Source: an uncultured Anaerovibrio sp. (GTDB lineage Bacteria > Bacillota > Negativicutes > Selenomonadales > Selenomonadaceae). Taken from it: a stretch of DNA of 42,194 nt. A model generated the notes under the pieces. The model ran no database searches and had not been told where the DNA came from. It saw only the letters and a list, made by a program, of their open reading frames with translations. The position numbers and the translations under genes were made by a program. Shown in pieces: positions 1 through 42,194 of this stretch. The stretch is from contig CAKPVW010000013.1 of assembly GCA_934196075.1 (NCBI GenBank), positions 1-42,194 on the forward strand. The letters run 5' to 3'. Each line of letters begins with the position of its first letter. Position 1 is the first letter of the stretch.

Positions 1-51
1 TCGCAAAATCTTCAAATTGTGCCAAGGCGGGAAATTGCTGTGAATACACGA

Positions 52-370
52 ACTGAGAGGCATGGCATGTACCCTTCAACGGCATATTAATGCGCCTCGC
101 TTCTTAACGAATTAAAGGCGTTAGAAGCTGAACGCAGTGACAGCTTCTAACGAGCTTTAATGAGTTTAGCAGCGTGAGGCCAGTTATAACCCCTAGATTC
201 TTCAAAGAAAATGCAACTGCATTTTCTTACATTGGGGTTTCGACGAGGGTATAGATATAGTTCCCCCCTTATAAGGAGCACTATATTTTGTTATTTATGA
301 AGGTGCAAGGCGCCGGACACCTCGTCATATAGTGCGAGCGTGCCGGGAAGGGTATTTGCCATGCCTCAGT
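52..370. repeat. Nested inverted-repeat element with terminal inverted repeats (MITE-like or large structured RNA)
   Basis: The outer arms, 52-76 and 348-370, are imperfect inverted repeats that differ by a 2-nt insertion and two mismatches. Inside lie at least three further stem arms. The first spans 94-180 and has a perfect 10-bp core (121-130 with 141-150). The second spans 188-239 and has an 11-bp stem (205-215 with 218-228) closed by AACCCC/GGGGTT. The third spans 242-326 and is closed by GACGAGG/CCTCGTC. No open reading frame of note is present, so 1-493 holds this element plus the promoter of the next gene. It could be a miniature inverted-repeat transposon, a bacterial interspersed palindrome or a structured RNA. 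I do not recognise the family. Confidence 0.6.
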
Positions 371-428
371 AAAGAGTAACATGATTTGCCAATCAGCACT
401 ACAAATCAGAATTTGTTGACATATATTA

Positions 429-457
429 TTGCATAACCAATAACAAAATGTTATAAT
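429..457 (+). promoter_or_regulatory. Sigma-A-type promoter of the small membrane peptide
   Basis: TTGCAT and TATAAT are separated by 17 nt. The predicted transcript has a leader of about 120 nt before the ATG at 584. The leader contains GGCGGTC (484-490), which can pair with GACCGCC just after the coding region (690-696), giving a possible 5'-3' long-range interaction. Confidence 0.6.
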
Positions 458-583
458 TCGCTTGGTGTTGCCATAACGGTAGGCGGTCTATCAATGATAA
501 GTGCTTTTGCAAATTATCTGGGATTCTGTCCCTTTAGGTTCAAGCCTCTTTTGAGGACTATATGCTTGAAGGGTGGTGATATT

Positions 584-691
584 ATGTCCATAGCTGTCGC
601 AGGATTTGTAATTGGCTGTATTGGCGTTACAATTGCTTGCATTAGCTTCGGCTATCAGCTGGGCAAAGATATTTCTAAAAAGCAGAAATGA
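584..691 (+). CDS. Small single-pass membrane peptide, candidate type I toxin
   Basis: The peptide is 35 residues long: one hydrophobic helix (about residues 3-24) followed by a short charged tail ending KKQK. I chose the ATG at 584 because a GGTGGTGAT ribosome-binding region lies just before it. The frame stays open upstream to 494, but that part has no ribosome-binding site and no membrane character. Size, hydrophobic helix plus basic tail, the long structured leader, a hairpin straight after the stop and a strong convergent promoter (778-805, minus) are the usual layout of holin-like/Fst/TxpA-type type I toxins, in which an antisense RNA blocks translation. Membership of a named family is not shown. 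It could instead be a regulatory or stress membrane peptide. Confidence 0.5.
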   Translation: MSIAVAGFVIGCIGVTIACISFGYQLGKDISKKQK

Positions 692-771
692 CCGCCCTAG
701 TTTCCACGCTATGCGGTCATATTCTGACTAGTAGTATAAACTGACCGTCTATCGGCAGCACTTTTTTATCT
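675..771 (-). ncRNA. Putative antisense RNA (antitoxin) opposite the peptide's 3' end
   Basis: The extent is inferred. A minus-strand promoter (TTGCGT, 16 nt, TATAAT at 778-805) would start an RNA near 771. That RNA would run through the 3' untranslated region of the peptide mRNA and stop at the hairpin GACCGC...GCGGTC (690-718), which is followed on this strand by a T-rich stretch. The two transcripts would overlap tail to tail, as in type I toxin-antitoxin loci. No transcript data are available. Confidence 0.4.
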
Positions 772-777
772 ATCTTT

Positions 778-805
778 ATTATAACATTTTCTTGTTATTA
801 CGCAA
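778..805 (-). promoter_or_regulatory. Minus-strand promoter facing the small peptide gene
   Basis: On the minus strand, TTGCGT and TATAAT are separated by 16 nt. It lies in the 130-nt gap between the peptide gene and the Cof-type phosphatase gene and points towards the peptide, so it serves no downstream coding gene. This is the main support for an antisense RNA. Confidence 0.5.
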
Positions 806-822
806 GAAAATGTTTTTTTACA

Positions 823-1626
823 TTACAACGCATGATAGAAAAATCTATCTATAGCCTCTGCCACCCCATTATCATCATTAGACGCTACCTGATATTTTGC
901 CGCAGCCCTAGCCACAGCATTGGCATTAGACACTACAATTCCCGTACCTGCCAATTTCAACATAGACACATCATTACCAGAATCCCCAATAGCCGCAATC
1001 TCCTCTGGCTTAATATTGTACACTTCTGCTAACTTCAAAATTGCATTTGCCTTGGACACTCCAGGTGCCATTATTTCTACATGGCTGGGATCAGAATTCT
1101 GACACTGGAGACTATCCCCAAAACGCTGATGGAATTTATCCATAATCTCCTGCACATGCTGTAGAGACAAATCCATAATCAGAATCTTGGCAATTCCCTG
1201 ATTATGCTCCCGCAAATTATCGCCAACCTGTACACCCTTCATATTTACCGCATCCTCATACCAATCAGACTCCTTGGTAGGATGACGATAGCAAAAATCA
1301 TGCTCCGTATAAAGATGTATATAAAACCCCAGCTCATCTGCAAAATCCACTACCTGAGTAACCAGCTTTGGCTCAATATAATTTATGGATAACCTCTCAC
1401 CCCCAACAGTCTTGATAACAGCACCATTATGGGTAATCAATGGCACATCTATCCCCAGCTGTTGAGCATAAGGCACGGCCGCCCGGTACATTCTTCCTGT
1501 AGCCACCGTAAAAATCAATCCGTCACCAACAGCCTGTCTTATCTTACCTACATTAACCGCGCTAATTTCTCTTTTGCTATTCAGCAAGGTGCCATCCATA
1601 TCCGAGACAAACATTTTTACAGCCAT
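823..1626 (-). CDS. Cof-type HAD-IIB sugar-phosphate phosphatase
   Basis: This is a cytosolic Mg2+-dependent phosphatase of the Cof/YidA group. HAD motif I, DMDGTLLN, is at residues 10-17 of the 267-residue form. The GDSGNDVSML motif (III/IV) lies near the C-terminus with a type IIB cap between them, and the length is typical. I place the start at the ATG at 1626, 7 nt after AGGGG. A longer form starting at 1653 would begin inside a strong inverted repeat. The gene follows a GntR/UTRA regulator on the same strand with a 46-nt gap, which suggests co-transcription and a sugar-phosphate or phospho-metabolite substrate. The substrate cannot be read from sequence, because this family is promiscuous. 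Confidence 0.88.
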   Translation of the reverse strand: MAVKMFVSDMDGTLLNSKREISAVNVGKIRQAVGDGLIFTVATGRMYRAAVPYAQQLGIDVPLITHNGAVIKTVGGERLSINYIEPKLVTQVVDFADELGFYIHLYTEHDFCYRHPTKESDWYEDAVNMKGVQVGDNLREHNQGIAKILIMDLSLQHVQEIMDKFHQRFGDSLQCQNSDPSHVEIMAPGVSKANAILKLAEVYNIKPEEIAAIGDSGNDVSMLKLAGTGIVVSNANAVARAAAKYQVASNDDNGVAEAIDRFFYHAL

Positions 1627-1641
1627 ATTAATACCCCTTCT

Positions 1642-1689
1642 CTGTAAAATCATTATAATGTATGCATATTCATTATAATGATTTTACAG
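1642..1689. repeat. Perfect 19-bp inverted repeat between gntR and the phosphatase gene
   Basis: The arms 1642-1660 and 1671-1689 are perfect inverted copies around a 10-nt centre that is itself nearly palindromic (ATGCAT). The palindrome CATTATAATG therefore occurs twice. The element covers the stop codon of the GntR gene and ends just before the ribosome-binding site of the phosphatase gene. It could be an operator (two palindromic half-sites two helical turns apart) or a stable mRNA hairpin that separates expression of the two cistrons. There is no U-run, so it is not a simple terminator. Confidence 0.75.
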
Positions 1690-2434
1690 GTATGTTGTCA
1701 AGGATAATTCCATCAAAGCTTTCAAAAATATATCTTGTACCTATATAATATTGCCTACCTATGCACAAAGGCTCTCCTTCAGCATCATTATAAATAACCT
1801 TCATCAAAAACATAGGCTCACCTATAGCAATCCCCAATTCTTCAGCTTGATAAGCATCTGCCTTGGCCATAGCTATAGAGCGATAGGCTACCCCAGCAGG
1901 ACTTCTGCCGCCAGCCTTTTCCATAGCTCTAAACACCGATGTATTATTTAAATCCATGTCCAACAGAGAACCAAAGCCATCATATGGCAAGTACATATTC
2001 TCCATATAAATTGGCACCTCATTAGCTGTACGAACTCGTTGAATATGCAGAAGCACAGCTCCCTCAGATAACTTCAAGCACTTGCTCTCTGCTTCGCTGG
2101 ATGGCACCAATTCACATTTTATAACCCTAGCTCCCGGTTTAGCACCATTAGACAGACAAGTCTGAGTAAAGCCCTCAAAAACCTTGCCTCCTACAATACA
2201 GCGATGCAGCAAAGGCTCGCTAACAAAGGTACCACTTCCCTGCTGCTTATTCAATATCCCTTCCTGACACAGCTCTGTGATCGCCCGGCGAATAGTAATC
2301 CTACTAGCTCCGTATATTTTCTCCAGCTCCGGCTCAGTAGGAATTTTCGCTCCCGGACTATATTTACCAGTTCTGATATCCGCTGATAAAGCTGTCTTTA
2401 CCTTTTCATATAAAGGCATACTTTTTTGTCCCAT
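1673..2434 (-). CDS. GntR-family (HutC/UTRA) transcriptional regulator
   Basis: The protein has 253 residues. An N-terminal GntR winged helix (about residues 6-72, with the recognition region ending IRRAITELCQEGIL and the wing QGSGTFV) is followed by a UTRA effector-binding domain (about 90-245). HutC-subfamily members bind operators as dimers and respond to a sugar phosphate, amino acid or similar ligand. The start ATG lies 7 nt after AGGAG. Its immediate downstream partner is the Cof-type phosphatase, which suggests local control. The perfect palindromic pair at 1642-1689 is a candidate binding site, although GntR genes more often bind in their own promoter. The ligand is unknown. Confidence 0.9.
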   Translation of the reverse strand: MGQKSMPLYEKVKTALSADIRTGKYSPGAKIPTEPELEKIYGASRITIRRAITELCQEGILNKQQGSGTFVSEPLLHRCIVGGKVFEGFTQTCLSNGAKPGARVIKCELVPSSEAESKCLKLSEGAVLLHIQRVRTANEVPIYMENMYLPYDGFGSLLDMDLNNTSVFRAMEKAGGRSPAGVAYRSIAMAKADAYQAEELGIAIGEPMFLMKVIYNDAEGEPLCIGRQYYIGTRYIFESFDGIILDNIPVKSL

Positions 2435-2467
2435 AGCAATCTCCTTATATATGTCCCAATAACAAGA

Positions 2468-2496
2468 AGCTGTCGTCCTACAATGTAACGACAGCT
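2468..2496 (-). terminator. Hairpin after the flavodiiron/HAD operon
   Basis: An 8-bp perfect stem (AGCTGTCG/CGACAGCT) closes a 13-nt loop in the 73-nt gap between the HAD nucleotidase stop and gntR. On the minus strand it is followed by TCTTGTTATT, a weak U-tract, so termination is probably partial and gntR may be reached by read-through. Confidence 0.5.
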
Positions 2497-2507
2497 CCTC
2501 TTATTAC

Positions 2508-3206
2508 CTATATCCCCAATATATCCTTCACCTGGGCTATACTCAGTATCTCATATTCTGTTTTGATAGGAAAATTCTTCGCCATGCCACGAGGATTGAA
2601 CCAACAGGTATGAATTCCTGCATTATTTCCGCCCCGCATATCACTGGTAAGGGAATCTCCCACTATCAGTATTTCCTCTGGCTTGTAGTCACCTATCCGG
2701 TCAAATACCTTTTGGAAAAATTTGGGAGATGGCTTTTCAAAGCCCACATCCTCCGAAATGAAGATATAGTCCAGTATTTTGTCTAAACCGCTCTTGGACA
2801 GCTTTCGCACCTGAGCCACCTTGGTACCATTGGTTACAGCACACTGCAAAAGTCCTGCTGCCTTACAGTCCTTTACAGTTTCCAGAGCATTCGCAAAGAA
2901 ATAAACTCCATCTCCCAGCCTAACCTGATACATAGCATTAACTTCTTCAGCCAAGGACGTATCTATCCCATGGTTGGCAAAAAACTCCCGAAATCTGCCT
3001 ACCAGCACCTGATCCTTGGTAATGCGTCCCTGCTCCATGGCCAGCCAGTATTGCTTGTTTATCTTGCTATATTCCTGCACCATAGCATCTGTACAACTAG
3101 GCAGGTGAAAAGCTTCAAAACAAGCTCTAATAGCATAACGCTCGGCAGGATGAAAATCCAAGAGTGTACCATCTATATCCCACAATACAACCCTTATTTT
3201 GCTCAT
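2508..3206 (-). CDS. yjjG: HAD hydrolase, YjjG/YfnB-type noncanonical nucleotidase
   Basis: The protein has 232 residues and belongs to HAD subfamily IA. Motif I, DIDGTLLDF, is at residues 10-18, motif II (TNGT) is near 125, and the motif III/IV region KPSPKFF...IVGDSLTSDMRGG follows. This arrangement and length fit the YjjG/YfnB group, which dephosphorylates pyrimidine nucleotides including damaged or modified ones (house-cleaning). It starts 8 nt after the flavodiiron protein stop, and its ribosome-binding site (AAGGTG) overlaps that stop codon, so the two are translated from one mRNA. Pairing with an oxygen/NO-detoxifying enzyme would suit removal of oxidised nucleotides. That link is inference. 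Confidence 0.82.
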   Translation of the reverse strand: MSKIRVVLWDIDGTLLDFHPAERYAIRACFEAFHLPSCTDAMVQEYSKINKQYWLAMEQGRITKDQVLVGRFREFFANHGIDTSLAEEVNAMYQVRLGDGVYFFANALETVKDCKAAGLLQCAVTNGTKVAQVRKLSKSGLDKILDYIFISEDVGFEKPSPKFFQKVFDRIGDYKPEEILIVGDSLTSDMRGGNNAGIHTCWFNPRGMAKNFPIKTEYEILSIAQVKDILGI

Positions 3207-3214
3207 ATGGCACC

Positions 3215-4384
3215 TTATGCTTCCTTCAAGCCCATAACAGCGTTTTGCAAATCCTTCAAAACTTTTGGATTTGGAGTATTCAAGATTTTCTGCATATCCA
3301 GACAGATATCAACCTTGCAATCCTTCAAGGCGTTTTCTACCAGACCAATACTCTGACCGCCCCAGCCATAGGAGCCAAAAGCAAATCCCTTCAATCCCTT
3401 TGGAGCCAATCCCTTCATATAGCATAGGAAGCCAGCCACGCTAGGCATCATATTATTATTCAAAGTTGGAGAACCAACAGCGATGTATTTGGCATCCAGA
3501 AGCTCTGTCATAACATCTGAGATATGGTCACAACGCAAATCAAACAGCACTGGCTTGATGCCAATATGATAGAAGGCATCCGCAATATTTTTGGCCATAA
3601 TCTCTGTGGTATGCCACATGGTATCAAATACCACTACAGCCTTATCGGTTTTCTGGAAGCTGCTCCAGTCCTGATAAGCCTTGATAATATCCTCAATGTT
3701 AGTACGCCAGGACACACCATGACCAGTAGCAATCATGCTGATTTTCAGACCTGCCAAAGCAGAGATAGCCTTCTGAGCCTGCATACCATATGGCATAAGA
3801 ATATTAGCATAGTATTTCTTGGCCTGATGCATAACCTCATCCAGATTCCGTTCATCGGCAAAACGCTCAGTGGTAGCTAGATGCTGACCAAATCCATCAT
3901 TGGAGAACAGAATCTCCTCCTCTGGACAGTAGGTTACCATACTATCTGGCCAATGAAGCATAGGAGTAGGCACAAAATGCAGAGTTCTCTTGCCTAGAGA
4001 CAGAGTATCTCCTGCCTTCACAGTAATATAATCCTTTTCACCATAGCGTCCAGTCAATCCCTTTAGACCGTTAGGATCACTGGTAATGATTTTAGCATTA
4101 GGACACTGCTGAGACATAAAAGGAATACCGCCGGAATGGTCAGGCTCCACATGATTAGAAACAATATAATCAATTTTAGCAGGATCCACTATATTGCGAA
4201 TACGGCCCAGCATTTCCAAACAGAAAGGTGCCTTCACCGTATCAATCAGGGTAATCTTTTCGTCCATGATTAGATAGGCATTATAGGTTGAACCTTTCTC
4301 AGTGCTATAGCCGTGGAAGCTACGCATGGAATAATCCATAGAGCCCACCCAGTAAATATCCTTTTTAATCTCCACAGGTAACAT
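3215..4384 (-). CDS. Flavodiiron protein (FprA-type A flavoprotein; O2/NO reductase)
   Basis: The protein has 389 residues. The N-terminal metallo-beta-lactamase-like domain carries the diiron ligands HVEPDH (H78, E80, D82, H83), H144, D163 and H222. A C-terminal flavodoxin domain (about 250-389) binds FMN and contains the FDTMWHTTE phosphate loop. It is a class A FDP with no rubredoxin or flavin-reductase extension. Family members reduce O2 to water and/or NO to N2O in the cytoplasm, fed by rubredoxin or another electron donor that is not visible here. The ATG lies 8 nt after AAAGGTGG. A strong promoter (4477-4505) and a leader hairpin (4413-4453) precede it, and the HAD nucleotidase is co-transcribed. 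Confidence 0.95.
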   Translation of the reverse strand: MLPVEIKKDIYWVGSMDYSMRSFHGYSTEKGSTYNAYLIMDEKITLIDTVKAPFCLEMLGRIRNIVDPAKIDYIVSNHVEPDHSGGIPFMSQQCPNAKIITSDPNGLKGLTGRYGEKDYITVKAGDTLSLGKRTLHFVPTPMLHWPDSMVTYCPEEEILFSNDGFGQHLATTERFADERNLDEVMHQAKKYYANILMPYGMQAQKAISALAGLKISMIATGHGVSWRTNIEDIIKAYQDWSSFQKTDKAVVVFDTMWHTTEIMAKNIADAFYHIGIKPVLFDLRCDHISDVMTELLDAKYIAVGSPTLNNNMMPSVAGFLCYMKGLAPKGLKGFAFGSYGWGGQSIGLVENALKDCKVDICLDMQKILNTPNPKVLKDLQNAVMGLKEA

Positions 4385-4412
4385 AAAATAACCACCTTTC
4401 TGCTAAAAAGCC

Positions 4413-4453
4413 TTTTGGGAGTGCCTCCTGTTTCCGACAAAAACCTCCCAAAA
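4413..4453 (-). promoter_or_regulatory. Leader hairpin of the flavodiiron mRNA
   Basis: Perfect 9-bp arms (4413-4421 and 4445-4453) enclose a loop that can itself fold (GTTT/AAAC). On the minus strand the stem is followed by GGCTTTTT, so it resembles a leader terminator or attenuator placed about 30 nt before the start codon. No known riboswitch class is recognised. Confidence 0.45.
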
Positions 4454-4476
4454 TTTGTTGTACAATCTCTACTTCA

Positions 4477-4505
4477 TTTATATAGAAAAATTGCCTTGAT
4501 GTCAA
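4477..4505 (-). promoter_or_regulatory. Promoter of the flavodiiron/HAD operon
   Basis: On the minus strand, TTGACA and TATAAA are separated by exactly 17 nt, a near-consensus sigma-A promoter. It lies between the deacetylase stop (4511) and the flavodiiron start, so this operon has its own strong promoter. Confidence 0.75.
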
Positions 4506-4510
4506 GATAA

Positions 4511-5371
4511 TTAATTCTTTATCCAACCGTATTTATAAATCAATGGTATATATTGCAATCTCTCCAAGAAATCCTTATTGGTTTCACTGGTATGGAACAC
4601 TGGCACTCTCTCCATAGCATAAACATTACTATCCCGACTGACATTATCATATTTAATGGTAAATGCTCCTTTATAGCCTGCCTCCTTTACCAGCTCCGCA
4701 ATATGCAGATTATAGGTACCAGTAGGATAAGCCATAAAATCAGAATCTATGCCTAGCTTTTCCTTGATGGTCTGCCTGGATTTGACCAACTCCTTGCTAA
4801 TGTCCTCATCACTGGCCTCCGTCATAGACTTATGGCTATAGGTATGAGATTCAATATTAAAACCTGCATCTAAAAGCTCCTTGGCCTGCTCCCAGGTAAG
4901 ATAATTATCATATACTCCCAAAAAACCTGTAACTACAAAAATAGTACCCTTCATACCATATTTCTTCATAATAGGAAAGGCATTGGTATAATTGTCCTTG
5001 TAGCCATCATCAAAGGTAATCAATACCGGCTTCTCTGGCAATTCTGCCCCATTGGCCACAAAATCATAAAGCTGTCCAGGGGTAATGCAGGTATAACCAT
5101 ATTCCTGCAGCCACTTCATATGCTGCTCAAAATCATCCAAGGTAACGGACAATGATTTATGCTCATTGGCAATTTTGTGATAATTCAGCACCATAACCGC
5201 CCGGTTATCCTCAGCCACGGTGACTGCTGATACAGGCAAAGCTTCCTCAACCTTATTTTCCTGCCATAATTGACTGCCTGCCACAATTATCAGACCGACA
5301 ATCAATACACCCATAAAGATCAAAAATTCCTTACTGGAAAGCTTTCCTAGTTTTTCCTTTAACATCCCCAT
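4511..5371 (-). CDS. Membrane-anchored polysaccharide deacetylase (CE4/NodB homology)
   Basis: The protein has 286 residues. A short cytoplasmic N-terminus and one hydrophobic segment (about 16-34) act as a signal anchor, placing the catalytic domain outside the inner membrane. NodB motif 1, TFDDGY, is followed by motif 2, SHTYSH, which carries the metal-binding histidines. The preceding VLNYHKI segment is typical of the IcaB/PgaB-like branch. The likely substrate is N-acetylhexosamine in an exopolysaccharide or peptidoglycan. It is transcribed alone from the promoter at 5433-5461 and is not linked to the Pel operon 18 kb away. The ATG lies 6 nt after GGAG. Confidence 0.88.
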   Translation of the reverse strand: MGMLKEKLGKLSSKEFLIFMGVLIVGLIIVAGSQLWQENKVEEALPVSAVTVAEDNRAVMVLNYHKIANEHKSLSVTLDDFEQHMKWLQEYGYTCITPGQLYDFVANGAELPEKPVLITFDDGYKDNYTNAFPIMKKYGMKGTIFVVTGFLGVYDNYLTWEQAKELLDAGFNIESHTYSHKSMTEASDEDISKELVKSRQTIKEKLGIDSDFMAYPTGTYNLHIAELVKEAGYKGAFTIKYDNVSRDSNVYAMERVPVFHTSETNKDFLERLQYIPLIYKYGWIKN

Positions 5372-5432
5372 AATATGCTCCTAAACTATCTTAACATTAG
5401 CTAAAGTTGCTATACAAAATACTCTAAACGCT

Positions 5433-5461
5433 ATTATAACATCTATACTTTCCTCTGTCAT
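5433..5461 (-). promoter_or_regulatory. Promoter of the polysaccharide deacetylase gene
   Basis: On the minus strand, ATGACA and TATAAT are separated by 17 nt. It faces away from the DUF1858 promoter (5509-5537). The GGACACCTCGTTATA motif (5488-5502) lies between the two divergent promoters. Confidence 0.6.
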
Positions 5462-5508
5462 TAACACAATTCTCTTCCTTATCTCTTGGACACCTCGTTA
5501 TAGTTTTT

Positions 5509-5537
5509 TTGCTCAAAAACTTAATCTGTGATATAAT
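5509..5537 (+). promoter_or_regulatory. Promoter of the DUF1858 gene
   Basis: TTGCTC and a perfect TATAAT are separated by 17 nt. The predicted leader is short and ends in GAGGAGG just before the start codon. Confidence 0.6.
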
Positions 5538-5575
5538 ATTTCAGTTGATAAGAGACTCTCAGAGGAGGAATTTAT

Positions 5576-5776
5576 ATGATGATTACCAAAGATATGTCCA
5601 TTATGGAAGTTGTTACTAACTATCCTGATACTGTACCTGTATTCATGCAGTCTGGCATGGGCTGCATCGGCTGTGCTGCTGCTCACTTCGAGAACATTGA
5701 GCAGGGTGCTCTGGCCCACGGCATTGATGTTGATGAGCTGATTACTGCTCTCAACGATGTAGTGCCTCAGCAGTAA
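5576..5776 (+). CDS. DUF1858 small redox-disulfide protein
   Basis: The protein has 66 residues, a complete DUF1858 domain (also called the hybrid-cluster-protein-associated redox-disulfide domain). The fold starts with ITKDMSIMEVV and holds the signature GMGCIGCAAAHFE, where the CxxC pair and following Glu are family hallmarks. Such proteins are cytosolic and common in anaerobes. They are thought to act in redox or cluster chemistry, but no exact reaction is established. Two in-frame ATGs (5576 and 5579) follow GAGGAGG, and either could be used. It is monocistronic, with its own promoter and a strong terminator. It is the only plus-strand gene between 0.8 and 32.9 kb. Confidence 0.9.
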   Translation: MMITKDMSIMEVVTNYPDTVPVFMQSGMGCIGCAAAHFENIEQGALAHGIDVDELITALNDVVPQQ

Positions 5777-5783
5777 AACAAAA

Positions 5784-5823
5784 AATGACAGTCTTCTCAA
5801 AGGAGTTGACTGTCATTTTTTTT
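5784..5823. terminator. Bidirectional terminator between DUF1858 and fabK
   Basis: The AAAATGACAGTC...GACTGTCATTTTTTTT hairpin has about 12 bp of stem, with an A-run on one side and a T-run on the other. It can stop transcription from both convergent genes. Confidence 0.85.
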
Positions 5824-5835
5824 GTTAAAATTTAA

Positions 5836-6780
5836 TCACAGCTTAATCTCTGCTGCTTTTTTCAAGGTTTCCCTTGCCTCGGCTACCAGATTTTCTATAA
5901 TCACTGCCATAGGCTCAATCTTTTTCAGAGGAGTCAGGCTCTGACCAGCCTGCATCATGCCGTTTTCCACATCCCCATCAACAGCTGCCAGCTTGTTGGT
6001 GCCAGTAGCCTTTTCCAGCAGGGTAGCCTTATCAGCCTTGCCAGAGAACTCCAAAGCCTGATATTCCTCAGCAAATTTGTTTTTGATACCTCTTACTGCA
6101 CTCTTGATGGTCTGACCAGTAACAATGGTATCTGTGTCCACAGCCTCAATCAGCTTTTGCTTCATATTATTGTGAACTGGGCACTCCTCAGCAATCAGGA
6201 AGCGGGTGCCAATCTGCACACCAGCAGCCCCCATCAGCAATGCGGCTACAATACCCCGGCCATCAGCAAAGCCACCAGCCATAACCACTGGAATCTCCAC
6301 CTCTGGAATAACCTGAGTCATAAGAGCCATGGTGGTCAATACACCAATATGGCCACCAGCCTCCATGCCCTCTACCACAATAGCATCTGCCTTGTTGTCC
6401 TGCAAGCGCTTGGCCAGCTTAACATTAGGTACTACAGGAATCACCTTGATACCTGCCTGATGGAGAGGCTCCACATATGGTACAGGATTGCCTGCCCCCA
6501 AGGTAACAAAAGCTGGCTTTTCCTCAATAATAACCTTGACAATATCCTCCTTGTTAGGAGCCATCAACATAACATTAACACCGAAAGGCTTGTCTGTCAG
6601 CTGACGGCATTTGCGGATTTCCTCCCGTACATATTCGGTAGTACGACCGCCACAGGAAATAATACCTGCACCGCCAGCATTGGACACAGCCGCTGCCATA
6701 ACTGCATCAGATATCCAAGCCATGCCCCCCTGAATAATTGGATATTTGATTCCCAGCACATCACAAATACTTTTTGCCAT
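5836..6780 (-). CDS. fabK: FMN-dependent enoyl-ACP reductase II (FabK-like; nitronate monooxygenase superfamily)
   Basis: The protein has 314 residues forming a TIM-barrel flavoprotein. The N-terminal YPIIQGGMAW, central TLGAGNP and VVEGMEAGGHIG, and GTRFLIAEE motifs follow the FabK pattern closely, and the length matches. FabK reduces trans-2-enoyl-ACP in type II fatty-acid synthesis. The related nitronate monooxygenases share the fold but usually lack this GMEAGGHIG arrangement. The gene lies 26 nt downstream of the DAHP synthase gene on the same strand, not in a fab cluster, so the functional link to that partner is unclear. The NMO alternative is not excluded. Confidence 0.82.
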   Translation of the reverse strand: MAKSICDVLGIKYPIIQGGMAWISDAVMAAAVSNAGGAGIISCGGRTTEYVREEIRKCRQLTDKPFGVNVMLMAPNKEDIVKVIIEEKPAFVTLGAGNPVPYVEPLHQAGIKVIPVVPNVKLAKRLQDNKADAIVVEGMEAGGHIGVLTTMALMTQVIPEVEIPVVMAGGFADGRGIVAALLMGAAGVQIGTRFLIAEECPVHNNMKQKLIEAVDTDTIVTGQTIKSAVRGIKNKFAEEYQALEFSGKADKATLLEKATGTNKLAAVDGDVENGMMQAGQSLTPLKKIEPMAVIIENLVAEARETLKKAAEIKL

Positions 6781-6806
6781 AATAGATCCCTCACTTTTAC
6801 CTTATT

Positions 6807-7835
6807 TTATACTAATTCAGCAATCTCATAGAGCAGCTTCTCAGAATCAGCCCAGCCCAGACATGGATCTGTAATAGATTTGCCGTAGCAATGCGCACCA
6901 ATCTTCTGATTGCCTGGCTCAATATAGCTTTCAATCATAAGTCCCTTGACCAGCTTCTTAATATCATCAGCATGATTGCGGCTATGAATAATCTCCTTAG
7001 CAATGCGAATCTGCTCCTGATACTTTTTACCAGAATTGCTGTGATTGGTATCTACAATACAAGCTGGATTCTGCAAATCACGCTGAGCGTAGAGATCGCT
7101 TAATAAACGAAGATCCTCATAATGATAGTTTGGCTGATTCTGACCACGCTTGTTCACGGAACCACGTAGAATAGTATGAGCCAATGGGTTGCCTGGGGTA
7201 TGGGCTGCATAGTTACGGAAAATGAAATCATGAGGCACCTGAGCAGCCACTACAGAATTTAACATAACACTTAAATCGCCGCCAGTTGGATTCTTCATGC
7301 CTACAGGTACATCACAGCCACTGGCTACCAAACGATGATACTGATTTTCAGAGGAACGGGCACCTACCGCAATATAGGACATAATATCAGACAGATAAGG
7401 CAGATTGTCTGGATAAAGCATTTCATCTGCTGTAGAGAAGCCTGTTTCCTGCAAAACCTTCATATGGAGATGGCGAATTGCAATAATACCCTCCAGCAAA
7501 TCCGGTTTCTTCTCTGGATCTGGCTGATGCATCATACCCATATACCCCTCACCAGTAGTTCTTGGCTTATTGGTGTAGATACGTGGAATAATAATCAGCT
7601 TGTCCTTGGTCTTTTCCTGTACATCTACCAAGCGGGAAACATAATCCAGAACAGCTTCCTCATTGTCAGCTGAGCATGGGCCGATAATAGCTATAAATTT
7701 ATCGCTTTCACCAGTAAAGACCTTGCGAATTTCCTCATCTCGCTCCTGCTTCTTGGCTGCCAGCTCTGGTGCCAAAGGAAATTCCTGACGAATTTCTTCC
7801 GGTGTTGGTAATTTGGTTACAAAGGTGAATCCCAT
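6807..7835 (-). CDS. aroF: 3-deoxy-7-phosphoheptulonate synthase (DAHP synthase, AroF/G/H type I)
   Basis: This cytosolic enzyme joins phosphoenolpyruvate and erythrose 4-phosphate, the first step of the shikimate pathway. The protein has 342 residues and type I alpha architecture. IGPCSADN (PEP and metal binding), RIYTNKPRTTGEGYMG, KNPTGGDLS and the late DTNHSNSGKK and IGAHCYGKSITDPCLGW motifs are all present. I chose the ATG at 7835, 8 nt after AAAGGAG; the upstream TTG would overlap that ribosome-binding site. Feedback specificity (Phe, Tyr or Trp) cannot be told. The only upstream regulatory signal seen is a TATAAT-containing promoter around 7900, with no T-box. It is probably co-transcribed with fabK. 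Confidence 0.93.
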   Translation of the reverse strand: MGFTFVTKLPTPEEIRQEFPLAPELAAKKQERDEEIRKVFTGESDKFIAIIGPCSADNEEAVLDYVSRLVDVQEKTKDKLIIIPRIYTNKPRTTGEGYMGMMHQPDPEKKPDLLEGIIAIRHLHMKVLQETGFSTADEMLYPDNLPYLSDIMSYIAVGARSSENQYHRLVASGCDVPVGMKNPTGGDLSVMLNSVVAAQVPHDFIFRNYAAHTPGNPLAHTILRGSVNKRGQNQPNYHYEDLRLLSDLYAQRDLQNPACIVDTNHSNSGKKYQEQIRIAKEIIHSRNHADDIKKLVKGLMIESYIEPGNQKIGAHCYGKSITDPCLGWADSEKLLYEIAELV

Positions 7836-7950
7836 ATATATTGCTCCTTTCAATTCAAGGGCAGGTTATGCAAAAAGTCCCCCGCTGAAAATTGTTTTCT
7901 ACCATTATAACACGATTCCTATGAGAAAATAAAGCAAAGACTGTCCTCTT

Positions 7951-7977
7951 AACATAATTTATCCAACAAATTATGTT
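7951..7977 (-). terminator. Inverted repeat at the end of the MFS gene
   Basis: Perfect 10-bp arms (7951-7960 and 7968-7977) enclose a 7-nt loop and overlap the MFS stop codon. There is no clear T-run on the minus strand. It may be a weak terminator or a 3'-end stabiliser. Confidence 0.4.
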
Positions 7978-9206
7978 GTCTCTAAATGCCTTTTATGCTT
8001 ATGCAGTACCATACATGCATAGAAAACAAAGGCACAGGCAGCAGCTATAGATGAACACAGATACAAGGCTCTAAAGCCATAAATAGGTACAATATTTCCC
8101 AGTACCGCCGGCCCAATGCCATTACCTGCATCCAAGGCTATATACAGAGTTGAGGTAGCCAGACTGTATCTATCCGGGGTAACATTCTGTACCGCAATTG
8201 CCTGCCCTGCGGGCGGCACTGTACCATAACCAATAGCCACCAAGGCTGCTCCCAATAACAGCATAGCATTGCTTTCTGCCTCTGCTACAGCCAAAAAACC
8301 AAAAATCATACAGAAAAGTACAGGCAGCATGACCACATTGTTTCCCCACCTATCCAAAGCCATACCAGAAAGAGGTCTTGATATCAGGCAGGTAATGGAA
8401 TAAACCACATAAAACAGACTGCCCCCCAGCAATAGCCCTATGGCCTCACTATAGGCGCCAATGTAGCTCATCACCCCAGAATATCCCACGGCACTTAGCA
8501 TAGCCACTACAGCAATCCCCAAGGCCTTCGGCTCAATAAAACTGCTGATGGACCACCCCTGATGAGCCAGCAGGCGGGACTTTAGCTTCTCATCCAGCTC
8601 CGGCACATGGAGTACCATAACCATCAGCATAAGCACCGCAGCAATTATATCGCTGACCACCATAGCATAAAGAGGATTTATCTGAGGCAGCACCACCCCT
8701 AAGAATGGTCCGATAGCCGCTCCCATAGTCATACTAAGGCTAAAATACCCCAGACCTTCTCCTCTACGGCTGACAGGTACAATGTCTACGCTGACAGCAC
8801 CAAAAACCGTAGCTACACAGCCATAGGCAATACCATGAATCAATCTTAGGGCAAACAGTCCACTTATACCAGCAACAATATGATAGCATAGGGTGCATAT
8901 ACCATAGGCTGCCGCTGATAGCAGCATCATTTTCCGTCGGCCCACCTGCTCCAGATATTTACCAGCAAAAATTCTAGCCACCAAAGCGCTAATAATAAAT
9001 ATACTAGAGGCAAAACCTGCCTGATTAACACTAGCCCCAAAATCCGCCATAGCCATTTTGGTAGTAAATATCATATAGAGATAAAAAACCACGAAAACAA
9101 AAAAATATGCCACTAAATGCATGATATAGTTTTTCGTCCACAAAGGATCCTTTTTCCCAGATGCAAAATCATTGCCACCAAATTCCCGATTATGTTTTTC
9201 CACCAT
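7971..9206 (-). CDS. Major facilitator superfamily transporter
   Basis: The protein has 411 residues with about 12 hydrophobic segments. The loop 2-3 signature region GKYLEQVGRRKMML, the motif C-like stretch MTMGAAIGPFLGVVLP and a large central cytoplasmic loop (about residues 200-225) identify an MFS drug/proton-antiporter-like (DHA1) carrier. The substrate is unknown, and efflux is more likely than uptake on general resemblance. The gene stands alone, with an upstream AT-rich promoter region (9207-9300). Its neighbours (aroF and the propionate cluster) do not suggest a substrate. Confidence 0.85.
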   Translation of the reverse strand: MVEKHNREFGGNDFASGKKDPLWTKNYIMHLVAYFFVFVVFYLYMIFTTKMAMADFGASVNQAGFASSIFIISALVARIFAGKYLEQVGRRKMMLLSAAAYGICTLCYHIVAGISGLFALRLIHGIAYGCVATVFGAVSVDIVPVSRRGEGLGYFSLSMTMGAAIGPFLGVVLPQINPLYAMVVSDIIAAVLMLMVMVLHVPELDEKLKSRLLAHQGWSISSFIEPKALGIAVVAMLSAVGYSGVMSYIGAYSEAIGLLLGGSLFYVVYSITCLISRPLSGMALDRWGNNVVMLPVLFCMIFGFLAVAEAESNAMLLLGAALVAIGYGTVPPAGQAIAVQNVTPDRYSLATSTLYIALDAGNGIGPAVLGNIVPIYGFRALYLCSSIAAACAFVFYACMVLHKHKRHLETT

Positions 9207-9322
9207 ATACTGCCTTCTTCCCTATAGTATATATGTATAAAATGTATCAACATTATGTAATATAGCACCATTTGTTAGTGTATATCAATAGGCAGTTATA
9301 TTTTTGTGAATTTCCAAATAAA

Positions 9323-9358
9323 AAGTGCCGTATTGGCACAAGACCAATACGACACTAA
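9323..9358 (-). terminator. Terminator of the propionate cluster
   Basis: On the minus strand a 13-bp stem with one mismatch (AGTGTCGTATTGG paired with CCAATACGGCACT) is followed by a TTTT run. It lies about 15 nt after the biotin-carrier stop codon and closes the long operon. Confidence 0.8.
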
Positions 9359-9371
9359 AAATTTTATTTTT

Positions 9372-9773
9372 TTAGCCGATTACAGCCAGAACATCGCCGG
9401 ACTGTACAGCCTGGCCAGCTGCTACATTGATAGCCTTTACGGTACCATCAACAGGAGCAACGATCTCGTTCTGCATCTTCATAGCCTCGAGAATGAGAAC
9501 TACTTCGCCAGCCTTTACAGCCTGACCAACAGAAGCTACCAGCTTGATAACCTTGCCTGGCATTGGTGCATTAACAGCGGACTCACCAGCTGCAGGTGCT
9601 GCTGCTGGGCCTGCTGGTGCTGCAGGTGCAGGAGCTGCTGCTGGAGCAGGAGCTGCTACTGGAGCTGGTGCAGGTGCTGCTGGAGCCTTAGGGGCTGGTG
9701 CGCCTGCTGCCTTTACTTCCTCAACCTCAACCTCATAGGCAGTGCCGTTTACAGTAATGTTGAACTTTTTCAT
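9372..9773 (-). CDS. mmdC: Biotin carrier (gamma) subunit of methylmalonyl-CoA decarboxylase
   Basis: The protein has 133 residues. A short N-terminal beta segment is followed by a flexible Ala/Pro-rich linker (about 24-64) and a biotinyl domain (about 65-133) with the biotinylation site EAMKM. In the Na+-pumping decarboxylase, the carrier takes the carboxyl group from methylmalonyl-CoA on MmdA and delivers it to the membrane beta subunit. It lies directly downstream of mmdA, 38 nt apart, as the last gene of the cluster. The same domain occurs in oxaloacetate and glutaconyl-CoA decarboxylases, so the assignment rests on context. Confidence 0.88.
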   Translation of the reverse strand: MKKFNITVNGTAYEVEVEEVKAAGAPAPKAPAAPAPAPVAAPAPAAAPAPAAPAGPAAAPAAGESAVNAPMPGKVIKLVASVGQAVKAGEVVLILEAMKMQNEIVAPVDGTVKAINVAAGQAVQSGDVLAVIG

Positions 9774-9811
9774 CTAATATACCTCCAAATTTTAATGATA
9801 CTAGCTATCTC

Positions 9812-11347
9812 TTACAATGGAATATTACCATGCTTCTTGGCAGGCATGGATTCACGCTTGCTTGCACAAGCATTCAAAGCAGTAATAATCAATGGACGAG
9901 TCTCGCATGGCTCAATTACCATATCAGCATAGCCACGCTCAGCAGCCTTGTATGGAGTAGCAAACTCATCTACATAAGCCTGAGTATTCTTAGCCTTCTG
10001 CTCTGGCTCATCACGCTTGAAGATAATATTAGCTGCACCAGCAGGGCCCATAACTGCGATCTCAGAAGTAGGCCATGCCATAACCTGATCAGCACCCAGC
10101 TCACGGCAGCACATAGCAATGTAGGAACCACCATAGGCTTTACGAGTGATAACAGTAATCTTTGGCACAGTAGCCTCAGAGTATGCATACAGCATCTTGG
10201 CACCATGACGAATAATACCGCCATGCTCCTGACCAACACCTGGCAGGAAACCTGGTACATCTACCAGATTTACCAGAGGAATATTGTAGGCATCACAGAA
10301 ACGGATAAAGCGTGCAGACTTATCAGATGCATCAATATCCAGGCAGCCACCCATAACCTTTGGCTGGTTGGCAATAATACCAACGGTACGGCCATCAAAA
10401 CGGGCAAAGCAACAAATGATATTGGTAGCAAAATGCTGATGAACCTCATAGAACTGGCCATCATCAACCAACATCCTGATAATATCCTTCATGTCATAAG
10501 GAGCATTTGGATTGTCAGGAATAACAGTGTTCAACTCTGGATCCATACGGTTTGGATCATCGTTGGTAGCAACGATAGGAGTCTCCTCCATGTTGTTGCT
10601 TGGCAGGAAGCTCAGCAGATAACGAATCTGCTGAATGCAGTCATCCTCATTAGCTGCTACAAAGTGAGCAACACCAGACTTGGAGTTATGAGTAACTGCA
10701 CCACCCAGAGCCTCAGCAGTTACTTCCTCATAGGTTACGGATTTGATAACTGCAGGACCAGTAATAAACATCTGGGAAGTTTTATCTACCATGTAGATAA
10801 AGTCAGTAATAGCTGGAGAATATACAGCACCGCCGGCACAAGGTCCCATGATTACAGAAATCTGAGGAACTACGCCAGAAGCAGCAGTATTGCGGTAGAA
10901 GATACCTGCATAACCAGACAGAGCATCTACAGCCTCCTGAATACGTGCACCACCGGAATCATTAATGCCGATAATAGGTGCACCCATCTTCATGGCCAGA
11001 TCCTGAACCTTCCAGATCTTCTTGGCATGCATCTCACCCAGAGAACCACCCTCAACGGTGAAATCCTGTGCAAATGCATATACCAGACGGCCATCAACAG
11101 TACCATAACCAGTAACAACACCCTCTGCTGGCAGGTCCTTCTTCTCCTGACCAAAATTGGTGCAACGATGCTTTACGAACTGATCCAGCTCAATGAAGGA
11201 GCCTTCATCAAAGAGCTTTTCCAGACGCTCACGAGCAGTCATCTTGCCTTTTGCATGCTGCTTCTCAATGCGCTTTTCACCACCGCCCTGAAGGATATGT
11301 GCCTTCTTGGCGTTCATAAGTTCAATTTTTTCCTGAACTGTAGCCAT
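9812..11347 (-). CDS. mmdA: Methylmalonyl-CoA decarboxylase alpha subunit (carboxyltransferase)
   Basis: The protein has 511 residues, matching the usual length of MmdA and propionyl-CoA carboxylase beta chains. It has two crotonase-like carboxyltransferase domains. The first contains FTVEGGSLGEMHAKKI and GGARIQE; the second contains DVPGFLPG and RKAYGGSYIAMCC. It transfers CO2 from (S)-methylmalonyl-CoA to the biotin of the gamma subunit, producing propionyl-CoA. The ATG follows GAGGAGG. It sits between the epimerase and biotin-carrier genes, which supports the decarboxylase role over an ATP-dependent propionyl-CoA carboxylase, as no biotin carboxylase gene is present. Confidence 0.93.
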   Translation of the reverse strand: MATVQEKIELMNAKKAHILQGGGEKRIEKQHAKGKMTARERLEKLFDEGSFIELDQFVKHRCTNFGQEKKDLPAEGVVTGYGTVDGRLVYAFAQDFTVEGGSLGEMHAKKIWKVQDLAMKMGAPIIGINDSGGARIQEAVDALSGYAGIFYRNTAASGVVPQISVIMGPCAGGAVYSPAITDFIYMVDKTSQMFITGPAVIKSVTYEEVTAEALGGAVTHNSKSGVAHFVAANEDDCIQQIRYLLSFLPSNNMEETPIVATNDDPNRMDPELNTVIPDNPNAPYDMKDIIRMLVDDGQFYEVHQHFATNIICCFARFDGRTVGIIANQPKVMGGCLDIDASDKSARFIRFCDAYNIPLVNLVDVPGFLPGVGQEHGGIIRHGAKMLYAYSEATVPKITVITRKAYGGSYIAMCCRELGADQVMAWPTSEIAVMGPAGAANIIFKRDEPEQKAKNTQAYVDEFATPYKAAERGYADMVIEPCETRPLIITALNACASKRESMPAKKHGNIPL

Positions 11348-11386
11348 TTTTTACCTCCTCAACAGCCCTATCTATGGCTGAATTAT

Positions 11387-11809
11387 TTATCTGTCCTCGT
11401 GCTGGCAGAGCTCCAGGAGCACGCCAAAGGTGGATTTTGGATGTACAAATGCAATATCTGCACCGCCTGCACCCTTACGAGGCTTGGTATCAATCATCTT
11501 GATGCCCTTTTCCTGCAATTCTGCAATAGCTGCAGGGAGATCATCTACACGGAGAGCAATGTGCTGAATACCACCACGGCCACCGTTCTTCTCAATAAAT
11601 TTGGCAATTGGGCTATCTGGCTCAGTTGCTGCCAAAAGCTCAATCTCAGAGCCGTTTGGAGTTGGATTGAAAGTTGTCGTAACCTTCTGCTCAGCTACAG
11701 TTTCCTGACCAGTGCAAGGAAGTCCGATTGCGGTCCAGAAATTCTGAGTCTCGTCCAAATCATTTACAGCAATACCAATGTGGTCTACACCTAAAATCTT
11801 GAATGCCAT
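11387..11809 (-). CDS. mce: Methylmalonyl-CoA epimerase
   Basis: The protein has 140 residues forming a vicinal-oxygen-chelate (glyoxalase-like) fold of two beta-alpha-beta-beta-beta repeats. DHIGIAVNDL at the start carries the first metal histidine, and GGRGGIQHIALRVDD carries the second. A C-terminal FVHPKSTFGVLLELCQ supplies the metal/catalytic glutamate. It interconverts (R)- and (S)-methylmalonyl-CoA, linking the B12 mutase to the decarboxylase. It lies 39 nt before mmdA and 23 nt after the MeaB gene in one transcription unit. Confidence 0.95.
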   Translation of the reverse strand: MAFKILGVDHIGIAVNDLDETQNFWTAIGLPCTGQETVAEQKVTTTFNPTPNGSEIELLAATEPDSPIAKFIEKNGGRGGIQHIALRVDDLPAAIAELQEKGIKMIDTKPRKGAGGADIAFVHPKSTFGVLLELCQHEDR

Positions 11810-11832
11810 TTAGCATACCCCCTAAAATACAA

Positions 11833-12855
11833 TTACTCTTTTAGCATATCATGCATAACATTAGCTACCACAGTATAAGGATCGGTTTCCCGCTTCTTAA
11901 TCTGCTCTACATATTCATCCAGCTTACCGGAATCTTCCAGTCTGCTAGTAATGTACTTGCCAATGTTGCTATGTAGAACATCCAGCATTTCATTCTTGGA
12001 ACGTTCAGTGCGACGCTTCTGAAGAATTCCTGTCTCACTGATGTACTTGAAATGCTTTTCGATATTCTCAATGGTTTCAGTGATGCCTTCATTCTGACTG
12101 GCTATAACCTTTTGGATAGGTGGACGCCATGCATTTCCCACAGCATGCTTTGCTACATTGAGATGGTGGAACTGATCAGCCAAAGCCTTTTCAGTATCTG
12201 TCTGTTCCATCTGCATGCCATGCGCATCCAAATCCAGCATCATATTCAGTTCACGAACCAGCTTATCAGCACCATCATGGTCAGCCTTGTTGATGGTAAA
12301 TACATCACCTATCTCCAAGATACCTGCCTTGATAGCCTGAATATCATCACCCATGCCAGGGATTAACACAACCATGGTTGTATCCGCAGCCTTTACAATG
12401 TCAACCTCAGACTGTCCTACGCCTACGGTCTCGACGAAAATTACATCCTTGCCGAAGGCATCCATCGCCTTGATGGCATCCGCAGTCTTATGTGACAATC
12501 CACCCAGGCTGCCGCGGGTTCCCATACTACGAATGAAAACGCCCTCGTCCATAGTCAGGCCGTTCATACGAATACGATCACCTAGGATAGCACCACCAGT
12601 AAATGGGCTCGTAGGATCAATGGCAATAATACCAACAGTCTTTCCCTGAGCACGATAAGCTTTAGCCAGCTTATCAGTCAGGGTACTTTTGCCTGCTCCT
12701 GGAGGACCAGTAATTCCCAGGACAAAAGCATGACCTGTATGAGGATAGAGCCGCTTCATTATGTCCACAGCCTCATCATACTCATTTTCAATAGCAGTGA
12801 TAGCACGGGATAAAGCTAGCCGGTTGCCCTTTAACAATTCTTCTACAATGTCCAT
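11833..12855 (-). CDS. meaB: MeaB/ArgK-type G-protein chaperone of methylmalonyl-CoA mutase
   Basis: This cytosolic GTPase guards and reloads adenosylcobalamin in methylmalonyl-CoA mutase. The protein has 340 residues. The P-loop GITGPPGAGKST is followed by the switch region ETVGVGQSE, the NKAD base-recognition motif and a helical C-terminal dimerisation region. I chose the ATG at 12855, preceded by GGTGGTG; an in-frame start at 12945 adds 30 residues unlike the family and runs through an intercistronic hairpin. It sits between the small mutase subunit and the epimerase, as expected for its role. Confidence 0.92.
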   Translation of the reverse strand: MDIVEELLKGNRLALSRAITAIENEYDEAVDIMKRLYPHTGHAFVLGITGPPGAGKSTLTDKLAKAYRAQGKTVGIIAIDPTSPFTGGAILGDRIRMNGLTMDEGVFIRSMGTRGSLGGLSHKTADAIKAMDAFGKDVIFVETVGVGQSEVDIVKAADTTMVVLIPGMGDDIQAIKAGILEIGDVFTINKADHDGADKLVRELNMMLDLDAHGMQMEQTDTEKALADQFHHLNVAKHAVGNAWRPPIQKVIASQNEGITETIENIEKHFKYISETGILQKRRTERSKNEMLDVLHSNIGKYITSRLEDSGKLDEYVEQIKKRETDPYTVVANVMHDMLKE

Positions 12856-12898
12856 TCTGCACCACCAATAAGTACAATGACATAACGGCCTGCTACCC

Positions 12899-12923
12899 GG
12901 AAGCAGTCTATTTAGACCACTCC
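12899..12923 (-). other. Intercistronic hairpin before meaB
   Basis: An imperfect stem (GGAGTGGTCT paired with AGACTGCTTCC around AAAT) lies in the 106-nt gap between the small mutase gene and meaB. All other gaps in this cluster are under 40 nt. It may mark an mRNA processing site or lower meaB expression. Confidence 0.4.
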
Positions 12924-12961
12924 GAATAGCGACCGCATCTGTCACAATTATTTACTACAGC

Positions 12962-13354
12962 TTATTTTACGTTAGCCTTGATAAAGTCTACAATAGCGCT
13001 GGTAGGAGTACCAGGAGTGAATACCTCAGATACACCTGCTTCCTTCAGAGCTGGAATATCAGTCTCAGGAATAACGCCGCCGCCGATAATCAAAACATCA
13101 TCCATGCCCTTCTCGCGAACCAAATTTACAACCTTAGGGAACAGATGTGGATGAGCACCGGAAAGAATGGACATTGCCACAACATTTACGTCCTCCTGCA
13201 GAGCTGCCTCAGCAATCTGCTCAGGAGTCTGACGAAGACCAGTATAAATAACCTCAAAACCTGCATCGCGGAGTGCACGAGCAACAACCTTAGCACCACG
13301 ATCATGGCCATCCAGGCCTGGTTTTGCAACTAAAACTCTAATACGCTTTTCCAT
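12962..13354 (-). CDS. mcmA2: Methylmalonyl-CoA mutase, small cobalamin-binding subunit
   Basis: The protein has 130 residues, a complete B12-binding domain. The signature [10 protein letters not shown] (DxHxxG, with His supplying the lower axial cobalt ligand) is at about residues 11-20. It is followed by [12 protein letters not shown] and GGGVIPETD, which contact the nucleotide tail. With the large subunit it isomerises succinyl-CoA to (R)-methylmalonyl-CoA. Splitting the cobalamin domain from the catalytic domain differs from the single long MutB chain of many bacteria. It starts 23 nt after the large-subunit stop, with GGAGGTA as ribosome-binding site. Confidence 0.93.
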
Positions 13355-13377
13355 TTCTATGTACCTCCAACTACTAA

Positions 13378-15024
13378 TTACAGATTTACATGAGCCTCAT
13401 ACTCACCAAATACTTCACGCATTACACCGCAAATCTCACCGAGAGTTGCATAGGTGTGTACAGCCTTCAGAATATGTGGCATCAGGTTCTCATTCTCATC
13501 CTGGCAAGCAGCCTTCAGATCAGCCAAGGCAGCCTTTACAGCATCATTGTCACGCTTAGCCTTCATGGCATGGAGACGCTCACACTGAGCAACGCCTACG
13601 GAAGCATCTACCTTCAGCAGACCCTTTGGAGGTTCTTCCTCAACCTGGAACTTATTAACACCAACGATGGTCTTTGCACCAGACTCAACATCCATCTGCC
13701 ACTTATAAGCAGAATCCTGGATTTCCTTCTGGATGTAGCCCTTCTCAATAGCAGCAACAGCACCGCCGATTTCATCAATCTTGTTAATATATTCCCATGC
13801 TTCCTTCTCAATCTTGTTGGTAAGAGCCTCTACATAGTAGGAGCCAGCCAATGGATCGATGACATCAGCCAGACCGGACTCATAAGCAACAATCTGCTGA
13901 GTACGCAGAGCTATCATTACAGATTCCTCAGTTGGCAGAGCCAAAGCCTCATCACGGGAGTTAGTGTGAAGGGACTGAGTACCACCCATAACAGCTGCTG
14001 CAGTCTGAAGAGCAACACGTACAATGTTGTTATTAGGCTGCTGTGCAGTCAGCATGGAACCTGCAGTCTGGGTATGAACACGCAGCATCATGGACTTTGG
14101 CTTCTCAGCGTGGAAACGCTCCTTCATAACCTTTGCCCATACACGGCGGGAAGCACGGAACTTGGCAACCTCTTCCAGAACATTGTTATGTGCATTCCAG
14201 AAGAAGGAAAGACGACCTGCGAAATCATCGATATGCAGACCAGCCTTAATAGCAGCCTCGCAATATGCAATACCATCAGCAATGGTAAATGCAATCTCCT
14301 GAGAAGCGGTAGAACCAGCCTCACGGATATGATAACCGGAAATGGAAATAGTATTCCACTTTGGAACATTCTTGGAGCAATACTCAAAGATATTGGTAAT
14401 CAGACGCATGGATGGACGTGGAGGGAAGATATAGGTACCACGTGCAGCATACTCCTTCAAAATATCATTCTGAATAGTACCCTTCAGCTGATCAGCAGGT
14501 ACACCCTGCTTCTCTGCAACGGCAATGTACATAGCCAGCAGAACAGATGCAGGAGCATTGATGGTCATAGAAGTAGAAACCTTGCCCAGATCGATCTTGT
14601 CGAAGAGAACTTCCATATCAGCAAGGGAGTCAATAGCAACACCAACCTTGCCTACCTCGCCCTCAGAAATAGCATCATCGGAATCATAGCCAATCTGAGT
14701 AGGCAGGTCGAAAGCACAAGACAGACCAGTAGCACCGGACTCAATCAAATAGCGATAGCGCTTGTTGGACTCTGCGGCAGTGGAGAAACCTGCATACATA
14801 CGCATAGTCCAGAAACGACCACGATACATGGTAGGCTGTACGCCACGGGTATATGGATACATGCCAGGGAAACCAATCTCATCAGTATAATCAGTCTCCT
14901 TGATATCCAATGGAGTGTACAGACGCTGCTCTGGCAGGTGTGGACGCTCTGGGAAGCGGGAAATTGCCTTCTCTACGCTGGCATTATATTTATCTAAACC
15001 AGCCTGAATTTTTTCATTGCTCAT
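13378..15024 (-). CDS. mcmA1: Methylmalonyl-CoA mutase, large catalytic subunit
   Basis: The protein has 548 residues, only the substrate-binding TIM barrel of the mutase, ending before a cobalamin domain. The CoA-channel motif with [16 protein letters not shown] lies about residues 66-81, followed by [26 protein letters not shown] and the C-terminal half, with [26 protein letters not shown], are typical. It acts with the small subunit encoded next to it. It lies 18 nt downstream of the CoA-transferase gene. Other B12 acyl-CoA mutases (such as isobutyryl-CoA mutase) are related, but the epimerase and decarboxylase neighbours support methylmalonyl-CoA. Confidence 0.94.
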
Positions 15025-15042
15025 AATTTCAAAAACCCCCTA

Positions 15043-16548
15043 TTATTTTTTCATGGTACCGGTTTCCTGGAATCTTTCATGCCAGGAAAGTGCCTCAGTG
15101 AGAATATGAGGAGTGTGGGCCTGTTTGGTCTCTTTCAAAGCTCTCTCATAATAATCCATCAGCATTGGCTTATAGTCAGGATGTGCGCAGTTCTCAATGA
15201 TAACCTTTGCTCTCTGACGAGGAGACAAACCACGAAGATCTGCCAGACCCTGCTCAGTAACAATGATATCAACATCATGCTCGGTATGATCTACATGAGA
15301 GCACATAGGCACGATGGAAGAAATAGCGCCATTCTTGGCTGTGGAAACTGTAAAGAATACAGTCAAATAAGCATTACGTGCAAAGTCACCAGAACCGCCA
15401 ATACCATTCATCATCTTGGTGCCCATGATGTGAGTGGAATTTACATTGCCGTAGATATCGCACTCAATGGCGGTATTCATAGCAATGATGCCGATACGGC
15501 GTGCGATTTCAGGGCTGTTAGCAACCTCCTGCGGACGCAGTACAATATGCTTTCTGTATTCCTTGATATTCTTGTAAAAACGCTCCAAACCCTCTGGAGA
15601 TGGGCTCAAAGCTGTACCAGAGGCGAATGCCAGCTTGCCTGCATCAATCAGGTCAAACATACCATCCTGAATAACCTCGGTAAATACTGTCAAATCCTTC
15701 AAGTCAGAATCAACAAAACCGCTGATAACAGCATTAGCTACAGCGCCTACGCCAGACTGCAATGGCAGCAGATTCTTTGGCATACGGCCAGCAGCAACCT
15801 CCTTATGGAGAAGCTCAATGAAATTCTGAGACATCTTGCGAGAATTTTCATCAATTTCACCAAGTCCACGAGTATGATCTGGAATATCGCAAGGTACGAT
15901 AAACTTAATCTTCTCTGGAGTACAAGGAATATATGGTGTGCCGATTCTGTCATTTGGCTTTACAACTGGGATTGGCAGACGATTTGGTGGATCCAAAGGT
16001 ACATATACATCATGCATACCCTCCAGTTCCAAAGGCTGAGTAGTGTTGACCTCAACGATAACTACGTCAGCGGTCTCAACATAAGAAGCACTGTTACCCA
16101 TGGAGGTGGTAGGAATGATGTTGCCCTCCTCGGTAATAGCGCAGGCCTCAACGATAGCTACATCGATTTTGCCGCCAAGGAAACCATAACGAGCCAACTG
16201 AGCAGACTCAGACAGATGCAGATCGCAATAATCAATCTTGCCGCTGTTAATGGCATTTCTCATATCCTTGTTGGTCTGATATGGCATACGGAACTTGATA
16301 CCATTAGCTCTTGCCAATGCACCATCTTCCTCATCGCCAGTGGAAGCACCTGTCCAAAGATTAATCTGGAAATGCTCCTTCTCCATACGGGCTGCCAAAG
16401 CCATTGGAACTGCCTTTGGATAACCAGATGGGGTGAAGCCGCTGGTACCAACGTTCATGCCTGGCTTAATGAAAGCCGCTGCCTCTTCTGCAGTTACGAT
16501 CTTTGCCTGTAGTTCTTTGTTACGTACACGATTGAGAATATCAATCAT
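15043..16548 (-). CDS. Acetyl-CoA hydrolase/transferase family: propionyl-CoA:succinate CoA-transferase
   Basis: The protein has 501 residues from the ATG at 16548, 7 nt after GGGGGAG (a TTG one codon upstream is less likely). It has two CoA-transferase domains. QSGVGAVANAV precedes the catalytic glutamate in FTEVIQDG (Glu about 291), and the C-terminal GIGGSGDFARNAY and VTEQGLADLRGLSPRQRA motifs are typical of the ScpC/Cat1 family. In this context it would move CoA from propionyl-CoA to succinate, closing the propionate cycle without spending ATP. Acetate or butyrate as acceptor is not excluded. It is the first gene of the seven-gene operon. Confidence 0.88.
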   Translation of the reverse strand: MIDILNRVRNKELQAKIVTAEEAAAFIKPGMNVGTSGFTPSGYPKAVPMALAARMEKEHFQINLWTGASTGDEEDGALARANGIKFRMPYQTNKDMRNAINSGKIDYCDLHLSESAQLARYGFLGGKIDVAIVEACAITEEGNIIPTTSMGNSASYVETADVVIVEVNTTQPLELEGMHDVYVPLDPPNRLPIPVVKPNDRIGTPYIPCTPEKIKFIVPCDIPDHTRGLGEIDENSRKMSQNFIELLHKEVAAGRMPKNLLPLQSGVGAVANAVISGFVDSDLKDLTVFTEVIQDGMFDLIDAGKLAFASGTALSPSPEGLERFYKNIKEYRKHIVLRPQEVANSPEIARRIGIIAMNTAIECDIYGNVNSTHIMGTKMMNGIGGSGDFARNAYLTVFFTVSTAKNGAISSIVPMCSHVDHTEHDVDIIVTEQGLADLRGLSPRQRAKVIIENCAHPDYKPMLMDYYERALKETKQAHTPHILTEALSWHERFQETGTMKK

Positions 16549-16692
16549 CAAAAATCTCCCCCTGTAATATACCTAAAATCTGCTATGAATCCTATGTCGA
16601 TGACTAAGGTTGCTCAGTTCATAACTAAAAGTTATCGACTTATCAAAGACAAGTTATCATAAAATTCATAGTACATATTAACCTTATTTAAA

Positions 16693-16721
16693 AGAATACC
16701 ACTATACATAAATTCAGTCAA
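16693..16721 (-). promoter_or_regulatory. Promoter of the propionate cluster
   Basis: On the minus strand, TTGACT and TATTCT are separated by 17 nt, about 145 nt before the CoA-transferase start. The promoter is enclosed by an inverted repeat (ACCACTA/TAGTGGT, 16698-16729), a possible operator. The rest of the 16549-16990 gap holds a second inverted repeat (16781-16805), a CGCAAAT/ATTTGCG palindrome near 16826-16841, and repeated GATAACTT-like motifs in the leader. No gene was found there. Confidence 0.55.
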
Positions 16722-16780
16722 GTAGTGGTTTTATGGATAGTTTAGAGGTTTTTGAACAAATGTCCAATTGTACTTATCCA

Positions 16781-16805
16781 CTGAAACAATGTATTGTAGT
16801 GGTGT
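16781..16805. repeat. Inverted repeat upstream of the propionate-cluster promoter
   Basis: CCACT...AGTGG flanks an inner ACAAT-GT-ATTGT palindrome. The outer bases match those of the repeat around the promoter about 75 bp away, so both could be bound by the same regulator. No named operator is recognised. Confidence 0.4.
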
Positions 16806-16992
16806 ACTTTTTCTTGTTTTATATCGCAAATTTATTTGCGTTTGATGATACTATAACTCTTAGTAATCGATTGAACTAAATTACACTAATATTATACCAC
16901 AAATTCAAAATTTGTACTAATCTGTAGAGAAAAATTATTATTCTGTATCGTGATATGTATAACAAATTCATCTAACATGAAATTTTGACAAC

Positions 16993-17019
16993 AAAAAAAC
17001 TTCTCATTTCTGAGAAGTT
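16993..17019 (-). terminator. Terminator of the tRNA array
   Basis: A perfect 9-bp stem with a 4-nt loop (AACTTCTCA/TGAGAAGTT) is followed on the minus strand by a run of T. It lies about 13 nt after the last tRNA. Confidence 0.9.
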
Positions 17020-17031
17020 CTAGATACAAAA

Positions 17032-17108
17032 TGGTCGGAGCGACAGGATTCGAACCTACGACCCCCTGGTCCCAAGCCAGGTGCTCTACCAAACTGAGCT
17101 ACGCCCCG
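17032..17108 (-). tRNA. tRNA-Pro (anticodon TGG), copy 2
   Basis: The gene is 77 nt including an encoded CCA end. The cloverleaf is complete: 7-bp acceptor stem (CGGGGCG/CGCTCCG), D-arm, anticodon loop CTTGGGA giving TGG, and T-arm with TTCGAAT. It is identical to the copy at 17352-17428 and is the last gene of the array. Confidence 0.97.
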
Positions 17109-17268
17109 ATTTTAACTTCGTCTCACCCCATTATACTTCGTCATTTCATCGTCGTTGTTCAGTGAACGTACCATAGTACGACTCCTTCACACTCCTCGAA
17201 ATAACCCGTCTACTGGCGTGATACTCGTTACAATGCAAACTATATATAAAATTGTTGTTGTAAATAAA

Positions 17269-17345
<77 letters not shown>

Positions 17346-17351
17346 AAAAAG

Positions 17352-17428
17352 TGGTCGGAGCGACAGGATTCGAACCTACGACCCCCTGGTCCCAAGCCAG
17401 GTGCTCTACCAAACTGAGCTACGCCCCG
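17352..17428 (-). tRNA. tRNA-Pro (anticodon TGG), copy 1
   Basis: This is the first tRNA of the array and is identical over its 77 nt to the copy at 17032-17108. The CCA end is encoded. It starts about 15 nt downstream of the -10 element of a strong promoter. Confidence 0.97.
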
Positions 17429-17442
17429 ACAACGCAAGAAAT

Positions 17443-17471
17443 ATTATGCCACATCTTTCAAATCTTGTCAA
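17443..17471 (-). promoter_or_regulatory. Main promoter of the tRNA array
   Basis: On the minus strand, TTGACA and CATAAT are separated by 17 nt, directly before the first tRNA-Pro. Confidence 0.75.
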
Positions 17472-17527
17472 GCATTTTTTTGCTTTTTCAAAATCCGTCT
17501 TTAGCTCTTTCCTGCACAACATTGATA

Positions 17528-17556
17528 ATTATATCAGCATATTTCAAAAAAAGCAA
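17528..17556 (-). promoter_or_regulatory. Possible second, upstream promoter of the tRNA array
   Basis: On the minus strand, TTGCTT and TATAAT are separated by 17 nt. It starts just after the stop codon of the HPt gene. Tandem promoters are common before stable-RNA genes, but this one is predicted by pattern only. Confidence 0.4.
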
Positions 17557-17560
17557 GTAT

Positions 17561-17908
17561 TTATTCAATAATTTTTTTCATTTTTTCTCGCTGAGCCATA
17601 ATACCTTCCCACACGCTTAAAGCATTGTCAGGTATTTTGCCCACTCGAAAATCCTCAACAATATCCACTACTTGATTATACACCAGTGTAATCCCCATAT
17701 TGGCACTAATCCCCTTCAAATCATGAGCAGCGCCAAAAGCTGCCTTCACATCACCAGCCTTGATAGCTTTCCCCAATTCCTCAAAGGATTCATCATTTAC
17801 ATATTTGGTAAAGCATTTTCCGTAAAAATCCTCATTGTTCAAAAACCTGCCCATGGCCTCATTAACCTTACAGCCATAATCGGTAAGTTTATCTATAAGA
17901 GCTGACAT
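17561..17908 (-). CDS. HPt-domain phosphotransfer protein
   Basis: The protein has 115 residues, a single histidine phosphotransfer four-helix bundle. The motif AHDLKGISANMG carries the phosphorylatable histidine. I chose the ATG at 17908, 8 nt after GGAGG; a GTG three codons earlier overlaps the spacer. HPt proteins relay phosphate between hybrid kinases and response regulators, and no kinase or regulator gene is in the window. It lies 47 nt downstream of the last Pel-operon gene on the same strand with no terminator seen between, so it may be co-transcribed and could tie Pel production to a phosphorelay. That role is inferred from position only. Confidence 0.85.
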   Translation of the reverse strand: MSALIDKLTDYGCKVNEAMGRFLNNEDFYGKCFTKYVNDESFEELGKAIKAGDVKAAFGAAHDLKGISANMGITLVYNQVVDIVEDFRVGKIPDNALSVWEGIMAQREKMKKIIE

Positions 17909-17955
17909 TACCCGCACCTCCAGAAATTTGCTTCATCTACATTTTAACAAGAATT

Positions 17956-18966
17956 TTACTGATTAGCAATATCCTCAAATACATAAAAAACATCAATTAC
18001 ATCCAGAAATGCTCCGTCAAAGCCAGCTGCCAATATCTGGTCCAGATAAGACTGCGGACTTCCCATCAACATCTTCTGCCAGTCCTTGCTCCAATATCTA
18101 ACTCTATAATTGCCTTCCCAATCACCGTTGGCTATCCACATCCAGTCAGGAGGATTTGTTCCCCACTGAGACTGCCAATAAGGCCGATAATCCTCTGCCT
18201 CCCCCACACTCATATAGGAAGCTACCAGACGCCGGCTGCCACCTGGCTTGTATTGCAGCCTAGCCACATCCTGAGGTGTCAGCATAGAGTCACCATAATA
18301 AGCATCTATAATGAGCAAATCATAATTGCTGGCTGCCAAACTAGCAATATAAGACTCCTTAGAGGAAAATGCCTCTGGATTTAACAGTACCAAATAGTTT
18401 TTGGCCTGAGACAGCTCTGTGCAGGCCCTGTCATTGTTATTATTAGGTGCTTCCTTAGGCAATCTATCCAAATCCCTACGGGCAGATACCCAGCCCAAAT
18501 AGCCATAATCTCTGTCCTCTCGGTAGGATTTCTGGGTTTCTGGCTTTTCTCGGCAGTAATCCAAAACCAAAGGCACTACCCCAGACTTTTTGGCCTCTGC
18601 CAATAAATCATGGAAAATTTCCTGATCCTCTACAGGAGTAGGATTATCCATAGCCATATCCCAGCCATAGTTTACAGACTCCACCATTACCCCATCCAAA
18701 TGGGATTTCAGCTTGTCACAATCCTCCTCAGAAAACATTTCATTGCTTTCCATCAGATCAGCCCCACCATTGGCTATAATGAAAAAATCTCCCGTGCCAT
18801 GTTCTTGTCCATATTCCTTAATATCACAAATAAGATTGCCCATTTCCTGACGATAAGCAATCTCCTCGTTACTACTGTTATTGGCGGCAGCAATATTGTG
18901 ATAGGTATATAGCCCTGCCAGAGAAGCAACAATTCCGGCAGCAGCCAGCAAAATTTTTATTTTCAT
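17956..18966 (-). CDS. GH114/GH166-like glycoside hydrolase (separate PelA hydrolase module)
   Basis: The protein has 336 residues. An N-terminal signal or anchor helix (about 4-22) places it in the periplasm. The rest is a TM1410/endo-alpha-1,4-polygalactosaminidase TIM barrel: DLLIIDAYYGD (D221), VASYMSVGEAEDYRPYW (E256, E258), DWEGNYRVRYW and GFDGAFLDVIDVF (D322). In Pseudomonas, PelA joins such a hydrolase to a deacetylase in one chain. Here the deacetylase is a separate gene four positions upstream, so PelA appears split. It would trim or release the galactosamine-rich polymer. Its start codon follows the outer-membrane gene's stop directly, indicating translational coupling. Confidence 0.82.
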   Translation of the reverse strand: MKIKILLAAAGIVASLAGLYTYHNIAAANNSSNEEIAYRQEMGNLICDIKEYGQEHGTGDFFIIANGGADLMESNEMFSEEDCDKLKSHLDGVMVESVNYGWDMAMDNPTPVEDQEIFHDLLAEAKKSGVVPLVLDYCREKPETQKSYREDRDYGYLGWVSARRDLDRLPKEAPNNNNDRACTELSQAKNYLVLLNPEAFSSKESYIASLAASNYDLLIIDAYYGDSMLTPQDVARLQYKPGGSRRLVASYMSVGEAEDYRPYWQSQWGTNPPDWMWIANGDWEGNYRVRYWSKDWQKMLMGSPQSYLDQILAAGFDGAFLDVIDVFYVFEDIANQ

Positions 18967-21009
18967 TTAAAAGCTCCTATTGTAATTCAGCATAACACCC
19001 CAGCTACGATAATTGGCATCTCCCTGCTGTCGCAATATTCCCCGCTCCATATCCAGAGATAAGCTGTTTTTATCATCCATACGCCAATCATAGCCAAGAG
19101 AAACAGAAAACCTCCGCCCAGAAGCACTGGTAAGCCTAGTCAATGGATCATAGCTCTCTCCATCTGCTCGCAGCCAATTAGCAAACAATCTCAGCTGTCT
19201 TTTACTATCAAATTGATGGAAATATCCTGCACCATAATACAGCCGATGCATACCTGAGCCAGGAGCCAAACCATTATCATAGGCTGTGCTCCGATCAAAG
19301 GTCCAGGCACCATAGGCACCCCAGGAATCCTTTGGGGTAAACCAGCTGCGGTAATACCCTCGCAGGCCAAGGCCATCCCCCTCGGTAAAGCTGTAATCAT
19401 TGGCTGTGCCGCTAATAGAGGATTTATCACTATTATTCGTATATTGGAATTTCAGCATATAATGAGTTTTCTTATCTGTATGCAAATATTCCAGCTCATT
19501 AGTCCATTGATTACCGGGATGCATATTCCCAGTTACACTATCATAGTCCTCCTCATAAGCTCCTCGAAAAGAATAGGAGCCGCGCCAGGTCATACTGGTA
19601 TATTTATCCAAATGGCGAACGACTTCCATGCGAGGGGTAAAATTCCAGCCCTCCCCCAGTCTGGAAACTCTAGCCAGATAATCAGGCACCACAGCATTGC
19701 CATTTGTACGGCTGCTGCCTGTAGGCAGATTAACCTCCAAGCCATAACGCACATCATAAACAGGATGCTTATTGGTATACATAGCGGTCAAAGAAGTATC
19801 CGTCAAACCTGACATCTCTCCTCCAGCCAGACCTGTATTGGACATAACATAGGCATTGCTTAAGGAAAAATCATAATGATTCTTGCTCCAATAAAAGGAA
19901 TTGCCACTGTAGAGCTGATGACCACTGCGTCCCTCCGGCCCTTGCCAGCTATAATATTCCAGGCTCTTTTGCGCCCCCATGCCCTCACCAAAATGCAAAA
20001 GGCCAAAGCGGGCCAAGTCCACATCCTTATGAGCCTCATCCAAATCTGCTACAGCCTGCTGTCTATTGGTGATAGCTTCATCTCTCTCCTGGGTGCAAAT
20101 ATTTACATCCTGAATGCAATCCAGCACATCCTGCTTATTCTGAGCCACCTCTATCTGCAGCTCTATAATGTTCTGTCGAGCATCAGCCTCTGCCTCCTCA
20201 GCCTCCAGCTGCTGCGCCTTCAACTCATCCAGATACTCACTAACCGAATCAAAATATTCTCTGGCTTCCTCTACCTCTCTGTCCAGCTCAGCCATTCTCT
20301 CCCAATAGGCATCCTGCTCAGCCTGAGCCTCAGCAGCATCGTAGCCATCTCCCTCACCGCTGAATCTGGCCTCAATCTCTGGCAGACGATTACTTTCATA
20401 GCCTACCTCCGCCCAGGCCTCCTGAATCCACTGCGCCCGCTGTTCATCACTGGCTGTCCAGCCACCACCAGCTCCTGCACTATAGGGCTGGTCTACAGTA
20501 GCTGCTTCCTGCACATCCACACATTGCTGCAGCTGAGCCTGAGCCTCATACCAGGTAGGGAGATAATCTGCCACAGCCTGCTGACTAGCAATAGCCTGCT
20601 GTGTCAGCTCTATACGGTTCGCCCTTGCCTCCGCTAGTTCCTTTTCTGTTTCTGCCAAAATCTCCTCTGCCTGCTGTTGATTGTCCTGAGCCTGCAAAAG
20701 ATTCTCCTCTGCATCCCGACAGGTCTGGATAGCTTCATCCAAATACTGCTGAGCCAAAGCTGCATTGTTGACAGCATCTACCACCCAGTCCTTGGCCGCA
20801 TCATAAGCATTAATGCTCTCCAAGCTATCCTGCATATAATCAAAATCATTATTAATATCCTGTAATACATTTAGAGCGGCATTAGACTGTTGGGGGACAC
20901 CTACCGCCAAGCTTCCCAAAACAGCAGCGGCAGCTTTTTGACGATTGTGACTAGCTTGCCTGCGTTGCTGCAGTAACAAACGGCGTTGCCGTATTCTGGA
21001 CATTCGCAT
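18967..21009 (-). CDS. Outer-membrane beta-barrel protein with long helical hairpin; candidate Pel export porin
   Basis: The protein has 680 residues. A signal peptide with a long Arg-rich start and a hydrophobic stretch (26-37) ends near SNAA (42-45). Two long, Gln/Glu/Ala-rich helical arms (about 55-170 and 225-335) are joined by a Gly-rich linker (about 177-224), a pattern expected for an antiparallel coiled-coil hairpin. Residues from about 345 to 680 alternate polar and aromatic residues as in a beta-barrel and end with a terminal Phe, the usual outer-membrane signature. Four cysteines (97, 163, 298, 305) lie in the helical part. There are no SLH, TPR or POTRA domains, so it is not PelB. 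It lies 18 nt after pelG, with AGGAGG before the ATG. Confidence 0.75.
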   Translation of the reverse strand: MRMSRIRQRRLLLQQRRQASHNRQKAAAAVLGSLAVGVPQQSNAALNVLQDINNDFDYMQDSLESINAYDAAKDWVVDAVNNAALAQQYLDEAIQTCRDAEENLLQAQDNQQQAEEILAETEKELAEARANRIELTQQAIASQQAVADYLPTWYEAQAQLQQCVDVQEAATVDQPYSAGAGGGWTASDEQRAQWIQEAWAEVGYESNRLPEIEARFSGEGDGYDAAEAQAEQDAYWERMAELDREVEEAREYFDSVSEYLDELKAQQLEAEEAEADARQNIIELQIEVAQNKQDVLDCIQDVNICTQERDEAITNRQQAVADLDEAHKDVDLARFGLLHFGEGMGAQKSLEYYSWQGPEGRSGHQLYSGNSFYWSKNHYDFSLSNAYVMSNTGLAGGEMSGLTDTSLTAMYTNKHPVYDVRYGLEVNLPTGSSRTNGNAVVPDYLARVSRLGEGWNFTPRMEVVRHLDKYTSMTWRGSYSFRGAYEEDYDSVTGNMHPGNQWTNELEYLHTDKKTHYMLKFQYTNNSDKSSISGTANDYSFTEGDGLGLRGYYRSWFTPKDSWGAYGAWTFDRSTAYDNGLAPGSGMHRLYYGAGYFHQFDSKRQLRLFANWLRADGESYDPLTRLTSASGRRFSVSLGYDWRMDDKNSLSLDMERGILRQQGDANYRSWGVMLNYNRSF

Positions 21010-21027
21010 TATATTTTCCTCCTTTCC

Positions 21028-22476
21028 TTAGTTTAATTTATCCCCATACAGATAAGCCGCCAATTTGGTAAAAATACCATTAGTGTGTTCAAAGAACACC
21101 GGCCTGCTGCAAAATACAAAATAATTAATTCTCTGACAAAAATATTGTAACCGCCAAATAGCCACAGCACAAGCCAACACAGCTGCCAGGAAGAAAGTAA
21201 AGCCATAGCTTATCTCTCCTACCAGCTGTCCTACTATACCAAATACCAGATTTGCCAGCAGGAAGCTGCCTGTTATAATCAAAGCACCATGCTGATCCTC
21301 CAGATAAAGAAGCAGGGTATATACCACCTGCAGGATGCCACAGAAAAATGCCCCTAAAACCAAAAGGCGATAGATATTTACATCCTGATAAGCCACTCCT
21401 CCCAAGGTCAGAAAATAACTGCCCAAGGCTAGGAATATCAAAGAAAATACCAGCTGGAACTCCATGATATTCTTAAACTCTGTCCACAGGGTATAAAGCA
21501 AATCCTTCCGGGAATCATCCACCTCTTTAAGATTACCTTTTTGCGTAATATAGGTAAAATATATGGCATATTGCTCATAAAATTTTAGCTCCATGGAAAC
21601 CACAAACATAATCATAATGGGCAGGATGGACAAAAAGGCATAAAAAGTAATTACATCATACCTTGGAGAATAAAGGTACGTACCTGCCACCATAACTCCC
21701 CAGGAGCTGTTCCAAACAATAAAATTTGCCACATAGATAGACAAGGTATAAAAAATTATCAGCAAAAACAGTTTGTAATGCTGCTCGAAATATGGCAAAA
21801 ACTCAAAATTCATGGCTTGGGATGGATACCCAAAATATCTAACAATCTGCACCATAAAGCACAAATCCAGAATCCCCACTCCTATACACATGGAAAGCAT
21901 GGTGCCCTCCACAGGAGTCATAAAACCATATTGCAGATTCAGCCAGGTAAGAACAATGCTTATGGCCGCTCCCGCAAAATAACTGGCAAATATGGATTTA
22001 TAATCCTTGAGAGCTGTTAAATATACCATTTGCAGCCACATGGCTATCATTTCCGCAAAAAAGGTATAGGTTATCAGCTTCAGATGCAAGGGCAGAGGCT
22101 TATCCCAATAAAACAGCATGGCAGCCACTGCCCCTGCCAGCTGAGCCATAAAAATTATTCCATAACAGGAACCGGAGACATTCTCATATTCCCCTTCATA
22201 CAAACAATCTGCCAAGTATCTAGTTATAATAATAGAAAAACCACAGGAAATCAACTGGGAAAATACAAATGGATAAATCACTGAGGAAACATATAGCTGG
22301 CTGTTATTTACATCAATGCCATAGCGAAGAAATAAAAGCTGAATAGCCAGAACCATAGTGGTTAGCAAGGCAAAAGGGCCTGCTGTAATCACCGCAGAAT
22401 AGCCATAGGCCATGGCATGACCGGTCAAAGTACGGCGATTAAAAAGTTTTTTCAATTCAAAGCCAATCCCTGCCAT
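21028..22476 (-). CDS. pelG: PelG: inner-membrane Pel polysaccharide transporter
   Basis: The protein has 482 residues with about 12 transmembrane segments and belongs to the MOP/MATE-like flippase superfamily. The start MAGIGFELKKLF and the following AYGYSAVITAGPF segment are hallmarks of PelG. It should form the inner-membrane synthase/export complex with PelD, PelE and the glycosyltransferase PelF, moving the growing Pel polymer across the membrane. The start codon overlaps the pelF stop (TAATG), so the two are translationally coupled. The next gene downstream encodes the outer-membrane protein. Confidence 0.95.
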   Translation of the reverse strand: MAGIGFELKKLFNRRTLTGHAMAYGYSAVITAGPFALLTTMVLAIQLLFLRYGIDVNNSQLYVSSVIYPFVFSQLISCGFSIIITRYLADCLYEGEYENVSGSCYGIIFMAQLAGAVAAMLFYWDKPLPLHLKLITYTFFAEMIAMWLQMVYLTALKDYKSIFASYFAGAAISIVLTWLNLQYGFMTPVEGTMLSMCIGVGILDLCFMVQIVRYFGYPSQAMNFEFLPYFEQHYKLFLLIIFYTLSIYVANFIVWNSSWGVMVAGTYLYSPRYDVITFYAFLSILPIMIMFVVSMELKFYEQYAIYFTYITQKGNLKEVDDSRKDLLYTLWTEFKNIMEFQLVFSLIFLALGSYFLTLGGVAYQDVNIYRLLVLGAFFCGILQVVYTLLLYLEDQHGALIITGSFLLANLVFGIVGQLVGEISYGFTFFLAAVLACAVAIWRLQYFCQRINYFVFCSRPVFFEHTNGIFTKLAAYLYGDKLN

Positions 22477-23903
22477 TAGCCCTCAGCTCCTTCCAATTGT
22501 TGATATATTTCTCGGTAAGAATTAATAAAATTTTCGTAGGTATAACCATTTTTTACTCTCTGCCAGCCTATCTGCCCCATCTTATGCCGTAAATCGAAGT
22601 TTTTAGCCAGGCGGATAATCTCCTTGGCCATCTGCTCATAATCCATGGGAGCCACCACTGTTCCTGCTGGGCCTAAATCATCATTAGATGCACCATATAT
22701 CAATTCCCGGCAGCAGCCTACATCCGTAGTAACAAAGGGACGTCTGGCGGCCTGTCCCTCCAGCACTGCCAAGGGCTGTCCCTCACTGATACTGGATAAT
22801 AATACAATATCCAGCTGAGGGAATACCTCTGCCACATTTACAGAGCCAGTAAACTCAACATTTTTCAGCTTTAGAGTTTCCACAGTCTGCAGGCACATTT
22901 TATAATAATCCGGATCCTCGGCATAAGGCCCTATTACCTTAAGGCAGGCATCTGGAAAAACCTGCTGTACCAAAAGAAAGGCTCGCAGCATGGTAACAAT
23001 ATCCTTAATAGGCACCACCCGCACTACCCCTCCAATAACCAAAGGACCATCATGGTCTGTAAGCTCTGGTATATGGGCGAATCTTTCCATACGAATACCA
23101 TTAGGTACGATGCGGATTTTATCAGGATGACAGCCCAGCTCCTGCTCAATAATAGCATTGCGCTCAAATAGAGTTACCACCATATTAGCAGTTGTATAGG
23201 CCAGCTTAGCAATATTATAAAAATACTGTATCCAGACAGATTTAAAATCCCCCTTGGCCCAGCCACATTTGACAATTTCTGTTTCTCTTTCCCGGGAATA
23301 AATACCATGCTCCGTAATCAAGAAGGGCTTGTGATACATTTTGGCCGCAATACTGCCAATAATACCACAGTATCCCGTTGCCACGGTATGATACAAATCA
23401 GCCTGTGGTAAGGGATGATGGAAGAAATAAAACAAAGGCAAAAGCATGGATCTCATGGTCCAGAAAAAATCTGTAAAGGGCAGATAGCTGTATTTATCCG
23501 CATAAACCTGACTGATAATATCAAAAAAATCACTGCTCATAAAAATGGTCAAAGGATTTTTCTTATGCTTTGCCTGAGAAAACATATTGACAATGGTTTC
23601 TATATCAATAGGCTTTTCTCCCACCACCAAATCATATAAGCACTGTCTTTCCTGAGCATTGAGAATATTCTCCTGCAGCTTAGGTGAATGACAGCTCAAA
23701 ATCTCATCCAGAAAAACCTCCTGAATGCCTACCACATTGGCAGGGAATTTGTATTTAAACTTACCTCTATCACGAGAATCTGCCCCAATGGCATAAATAA
23801 AAAATTCATATTCAGGCAATCCCTCCATCAGCATCTGAAGCCAGGAGGAAACACCTCCTACTACATAGGGATAGGCCCCCTCTACCAGCATGCATATTCT
23901 CAT
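22476..23903 (-). CDS. pelF: PelF: GT4-family Pel polysaccharide glycosyltransferase
   Basis: The protein has 475 residues. The N-terminal half is the DUF3492-type acceptor domain starting MRICMLVEGAYPYVVGGVSSW, with a conserved TEHGIYSRERE segment. The C-terminal half is a GT-B donor domain with the EX7E motif (SEGQPLAVLEGQAA) and TTDVGCCREL. PelF is a soluble cytoplasmic enzyme that polymerises UDP-activated N-acetylgalactosamine/glucosamine or galactose into Pel. Gene order and TAATG overlaps with both neighbours place it in the operon core. The assignment is strong because PelF is distinct among GT4 enzymes. Confidence 0.95.
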   Translation of the reverse strand: MRICMLVEGAYPYVVGGVSSWLQMLMEGLPEYEFFIYAIGADSRDRGKFKYKFPANVVGIQEVFLDEILSCHSPKLQENILNAQERQCLYDLVVGEKPIDIETIVNMFSQAKHKKNPLTIFMSSDFFDIISQVYADKYSYLPFTDFFWTMRSMLLPLFYFFHHPLPQADLYHTVATGYCGIIGSIAAKMYHKPFLITEHGIYSRERETEIVKCGWAKGDFKSVWIQYFYNIAKLAYTTANMVVTLFERNAIIEQELGCHPDKIRIVPNGIRMERFAHIPELTDHDGPLVIGGVVRVVPIKDIVTMLRAFLLVQQVFPDACLKVIGPYAEDPDYYKMCLQTVETLKLKNVEFTGSVNVAEVFPQLDIVLLSSISEGQPLAVLEGQAARRPFVTTDVGCCRELIYGASNDDLGPAGTVVAPMDYEQMAKEIIRLAKNFDLRHKMGQIGWQRVKNGYTYENFINSYREIYQQLEGAEG

Positions 23904-25720
23904 TATTCTTCACCTACCCATTTGATTTCAAAATCTCCATCCGTCACAGTCAGCACATAGGCATTTGCCTGAATCCTTTGAGCACTGCCTCCGGTTACAG
24001 AGCCTATCTCCTTATCGGTACGCAAAATAAAGGTTAATGGCTTCTGGAAGTTAGAAGCATTAATCTTGATGCCCTCCTTACTCCTTGTTAAGCTGTAATC
24101 CATCTGAACATAATCCTGCAGCTTTTCATAGGCCTCAGTAGCAGTAACCGGCTCCAGCCAGCCAAATCTATTCTGCAGCTCTGACAAAAGATCCGTCATG
24201 CCTTGCTTCATAATAGCCCAGGTCAAATTCTCACTTTCCTCATAGAAAATTTCATCAGGATGTACAAAATGAGAAAATACACCATTATAATTTAAAACAT
24301 TATAAGCCTCCCAGATTTCTTCAGGGCTAGGGGCATAACCAGAGGAAGCGCGAGGTATCTCGCTGGTGCCATCACTGTTTAGCTGGAAATTCTGGAAATA
24401 CTCACTGGCTGTAGCCAATCCTTCCCACAAGGAAGAATATACTTTTATATCTGTAAAGACATTTTTAACGGCTGCCTTGCCCTCTGGGCTAAGAATATTA
24501 GATGGGGGTACATAGGCATGAATTTCATAGCCTGGATATACATCCTCAATATAGCGCTTTAGCTCTCTAAGGGATTCCTCCATATCAGCCTGACTTTCCC
24601 AGGTGGCATAGCCCAGCTTCTCCTGTCCATAGCCAGCGGGAGCCAAGGACTGATGGTTATAACCATGAATGCCCAGCTCACCGCCAGCCTTCAACAGCTC
24701 TCTGCCGTAGGCAATCAGACTATTGCGGGCCGCTCCATTGGCCAAAGGCTTAAATGGTCCCTTTACCTGATCCCCATAGGATTCAATAATCAAGCCTGTA
24801 TACTTAACATTATACTTTTCTCCGTTATCCAGCATCTCAGGCCACCAAAGGCGACGATAAAAATCAGAGGTATTATAGCCTGTTTCCTGATATATTCTGT
24901 CAAAATTTCCTTCTGGTACAGGAGATGGAAAATCATCTATGTAAAACAGCTTTATATTTATAACCGGATAAATATAGTCCTCGTTCAGCTGACTAAGTAT
25001 GGCTGTATATGTACCATAGTTATTCTTGTCGTCTCGCTCCCGGCTATTGCAGACAATATATTTTCCCTCACCGCTATTATGACTCCAGATAATAGGATGT
25101 CCATCCTGAGATGTAACCTCTGGCACTGCATCTCCTGTCAGCTGTACATCTGTCACCCCAGTCATATAGCTAGCAGAATCAAAGCCATAGCCCTGCAACC
25201 CCAGGAACATATCTCCCGGCACACGAATACCAGGCACAGAAATTTCCTGCCCAATGGAAGCTATGCCTAATTTAGCTGTCATGTCCTCTGGCAGCAAATC
25301 TCCCTGCAGATTACGCAAAATAGCCGCCCGGCCTCCCTGCTCAACATACCCTGCCACAGCAGACATACCTGCTATGCTTTTCAGCCTGTTGCTAGCAATA
25401 ATTACACCCTGACATTTGCTGTCAATCACCACGGGCTGATAAAAAGGTATGGTCTGAACAGTTTTTTTCTGGTCACGAATAATTTTCTCTACAATATGCC
25501 TGCTTAGCACACTTTGCACATCTGTTGGATCATAAATCAGCAAATAATTATCCTTGGCAGCCTTTTGATTCCCCATAGACTGCCAGATATTTCCTGCCCG
25601 AATATTGTTCTGCCAGGAATTGAGATACAAAAAAACATCCATTCTATTAATCTGGAAAAACACCCCCAGCAGGGCGGTAATAATAAATACGCTCCAAATT
25701 TCTTTCTTAAAATTATCCAT
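23903..25720 (-). CDS. pelA: PelA-type deacetylase (DUF2194)
   Basis: The protein has 605 residues. A single N-terminal membrane helix (about 8-25) anchors a periplasmic protein. Residues 95-225 look like a Rossmann/flavodoxin-like domain. Residues 255-500 form a CE4-like deacetylase: FYIDDFPSP (D262, D263), GIHGYNHQS (H352, H356) and FSHFVHPDEI (H484, H487). A C-terminal beta-rich domain (about 535-605) follows. It matches the DUF2194/PelA deacetylase half of Pel systems, which partly removes acetyl groups from the polymer. It lacks the hydrolase half, which is encoded at 17956-18966. Its start overlaps the pelE end by 8 nt. Confidence 0.87.
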   Translation of the reverse strand: MDNFKKEIWSVFIITALLGVFFQINRMDVFLYLNSWQNNIRAGNIWQSMGNQKAAKDNYLLIYDPTDVQSVLSRHIVEKIIRDQKKTVQTIPFYQPVVIDSKCQGVIIASNRLKSIAGMSAVAGYVEQGGRAAILRNLQGDLLPEDMTAKLGIASIGQEISVPGIRVPGDMFLGLQGYGFDSASYMTGVTDVQLTGDAVPEVTSQDGHPIIWSHNSGEGKYIVCNSRERDDKNNYGTYTAILSQLNEDYIYPVINIKLFYIDDFPSPVPEGNFDRIYQETGYNTSDFYRRLWWPEMLDNGEKYNVKYTGLIIESYGDQVKGPFKPLANGAARNSLIAYGRELLKAGGELGIHGYNHQSLAPAGYGQEKLGYATWESQADMEESLRELKRYIEDVYPGYEIHAYVPPSNILSPEGKAAVKNVFTDIKVYSSLWEGLATASEYFQNFQLNSDGTSEIPRASSGYAPSPEEIWEAYNVLNYNGVFSHFVHPDEIFYEESENLTWAIMKQGMTDLLSELQNRFGWLEPVTATEAYEKLQDYVQMDYSLTRSKEGIKINASNFQKPLTFILRTDKEIGSVTGGSAQRIQANAYVLTVTDGDFEIKWVGEE

Positions 25721-26603
25721 GGGAAATACCTCCCCAATAACGCACCAGCTCTAAGGCCTGCAATGATAATTCTCCCGGAATATCCTTTAATTCATTGAGC
25801 TTTTCCGCCATTTTAGCCGGCTGCCGCATATTGAAATATAATTTTATGTATTCCAAATAAGGCTCCTCCCGGTCTGGATAAGCCTGCTGAAATTTTTCAC
25901 AGGCCTCCTGAGCCTGGGTATAATTTTCCAATATAATTTCCTTGCGAATTTTTTCCTGCAAAAACTCCACTTCATCAGGATATGCCTGCAAAAGACTATC
26001 CAACAGAGTTACATACTGCTCGGTACGATTCTTTTTGGTAATATTATCCACAAATTCCTGCTCCAGATAATCCTTTAGTAGATAGGCATATTCTCTCTGC
26101 AGCTCCATATTATCCTTATCCTGAAGCAGCTCCCCTTCCACCTTGCTGATTTTGTTCTCCAGCTCCTCAATATGACCAGAAATCATGGACACAGCATAAT
26201 AAGCAATCTCCCGATCCTGATCGTAGGTGGCCATTTTCAGCACTCTTGGATTTTCCAGTACATTCTGCTTAACCGCATCCAAAAAAACCTTGCGCTTAGC
26301 ACTGACATCATCTACCAAATATGTATCATGCAAAGGAATAACATTTTCGTCATAGCTAATCATATTGGTAAATACATTATTTTGGTTCATTAGCTTATGG
26401 GGATCTATATTACACTGAAAGGGCTTTATTTCCTTGATAATTCTCGCTCCCACTACCAGCACAAAGCCTGCCACCGGCATGAAGAATACTATCAAAGCCT
26501 CCGTAGCTCCCTGAATAGCATCCCCTTGTCTACGAGCGTACAAATAGGCAGCCAATACCATAACCAGATGACACCCTGCCATTGGCCAAAGCCATCCATC
26601 CAT
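25713..26603 (-). CDS. pelE: PelE-like inner-membrane TPR protein
   Basis: The protein has 296 residues. Two N-terminal membrane helices (about 6-23 and 35-54) are followed by a charged helical cytoplasmic part, with TPR-like helix pairs from about 190 (YPDEVEFLQEKIRKEIILENYTQAQEACEKF...YPDREEPYLEYIKLYF is the clearest region, residues 210-254). This matches PelE, an inner-membrane scaffold that binds PelD. The sequence alone is a weak identifier, and the call rests on architecture plus its place between pelD and the pelA deacetylase. It starts 1 nt after the pelD stop. Confidence 0.78.
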   Translation of the reverse strand: MDGWLWPMAGCHLVMVLAAYLYARRQGDAIQGATEALIVFFMPVAGFVLVVGARIIKEIKPFQCNIDPHKLMNQNNVFTNMISYDENVIPLHDTYLVDDVSAKRKVFLDAVKQNVLENPRVLKMATYDQDREIAYYAVSMISGHIEELENKISKVEGELLQDKDNMELQREYAYLLKDYLEQEFVDNITKKNRTEQYVTLLDSLLQAYPDEVEFLQEKIRKEIILENYTQAQEACEKFQQAYPDREEPYLEYIKLYFNMRQPAKMAEKLNELKDIPGELSLQALELVRYWGGISHG

Positions 26604-26604
26604 A

Positions 26605-28605
26605 TTAAACCAGCTCCCTAATATCCTTGATTTCTATACCACGATGCTGTAACCGCTGTTTAACCAGCTGCAAGCCATATTCGTCTGTATCATGCAGCAG
26701 CAGATATACATTGCCATCCATAATACCCACTGTATCCTCCTGACGAATAGAGCCACTAAGACGATTATCCAGCTCCTGATAATTAACATTTTCTGTTCCC
26801 AGCTCCAGCAGTACATTATGCACATCATGCTGCAGCTGTGCTCTTTCCTTAATGCCAGCCAGATGTATGGCAAATTCTTCCTCCTGCATAATTCTGGTAT
26901 CTGCCACAAATCTCTTGCTCTGAATACCATTCTCATAGACATAGGCCTTGCCCATAGCCATGGAAATCAAGCGCGCCGTTACAGACAACAGATTCTGCTG
27001 ATAAATACTCCACTGGTCAAAATCCATACCATAAATCTCAATAATGGCAATAACCTGCCCATTATAAATAATAGGTGCGGCCAAATCAGGCAAATTCAGC
27101 TGCAAGCCGTGATTGACGAAAAGATGGTGATTCTCCAGCATATTTCTGATATAGGCATTGTCCTCAGTCTTACGAGAATGAGGCAATTGTCTGGTTTTAT
27201 CTCCCAAGCGCACCTTTTGGCGGAGATAGTATTGATCCTTACCCATAACATATATAGCAATATTATTGGCTCCCATAATCTTGCTGGTAATAACTGCAGC
27301 CTGGGTAAAAATATTCTCCACCTGTACCGTATCTAACTGCTGAATAATACCATAAAGCCACCCAATGCTATCATCTGAGTTAACAATTTGATAATAAAGC
27401 TTATCCTTGATAGCAACAGATTTCTCGTAGTTCTTCTGCAAAAATCCATAACGCTGCCACATATGGTTCAGCTTATATCCTATGGATTCCAACCTGCCCT
27501 GCCAGCTATCTGCCACATACCCTGTAAAAACACCTAGAAACAGATAAGTGGAATAATGAAACAGGTTATCTGGTATATAAAATATACTCGCTAATTCGCC
27601 ATGTCGATTCAAAAGGCCCCAGGTCAGCAATATCATACAGGGTAAAATTGCTGGCATAGACTGTTTTTTGCCATACATAATCCCCATTACAATAATATAG
27701 ATATAGCATATATCCAAACCAGTAGCCTGATTTACCGGGGAGCCCCCCTGCAATATACTAATCAGCAGAACCACCAGAAAAAGGCCTATATTCTCTAAAT
27801 AAGGCCTAATTTTCGTAAAATATTTCGTTTGCCAATTAGCTTTTTCATGTTCAAGAGCTGTCCCTTGTTTGGCGTAATCTTTAAAAACAGGCTCCAGCAT
27901 CTCAAGAACAGGATATTTGGCTTTAAGCACCAAATGATAAACCTGCTCATCCCCCTTCCAGAGATCCGCCCCAGAGAACTCCTCTCCTCTGCCAGCTATC
28001 TCTATCTGAGGCAGGGAAGCAAAGCTATTAACAGCCAATACCAGCTGGGTAAAGCTAAACTCCTCCTGAGACTCTATAACAATACACTTCCTATTTATTT
28101 CCTTCTGCAAAATAGAAAACAAAGCATAGGCCGCATCCTTGCCATAAAGTATGGAAACAGGCACTGTATCAGAGCCAGCCAAAGAAAAATTCTTATTTTC
28201 TTTGATGGATGCCCACAATTTGGCTATGGTTCCTTCCTCAGATTTCTGCCCCTGACCAAATACCTCTGGCATATGAACTACGCTAACATTTTGTTGATGA
28301 GCCTCTCCCCAGGCCAACACAAAATCCTCATAACATTTCTGAGCAGACAATCCTCTGGTAATATAAAGAAATTGCTTTACCTCATGCTTTTTAGACTCAG
28401 CCAAAACTTGAGAAAGAGAGGCGTCAATTTCTCCATCAGAAAAATATACCACGAACTGAGGATTGTAGAGATTGAAGCTCTCCTCCTGAAAAATAGAGGT
28501 TTCCCAACCTTCCTTGCTCATGGTACTCTGCAAAAATTCGGCCAAAAATCCCAACTTGCCAGCCAAAAGGACATTTTTCCTAAGCTGTTTTATGTTTTTA
28601 CCCAT
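26605..28605 (-). CDS. pelD: PelD-like c-di-GMP receptor with SDR-like N-terminus, GAF and degenerate GGDEF
   Basis: The protein has 666 residues. Residues 1-230 resemble a degenerate SDR/epimerase (VVHMPEVFGQGQ near 109-120). Four membrane helices follow (about 272-287, 298-312, 318-333, 349-365), then a GAF-like domain (about 405-555) and a C-terminal GGDEF remnant. The inhibitory-site motif RQED (R621, D624) is kept, but the active-site GGDEF is replaced by MDGNV (629-633). It should therefore bind cyclic di-GMP and not make it, as PelD does in activating Pel synthesis. It is the first gene of the operon. The ribosome-binding site is a modest GGAT, and the upstream 246 nt contain an AT-rich promoter region and an inverted repeat. 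Confidence 0.85.
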   Translation of the reverse strand: MGKNIKQLRKNVLLAGKLGFLAEFLQSTMSKEGWETSIFQEESFNLYNPQFVVYFSDGEIDASLSQVLAESKKHEVKQFLYITRGLSAQKCYEDFVLAWGEAHQQNVSVVHMPEVFGQGQKSEEGTIAKLWASIKENKNFSLAGSDTVPVSILYGKDAAYALFSILQKEINRKCIVIESQEEFSFTQLVLAVNSFASLPQIEIAGRGEEFSGADLWKGDEQVYHLVLKAKYPVLEMLEPVFKDYAKQGTALEHEKANWQTKYFTKIRPYLENIGLFLVVLLISILQGGSPVNQATGLDICYIYIIVMGIMYGKKQSMPAILPCMILLTWGLLNRHGELASIFYIPDNLFHYSTYLFLGVFTGYVADSWQGRLESIGYKLNHMWQRYGFLQKNYEKSVAIKDKLYYQIVNSDDSIGWLYGIIQQLDTVQVENIFTQAAVITSKIMGANNIAIYVMGKDQYYLRQKVRLGDKTRQLPHSRKTEDNAYIRNMLENHHLFVNHGLQLNLPDLAAPIIYNGQVIAIIEIYGMDFDQWSIYQQNLLSVTARLISMAMGKAYVYENGIQSKRFVADTRIMQEEEFAIHLAGIKERAQLQHDVHNVLLELGTENVNYQELDNRLSGSIRQEDTVGIMDGNVYLLLHDTDEYGLQLVKQRLQHRGIEIKDIRELV

Positions 28606-28706
28606 AATAAGATCCTATCCCACATAAAAATACATACACTTAATAATTGTAATATTATTTTCAATGTAGTTAAATAGGACTAAAGACTGGGAATATTGCT
28701 TTTTAA

Positions 28707-28727
28707 GCATTTTATTTAGCAAAATGC
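28707..28727. promoter_or_regulatory. Inverted repeat in the pel promoter region
   Basis: GCATTTT and AAAATGC are separated by 7 nt in the gap between the ara terminator and pelD. It is a possible operator for a Pel-operon regulator. No clear consensus promoter hexamers were found beside it. Confidence 0.3.
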
Positions 28728-28766
28728 CTAAAAATACCATAATTACAATACTTAATTACTAAAAAA

Positions 28767-28802
28767 GCAAGGAGCTGTGTCAGAAATTACACAGCTCCTT
28801 GC
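28767..28802 (-). terminator. Terminator of the ara operon
   Basis: A perfect 14-bp GC-rich stem (GCAAGGAGCTGTGT with its complement) and an 8-nt loop are followed on the minus strand by TTTTTT. It isolates the pel operon from araA. Confidence 0.95.
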
Positions 28803-28851
28803 CGGAGGAAGAAAAAGTATTACTCAATATTGAGTAAAGAAAGGGCTATTT

Positions 28852-30276
28852 TTACTGGATATCAACCATCTCAATGCCAAACATGGTGGCCAAATCTACA
28901 ATCTGCTGCTGAGTAATGGAGAAGCTCAATACAGTATGATGCTCTCCGCCAGCCTTAATCCACTCAGTAGAGCCTTTCTTCAGACCGCACTTAGGAGTCC
29001 AAAGCTGCTTAGCTACTGGCAGATGCGGAGTCTCAGCCTCTGGCTTGCGGCAATCTACAGGATAGCTAATCAAGCGGAAACCATCTCTGAAATCTGCAAT
29101 GGTAACATCAATACCATCGCCTTCGGCACCGGTAAATACCAAACGTGCAGGATCATCCTTATCACCAATGCCCAATGGATGAACCTCCACTCTAGGCTTA
29201 TCACTGGCAATAGTAGGATCTACTTCCAGCATATGGGCACCCAGAATTGCCTCATGGCCCTTGCGCAAATCAAGGGTATAGTCCTCCATGAATACAGTGC
29301 GGTCATTGTGGGACATAACCTTCAGCAATCTGGTTAGAGCTGCCAGCTTCCAATCACCCTCGGCGCCAAAGCCATAGCCATCACGCATTAACAGCTGAGC
29401 AGCCAAGCCTGGCAGCTCCTCCAAGCCCAACAAGGTCTGGAAATTGGTGCAGAATGCATTATAGCCATGGTCATCCAGGAATTTCTTAATAGCAATATAT
29501 TCTCTCAGCTGATAACGAACGCAGTGCTCAAAATGCTCCTGAGTATTATGACCTGGATTCAGGGTATATGCCTCTGCCAGCTTGGCATATTCAGCATCAA
29601 TATCTGCCTCAGCTACAGCGTCTACATAAGCAACCAGCTCACCTACTGGATAATAATCTACAGTCCACCCCAGCTTAATCTGAGCCTCAACCTTGTCGCC
29701 CTCAGTGCAGGCTACATCACGCATGGTATCACCGAAACGGCAAACGCGAATATTAAAGCTTTCGTTGTAGGCAGCAGCCACATCCTGCCAAGCAGCGATT
29801 TCAGCAGTAGTCTCCTCATCCTGCCAATGACCATAAACAATCTTGTTGTTCAGCTTCAATCTGGAATTGATATAGCCATATTCTCTATCTCCATGGGCAC
29901 TCTGATGGAGATTCATATAATCAAAATCAATGGTGTCATAAGGAATCTTATTCAGATACTGAGTAGCCAAGTGGAGCAAAGGCTTCTGCAGCAGCTTGGT
30001 ACCACGAATCCAGTTTTTAGCTGGAGAGAAGGTATGAGCCCAAACCATTACACCAGCTACATTATCATTATAGTTCGCATCCTTCATAAACTGGGTAATG
30101 CCATCAGCAGTGGTCATAACACCCTTGAAAACAATTTTATATGGCAGCTTGCCAGTACCATTGAGATAATCTGCAATCTCCTTGGTATTCTTCTCTACTG
30201 CCTTCAAAGCTTCCTCACCGTAAAGATGCTGACTGCCTGCTACAAACCAAAACTCATAATCCTTTACATTTAACAT
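28852..30276 (-). CDS. araA: L-arabinose isomerase
   Basis: This enzyme converts L-arabinose to L-ribulose in the cytoplasm and needs a divalent metal. The protein has 474 residues, within the usual length for AraA. The start [18 protein letters not shown], the substrate and metal regions [11 protein letters not shown] (metal glutamate) and FMEDYTLDL, and HMLEVDP are all present. It is the last gene of araD-araB-araA. The 64-nt gap after araB includes an AAAAAAAGGGG ribosome-binding region and no separate promoter, so it is read with araB. Confidence 0.97.
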
Positions 30277-30340
30277 TTTGTTTTCGCCCCTTTTTTTCTA
30301 CTTAATGATCCTTTATCTTCAACTGTAAAATGCATTAAAT

Positions 30341-31948
30341 TTATTTATCCTCGAAAGCTGCACCTGCTGCATTCTCAACTGCTATACCGCCCTGGAACCG
30401 CTGAATAAATTTGCGACACCCCTCTACACCTTCGGGCTGTGGTGCCAAGGTAGTAGCAGAAGCATCCTTGAATACCTTTTCATCCAAGAAATCTGGCAAA
30501 GTCACAGTATCATCACAGAATTTGGTAAATACTGCCAATACGGCCATACCCCATGGGCCACCTTCACCAGCACTATCCATAATGGTAATAGGAATTTCCA
30601 AGGCATTGGCCAATACCTGCTGACCGATCACCGGCGTTCTAAACAAGCCACCCTGAGCCAACATAACATCAGTCTTGACATGCTCCTCATTAATCAATAC
30701 ATCCATACCGATTTTCAAGGTAGCAAAAGCTGAGTAAAGCTGTGCCAACATGAAATTGCCCAGATTCATTTTGCTATGAGGAGTACGGACAAACATAGGC
30801 CGTCCAGCCTGAGTGTCAGTAATATTTTCACCAGATAGGAAGCTGTAGTTTACCAAGCCCCCAGCATCAGCATCTGCTTCCTTAACCTGATTGAATAGCA
30901 CACTATAAAGGGTATCTGGTGCTACCTCCACCCCCAAAGCCTTGGCAAACTCTCCAAAAAGTCCCGCCCAGGCATTAATATCTGAGGAGCAGTTATTTAC
31001 ATGCACCATAGCTACCGGCGCACCATCTGGAGTAGTAACAATATCAATATCTCTATGTACTGCCTTCAGTGGCTCCTCCAGCACATTCATGGAGAAAGCA
31101 GAAGTACCTACAGAAATATTGCCTGTACGCTTTCTGACACTATTAGTACCAACCATACCTGTACCAGCATCACCCTCTGGTGGTGCCATAGTTGCTCCAG
31201 CCTCCAATACACCAGTTGGATCCAACAGCCTTGCACCAGCCTCTGTCAAAGTACCGGCAGCTTTACCTGCTGGCAGAACAGCTGGTAAAATATCCTCCAG
31301 CTTCCATGGCAGATTACGGATATTTTCCAATTCATCGAATTTCTTTACCATATCCTTATCATAGGAAGCAATGCTTTCATCTATTGGGAACATACCAGAA
31401 GCATCGCCAATACCCAATACCTTCTCACCGCACAGCTGCCAATGAATGTAGCCAGCCAAGGTTGTGAAGAACTTGATTTCAGGCACATGAGGCTCCTTGT
31501 TCAGCACAGCCTGATAAATATGAGCTACACTCCATCTCTGAGGAATATTAAACTCCAAAGCCTTGGTGAGATAATCTGCAGCCTCGCCAGTAATATTATT
31601 ACGCCAGGTTCTAAATGGTACCAACAGCTCATCCTTGTCATTAAAAGCAAGATAGCCGTGCATCATGGCACTGATGCCAATAGCACCAATTCGCTTTAAT
31701 TCTACGCCATATTTTTTCTTAACCTCCTGAGCCAGATTGGCAAAGCAGGTCTGTACACCCTTCCAAGCTTCAGCTAAATCATAGGTCCATACCCCATTTT
31801 CCAGCTTGTTCTCCCAGCCATAACTGCCTACAGCAATAGTTTCAATCTCTGAGGTCAATAGCACTCCCTTGATGCGGGTAGAGCCCAGCTCTATACCCAA
31901 AGCTGTTTCCCCGTTGACAATTTTTTCTCTCATATTCTCTACTGTCAA
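30341..31948 (-). CDS. araB: FGGY-family ribulokinase
   Basis: The protein has 535 residues. The N-terminal ATPase motif GIELGSTRIKGVLL is followed by SAMMHGYLAF, the FGGY N and C domains, GNISVGTSAFSMNV, and AQGGLFRTPVIGQQVLANAL with DSAGEGGPWGMA. The kinase phosphorylates L-ribulose to L-ribulose 5-phosphate, matching its place between araD and araA. The sequence differs from the classic enterobacterial AraB and is nearer the xylulokinase-like branch. I keep the TTG start at 31948 because AGGAGGGG lies 7 nt upstream; the first ATG (31933) would be too far from it. Confidence 0.88.
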   Translation of the reverse strand: MTVENMREKIVNGETALGIELGSTRIKGVLLTSEIETIAVGSYGWENKLENGVWTYDLAEAWKGVQTCFANLAQEVKKKYGVELKRIGAIGISAMMHGYLAFNDKDELLVPFRTWRNNITGEAADYLTKALEFNIPQRWSVAHIYQAVLNKEPHVPEIKFFTTLAGYIHWQLCGEKVLGIGDASGMFPIDESIASYDKDMVKKFDELENIRNLPWKLEDILPAVLPAGKAAGTLTEAGARLLDPTGVLEAGATMAPPEGDAGTGMVGTNSVRKRTGNISVGTSAFSMNVLEEPLKAVHRDIDIVTTPDGAPVAMVHVNNCSSDINAWAGLFGEFAKALGVEVAPDTLYSVLFNQVKEADADAGGLVNYSFLSGENITDTQAGRPMFVRTPHSKMNLGNFMLAQLYSAFATLKIGMDVLINEEHVKTDVMLAQGGLFRTPVIGQQVLANALEIPITIMDSAGEGGPWGMAVLAVFTKFCDDTVTLPDFLDEKVFKDASATTLAPQPEGVEGCRKFIQRFQGGIAVENAAGAAFEDK

Positions 31949-31969
31949 GATCGTCCCCTCCTTACAATA

Positions 31970-32671
31970 TTACTTTTTCTTTTGACCGTAATAAGCATTC
32001 GGGCCATGCTTGCGCATAAAATGCTTGTCCAGCAAAACCTGTGGCATAGCATCTCTATCCCCTGTCAGCATCTGAGTATGGAAAGCCATCATGGCCACCT
32101 CCTCCAGAACTACAGCATTGTGCACTGCATTAAAAGGATCTGTGCCCCAGGTAAATGGACCATGATTTTTTACCAGCACTGCCGGCACATGATCTGGGTT
32201 GATACCATATTTCTGGAATCTTTCCACAATAACCCTGCCAGTTTCATACTCATATGCACCCTGAATTTCCTCAGGAGTCATATCCCTAGTACATGGAATC
32301 TCTCCATAAAAATAATCAGCCTGAGTGGTGCCATAAGCCCGTACACCCTGCCCAGCCTGAGCAAAGGTAGTAGCCCAGCGGGAATGGGTATGAACAACGC
32401 CGCCAATATTAGGAAATTCCTTGTATAGAACTCTATGGGTTTCTGTATCTGAAGAAGGATTTAGCTCTCCCTCCACCTTATTTCCATCCAGATCTACAAC
32501 TACCATATTCTCTGGCTTCATAACATCGTATTCTACCCCGGATGGCTTAATGACAAATAAGCCTGATTCTCTGTCAATGCCGGAAACATTACCCCAGGTA
32601 AAGGTAATCAGACCATGCTTGGGCAGCAGCATATTTGCTTCATAGACCTTTTGTTTTAATTCTTCTAACAT
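31970..32671 (-). CDS. araD: L-ribulose-5-phosphate 4-epimerase
   Basis: The protein has 233 residues and is a class II aldolase/epimerase. [16 protein letters not shown] is at the start, the metal-binding VHTHSRWAT motif is near residue 95, and [10 protein letters not shown] follows. It turns L-ribulose 5-phosphate into D-xylulose 5-phosphate for the pentose phosphate or phosphoketolase route. It is the first gene of the ara operon, 21 nt before araB, and is driven by the consensus promoter at 32743-32771. Confidence 0.96.
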
Positions 32672-32742
32672 CTAATCATACCCTCCCATAAACCAAATAT
32701 CCAATCTTCATAAAATTCATAAAGATTGACTCTGTTATGTCT

Positions 32743-32771
32743 ATACTACACTCTGTTGAAAATATTGTCAA
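32743..32771 (-). promoter_or_regulatory. Promoter of araD-araB-araA
   Basis: On the minus strand, TTGACA and TAGTAT are separated by 17 nt. The GTGCAC operator-like site centred at 32788 sits about 15 nt upstream of the -35 element. Confidence 0.8.
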
Positions 32772-32803
32772 TAACTTTTGTGTCCGTGCACATAACTTTT
32801 GTA
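32771..32803. promoter_or_regulatory. Putative ara operator 1, flanked by a direct repeat
   Basis: The palindromic core GTGCAC (32786-32791) in the context TCCGTGCACATAA is flanked by two copies of ATAACTTTTGT (32771-32781 and 32793-32803). The core matches the sites at 32838-32848 and 35631-35641. The regulator is not in the window; an AraR- or LacI-type repressor is likely by analogy. Confidence 0.55.
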
Positions 32804-32837
32804 ACTGTTATACTAGCTATAAAGTTTGTATGTTACA

Positions 32838-32848
32838 CTCGTGCACAG
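32838..32848. promoter_or_regulatory. Putative ara operator 2 (galM promoter)
   Basis: CTCGTGCACAG lies 3 nt upstream of the galM -35 element. An identical 11-mer in reverse orientation lies at 35631-35641 by the transporter promoter. The centre is 55 bp from operator 1, close to five helical turns, so a looped complex is possible. Confidence 0.6.
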
Positions 32849-32851
32849 ATT

Positions 32852-32880
32852 TTGACATAAAGGGGTTATAATGTTATAGT
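32852..32880 (+). promoter_or_regulatory. Promoter of galM
   Basis: TTGACA and TATAGT are separated by 17 nt. It is divergent from the araD promoter, about 80 bp away. The 100-nt leader carries a strong hairpin (32899-32933). Confidence 0.8.
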
Positions 32881-32898
32881 AACAAAGAGGGGTTTTCC

Positions 32899-32933
32899 CA
32901 TGATGGCTTATGTCCCTATTATCGGCCATCATG
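32899..32933 (+). other. Leader hairpin of galM
   Basis: Perfect 9-bp arms (CATGATGGC/GCCATCATG) enclose a 17-nt loop in the 5' leader, about 45 nt before the start codon. There is no T-run after it. It may stabilise the mRNA; no riboswitch class is recognised. Confidence 0.5.
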
Positions 32934-32979
32934 TGAAAATTGTTCACAAAACTATATATTTACAAAAGGGGTTTTTATT

Positions 32980-34041
32980 ATGGCATCAATCTCAAAAAAA
33001 GAATTTGGACGTCTCAGCAATGGTTCCCTGGTATATAGCTATACCTTAGAAAACCGTGCTGGAGCAAAAGCTACAATTATCACCTATGGCGCAAGAATCC
33101 AAAGCTTTATAGTTCCTGACAAGGAGGGTAATTTCAGGGATATCATTCTAGGCTTTGACACTGCCAAAGGCTACGAGGAGGAAACCTTCTACATGGGAGC
33201 TATTGTAGGTCCTCATGCCAACCGTATTCAGAATGCTGAATTTACTCTCAACGATACTACCTATTATTTGGAATGCAATGATGGCGCCAATCATACCAAC
33301 AATCTTCACAGTGGCAGCACGGGCTTCCATGCTAAGCTCTGGGGCGCAGAGGTACGTGATGGCAAGCTGCAGATGTGGCAGTTCCGCCCAGATGGCGAAG
33401 GCGGCTTCCCTGGCACTCTTACAGCTCAGGTTACCTACGAACTTACTGAGACAAATGCTCTGAAAATTGATTATCAGGTAACCTCTGATACAGATACCAT
33501 CTGCAATATGACCAACCATAGCTACTTTAACCTGAACGGTATTGGCGGCGGCAGTATTTTGAACCACAAGCTGCAGATTATGGCAGATAGCCTTACCGAA
33601 TCCGATGCTGAAGCTTTGCCTAATGGCAAAATCTATCAGGCTGAGGGAACTCCTATGGACTTCCGCCAGCTTACTCCTATTGGTCAGCGGATTGATGATG
33701 ATTTTCAACAGCTCATCTGGGGAGCTGGCTATGACCACAACTGGATTCTCAGCGGCCCTGTAAAAGATGGTCTGCGTCAGGCTGCCTTTGCTGTTTCCGA
33801 AGAAAGCGGTATTACCCTTAGCGTATACACTGATATGCCAGGCATGCAGTTCTACAGTGGTAATTTCCTAGATGGCACTCCTGGCAAAAAGGATATTCCA
33901 TGCAAGCGCCGCAGCGGCTTTGCTTTAGAAACTCAGTATTTCCCTAATTCCCCTATGCATCCAGAATTTCCTCAACCTATATTAAAAGCAGGAAAAACCT
34001 GGAATTCCACCACTGTTTTTAAAGCTGGTATAGAAAAATAA
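32980..34041 (+). CDS. galM: Aldose 1-epimerase (mutarotase)
   Basis: The protein has 353 residues forming a galactose-mutarotase-like beta-sandwich. The substrate-binding arginine segment GPHANRIQNA, catalytic histidine motif TNHSYFNLNG and catalytic glutamate motif ALETQYFPNSPMHPEFP near the end are all present. It interconverts alpha and beta anomers of aldoses. Divergent placement with araDBA and a shared operator motif suggest the physiological substrate is L-arabinose and not only galactose. No signal peptide is seen, so it is cytosolic. The ATG follows AAAAGGGG. Confidence 0.93.
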   Translation: MASISKKEFGRLSNGSLVYSYTLENRAGAKATIITYGARIQSFIVPDKEGNFRDIILGFDTAKGYEEETFYMGAIVGPHANRIQNAEFTLNDTTYYLECNDGANHTNNLHSGSTGFHAKLWGAEVRDGKLQMWQFRPDGEGGFPGTLTAQVTYELTETNALKIDYQVTSDTDTICNMTNHSYFNLNGIGGGSILNHKLQIMADSLTESDAEALPNGKIYQAEGTPMDFRQLTPIGQRIDDDFQQLIWGAGYDHNWILSGPVKDGLRQAAFAVSEESGITLSVYTDMPGMQFYSGNFLDGTPGKKDIPCKRRSGFALETQYFPNSPMHPEFPQPILKAGKTWNSTTVFKAGIEK

Positions 34042-34049
34042 ATTTTTTT

Positions 34050-34094
34050 AGGAACTATGTCATTGAAATATCCTATAATGACGTGGTTCCTTTT
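34050..34094 (+). terminator. Terminator of galM
   Basis: AGGAAC...GTCATT pairs with AATGAC...GTTCCT, giving an interrupted 12-bp stem, followed by TTTTC. An upstream A/T run means it may also work in reverse. Confidence 0.8.
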
Positions 34095-34248
34095 CTTATG
34101 CTACTATTGTCCCTTTTCTTTTTTATTGATTTTATGGTAGGATATTATATATGGATATATATGCATTATTTTAATTTTTTATTTACAAACACATTAATTG
34201 GATTTTCATCCCATTGATATTATTATAACGCAAAGGAGATTGGACAAT

Positions 34249-35313
34249 ATGAAGGCTATCAGCGTAGACAAGCTGCAGCCGGGTATGGAACTAGCCCGCA
34301 CCGTCGTTAACGACGATATGGTGGTAATACTTTCCGAAAATACCCTGCTCACCAAGGCACATATTACCAGATTGGGCTTTTTGAAGATTCCCTCTGTATA
34401 CATCAAGGACGAATATGAGCTAAGCCCTAATTATCAATCAGTAATGGCTCTTTTCAATCGAGGCAATGCTTTTGCCTCAGAGTACAAGGAAGTTCTCCGA
34501 GAAGTAAATTCCATTATTGAAGCCACTGCTCATACAGGTCGGATTCCCGTAGATAAAAGTAAGCAGCTTGTGCAGAATTCACTGGCCCCTATGTCCAAAC
34601 AAAGCGGTGTTATTGATTATCTCTACGAATTAAACCACATGGCAGATGATTTATACAATCACTCCATGCGAGTTGCCATCCTGACCGGTGTTATTGGCAA
34701 GTGGCTCTACAAAAAGCCTCGTGAAATTAATGATCTTATCATGGCTGGCTTCCTACATGATATTGGCAAAACAAAATTCCCTGACAGACTTCAGTCTCGT
34801 AGAGTTGAATCCCTAAAGGGAGAGGATTTTGAACGCTATATGCAGCATACCATTGATGGATCTCATATGATTAACGAAGATCCTCATATTGCCGAGGGTG
34901 TAAAACTTGCGGCTCTGCAGCACCATGAATATACAGATGGCAGTGGCTTCCCCTTCGGCATCAAGGGGAAGGAAATCCATGAATACGCCAAGATCGTTGC
35001 CATTGCAGATCTATATGACAATATAACCACGGAACGGGAGGGCTTTGTCCGCCAGACTCCTTTTGATGCTATCGCCAAAATTACTGAAGATATGTATACC
35101 AAGCTGGATCCAACTATCAGTGTTACCATTCTCAAGAGAATCAAGGACGCCTTCCTAGGCTCCAAAGTAATGCTAAATAATGGCTTGGTGGGTACTATTG
35201 TCAACTATCCTAATGATTTTTCCCAACACCCTCTGGTACGCATAGATCAGGAAAATGTGGTGGATTTAAATCAACACAAAGACATCAAGATTATTGAATA
35301 CAACCAAAAATAA
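34249..35313 (+). CDS. HD-GYP-domain protein (candidate c-di-GMP phosphodiesterase)
   Basis: The protein has 354 residues from the ATG at 34249, which follows AAAGGAG; the open frame extends 17 codons upstream without a ribosome-binding site. An N-terminal region (1-120) precedes the HD-GYP domain. Metal ligands include H138, HDIGK (170-174), HH at 225-226 and D254. The signature reads HHEYTDGSGFP, so GYP is GFP, a known type of variation. A short C-terminal beta-rich extension follows (about 290-354). It would hydrolyse cyclic di-GMP in the cytoplasm. PelD, a c-di-GMP receptor, is encoded 6 kb away, so a functional connection is plausible. It has no membrane segment and no receiver domain. 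Confidence 0.9.
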   Translation: MKAISVDKLQPGMELARTVVNDDMVVILSENTLLTKAHITRLGFLKIPSVYIKDEYELSPNYQSVMALFNRGNAFASEYKEVLREVNSIIEATAHTGRIPVDKSKQLVQNSLAPMSKQSGVIDYLYELNHMADDLYNHSMRVAILTGVIGKWLYKKPREINDLIMAGFLHDIGKTKFPDRLQSRRVESLKGEDFERYMQHTIDGSHMINEDPHIAEGVKLAALQHHEYTDGSGFPFGIKGKEIHEYAKIVAIADLYDNITTEREGFVRQTPFDAIAKITEDMYTKLDPTISVTILKRIKDAFLGSKVMLNNGLVGTIVNYPNDFSQHPLVRIDQENVVDLNQHKDIKIIEYNQK

Positions 35314-35370
35314 ATAACGAGGTGTCCGATGTCCCCTACCTCTGTATGTGGCGGGATGTCATGCTGGGGT

Positions 35371-35465
35371 TATAATATGCCCTAGGCATTCCATATGAAA
35401 AGATGATGATTATATCAGACTGGCTGAATTTTTCTGCCACGGTATATCATCGTCTTTTTCTTTTC
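35371..35465 (+). terminator. Strong interrupted hairpin with T-run (HD-GYP terminator or small RNA)
   Basis: AAAAGATGATGAT... (from 35398) pairs with ...ATCATCGTCTTTT (to about 35460) with one bulge, an inner TGGC/GCCA hairpin and a T-rich tail. A TATAAT lies at 35371-35376, so it could also be a short independent RNA. The remaining 35466-35590 shows nothing else recognisable. Confidence 0.55.
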
Positions 35466-35590
35466 TAACAAACGCATCCATATCCTCTATATCTACTTTC
35501 GTATTACTGACAAATAAGATAAAATTCCCCTTTCTACAGTGATATAAATAATATTTTCTAAAGAATTCTTAATTGAGTGAAAATTTCAAC

Positions 35591-35619
35591 TTGACAAAAT
35601 AACTATATCAGTCTACAAT
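35591..35619 (+). promoter_or_regulatory. Promoter of the sugar ABC transporter operon
   Basis: TTGACA and TACAAT are separated by 17 nt. Transcription would start near 35626, giving a leader of about 315 nt before the binding-protein gene. Confidence 0.8.
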
Positions 35620-35630
35620 AACAATAAGAA

Positions 35631-35641
35631 CTGTGCACGAG
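35631..35641. promoter_or_regulatory. Putative ara operator 3 (transporter)
   Basis: CTGTGCACGAG is the exact reverse complement of the site upstream of galM (32838-32848). It lies just downstream of the -10 element, at the start of the transcript, a classic repressor position. Confidence 0.6.
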
Positions 35642-35872
35642 CACTACAAAAACAAAAGTGCAGCATATGATATGTACTGCTTGACCTTTGCGATGTTATC
35701 AGACCTTATGGGCGATAGGCTGAAACAGGATAAAGAAAAGGAGCACAGTCCATATGTGGACGAACAGTTTTACAGGCAATTATTGCTGTGGTATCATCAA
35801 AAATTTTTAAGGAGGAAAGAGGTATCTAGTATGGAAGCTAGCTTGATGTTTAGCTTCGGAGGTGAGCTTTGA
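35633..35872 (+). CDS. Possible small leader protein before the transporter genes
   Basis: This is a 79-codon open frame in the 315-nt leader. Its GTG start falls inside the operator and within about 7 nt of the predicted transcript start, and no ribosome-binding site precedes it or any internal ATG. The amino-acid mix looks protein-like and helical (for example YVDEQFYRQLLLWYHQ), with a charged middle, but I recognise no family. It may be a leaderless or leader peptide, or only an untranslated leader RNA. Confidence 0.3.
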   Translation: MHEHYKNKSAAYDMYCLTFAMLSDLMGDRLKQDKEKEHSPYVDEQFYRQLLLWYHQKFLRRKEVSSMEASLMFSFGGEL

Positions 35873-35942
35873 TAGCTAAGACCGATTTAGCAGGGGAAAA
35901 CAAAGCTCGGAGTTATCAATCTAGGAAAGAAGGAGTACAACA

Positions 35943-37082
35943 ATGAAGAAAATTATATGTGTGTTAACCTGTGTACTCATGTTTACCTTAATGCTGGTAG
36001 GCTGTGGTGGCGGAGACAAACAGGCTGCAAAATCTGACGGTAAAATTAAAATTGGTGTTTCCATTTGGAGTTCCACTGACGTATTAGGTTCCCAGTGCAA
36101 ACGCATCATTGATGCAGCTGCTGATGCTCTGAACGTAGAGGTTCAGTATGTAGATCAGGGTCATGTATCTGAGAAGGTTACTGCTTCTGTTGAGTCTTTG
36201 GTAGCAGCTGGCTGCCAGGGTATCATCATCTGCAACTCCTCTGATACCGAGATGGCTTCCGCTATCAAGACCTGTAATGACAATGGCGTATATCTCGCTC
36301 AGTTCTTCCGCATTATTGACAAGAACAAGAATGCAGATATCTATGAGCAGGCTGTAAAGTCTCCTTATTACATGGGTGCTGTACATGAGAATGAAGTTGA
36401 AAACGGCAAGAAGCTGGTTCAGATTCTCATTGACAAGAAGTGCCGCAACATCGGCCTCATTGGCTGGGAGCAGGGCGATGCTACCTGGTTAGGCAGATGG
36501 GAAGGCTACAAGGCTGGTGTTGAGGAGTGGAATGCTGCTCACCCATCCGATCAGGTTAAGCTGTCCGATCCTCAGTATGCTGGGACTTCCTCCGAAGGTG
36601 GCGCAAAGGCTGCCGAGGCTCTTATGAGTGCAGATCCTACTTTGGATGCTCTGATTCCTGCTGGCGGCGGCGGCGACCCTCTCCAGGGCGCTATTGCAGC
36701 TGTAGAGCGTGCAGGCAAGACTCAGACCATCAAAATCGTTTCCACCGACTTCCTGCCTGACCTGGGCGAAAGACTGGAGAATGGTTCCATCGCTGGTGAG
36801 TCCGGCGGTCACTATTGCGATCCTCTCTATGCCTTCATGATGGTTTACAACGCAATCAAGGGTAACTACACTGGCATCGAAAACAACTTCATTGATATTC
36901 AGTTCCCTTATCTGTATGTATCCTCCCCTAAGGACTATGGCGAGTATGACAAGTACTTCGTAAAGCAGCTTCCTTACACCAGCAACGAGCTTGTTGAAAT
37001 GGCTAAGTTGCCACTGGATCAGCTGAAGGAAGCAGCTTCCAAGCTGTCTATCGAAGATGCAGCAGCACGTTCAGCTAAATAA
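35943..37082 (+). CDS. Sugar ABC transporter substrate-binding lipoprotein (RbsB-like)
   Basis: The protein has 379 residues. A lipoprotein signal peptide ends in the lipobox LVGC (Cys20), followed by a Gly-rich spacer. The mature protein is a periplasmic-binding-protein-like domain of the ribose/galactose/arabinose class (IKIGVSIWSSTDVLGSQ; GIIICNSSDTEMASAI; ALIPAGGGGDPLQGAIAAVE). It delivers sugar to the two permeases encoded downstream. Pairing with araDBA/galM through the shared operator motif points to L-arabinose or a related pentose. The ATG follows AAGGAG. In codon pattern it looks highly expressed, and an intercistronic terminator follows. Confidence 0.9.
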   Translation: MKKIICVLTCVLMFTLMLVGCGGGDKQAAKSDGKIKIGVSIWSSTDVLGSQCKRIIDAAADALNVEVQYVDQGHVSEKVTASVESLVAAGCQGIIICNSSDTEMASAIKTCNDNGVYLAQFFRIIDKNKNADIYEQAVKSPYYMGAVHENEVENGKKLVQILIDKKCRNIGLIGWEQGDATWLGRWEGYKAGVEEWNAAHPSDQVKLSDPQYAGTSSEGGAKAAEALMSADPTLDALIPAGGGGDPLQGAIAAVERAGKTQTIKIVSTDFLPDLGERLENGSIAGESGGHYCDPLYAFMMVYNAIKGNYTGIENNFIDIQFPYLYVSSPKDYGEYDKYFVKQLPYTSNELVEMAKLPLDQLKEAASKLSIEDAAARSAK

Positions 37083-37083
37083 T

Positions 37084-37153
37084 TTATTTCCAAGGCTGAA
37101 ATAAACACTGCAATGGAAGGTAGCCGGCATCAAAACCGATGCCGGCTATTTTT
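37084..37153 (+). terminator. Intercistronic hairpins and terminator after the binding protein
   Basis: The first hairpin (TTATTTC/GAAATAA, 37084-37104) is followed by a perfect 10-bp stem (TAGCCGGCAT/ATGCCGGCTA, 37121-37148) and TTTTT. Partial termination would make more binding protein than membrane components. Confidence 0.8.
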
Positions 37154-37181
37154 GTAGGGATTTATCCCAGAAGGAGACGAC

Positions 37182-38150
37182 ATGGATTCAACTAAGAATG
37201 CTGTGAGCGGGAAAAAAATGTCTGCCAAGGTAAAGGGCTATCTCATCCTTTTCTCTTTGGTATTCGTGTCCTGGCTCATATTCAAAATTTTAACTCCGGA
37301 TAACTTCGGTTCTCCAGAAAATATGCTCAGCTATTTTCAGGCAAGTCTTATTGCCTCCGCTGGTGCTGTAGGATTTTACTTTGTTCTGGTTATGGGAATG
37401 TTTGATTTCTCCATAGGTGCTGCCATTATTTTAGCCTCCATTATAGGCTGTAAGCTGGCTGCTTCCATGGGCTTTGGCTATATGGGGCTCATCGTTGGCT
37501 GTATAGTAGCAGGTGCTATTATTGGCATACTCAATGGTGTTTTCTACATCAAACTCCGTATTCCATCTATGATTGTAACCACCGGTTTAGCTCTGATTTA
37601 TGAGGCTACTGCCAATATTATTGCTGGCGGTGTGGAGCAGACTCTCCCCTCCGACCTGCGCATGTTTGGTCAGATGCCTGGCAACTTAATCCTTGCCCTG
37701 CTTACCTTTGCCGCAGCATATTTTATTTTGAACTACACTAAAATTGGTACCTATACCTATGCAATAGGCAGCAACGAGTTCATTGCCAAGAATATGGGTA
37801 TCAATGTCAATAAGTACAAGATTCTGGCCTTTGTTATCAGTGGTATTTTCTTCGGTATTATGTCTATTCTCACCATCAGCTATGGTTCATCTATGGTAGC
37901 TGTAACCGGTATGGCCTCCATGAGCCGCAACTTTATTCCTACTATGGGCTGCTTCTTTGGTGTTGCCTTCAAAAAATACGGCATGCCAATTCAGGCCATT
38001 ATTCTAGGCGAGTTTATGATTAATATCATTTTCTATGGCTTCGTTGCGCTAGGTGCACCAACCGCTATTCAGGATGTAATTACCGGCTTTGCACTGTTGA
38101 TTATCATTACCCTTACCACCAAAATAAACAAGGGTGAAATCGTTAAATAA
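37182..38150 (+). CDS. Sugar ABC transporter permease (RbsC/BPD_transp_2 family), first of two
   Basis: The protein has 322 residues with 8-10 hydrophobic segments and belongs to the branched-chain/ribose permease family. The early MGMFDFSIGAAIILASIIG segment and the coupling-region NMGINVNKYKI match the family. It is not a close copy of the second permease (39675-40646), so the transporter core is probably a heterodimer. It is preceded by AGGAGA and followed 14 nt later by the ATPase gene. Confidence 0.9.
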   Translation: MDSTKNAVSGKKMSAKVKGYLILFSLVFVSWLIFKILTPDNFGSPENMLSYFQASLIASAGAVGFYFVLVMGMFDFSIGAAIILASIIGCKLAASMGFGYMGLIVGCIVAGAIIGILNGVFYIKLRIPSMIVTTGLALIYEATANIIAGGVEQTLPSDLRMFGQMPGNLILALLTFAAAYFILNYTKIGTYTYAIGSNEFIAKNMGINVNKYKILAFVISGIFFGIMSILTISYGSSMVAVTGMASMSRNFIPTMGCFFGVAFKKYGMPIQAIILGEFMINIIFYGFVALGAPTAIQDVITGFALLIIITLTTKINKGEIVK

Positions 38151-38164
38151 GGAGGAGAACATAG

Positions 38165-39664
38165 ATGAGTGAAATAAGATTACAGGTTCAGAATCTGTGT
38201 AAATCCTTTGGTATAACCAAGGCAGTGCAGAATGTTTCCTTCAATATCAATAAAGGAGAGGTTCATGCTCTGATAGGAGAAAATGGTTCTGGTAAATCTA
38301 CCCTAACCAATATGCTGACAGGTATTTACACCATTGGCAGCGGCAAATTTATCCTAGATGGCAAGGAGGTTCATCCTAAGAATCAGGTAGATGCCAACCT
38401 AGAGGGAATTTCCATTATCGTTCAGGAGTTAGGCACACTTTCCGGCCTGACGGTAGCAGAGAATATCTTCTTAGGCCATGAGGATCAGTTTGTAAAGCAT
38501 GGCATCAAAAACAGAGAGGCTATTAACCGCAAGGCCAACGAGCTGCTGCAGCAATATGGCTTTAAGCATATCAAGGCTGAGCATCAAATTGATGAATATA
38601 ATTTTGAGGATCGCAAGCTGGTAGAAATTGTTAAGGCCACCTACTTCCATCCCAAAATTGTAGTTATTGATGAAACCACTACCGCCCTTTCTCAGGAAGG
38701 CCGTGAAGAGCTGTACAAGCATATGGATCGCATCCGCAAGGAAGGCAACACGGTTATTTTCATCTCCCATGACCTGCCGGAGGTTCTGGACAAATCTGAT
38801 ACCATTACCATCATGCGTGATGGCGTCTACATTGATACTGTCAAAAGTGCTGATGTTACCGAGGATGATTTGAAACGTCTCATGGTTGGCCGTGAGGTTA
38901 CTGGTGATTATTATCGTCCAGACTATGATGAGAAAGTTTCCGATGAAGTTGTCCTTTCCGCGAGAAATGTTTCCGTACCAGGTGTGCTGGAGGATATATC
39001 CTTTGATTTACACAAGGGAGAAATTTTGGGCTTTGGCGGTCTGTCTGAATCTGGCATGCACGAGGTGGGCAAAGCCATCTTTGGTGCCTCCTATGACCGT
39101 ACTGGTACAGTTACCCTGGCTGATGGCACAGAAATCAATGATATTCCTACTGCTATCAAGCATAGCATTGCCTATACCTCCAAGGACCGTGATAATGAAT
39201 CCATTATTATGAATCAAAGCATTGGTGACAATATCACCTTGCCTTCCCTAGATGATTTAGCTGGCAAATTCAAACTCCTTAGCGACAAGAAGCTTAGTGA
39301 TTTTGCTAACAAATTTGCGGCTCAGATGTCAGTAAAAATGCAGAACATCGATCAGTTTGTTTCTGATTTGTCTGGTGGTAACAAACAAAAGGTTGTCCTG
39401 GCTCGCTGGATTGGCAAGGATTCTGATATTTTGGTACTGGATTCTCCAACCCGTGGTATTGATATCAAGGTTAAGCAGGATATTTATCAGCTAATGGACA
39501 CTATGCGCAAGCATAACAAATCCATTATTATGATTTCTGAGGAGCTTATGGAGCTTATCGGCATGTGCGACCGTATTATCATTATGAAGGACGGCAAGCT
39601 GAATGGTGAGCTGCCAAGAAGCAGAGATTTGGATGAGAACCTGCTGATTTCCAAGATGGTATAA
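38165..39664 (+). CDS. Sugar ABC transporter ATPase with tandem nucleotide-binding domains (RbsA/MglA-like)
   Basis: The protein has 499 residues. NBD1 (about 1-245) has an intact Walker A (GENGSGKST, 38-46) and Walker B with catalytic Glu (VVIDE, E170), but its signature is YNFED (145-149) in place of LSxGQ. NBD2 (about 260-499) has a degenerate Walker A (GLSESGMHE), an intact LSGGN signature (402-406) and Walker B LVLDS, where Ser427 replaces the catalytic Glu. One composite ATP site (NBD1 Walker motifs with the NBD2 signature) is therefore complete and the other is dead. It energises uptake through the two flanking permeases. Confidence 0.93.
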   Translation: MSEIRLQVQNLCKSFGITKAVQNVSFNINKGEVHALIGENGSGKSTLTNMLTGIYTIGSGKFILDGKEVHPKNQVDANLEGISIIVQELGTLSGLTVAENIFLGHEDQFVKHGIKNREAINRKANELLQQYGFKHIKAEHQIDEYNFEDRKLVEIVKATYFHPKIVVIDETTTALSQEGREELYKHMDRIRKEGNTVIFISHDLPEVLDKSDTITIMRDGVYIDTVKSADVTEDDLKRLMVGREVTGDYYRPDYDEKVSDEVVLSARNVSVPGVLEDISFDLHKGEILGFGGLSESGMHEVGKAIFGASYDRTGTVTLADGTEINDIPTAIKHSIAYTSKDRDNESIIMNQSIGDNITLPSLDDLAGKFKLLSDKKLSDFANKFAAQMSVKMQNIDQFVSDLSGGNKQKVVLARWIGKDSDILVLDSPTRGIDIKVKQDIYQLMDTMRKHNKSIIMISEELMELIGMCDRIIIMKDGKLNGELPRSRDLDENLLISKMV

Positions 39665-39674
39665 GGAGAAAGTT

Positions 39675-40646
39675 ATGGCTGACAAAGAGAAAACATTATC
39701 CAAAGAGGAAGAACTGGCCAAGGCTTCCCGCATGAATAAAATCCGGACTTATCTGCCGGTAGTTGGCCTAGTGGCAATATTTGCCCTGTTCAACTTCCTT
39801 ACCGATGGAGGTATGAGCAGTCAAAGAAATCTGACTTTGCTTTTAAATCAGATTTATGTAGGTATGATTGCAGCAACTGGCGTATTCTTTATTATGACCA
39901 TGGGAGGCTTGGATTTCTCTCAGGGCTCTATTCTGGGTATTTCCTCTATTGCTGTATGTATTCTTTCCCAATATGGTATTGGTGTTGCCATTGCCGGTGG
40001 TGTGGTGGCTGGCGCAGTGATTGGTGCGATTAACGGTTACTTCTATGTAAACCGCAAGATTGCCTCCTTCATAGTTACCATCTGTACCATGTTCCTGTTC
40101 CGTGGTTTTATCAAATACATGGCCTCCAACTCCCCTGTCAGAGCTAGCATGGATGTTTATGATTTTGACCACATTGAGATGAAGCTGCCTTTGATGCTGC
40201 TGATTTTGGCTATTTCCTTTGTAGCCTTCCGCTACACTAAATTTGGTACTTATCTAAAGGCGATTGGTGCTGGTGAAAAAGGTGCCATGTTTGCTGGTAT
40301 TCGCACTGACCGCATGAAATTCTTGATTTATACCTTGGCTGGTGCTATGACCGGTTTGGCAGCCTTTATCAATATTGCCAAAAACGGCTCTGCCACAGCT
40401 AATGTAGGTAATCAGCTGGAAACCCAGATTCTGATTGCTCTGGTACTAGGCGGTATGCCTATATCCGGCGGTGCCAAGGTTCGCTTCTCCAATATTATTG
40501 TTGGTACCCTGCTGTATTATGTGCTTTACAGTGGTCTTACCATGATGGGCTTGACAACTCAAACTATGCAGCTTATTCAGGGTGTTATCTTCCTGATTTT
40601 CGTAGCTGTCTTTGCTGATCGCCAGTCTCTCAAGGTAATAAAATAA
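39675..40646 (+). CDS. Sugar ABC transporter permease (RbsC/BPD_transp_2 family), second of two
   Basis: The protein has 323 residues with 8-10 membrane segments. After a charged cytoplasmic N-terminus (1-28), the family motif MTMGGLDFSQGSILGISS and the coupling-region segment AIGAGEKGAMFAGIRTDRMKF are clear. It starts 10 nt after the ATPase stop with AAGGAG. It is the likely heterodimer partner of the first permease and the last gene of the transporter operon. Confidence 0.92.
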   Translation: MADKEKTLSKEEELAKASRMNKIRTYLPVVGLVAIFALFNFLTDGGMSSQRNLTLLLNQIYVGMIAATGVFFIMTMGGLDFSQGSILGISSIAVCILSQYGIGVAIAGGVVAGAVIGAINGYFYVNRKIASFIVTICTMFLFRGFIKYMASNSPVRASMDVYDFDHIEMKLPLMLLILAISFVAFRYTKFGTYLKAIGAGEKGAMFAGIRTDRMKFLIYTLAGAMTGLAAFINIAKNGSATANVGNQLETQILIALVLGGMPISGGAKVRFSNIIVGTLLYYVLYSGLTMMGLTTQTMQLIQGVIFLIFVAVFADRQSLKVIK

Positions 40647-40698
40647 TTTTCTATAATCCCTCTTTACTATATCTCCTACCAATTCATAATATGACTTA

Positions 40699-40735
40699 CA
40701 AAATGAGGCTATCGCAAGGTAGTCTCATTTTATTT
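40699..40735 (+). terminator. Terminator of the sugar transporter operon
   Basis: AAAATGAG.CTA pairs with TAG.CTCATTTT around a short loop and is followed by a T-rich sequence, 50 nt after the last permease gene. Confidence 0.8.
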
Positions 40736-40848
40736 GATTGAATCCCTCTCATCTAATTAGTGCACAATCAAAAAGTATAAACATTTTCTTTTAATGATAT
40801 AGGAGTTATAATATGCATAGCTAAATCTTAATCCTAGGAGATGAATAC

Positions 40849-42072
40849 ATGAATATTTTTTTGCTTCTTGTAATTGCTATGACAATTATTATTCTCTTAA
40901 TGCGGCGGCATATATATGTAGGCCTTGCCATGCTGGCTGGAGGAGGCTTTATTTGGCTAATACGCTCCTGTCAGCCTTGGGATTTATGGCTGGCTTTACA
41001 GCAGACTATGACTATGAGCAGGACCTATGATTTGGTATTTTCCCTCTATTTAGTTATGTGCCTGGAAATTGCTCTCCGTACCAGTGGCACCCTTAGCCAG
41101 ATGGTTACAGCCCTACAGAGGCTTTTTTCCAGTGCCAAAGCTACTTTGGCTATTATGCCAGGCTTTTTAGGTCTGCTGCCCTCTTTAGGCGGAGCTAGAT
41201 TTTCAGCGCCTATTGTAGAGGAAGCCTGCCGTAATCTAAAGGCAACCCCAGAAGACAAGGCTGCTATCAATTTTTGGTTCCGTCATCCTTATGAGTTTTC
41301 TAATCCTATTATTCCCGGTATGATTATGGCTTGCAGTATTGCCCAGGTGCCCTATGCCCACTTTGTAGGCCAGACTGCCTGGGTGTCACTGCTATGCTTC
41401 ATAGTTGGCTGGCTGGTACTGCTAACACCTTTACAAGCTAAGAGCTCTACTCAGCCTTCATTGAGCAAAAATAACCATGCTGAGCAAAGCTCGTATTTGG
41501 ATATTCTGCTGGCCATCTTTCCTATTGGCTTTACCTTCCTATTAGTGGTGTTTGCCCATCTTAATGCTTCCATAGCTATGGGTAGTACCACCCTCCTGCT
41601 TTACGGCATTCTAAAGGCCATGGGCCGTCAGGTTTCCCTCAAGGAAATGATTACAGGCTCTATTGATAAAAAGATGTTTATCAATGTTCTGTGCATTCTC
41701 TATTTCATTCAGATACTTACTGTTACCAATACCCTCTCTGAATTAGTAGCTGCCTTTCAGGCTGCTCCTCTGCCTATACCAGTTATTATCGCTGGCATTT
41801 CTCTGGTGGTGGGTATGCTTACTGGCATGAGCCAGGCTCATGTAGCCATTGTTATGCCCATTGTAGCAGCTATGCAGACTGGTAGTCTCACCTTGGCTGC
41901 CATTGCCATGGTATATGGCGTGGCTGGTCAGATGATAACTCCTACTCACGTATGCTTTACTGTTACTACAGATTATTTTAAAGCAGATTTTTTTGCTGTA
42001 CTAAAAAAAATGGTATTGATAGAAGCTATTGTACTAACAATTTTCTCTGCCATTATTTATTGGGTATATTAA
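40849..42072 (+). CDS. DUF401 family integral membrane protein
   Basis: The protein has 407 residues with about 10 membrane segments and resembles the DUF401 family, remotely related to anion-permease-like carriers. Conserved-looking features include the MPGFLGLLPSLGGARFSAPIVEEA segment (spanning about 103-126) with its glycines and acidic pair, a FWFRHPYEFSNPIIPG stretch, and a C-terminal mirror-like TGMSQAHVAIVMPI. The substrate is unknown. It has its own upstream region with a TATAAT at about 40806 and an isolated GTGCAC at 40760-40765. The ATG follows TAGGAGA. The downstream 120 nt to the window edge holds a small hairpin (42104-42136) and no gene. Confidence 0.82.
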   Translation: MNIFLLLVIAMTIIILLMRRHIYVGLAMLAGGGFIWLIRSCQPWDLWLALQQTMTMSRTYDLVFSLYLVMCLEIALRTSGTLSQMVTALQRLFSSAKATLAIMPGFLGLLPSLGGARFSAPIVEEACRNLKATPEDKAAINFWFRHPYEFSNPIIPGMIMACSIAQVPYAHFVGQTAWVSLLCFIVGWLVLLTPLQAKSSTQPSLSKNNHAEQSSYLDILLAIFPIGFTFLLVVFAHLNASIAMGSTTLLLYGILKAMGRQVSLKEMITGSIDKKMFINVLCILYFIQILTVTNTLSELVAAFQAAPLPIPVIIAGISLVVGMLTGMSQAHVAIVMPIVAAMQTGSLTLAAIAMVYGVAGQMITPTHVCFTVTTDYFKADFFAVLKKMVLIEAIVLTIFSAIIYWVY

Positions 42073-42194
42073 TTCTTTTGACATGCAAATACCCCAGTGT
42101 GGTACTCTACAACGCTGAAAATTCTGATTTGTAGAGTTATACGTCCCCGTTTTTCTGAAAGACAGCCTGCGGTCATAACGACTTTTGCTCTGTC

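Follow-up and report, generated by a model that had tools for sequence, protein, structure and literature searches.

The window, i.e., the entire stretch of 42,194 nucleotides from an uncultured Anaerovibrio sp. that was analysed, harbours a tight pelDE(A-DA)FG operon on the minus strand, where all genes named here lie. It begins with genes for a PelD-like protein (26605..28605) that has an epimerase-like N-terminus (PF01370, just under the cut-off) and a GAF domain (PF01590, over it), and for a PelE-like protein (25713..26603) recognised by its position (TPR_19, E 0.02, falls below the cut-off); both have homologues at other pel loci, those of the latter in the corresponding position. Next come a PelA-DA-like deacetylase (23903..25720; DUF2194 PF09960, E 7.6e-123; DUF2334 PF10096, E 2.5e-11), which likewise has homologues in other pel loci (DUF2194 is annotated in one fusobacterial pel locus), the GT4 glycosyltransferase PelF (22476..23903; NF038011, 377 bits, cut-off 100) and PelG, the inner-membrane Pel transporter (21028..22476; PF16933, E 2.8e-123, 412.6 bits). 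The reading frame at 18967..21009 starts 18 bp past the pelG stop, behind AAAGGAGG, and encodes an exported protein of 680 residues, placed directly after pelG in the same operon just as the earlier note had it. Its stop codon is directly followed by the ATG of the gene for a GH114 protein resembling the PelA hydrolase (17956..18966; PF03537, E 4.5e-11; TIGR01370, E 1.2e-35, under that model's cut-off) in a TAAATG junction. An HPt-domain protein (17561..17917; PF01627 just over cut-off) follows the GH114 gene and may join the regulation of the operon. The available part of one source gives pelDEA-DA-FG as the Gram-positive type of pel operon (PMC7112168), and the operon of the window is of this type with an added membrane protein. 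The nearest relative locus belongs to Anaerovibrio lipolyticus (L001, genome G001), where the counterpart of the 680-residue protein is 96% identical.

Following a signal peptide (residues ~1-45, by eye), the AlphaFold2 model of this protein (mean pLDDT 81.5, pTM 0.62; input alignment of 38 rows, i.e., the window protein and 37 of its 45 homologues) has two long helices at residues 48-172 and 225-338, a stretch of ~16 strands at 343-679 (our own count on the model, for which secondary structure only was reported) and a phenylalanine as last residue (680). The earlier note had read two helical arms of roughly 110 residues from the sequence; both are modelled, slightly longer than that (125 and 114 residues), and the prediction of the monomer also yields the barrel that it had expected at a C-terminus ending in Phe. 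The Gly-rich linker that it had seen between the arms is a stretch of ~50 residues, in which short helices are modelled at low confidence (pLDDT < 50 at 174-186 and 201-229). The arms are strongly acidic and would measure ~19 and ~17 nm if straight, while 12 K/R and 12 D/E residues face the inside of the barrel by a crude guess from strand alternation. No Pfam or NCBIfam model matches the protein over cut-off, the candidates XhlA (11.5 bits), SMC_prok_A (8.3) and NHLM_micro_HlyD (9.1) all being sub-threshold, and a tblastn search of plasmids gave no match. It has, nonetheless, at least 45 homologues at 27-97% identity, a conservation that shows the arm-and-barrel protein not to be a chance product. 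This sets a minimum for the range of the family, as the protein searches scored the 7992-7995 candidates richest in common words and the contig scan (12 loci) used two short patterns. A conserved basic motif, MRMSRxRxR, stands at the N-terminus (20950..21009 in the window) and is repeated two to four times ahead of the signal peptide in some relatives (P0041-P0043, L085, L089).

The distribution of the family was surveyed in 380 genomes (completeness unstated) of the class of an Anaerovibrio slackiae genome (G002, that of locus L005), which we take to be Negativicutes. PelG exceeds its curated cut-off in 59 of them, and the family is present in 58 of these 59 as against 9 of the 321 genomes without PelG. 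The resulting total of 67 follows the removal of six genomes from a tally of 73 (G015, G062, G064, G066, G171 and G354; weak coiled-coil matches, E 1.9e-5 to 6.8e-4), and matches of the GT2-type family profile in 89 of the 380 genomes, including many weak coiled-coil matches, are not counted. In 55 of the 59 PelG genomes the family gene lies downstream of pelG on the same strand, at a distance of -7 to 680 bp from match to match, so the neighbour for which the earlier note had proposed surveying Negativicutes pelF-pelG loci recurs there and the gene is not one found mostly away from pel loci. As for the exceptions, the contig ends just past pelG in G257; the family gene of G229 sits 5.6 kb on in the same cluster, past DUF2194 copies and GH114; G284 has its pel cluster on one contig and the family gene at the edge of another; and G224 (L095, L137) has a lone pelG on contig C5, where the other pel proteins of the window find no match in the surrounding 14 kb, and its barrel gene on another contig.

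The association goes as far as fusion. In G076 (L076) the pelG frame runs without a stop into the next gene, giving a protein of 1101 aa with PelG (PF16933 at 1-457), a signal-peptide-like stretch LRRSVAAALAVFVAGYASPLWAGA, the arms and the barrel in this order. The protein database holds this fusion as P0074 (16 member sequences) together with a second one, P0075, of 1098 aa and 61% identity to it (63% in the PelG part, 33% in the arms and 86% in the barrel), and two such diverged copies argue against an assembly error. Separate initiation of the barrel part is possible at a TTG with a possible Shine-Dalgarno sequence seen by eye at the G076 junction. If the two helices pair, helix 1 would start near the outer membrane and the fused chain would thus have to be cut, and we infer cleavage at its internal signal peptide. 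Naturally occurring PelG fusions make a functional link between the arms and PelG more likely. PelG (PF16933) is also found in one protein with a CotH kinase domain (PF08757) in P0076, P0077 and P0078 (1032-1093 aa).

In the available parts of two sources (PMC12141448, PMC7112168), Gram-negatives are described as exporting Pel with PelB/PelC and Gram-positives as doing so without these proteins. The earlier note's proposal depended on there being no true pelB or pelC elsewhere in the genome, and neither a PelB barrel over cut-off nor a convincing PelC came to light in the relatives of the window genome that were searched, of which G001 is the nearest. The PelB barrel model PF24604 stays under its cut-off in all 66 Negativicutes genomes (the 59 with PelG plus 7; best score 18.8 bits, next 16.6); it matches both proteobacterial control records (220 and 195 bits) and neither of two fusobacterial ones. 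For PelC, a thin profile of two sequences gave four weak matches (16.9-21.8 bits) in the 59 PelG genomes, its controls of 348 and 323 bits being the profile's own sequences. The 680-residue protein itself matches neither PF24604 nor a TPR model at E up to 1; two control PelB proteins match at E 8e-64 and 3.6e-56 (PF24604) and at 1.5e-79 and 1.3e-53 (TPR model PF13429). Homology to the PelB barrel was considered and set aside (hhalign probability 1% with a two-sequence PelB profile), although the two may share a deep common descent.

Neither the BcsC barrel (PF05420) nor PgaA_barrel (PF21197) matches the protein or exceeds its cut-off in any of 13 Negativicutes genomes, with positive E. coli controls for both. 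Alginate_exp (PF13372, AlgE) does not match it either; in the same number of genomes this model gave one match just over cut-off (G072, contig C191) and two under cut-off in G073, all three away from the loci considered here. The Pfam scan found no SLH domain, no outer-membrane efflux (OEP) match and, in the place where long helices stand, no POTRA domain, and it gave no OPX/polysaccharide-export domain in any of the eight operon proteins examined. In G104, a PgaA_barrel match that stays below the threshold (19.5 bits, G104:C9:118742-119374) falls in a 779-aa frame on the contig that also carries pelG, ~20 kb away from it; this Negativicute may thus have an exporter of the TPR type.

The PelB barrel has 16 strands and its scaffold exceeds 20 nm, according to the accessible portion of PMC12141448; the window protein is likewise predicted to carry a C-terminal barrel of ~16 strands after a long periplasmic helical part, and it has PelD, PelE, PelF, PelG, deacetylase and GH114 as operon neighbours, as PelB does. 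Unlike PelB, it lacks TPRs, PF24604 and any detectable similarity in barrel profile; no convincing PelC was found, and the lumen is not clearly anionic by our crude estimate. A conduit other than PelB/PelC, as the earlier note had suggested, is therefore well in line with the searches, the linkage to pelG and the predicted barrel, and the reading that this diderm Firmicute may use a different outer-membrane conduit for Pel is supported.

The same family also occurs outside pel loci: seven relatives in six genomes adjoin non-Pel polymer synthases. These comprise a GT2 with BcsB, a DUF2334 deacetylase and a GGDEF protein (L078 by Pfam, L079 by its matching gene row); a GT2 with a polysaccharide deacetylase (passing the cut-off in L080 but not in L083) and a weakly bactofilin-like protein that stays below cut-off (L080, L083, and L081 by gene row); and a GT2 with PilZ and MBOAT (L077, L082), joined in L077 by AlgX-like and GH5 proteins. 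No synthase was recognised beside L084, L085, L089, L094 or a G082 fragment; L085 adjoins a UDP-sugar dehydrogenase. Profile against profile, the two groups match with a probability of 100% (E 1.1e-85) over 600 columns that include the arms; the 11 rows of the second group include three pel-linked ones (L086-L088) and one for which no synthase was recognised (L084). The Methylomusa relative beside GT2 and BcsB is modelled with the same architecture as the window protein (P0047, which is L078 with a later start and hence without the N-terminus; predicted helices 2-91, 119-140 and 159-246, ~16 strands, mean pLDDT 82.8, pTM 0.56).

In a tree of 50 barrel-domain rows, which omits L052 with its insert in the barrel, the truncated L065, L075 (the gene also represented by L094) and members without retrieved loci, the seven members linked to other synthases are placed among the pel-linked ones. 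The pel label changes five times on the full tree; three of these changes are due to the four members without a recognised synthase, and we do not read the five as exchange between polymer systems. Two changes are needed once those four are excluded. The starred branches force two, one suffices in 1% of the bootstrap trees, and a single clade of the seven other-synthase members is not rejected by the AU test (p 0.093). Thus, we take one switch between pel and non-Pel synthases as certain and a second as favoured only. Given these relatives, the reading as a Pel-specific protein was dropped: of the earlier note's conduit for Pel, the nearly constant linkage to pelG stands, but the family is not confined to Pel.

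Based on the above, we consider it likely that the 680-residue protein acts as the outer-membrane translocon in a synthase-dependent machine for polysaccharide secretion, with arms that replace the TPR scaffold. PelF and PelG serve Pel synthesis and flipping, PelD and PelE its regulation, and the DUF2194 enzyme deacetylation. The signal peptide would send the protein to the periplasm, where its two acidic helices, probably paired, would span the distance covered by the TPR scaffold in PelB, BcsC and PgaA and may dock on the inner-membrane complex of PelG with PelD/PelE. PelF and PelG would make and flip the chain, the DUF2194 enzyme would deacetylate it, the acidic arms could retain or guide the cationic, partly deacetylated Pel together with the enzymes that modify it, and the barrel of ~16 strands, presumably in the outer membrane, would let the polymer pass and release it.

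Several known systems offer points of reference. In E. coli, PgaA provides a scaffold for PNAG export with its TPR domain (PMC9384988, as far as its available text goes), and the arms would be a non-TPR substitute for such a scaffold, i.e., two long helices in place of the TPR superhelix of BcsC and PgaA or the separate TPR lipoprotein of AlgK-AlgE, on a protein that none of the three Pfam barrel domains of BcsC, PgaA and AlgE matches. The outer-membrane routes listed in the part of PMC9601211 at hand are Wza-type OPX channels, synthase-pathway barrels of 16 to 18 strands and composite OPX/barrel pairs; the arm-and-barrel family would work like the synthase-pathway barrels while failing the TPR and domain tests of their known members. 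It shares with the composite EpsY/EpsX type, described in the same portion of that source, a barrel that relies on a periplasmic part for bridging the envelope, but this part is helical and in the same chain, no OPX domain occurs among the eight operon proteins, and the linkage is to synthase pathways rather than Wzx/Wzy. BamA and CdiB barrels top one list of structural matches, though the long helices in lieu of POTRA set the protein apart from Omp85/TpsB; the PelBC entry 9h80, which is contained in Foldseek, is not among the best 50 structural matches listed.

A tether or surface anchor is an unlikely alternative, in which the acidic helices bind polyamine-bearing peptidoglycan or Pel and hold the matrix while another pore exports Pel. 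Its precedent comes from the same bacterial class: OmpM, an outer-membrane barrel with a periplasmic N-terminal part, tethers the Negativicutes outer membrane via polyamine-modified peptidoglycan (PMC5491611, in its available part), and the arms of the window protein are very acidic. The latter, however, has no SLH domain and sits at polymer loci, its varied synthase linkage and its fusion to PelG speak for a conduit more than for a general tether, and the searches for the other pore (PelB in 66 genomes; BcsC, PgaA and AlgE in 13) yielded the AlgE-type match of G072 as the single one over cut-off. We regard as improbable a TolC-like duct, in which the helices of several protomers form a periplasmic alpha-helical tunnel with the polymer inside; two very long helices followed by strands do recall TolC and their length fits the periplasm, but TolC contributes four strands per protomer, far from ~16 per chain, and the efflux family match is missing. 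An ordinary small-molecule porin or uptake channel travelling with EPS operons, suggested by structural matches that include FadL, CymA, VhChiP and PorB, is very improbable for a protein that adjoins pelG so regularly, sits beside several synthase systems, is fused to PelG and has long periplasmic arms, which are not a known porin feature.

Two fusobacterial pel loci (L097:11001-14019 and L098:11001-15239) carry another arrangement. Their PelG proteins, 703 and 772 aa long, show a Gly/Tyr-rich tail and a site resembling a lipobox (LFLSGC / LLLGGC, by eye). A barrel-like protein of 305 or 316 aa comes after PelG (the L098 copy just passes Pfam OMP_b-brl), with a GH114-like protein (by eye) next to it in L098. 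The small barrel was rejected as a homologue (HMM E 0.07 and 0.35, hhalign 0.6%), and the arrangement is possibly a separate Pel route in another diderm phylum.

PelF and PelG have been noted as present in Selenomonas sputigena (PMC13339959, available part). Among the titles and abstract openings listed for openly accessible journal papers, we found no description of the arm-and-barrel protein or of polymer export in Gram-negative-type Firmicutes, and the protein probably represents a hitherto undescribed channel through which biofilm polymers leave the cell. We are inclined to extend the outer-membrane translocon reading, with somewhat less assurance, to the family as a whole: in Negativicutes, the two-helix and barrel protein would serve at least four synthase arrangements as their exit module and would add one more architecture to the outer-membrane translocons for polysaccharides, in some lineages as one polypeptide with PelG, whereby the inner and outer channel would be made one to one. 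If true, a single undescribed family in the role of exporter, for Pel as well as for BcsB-type and other GT2 systems, would close the gap in Gram-negative-type Firmicutes, it would suggest that export scaffolds can do without TPRs, and the fusions would provide natural inner-to-outer-membrane proteins for the study of polymer passage through the periplasm.
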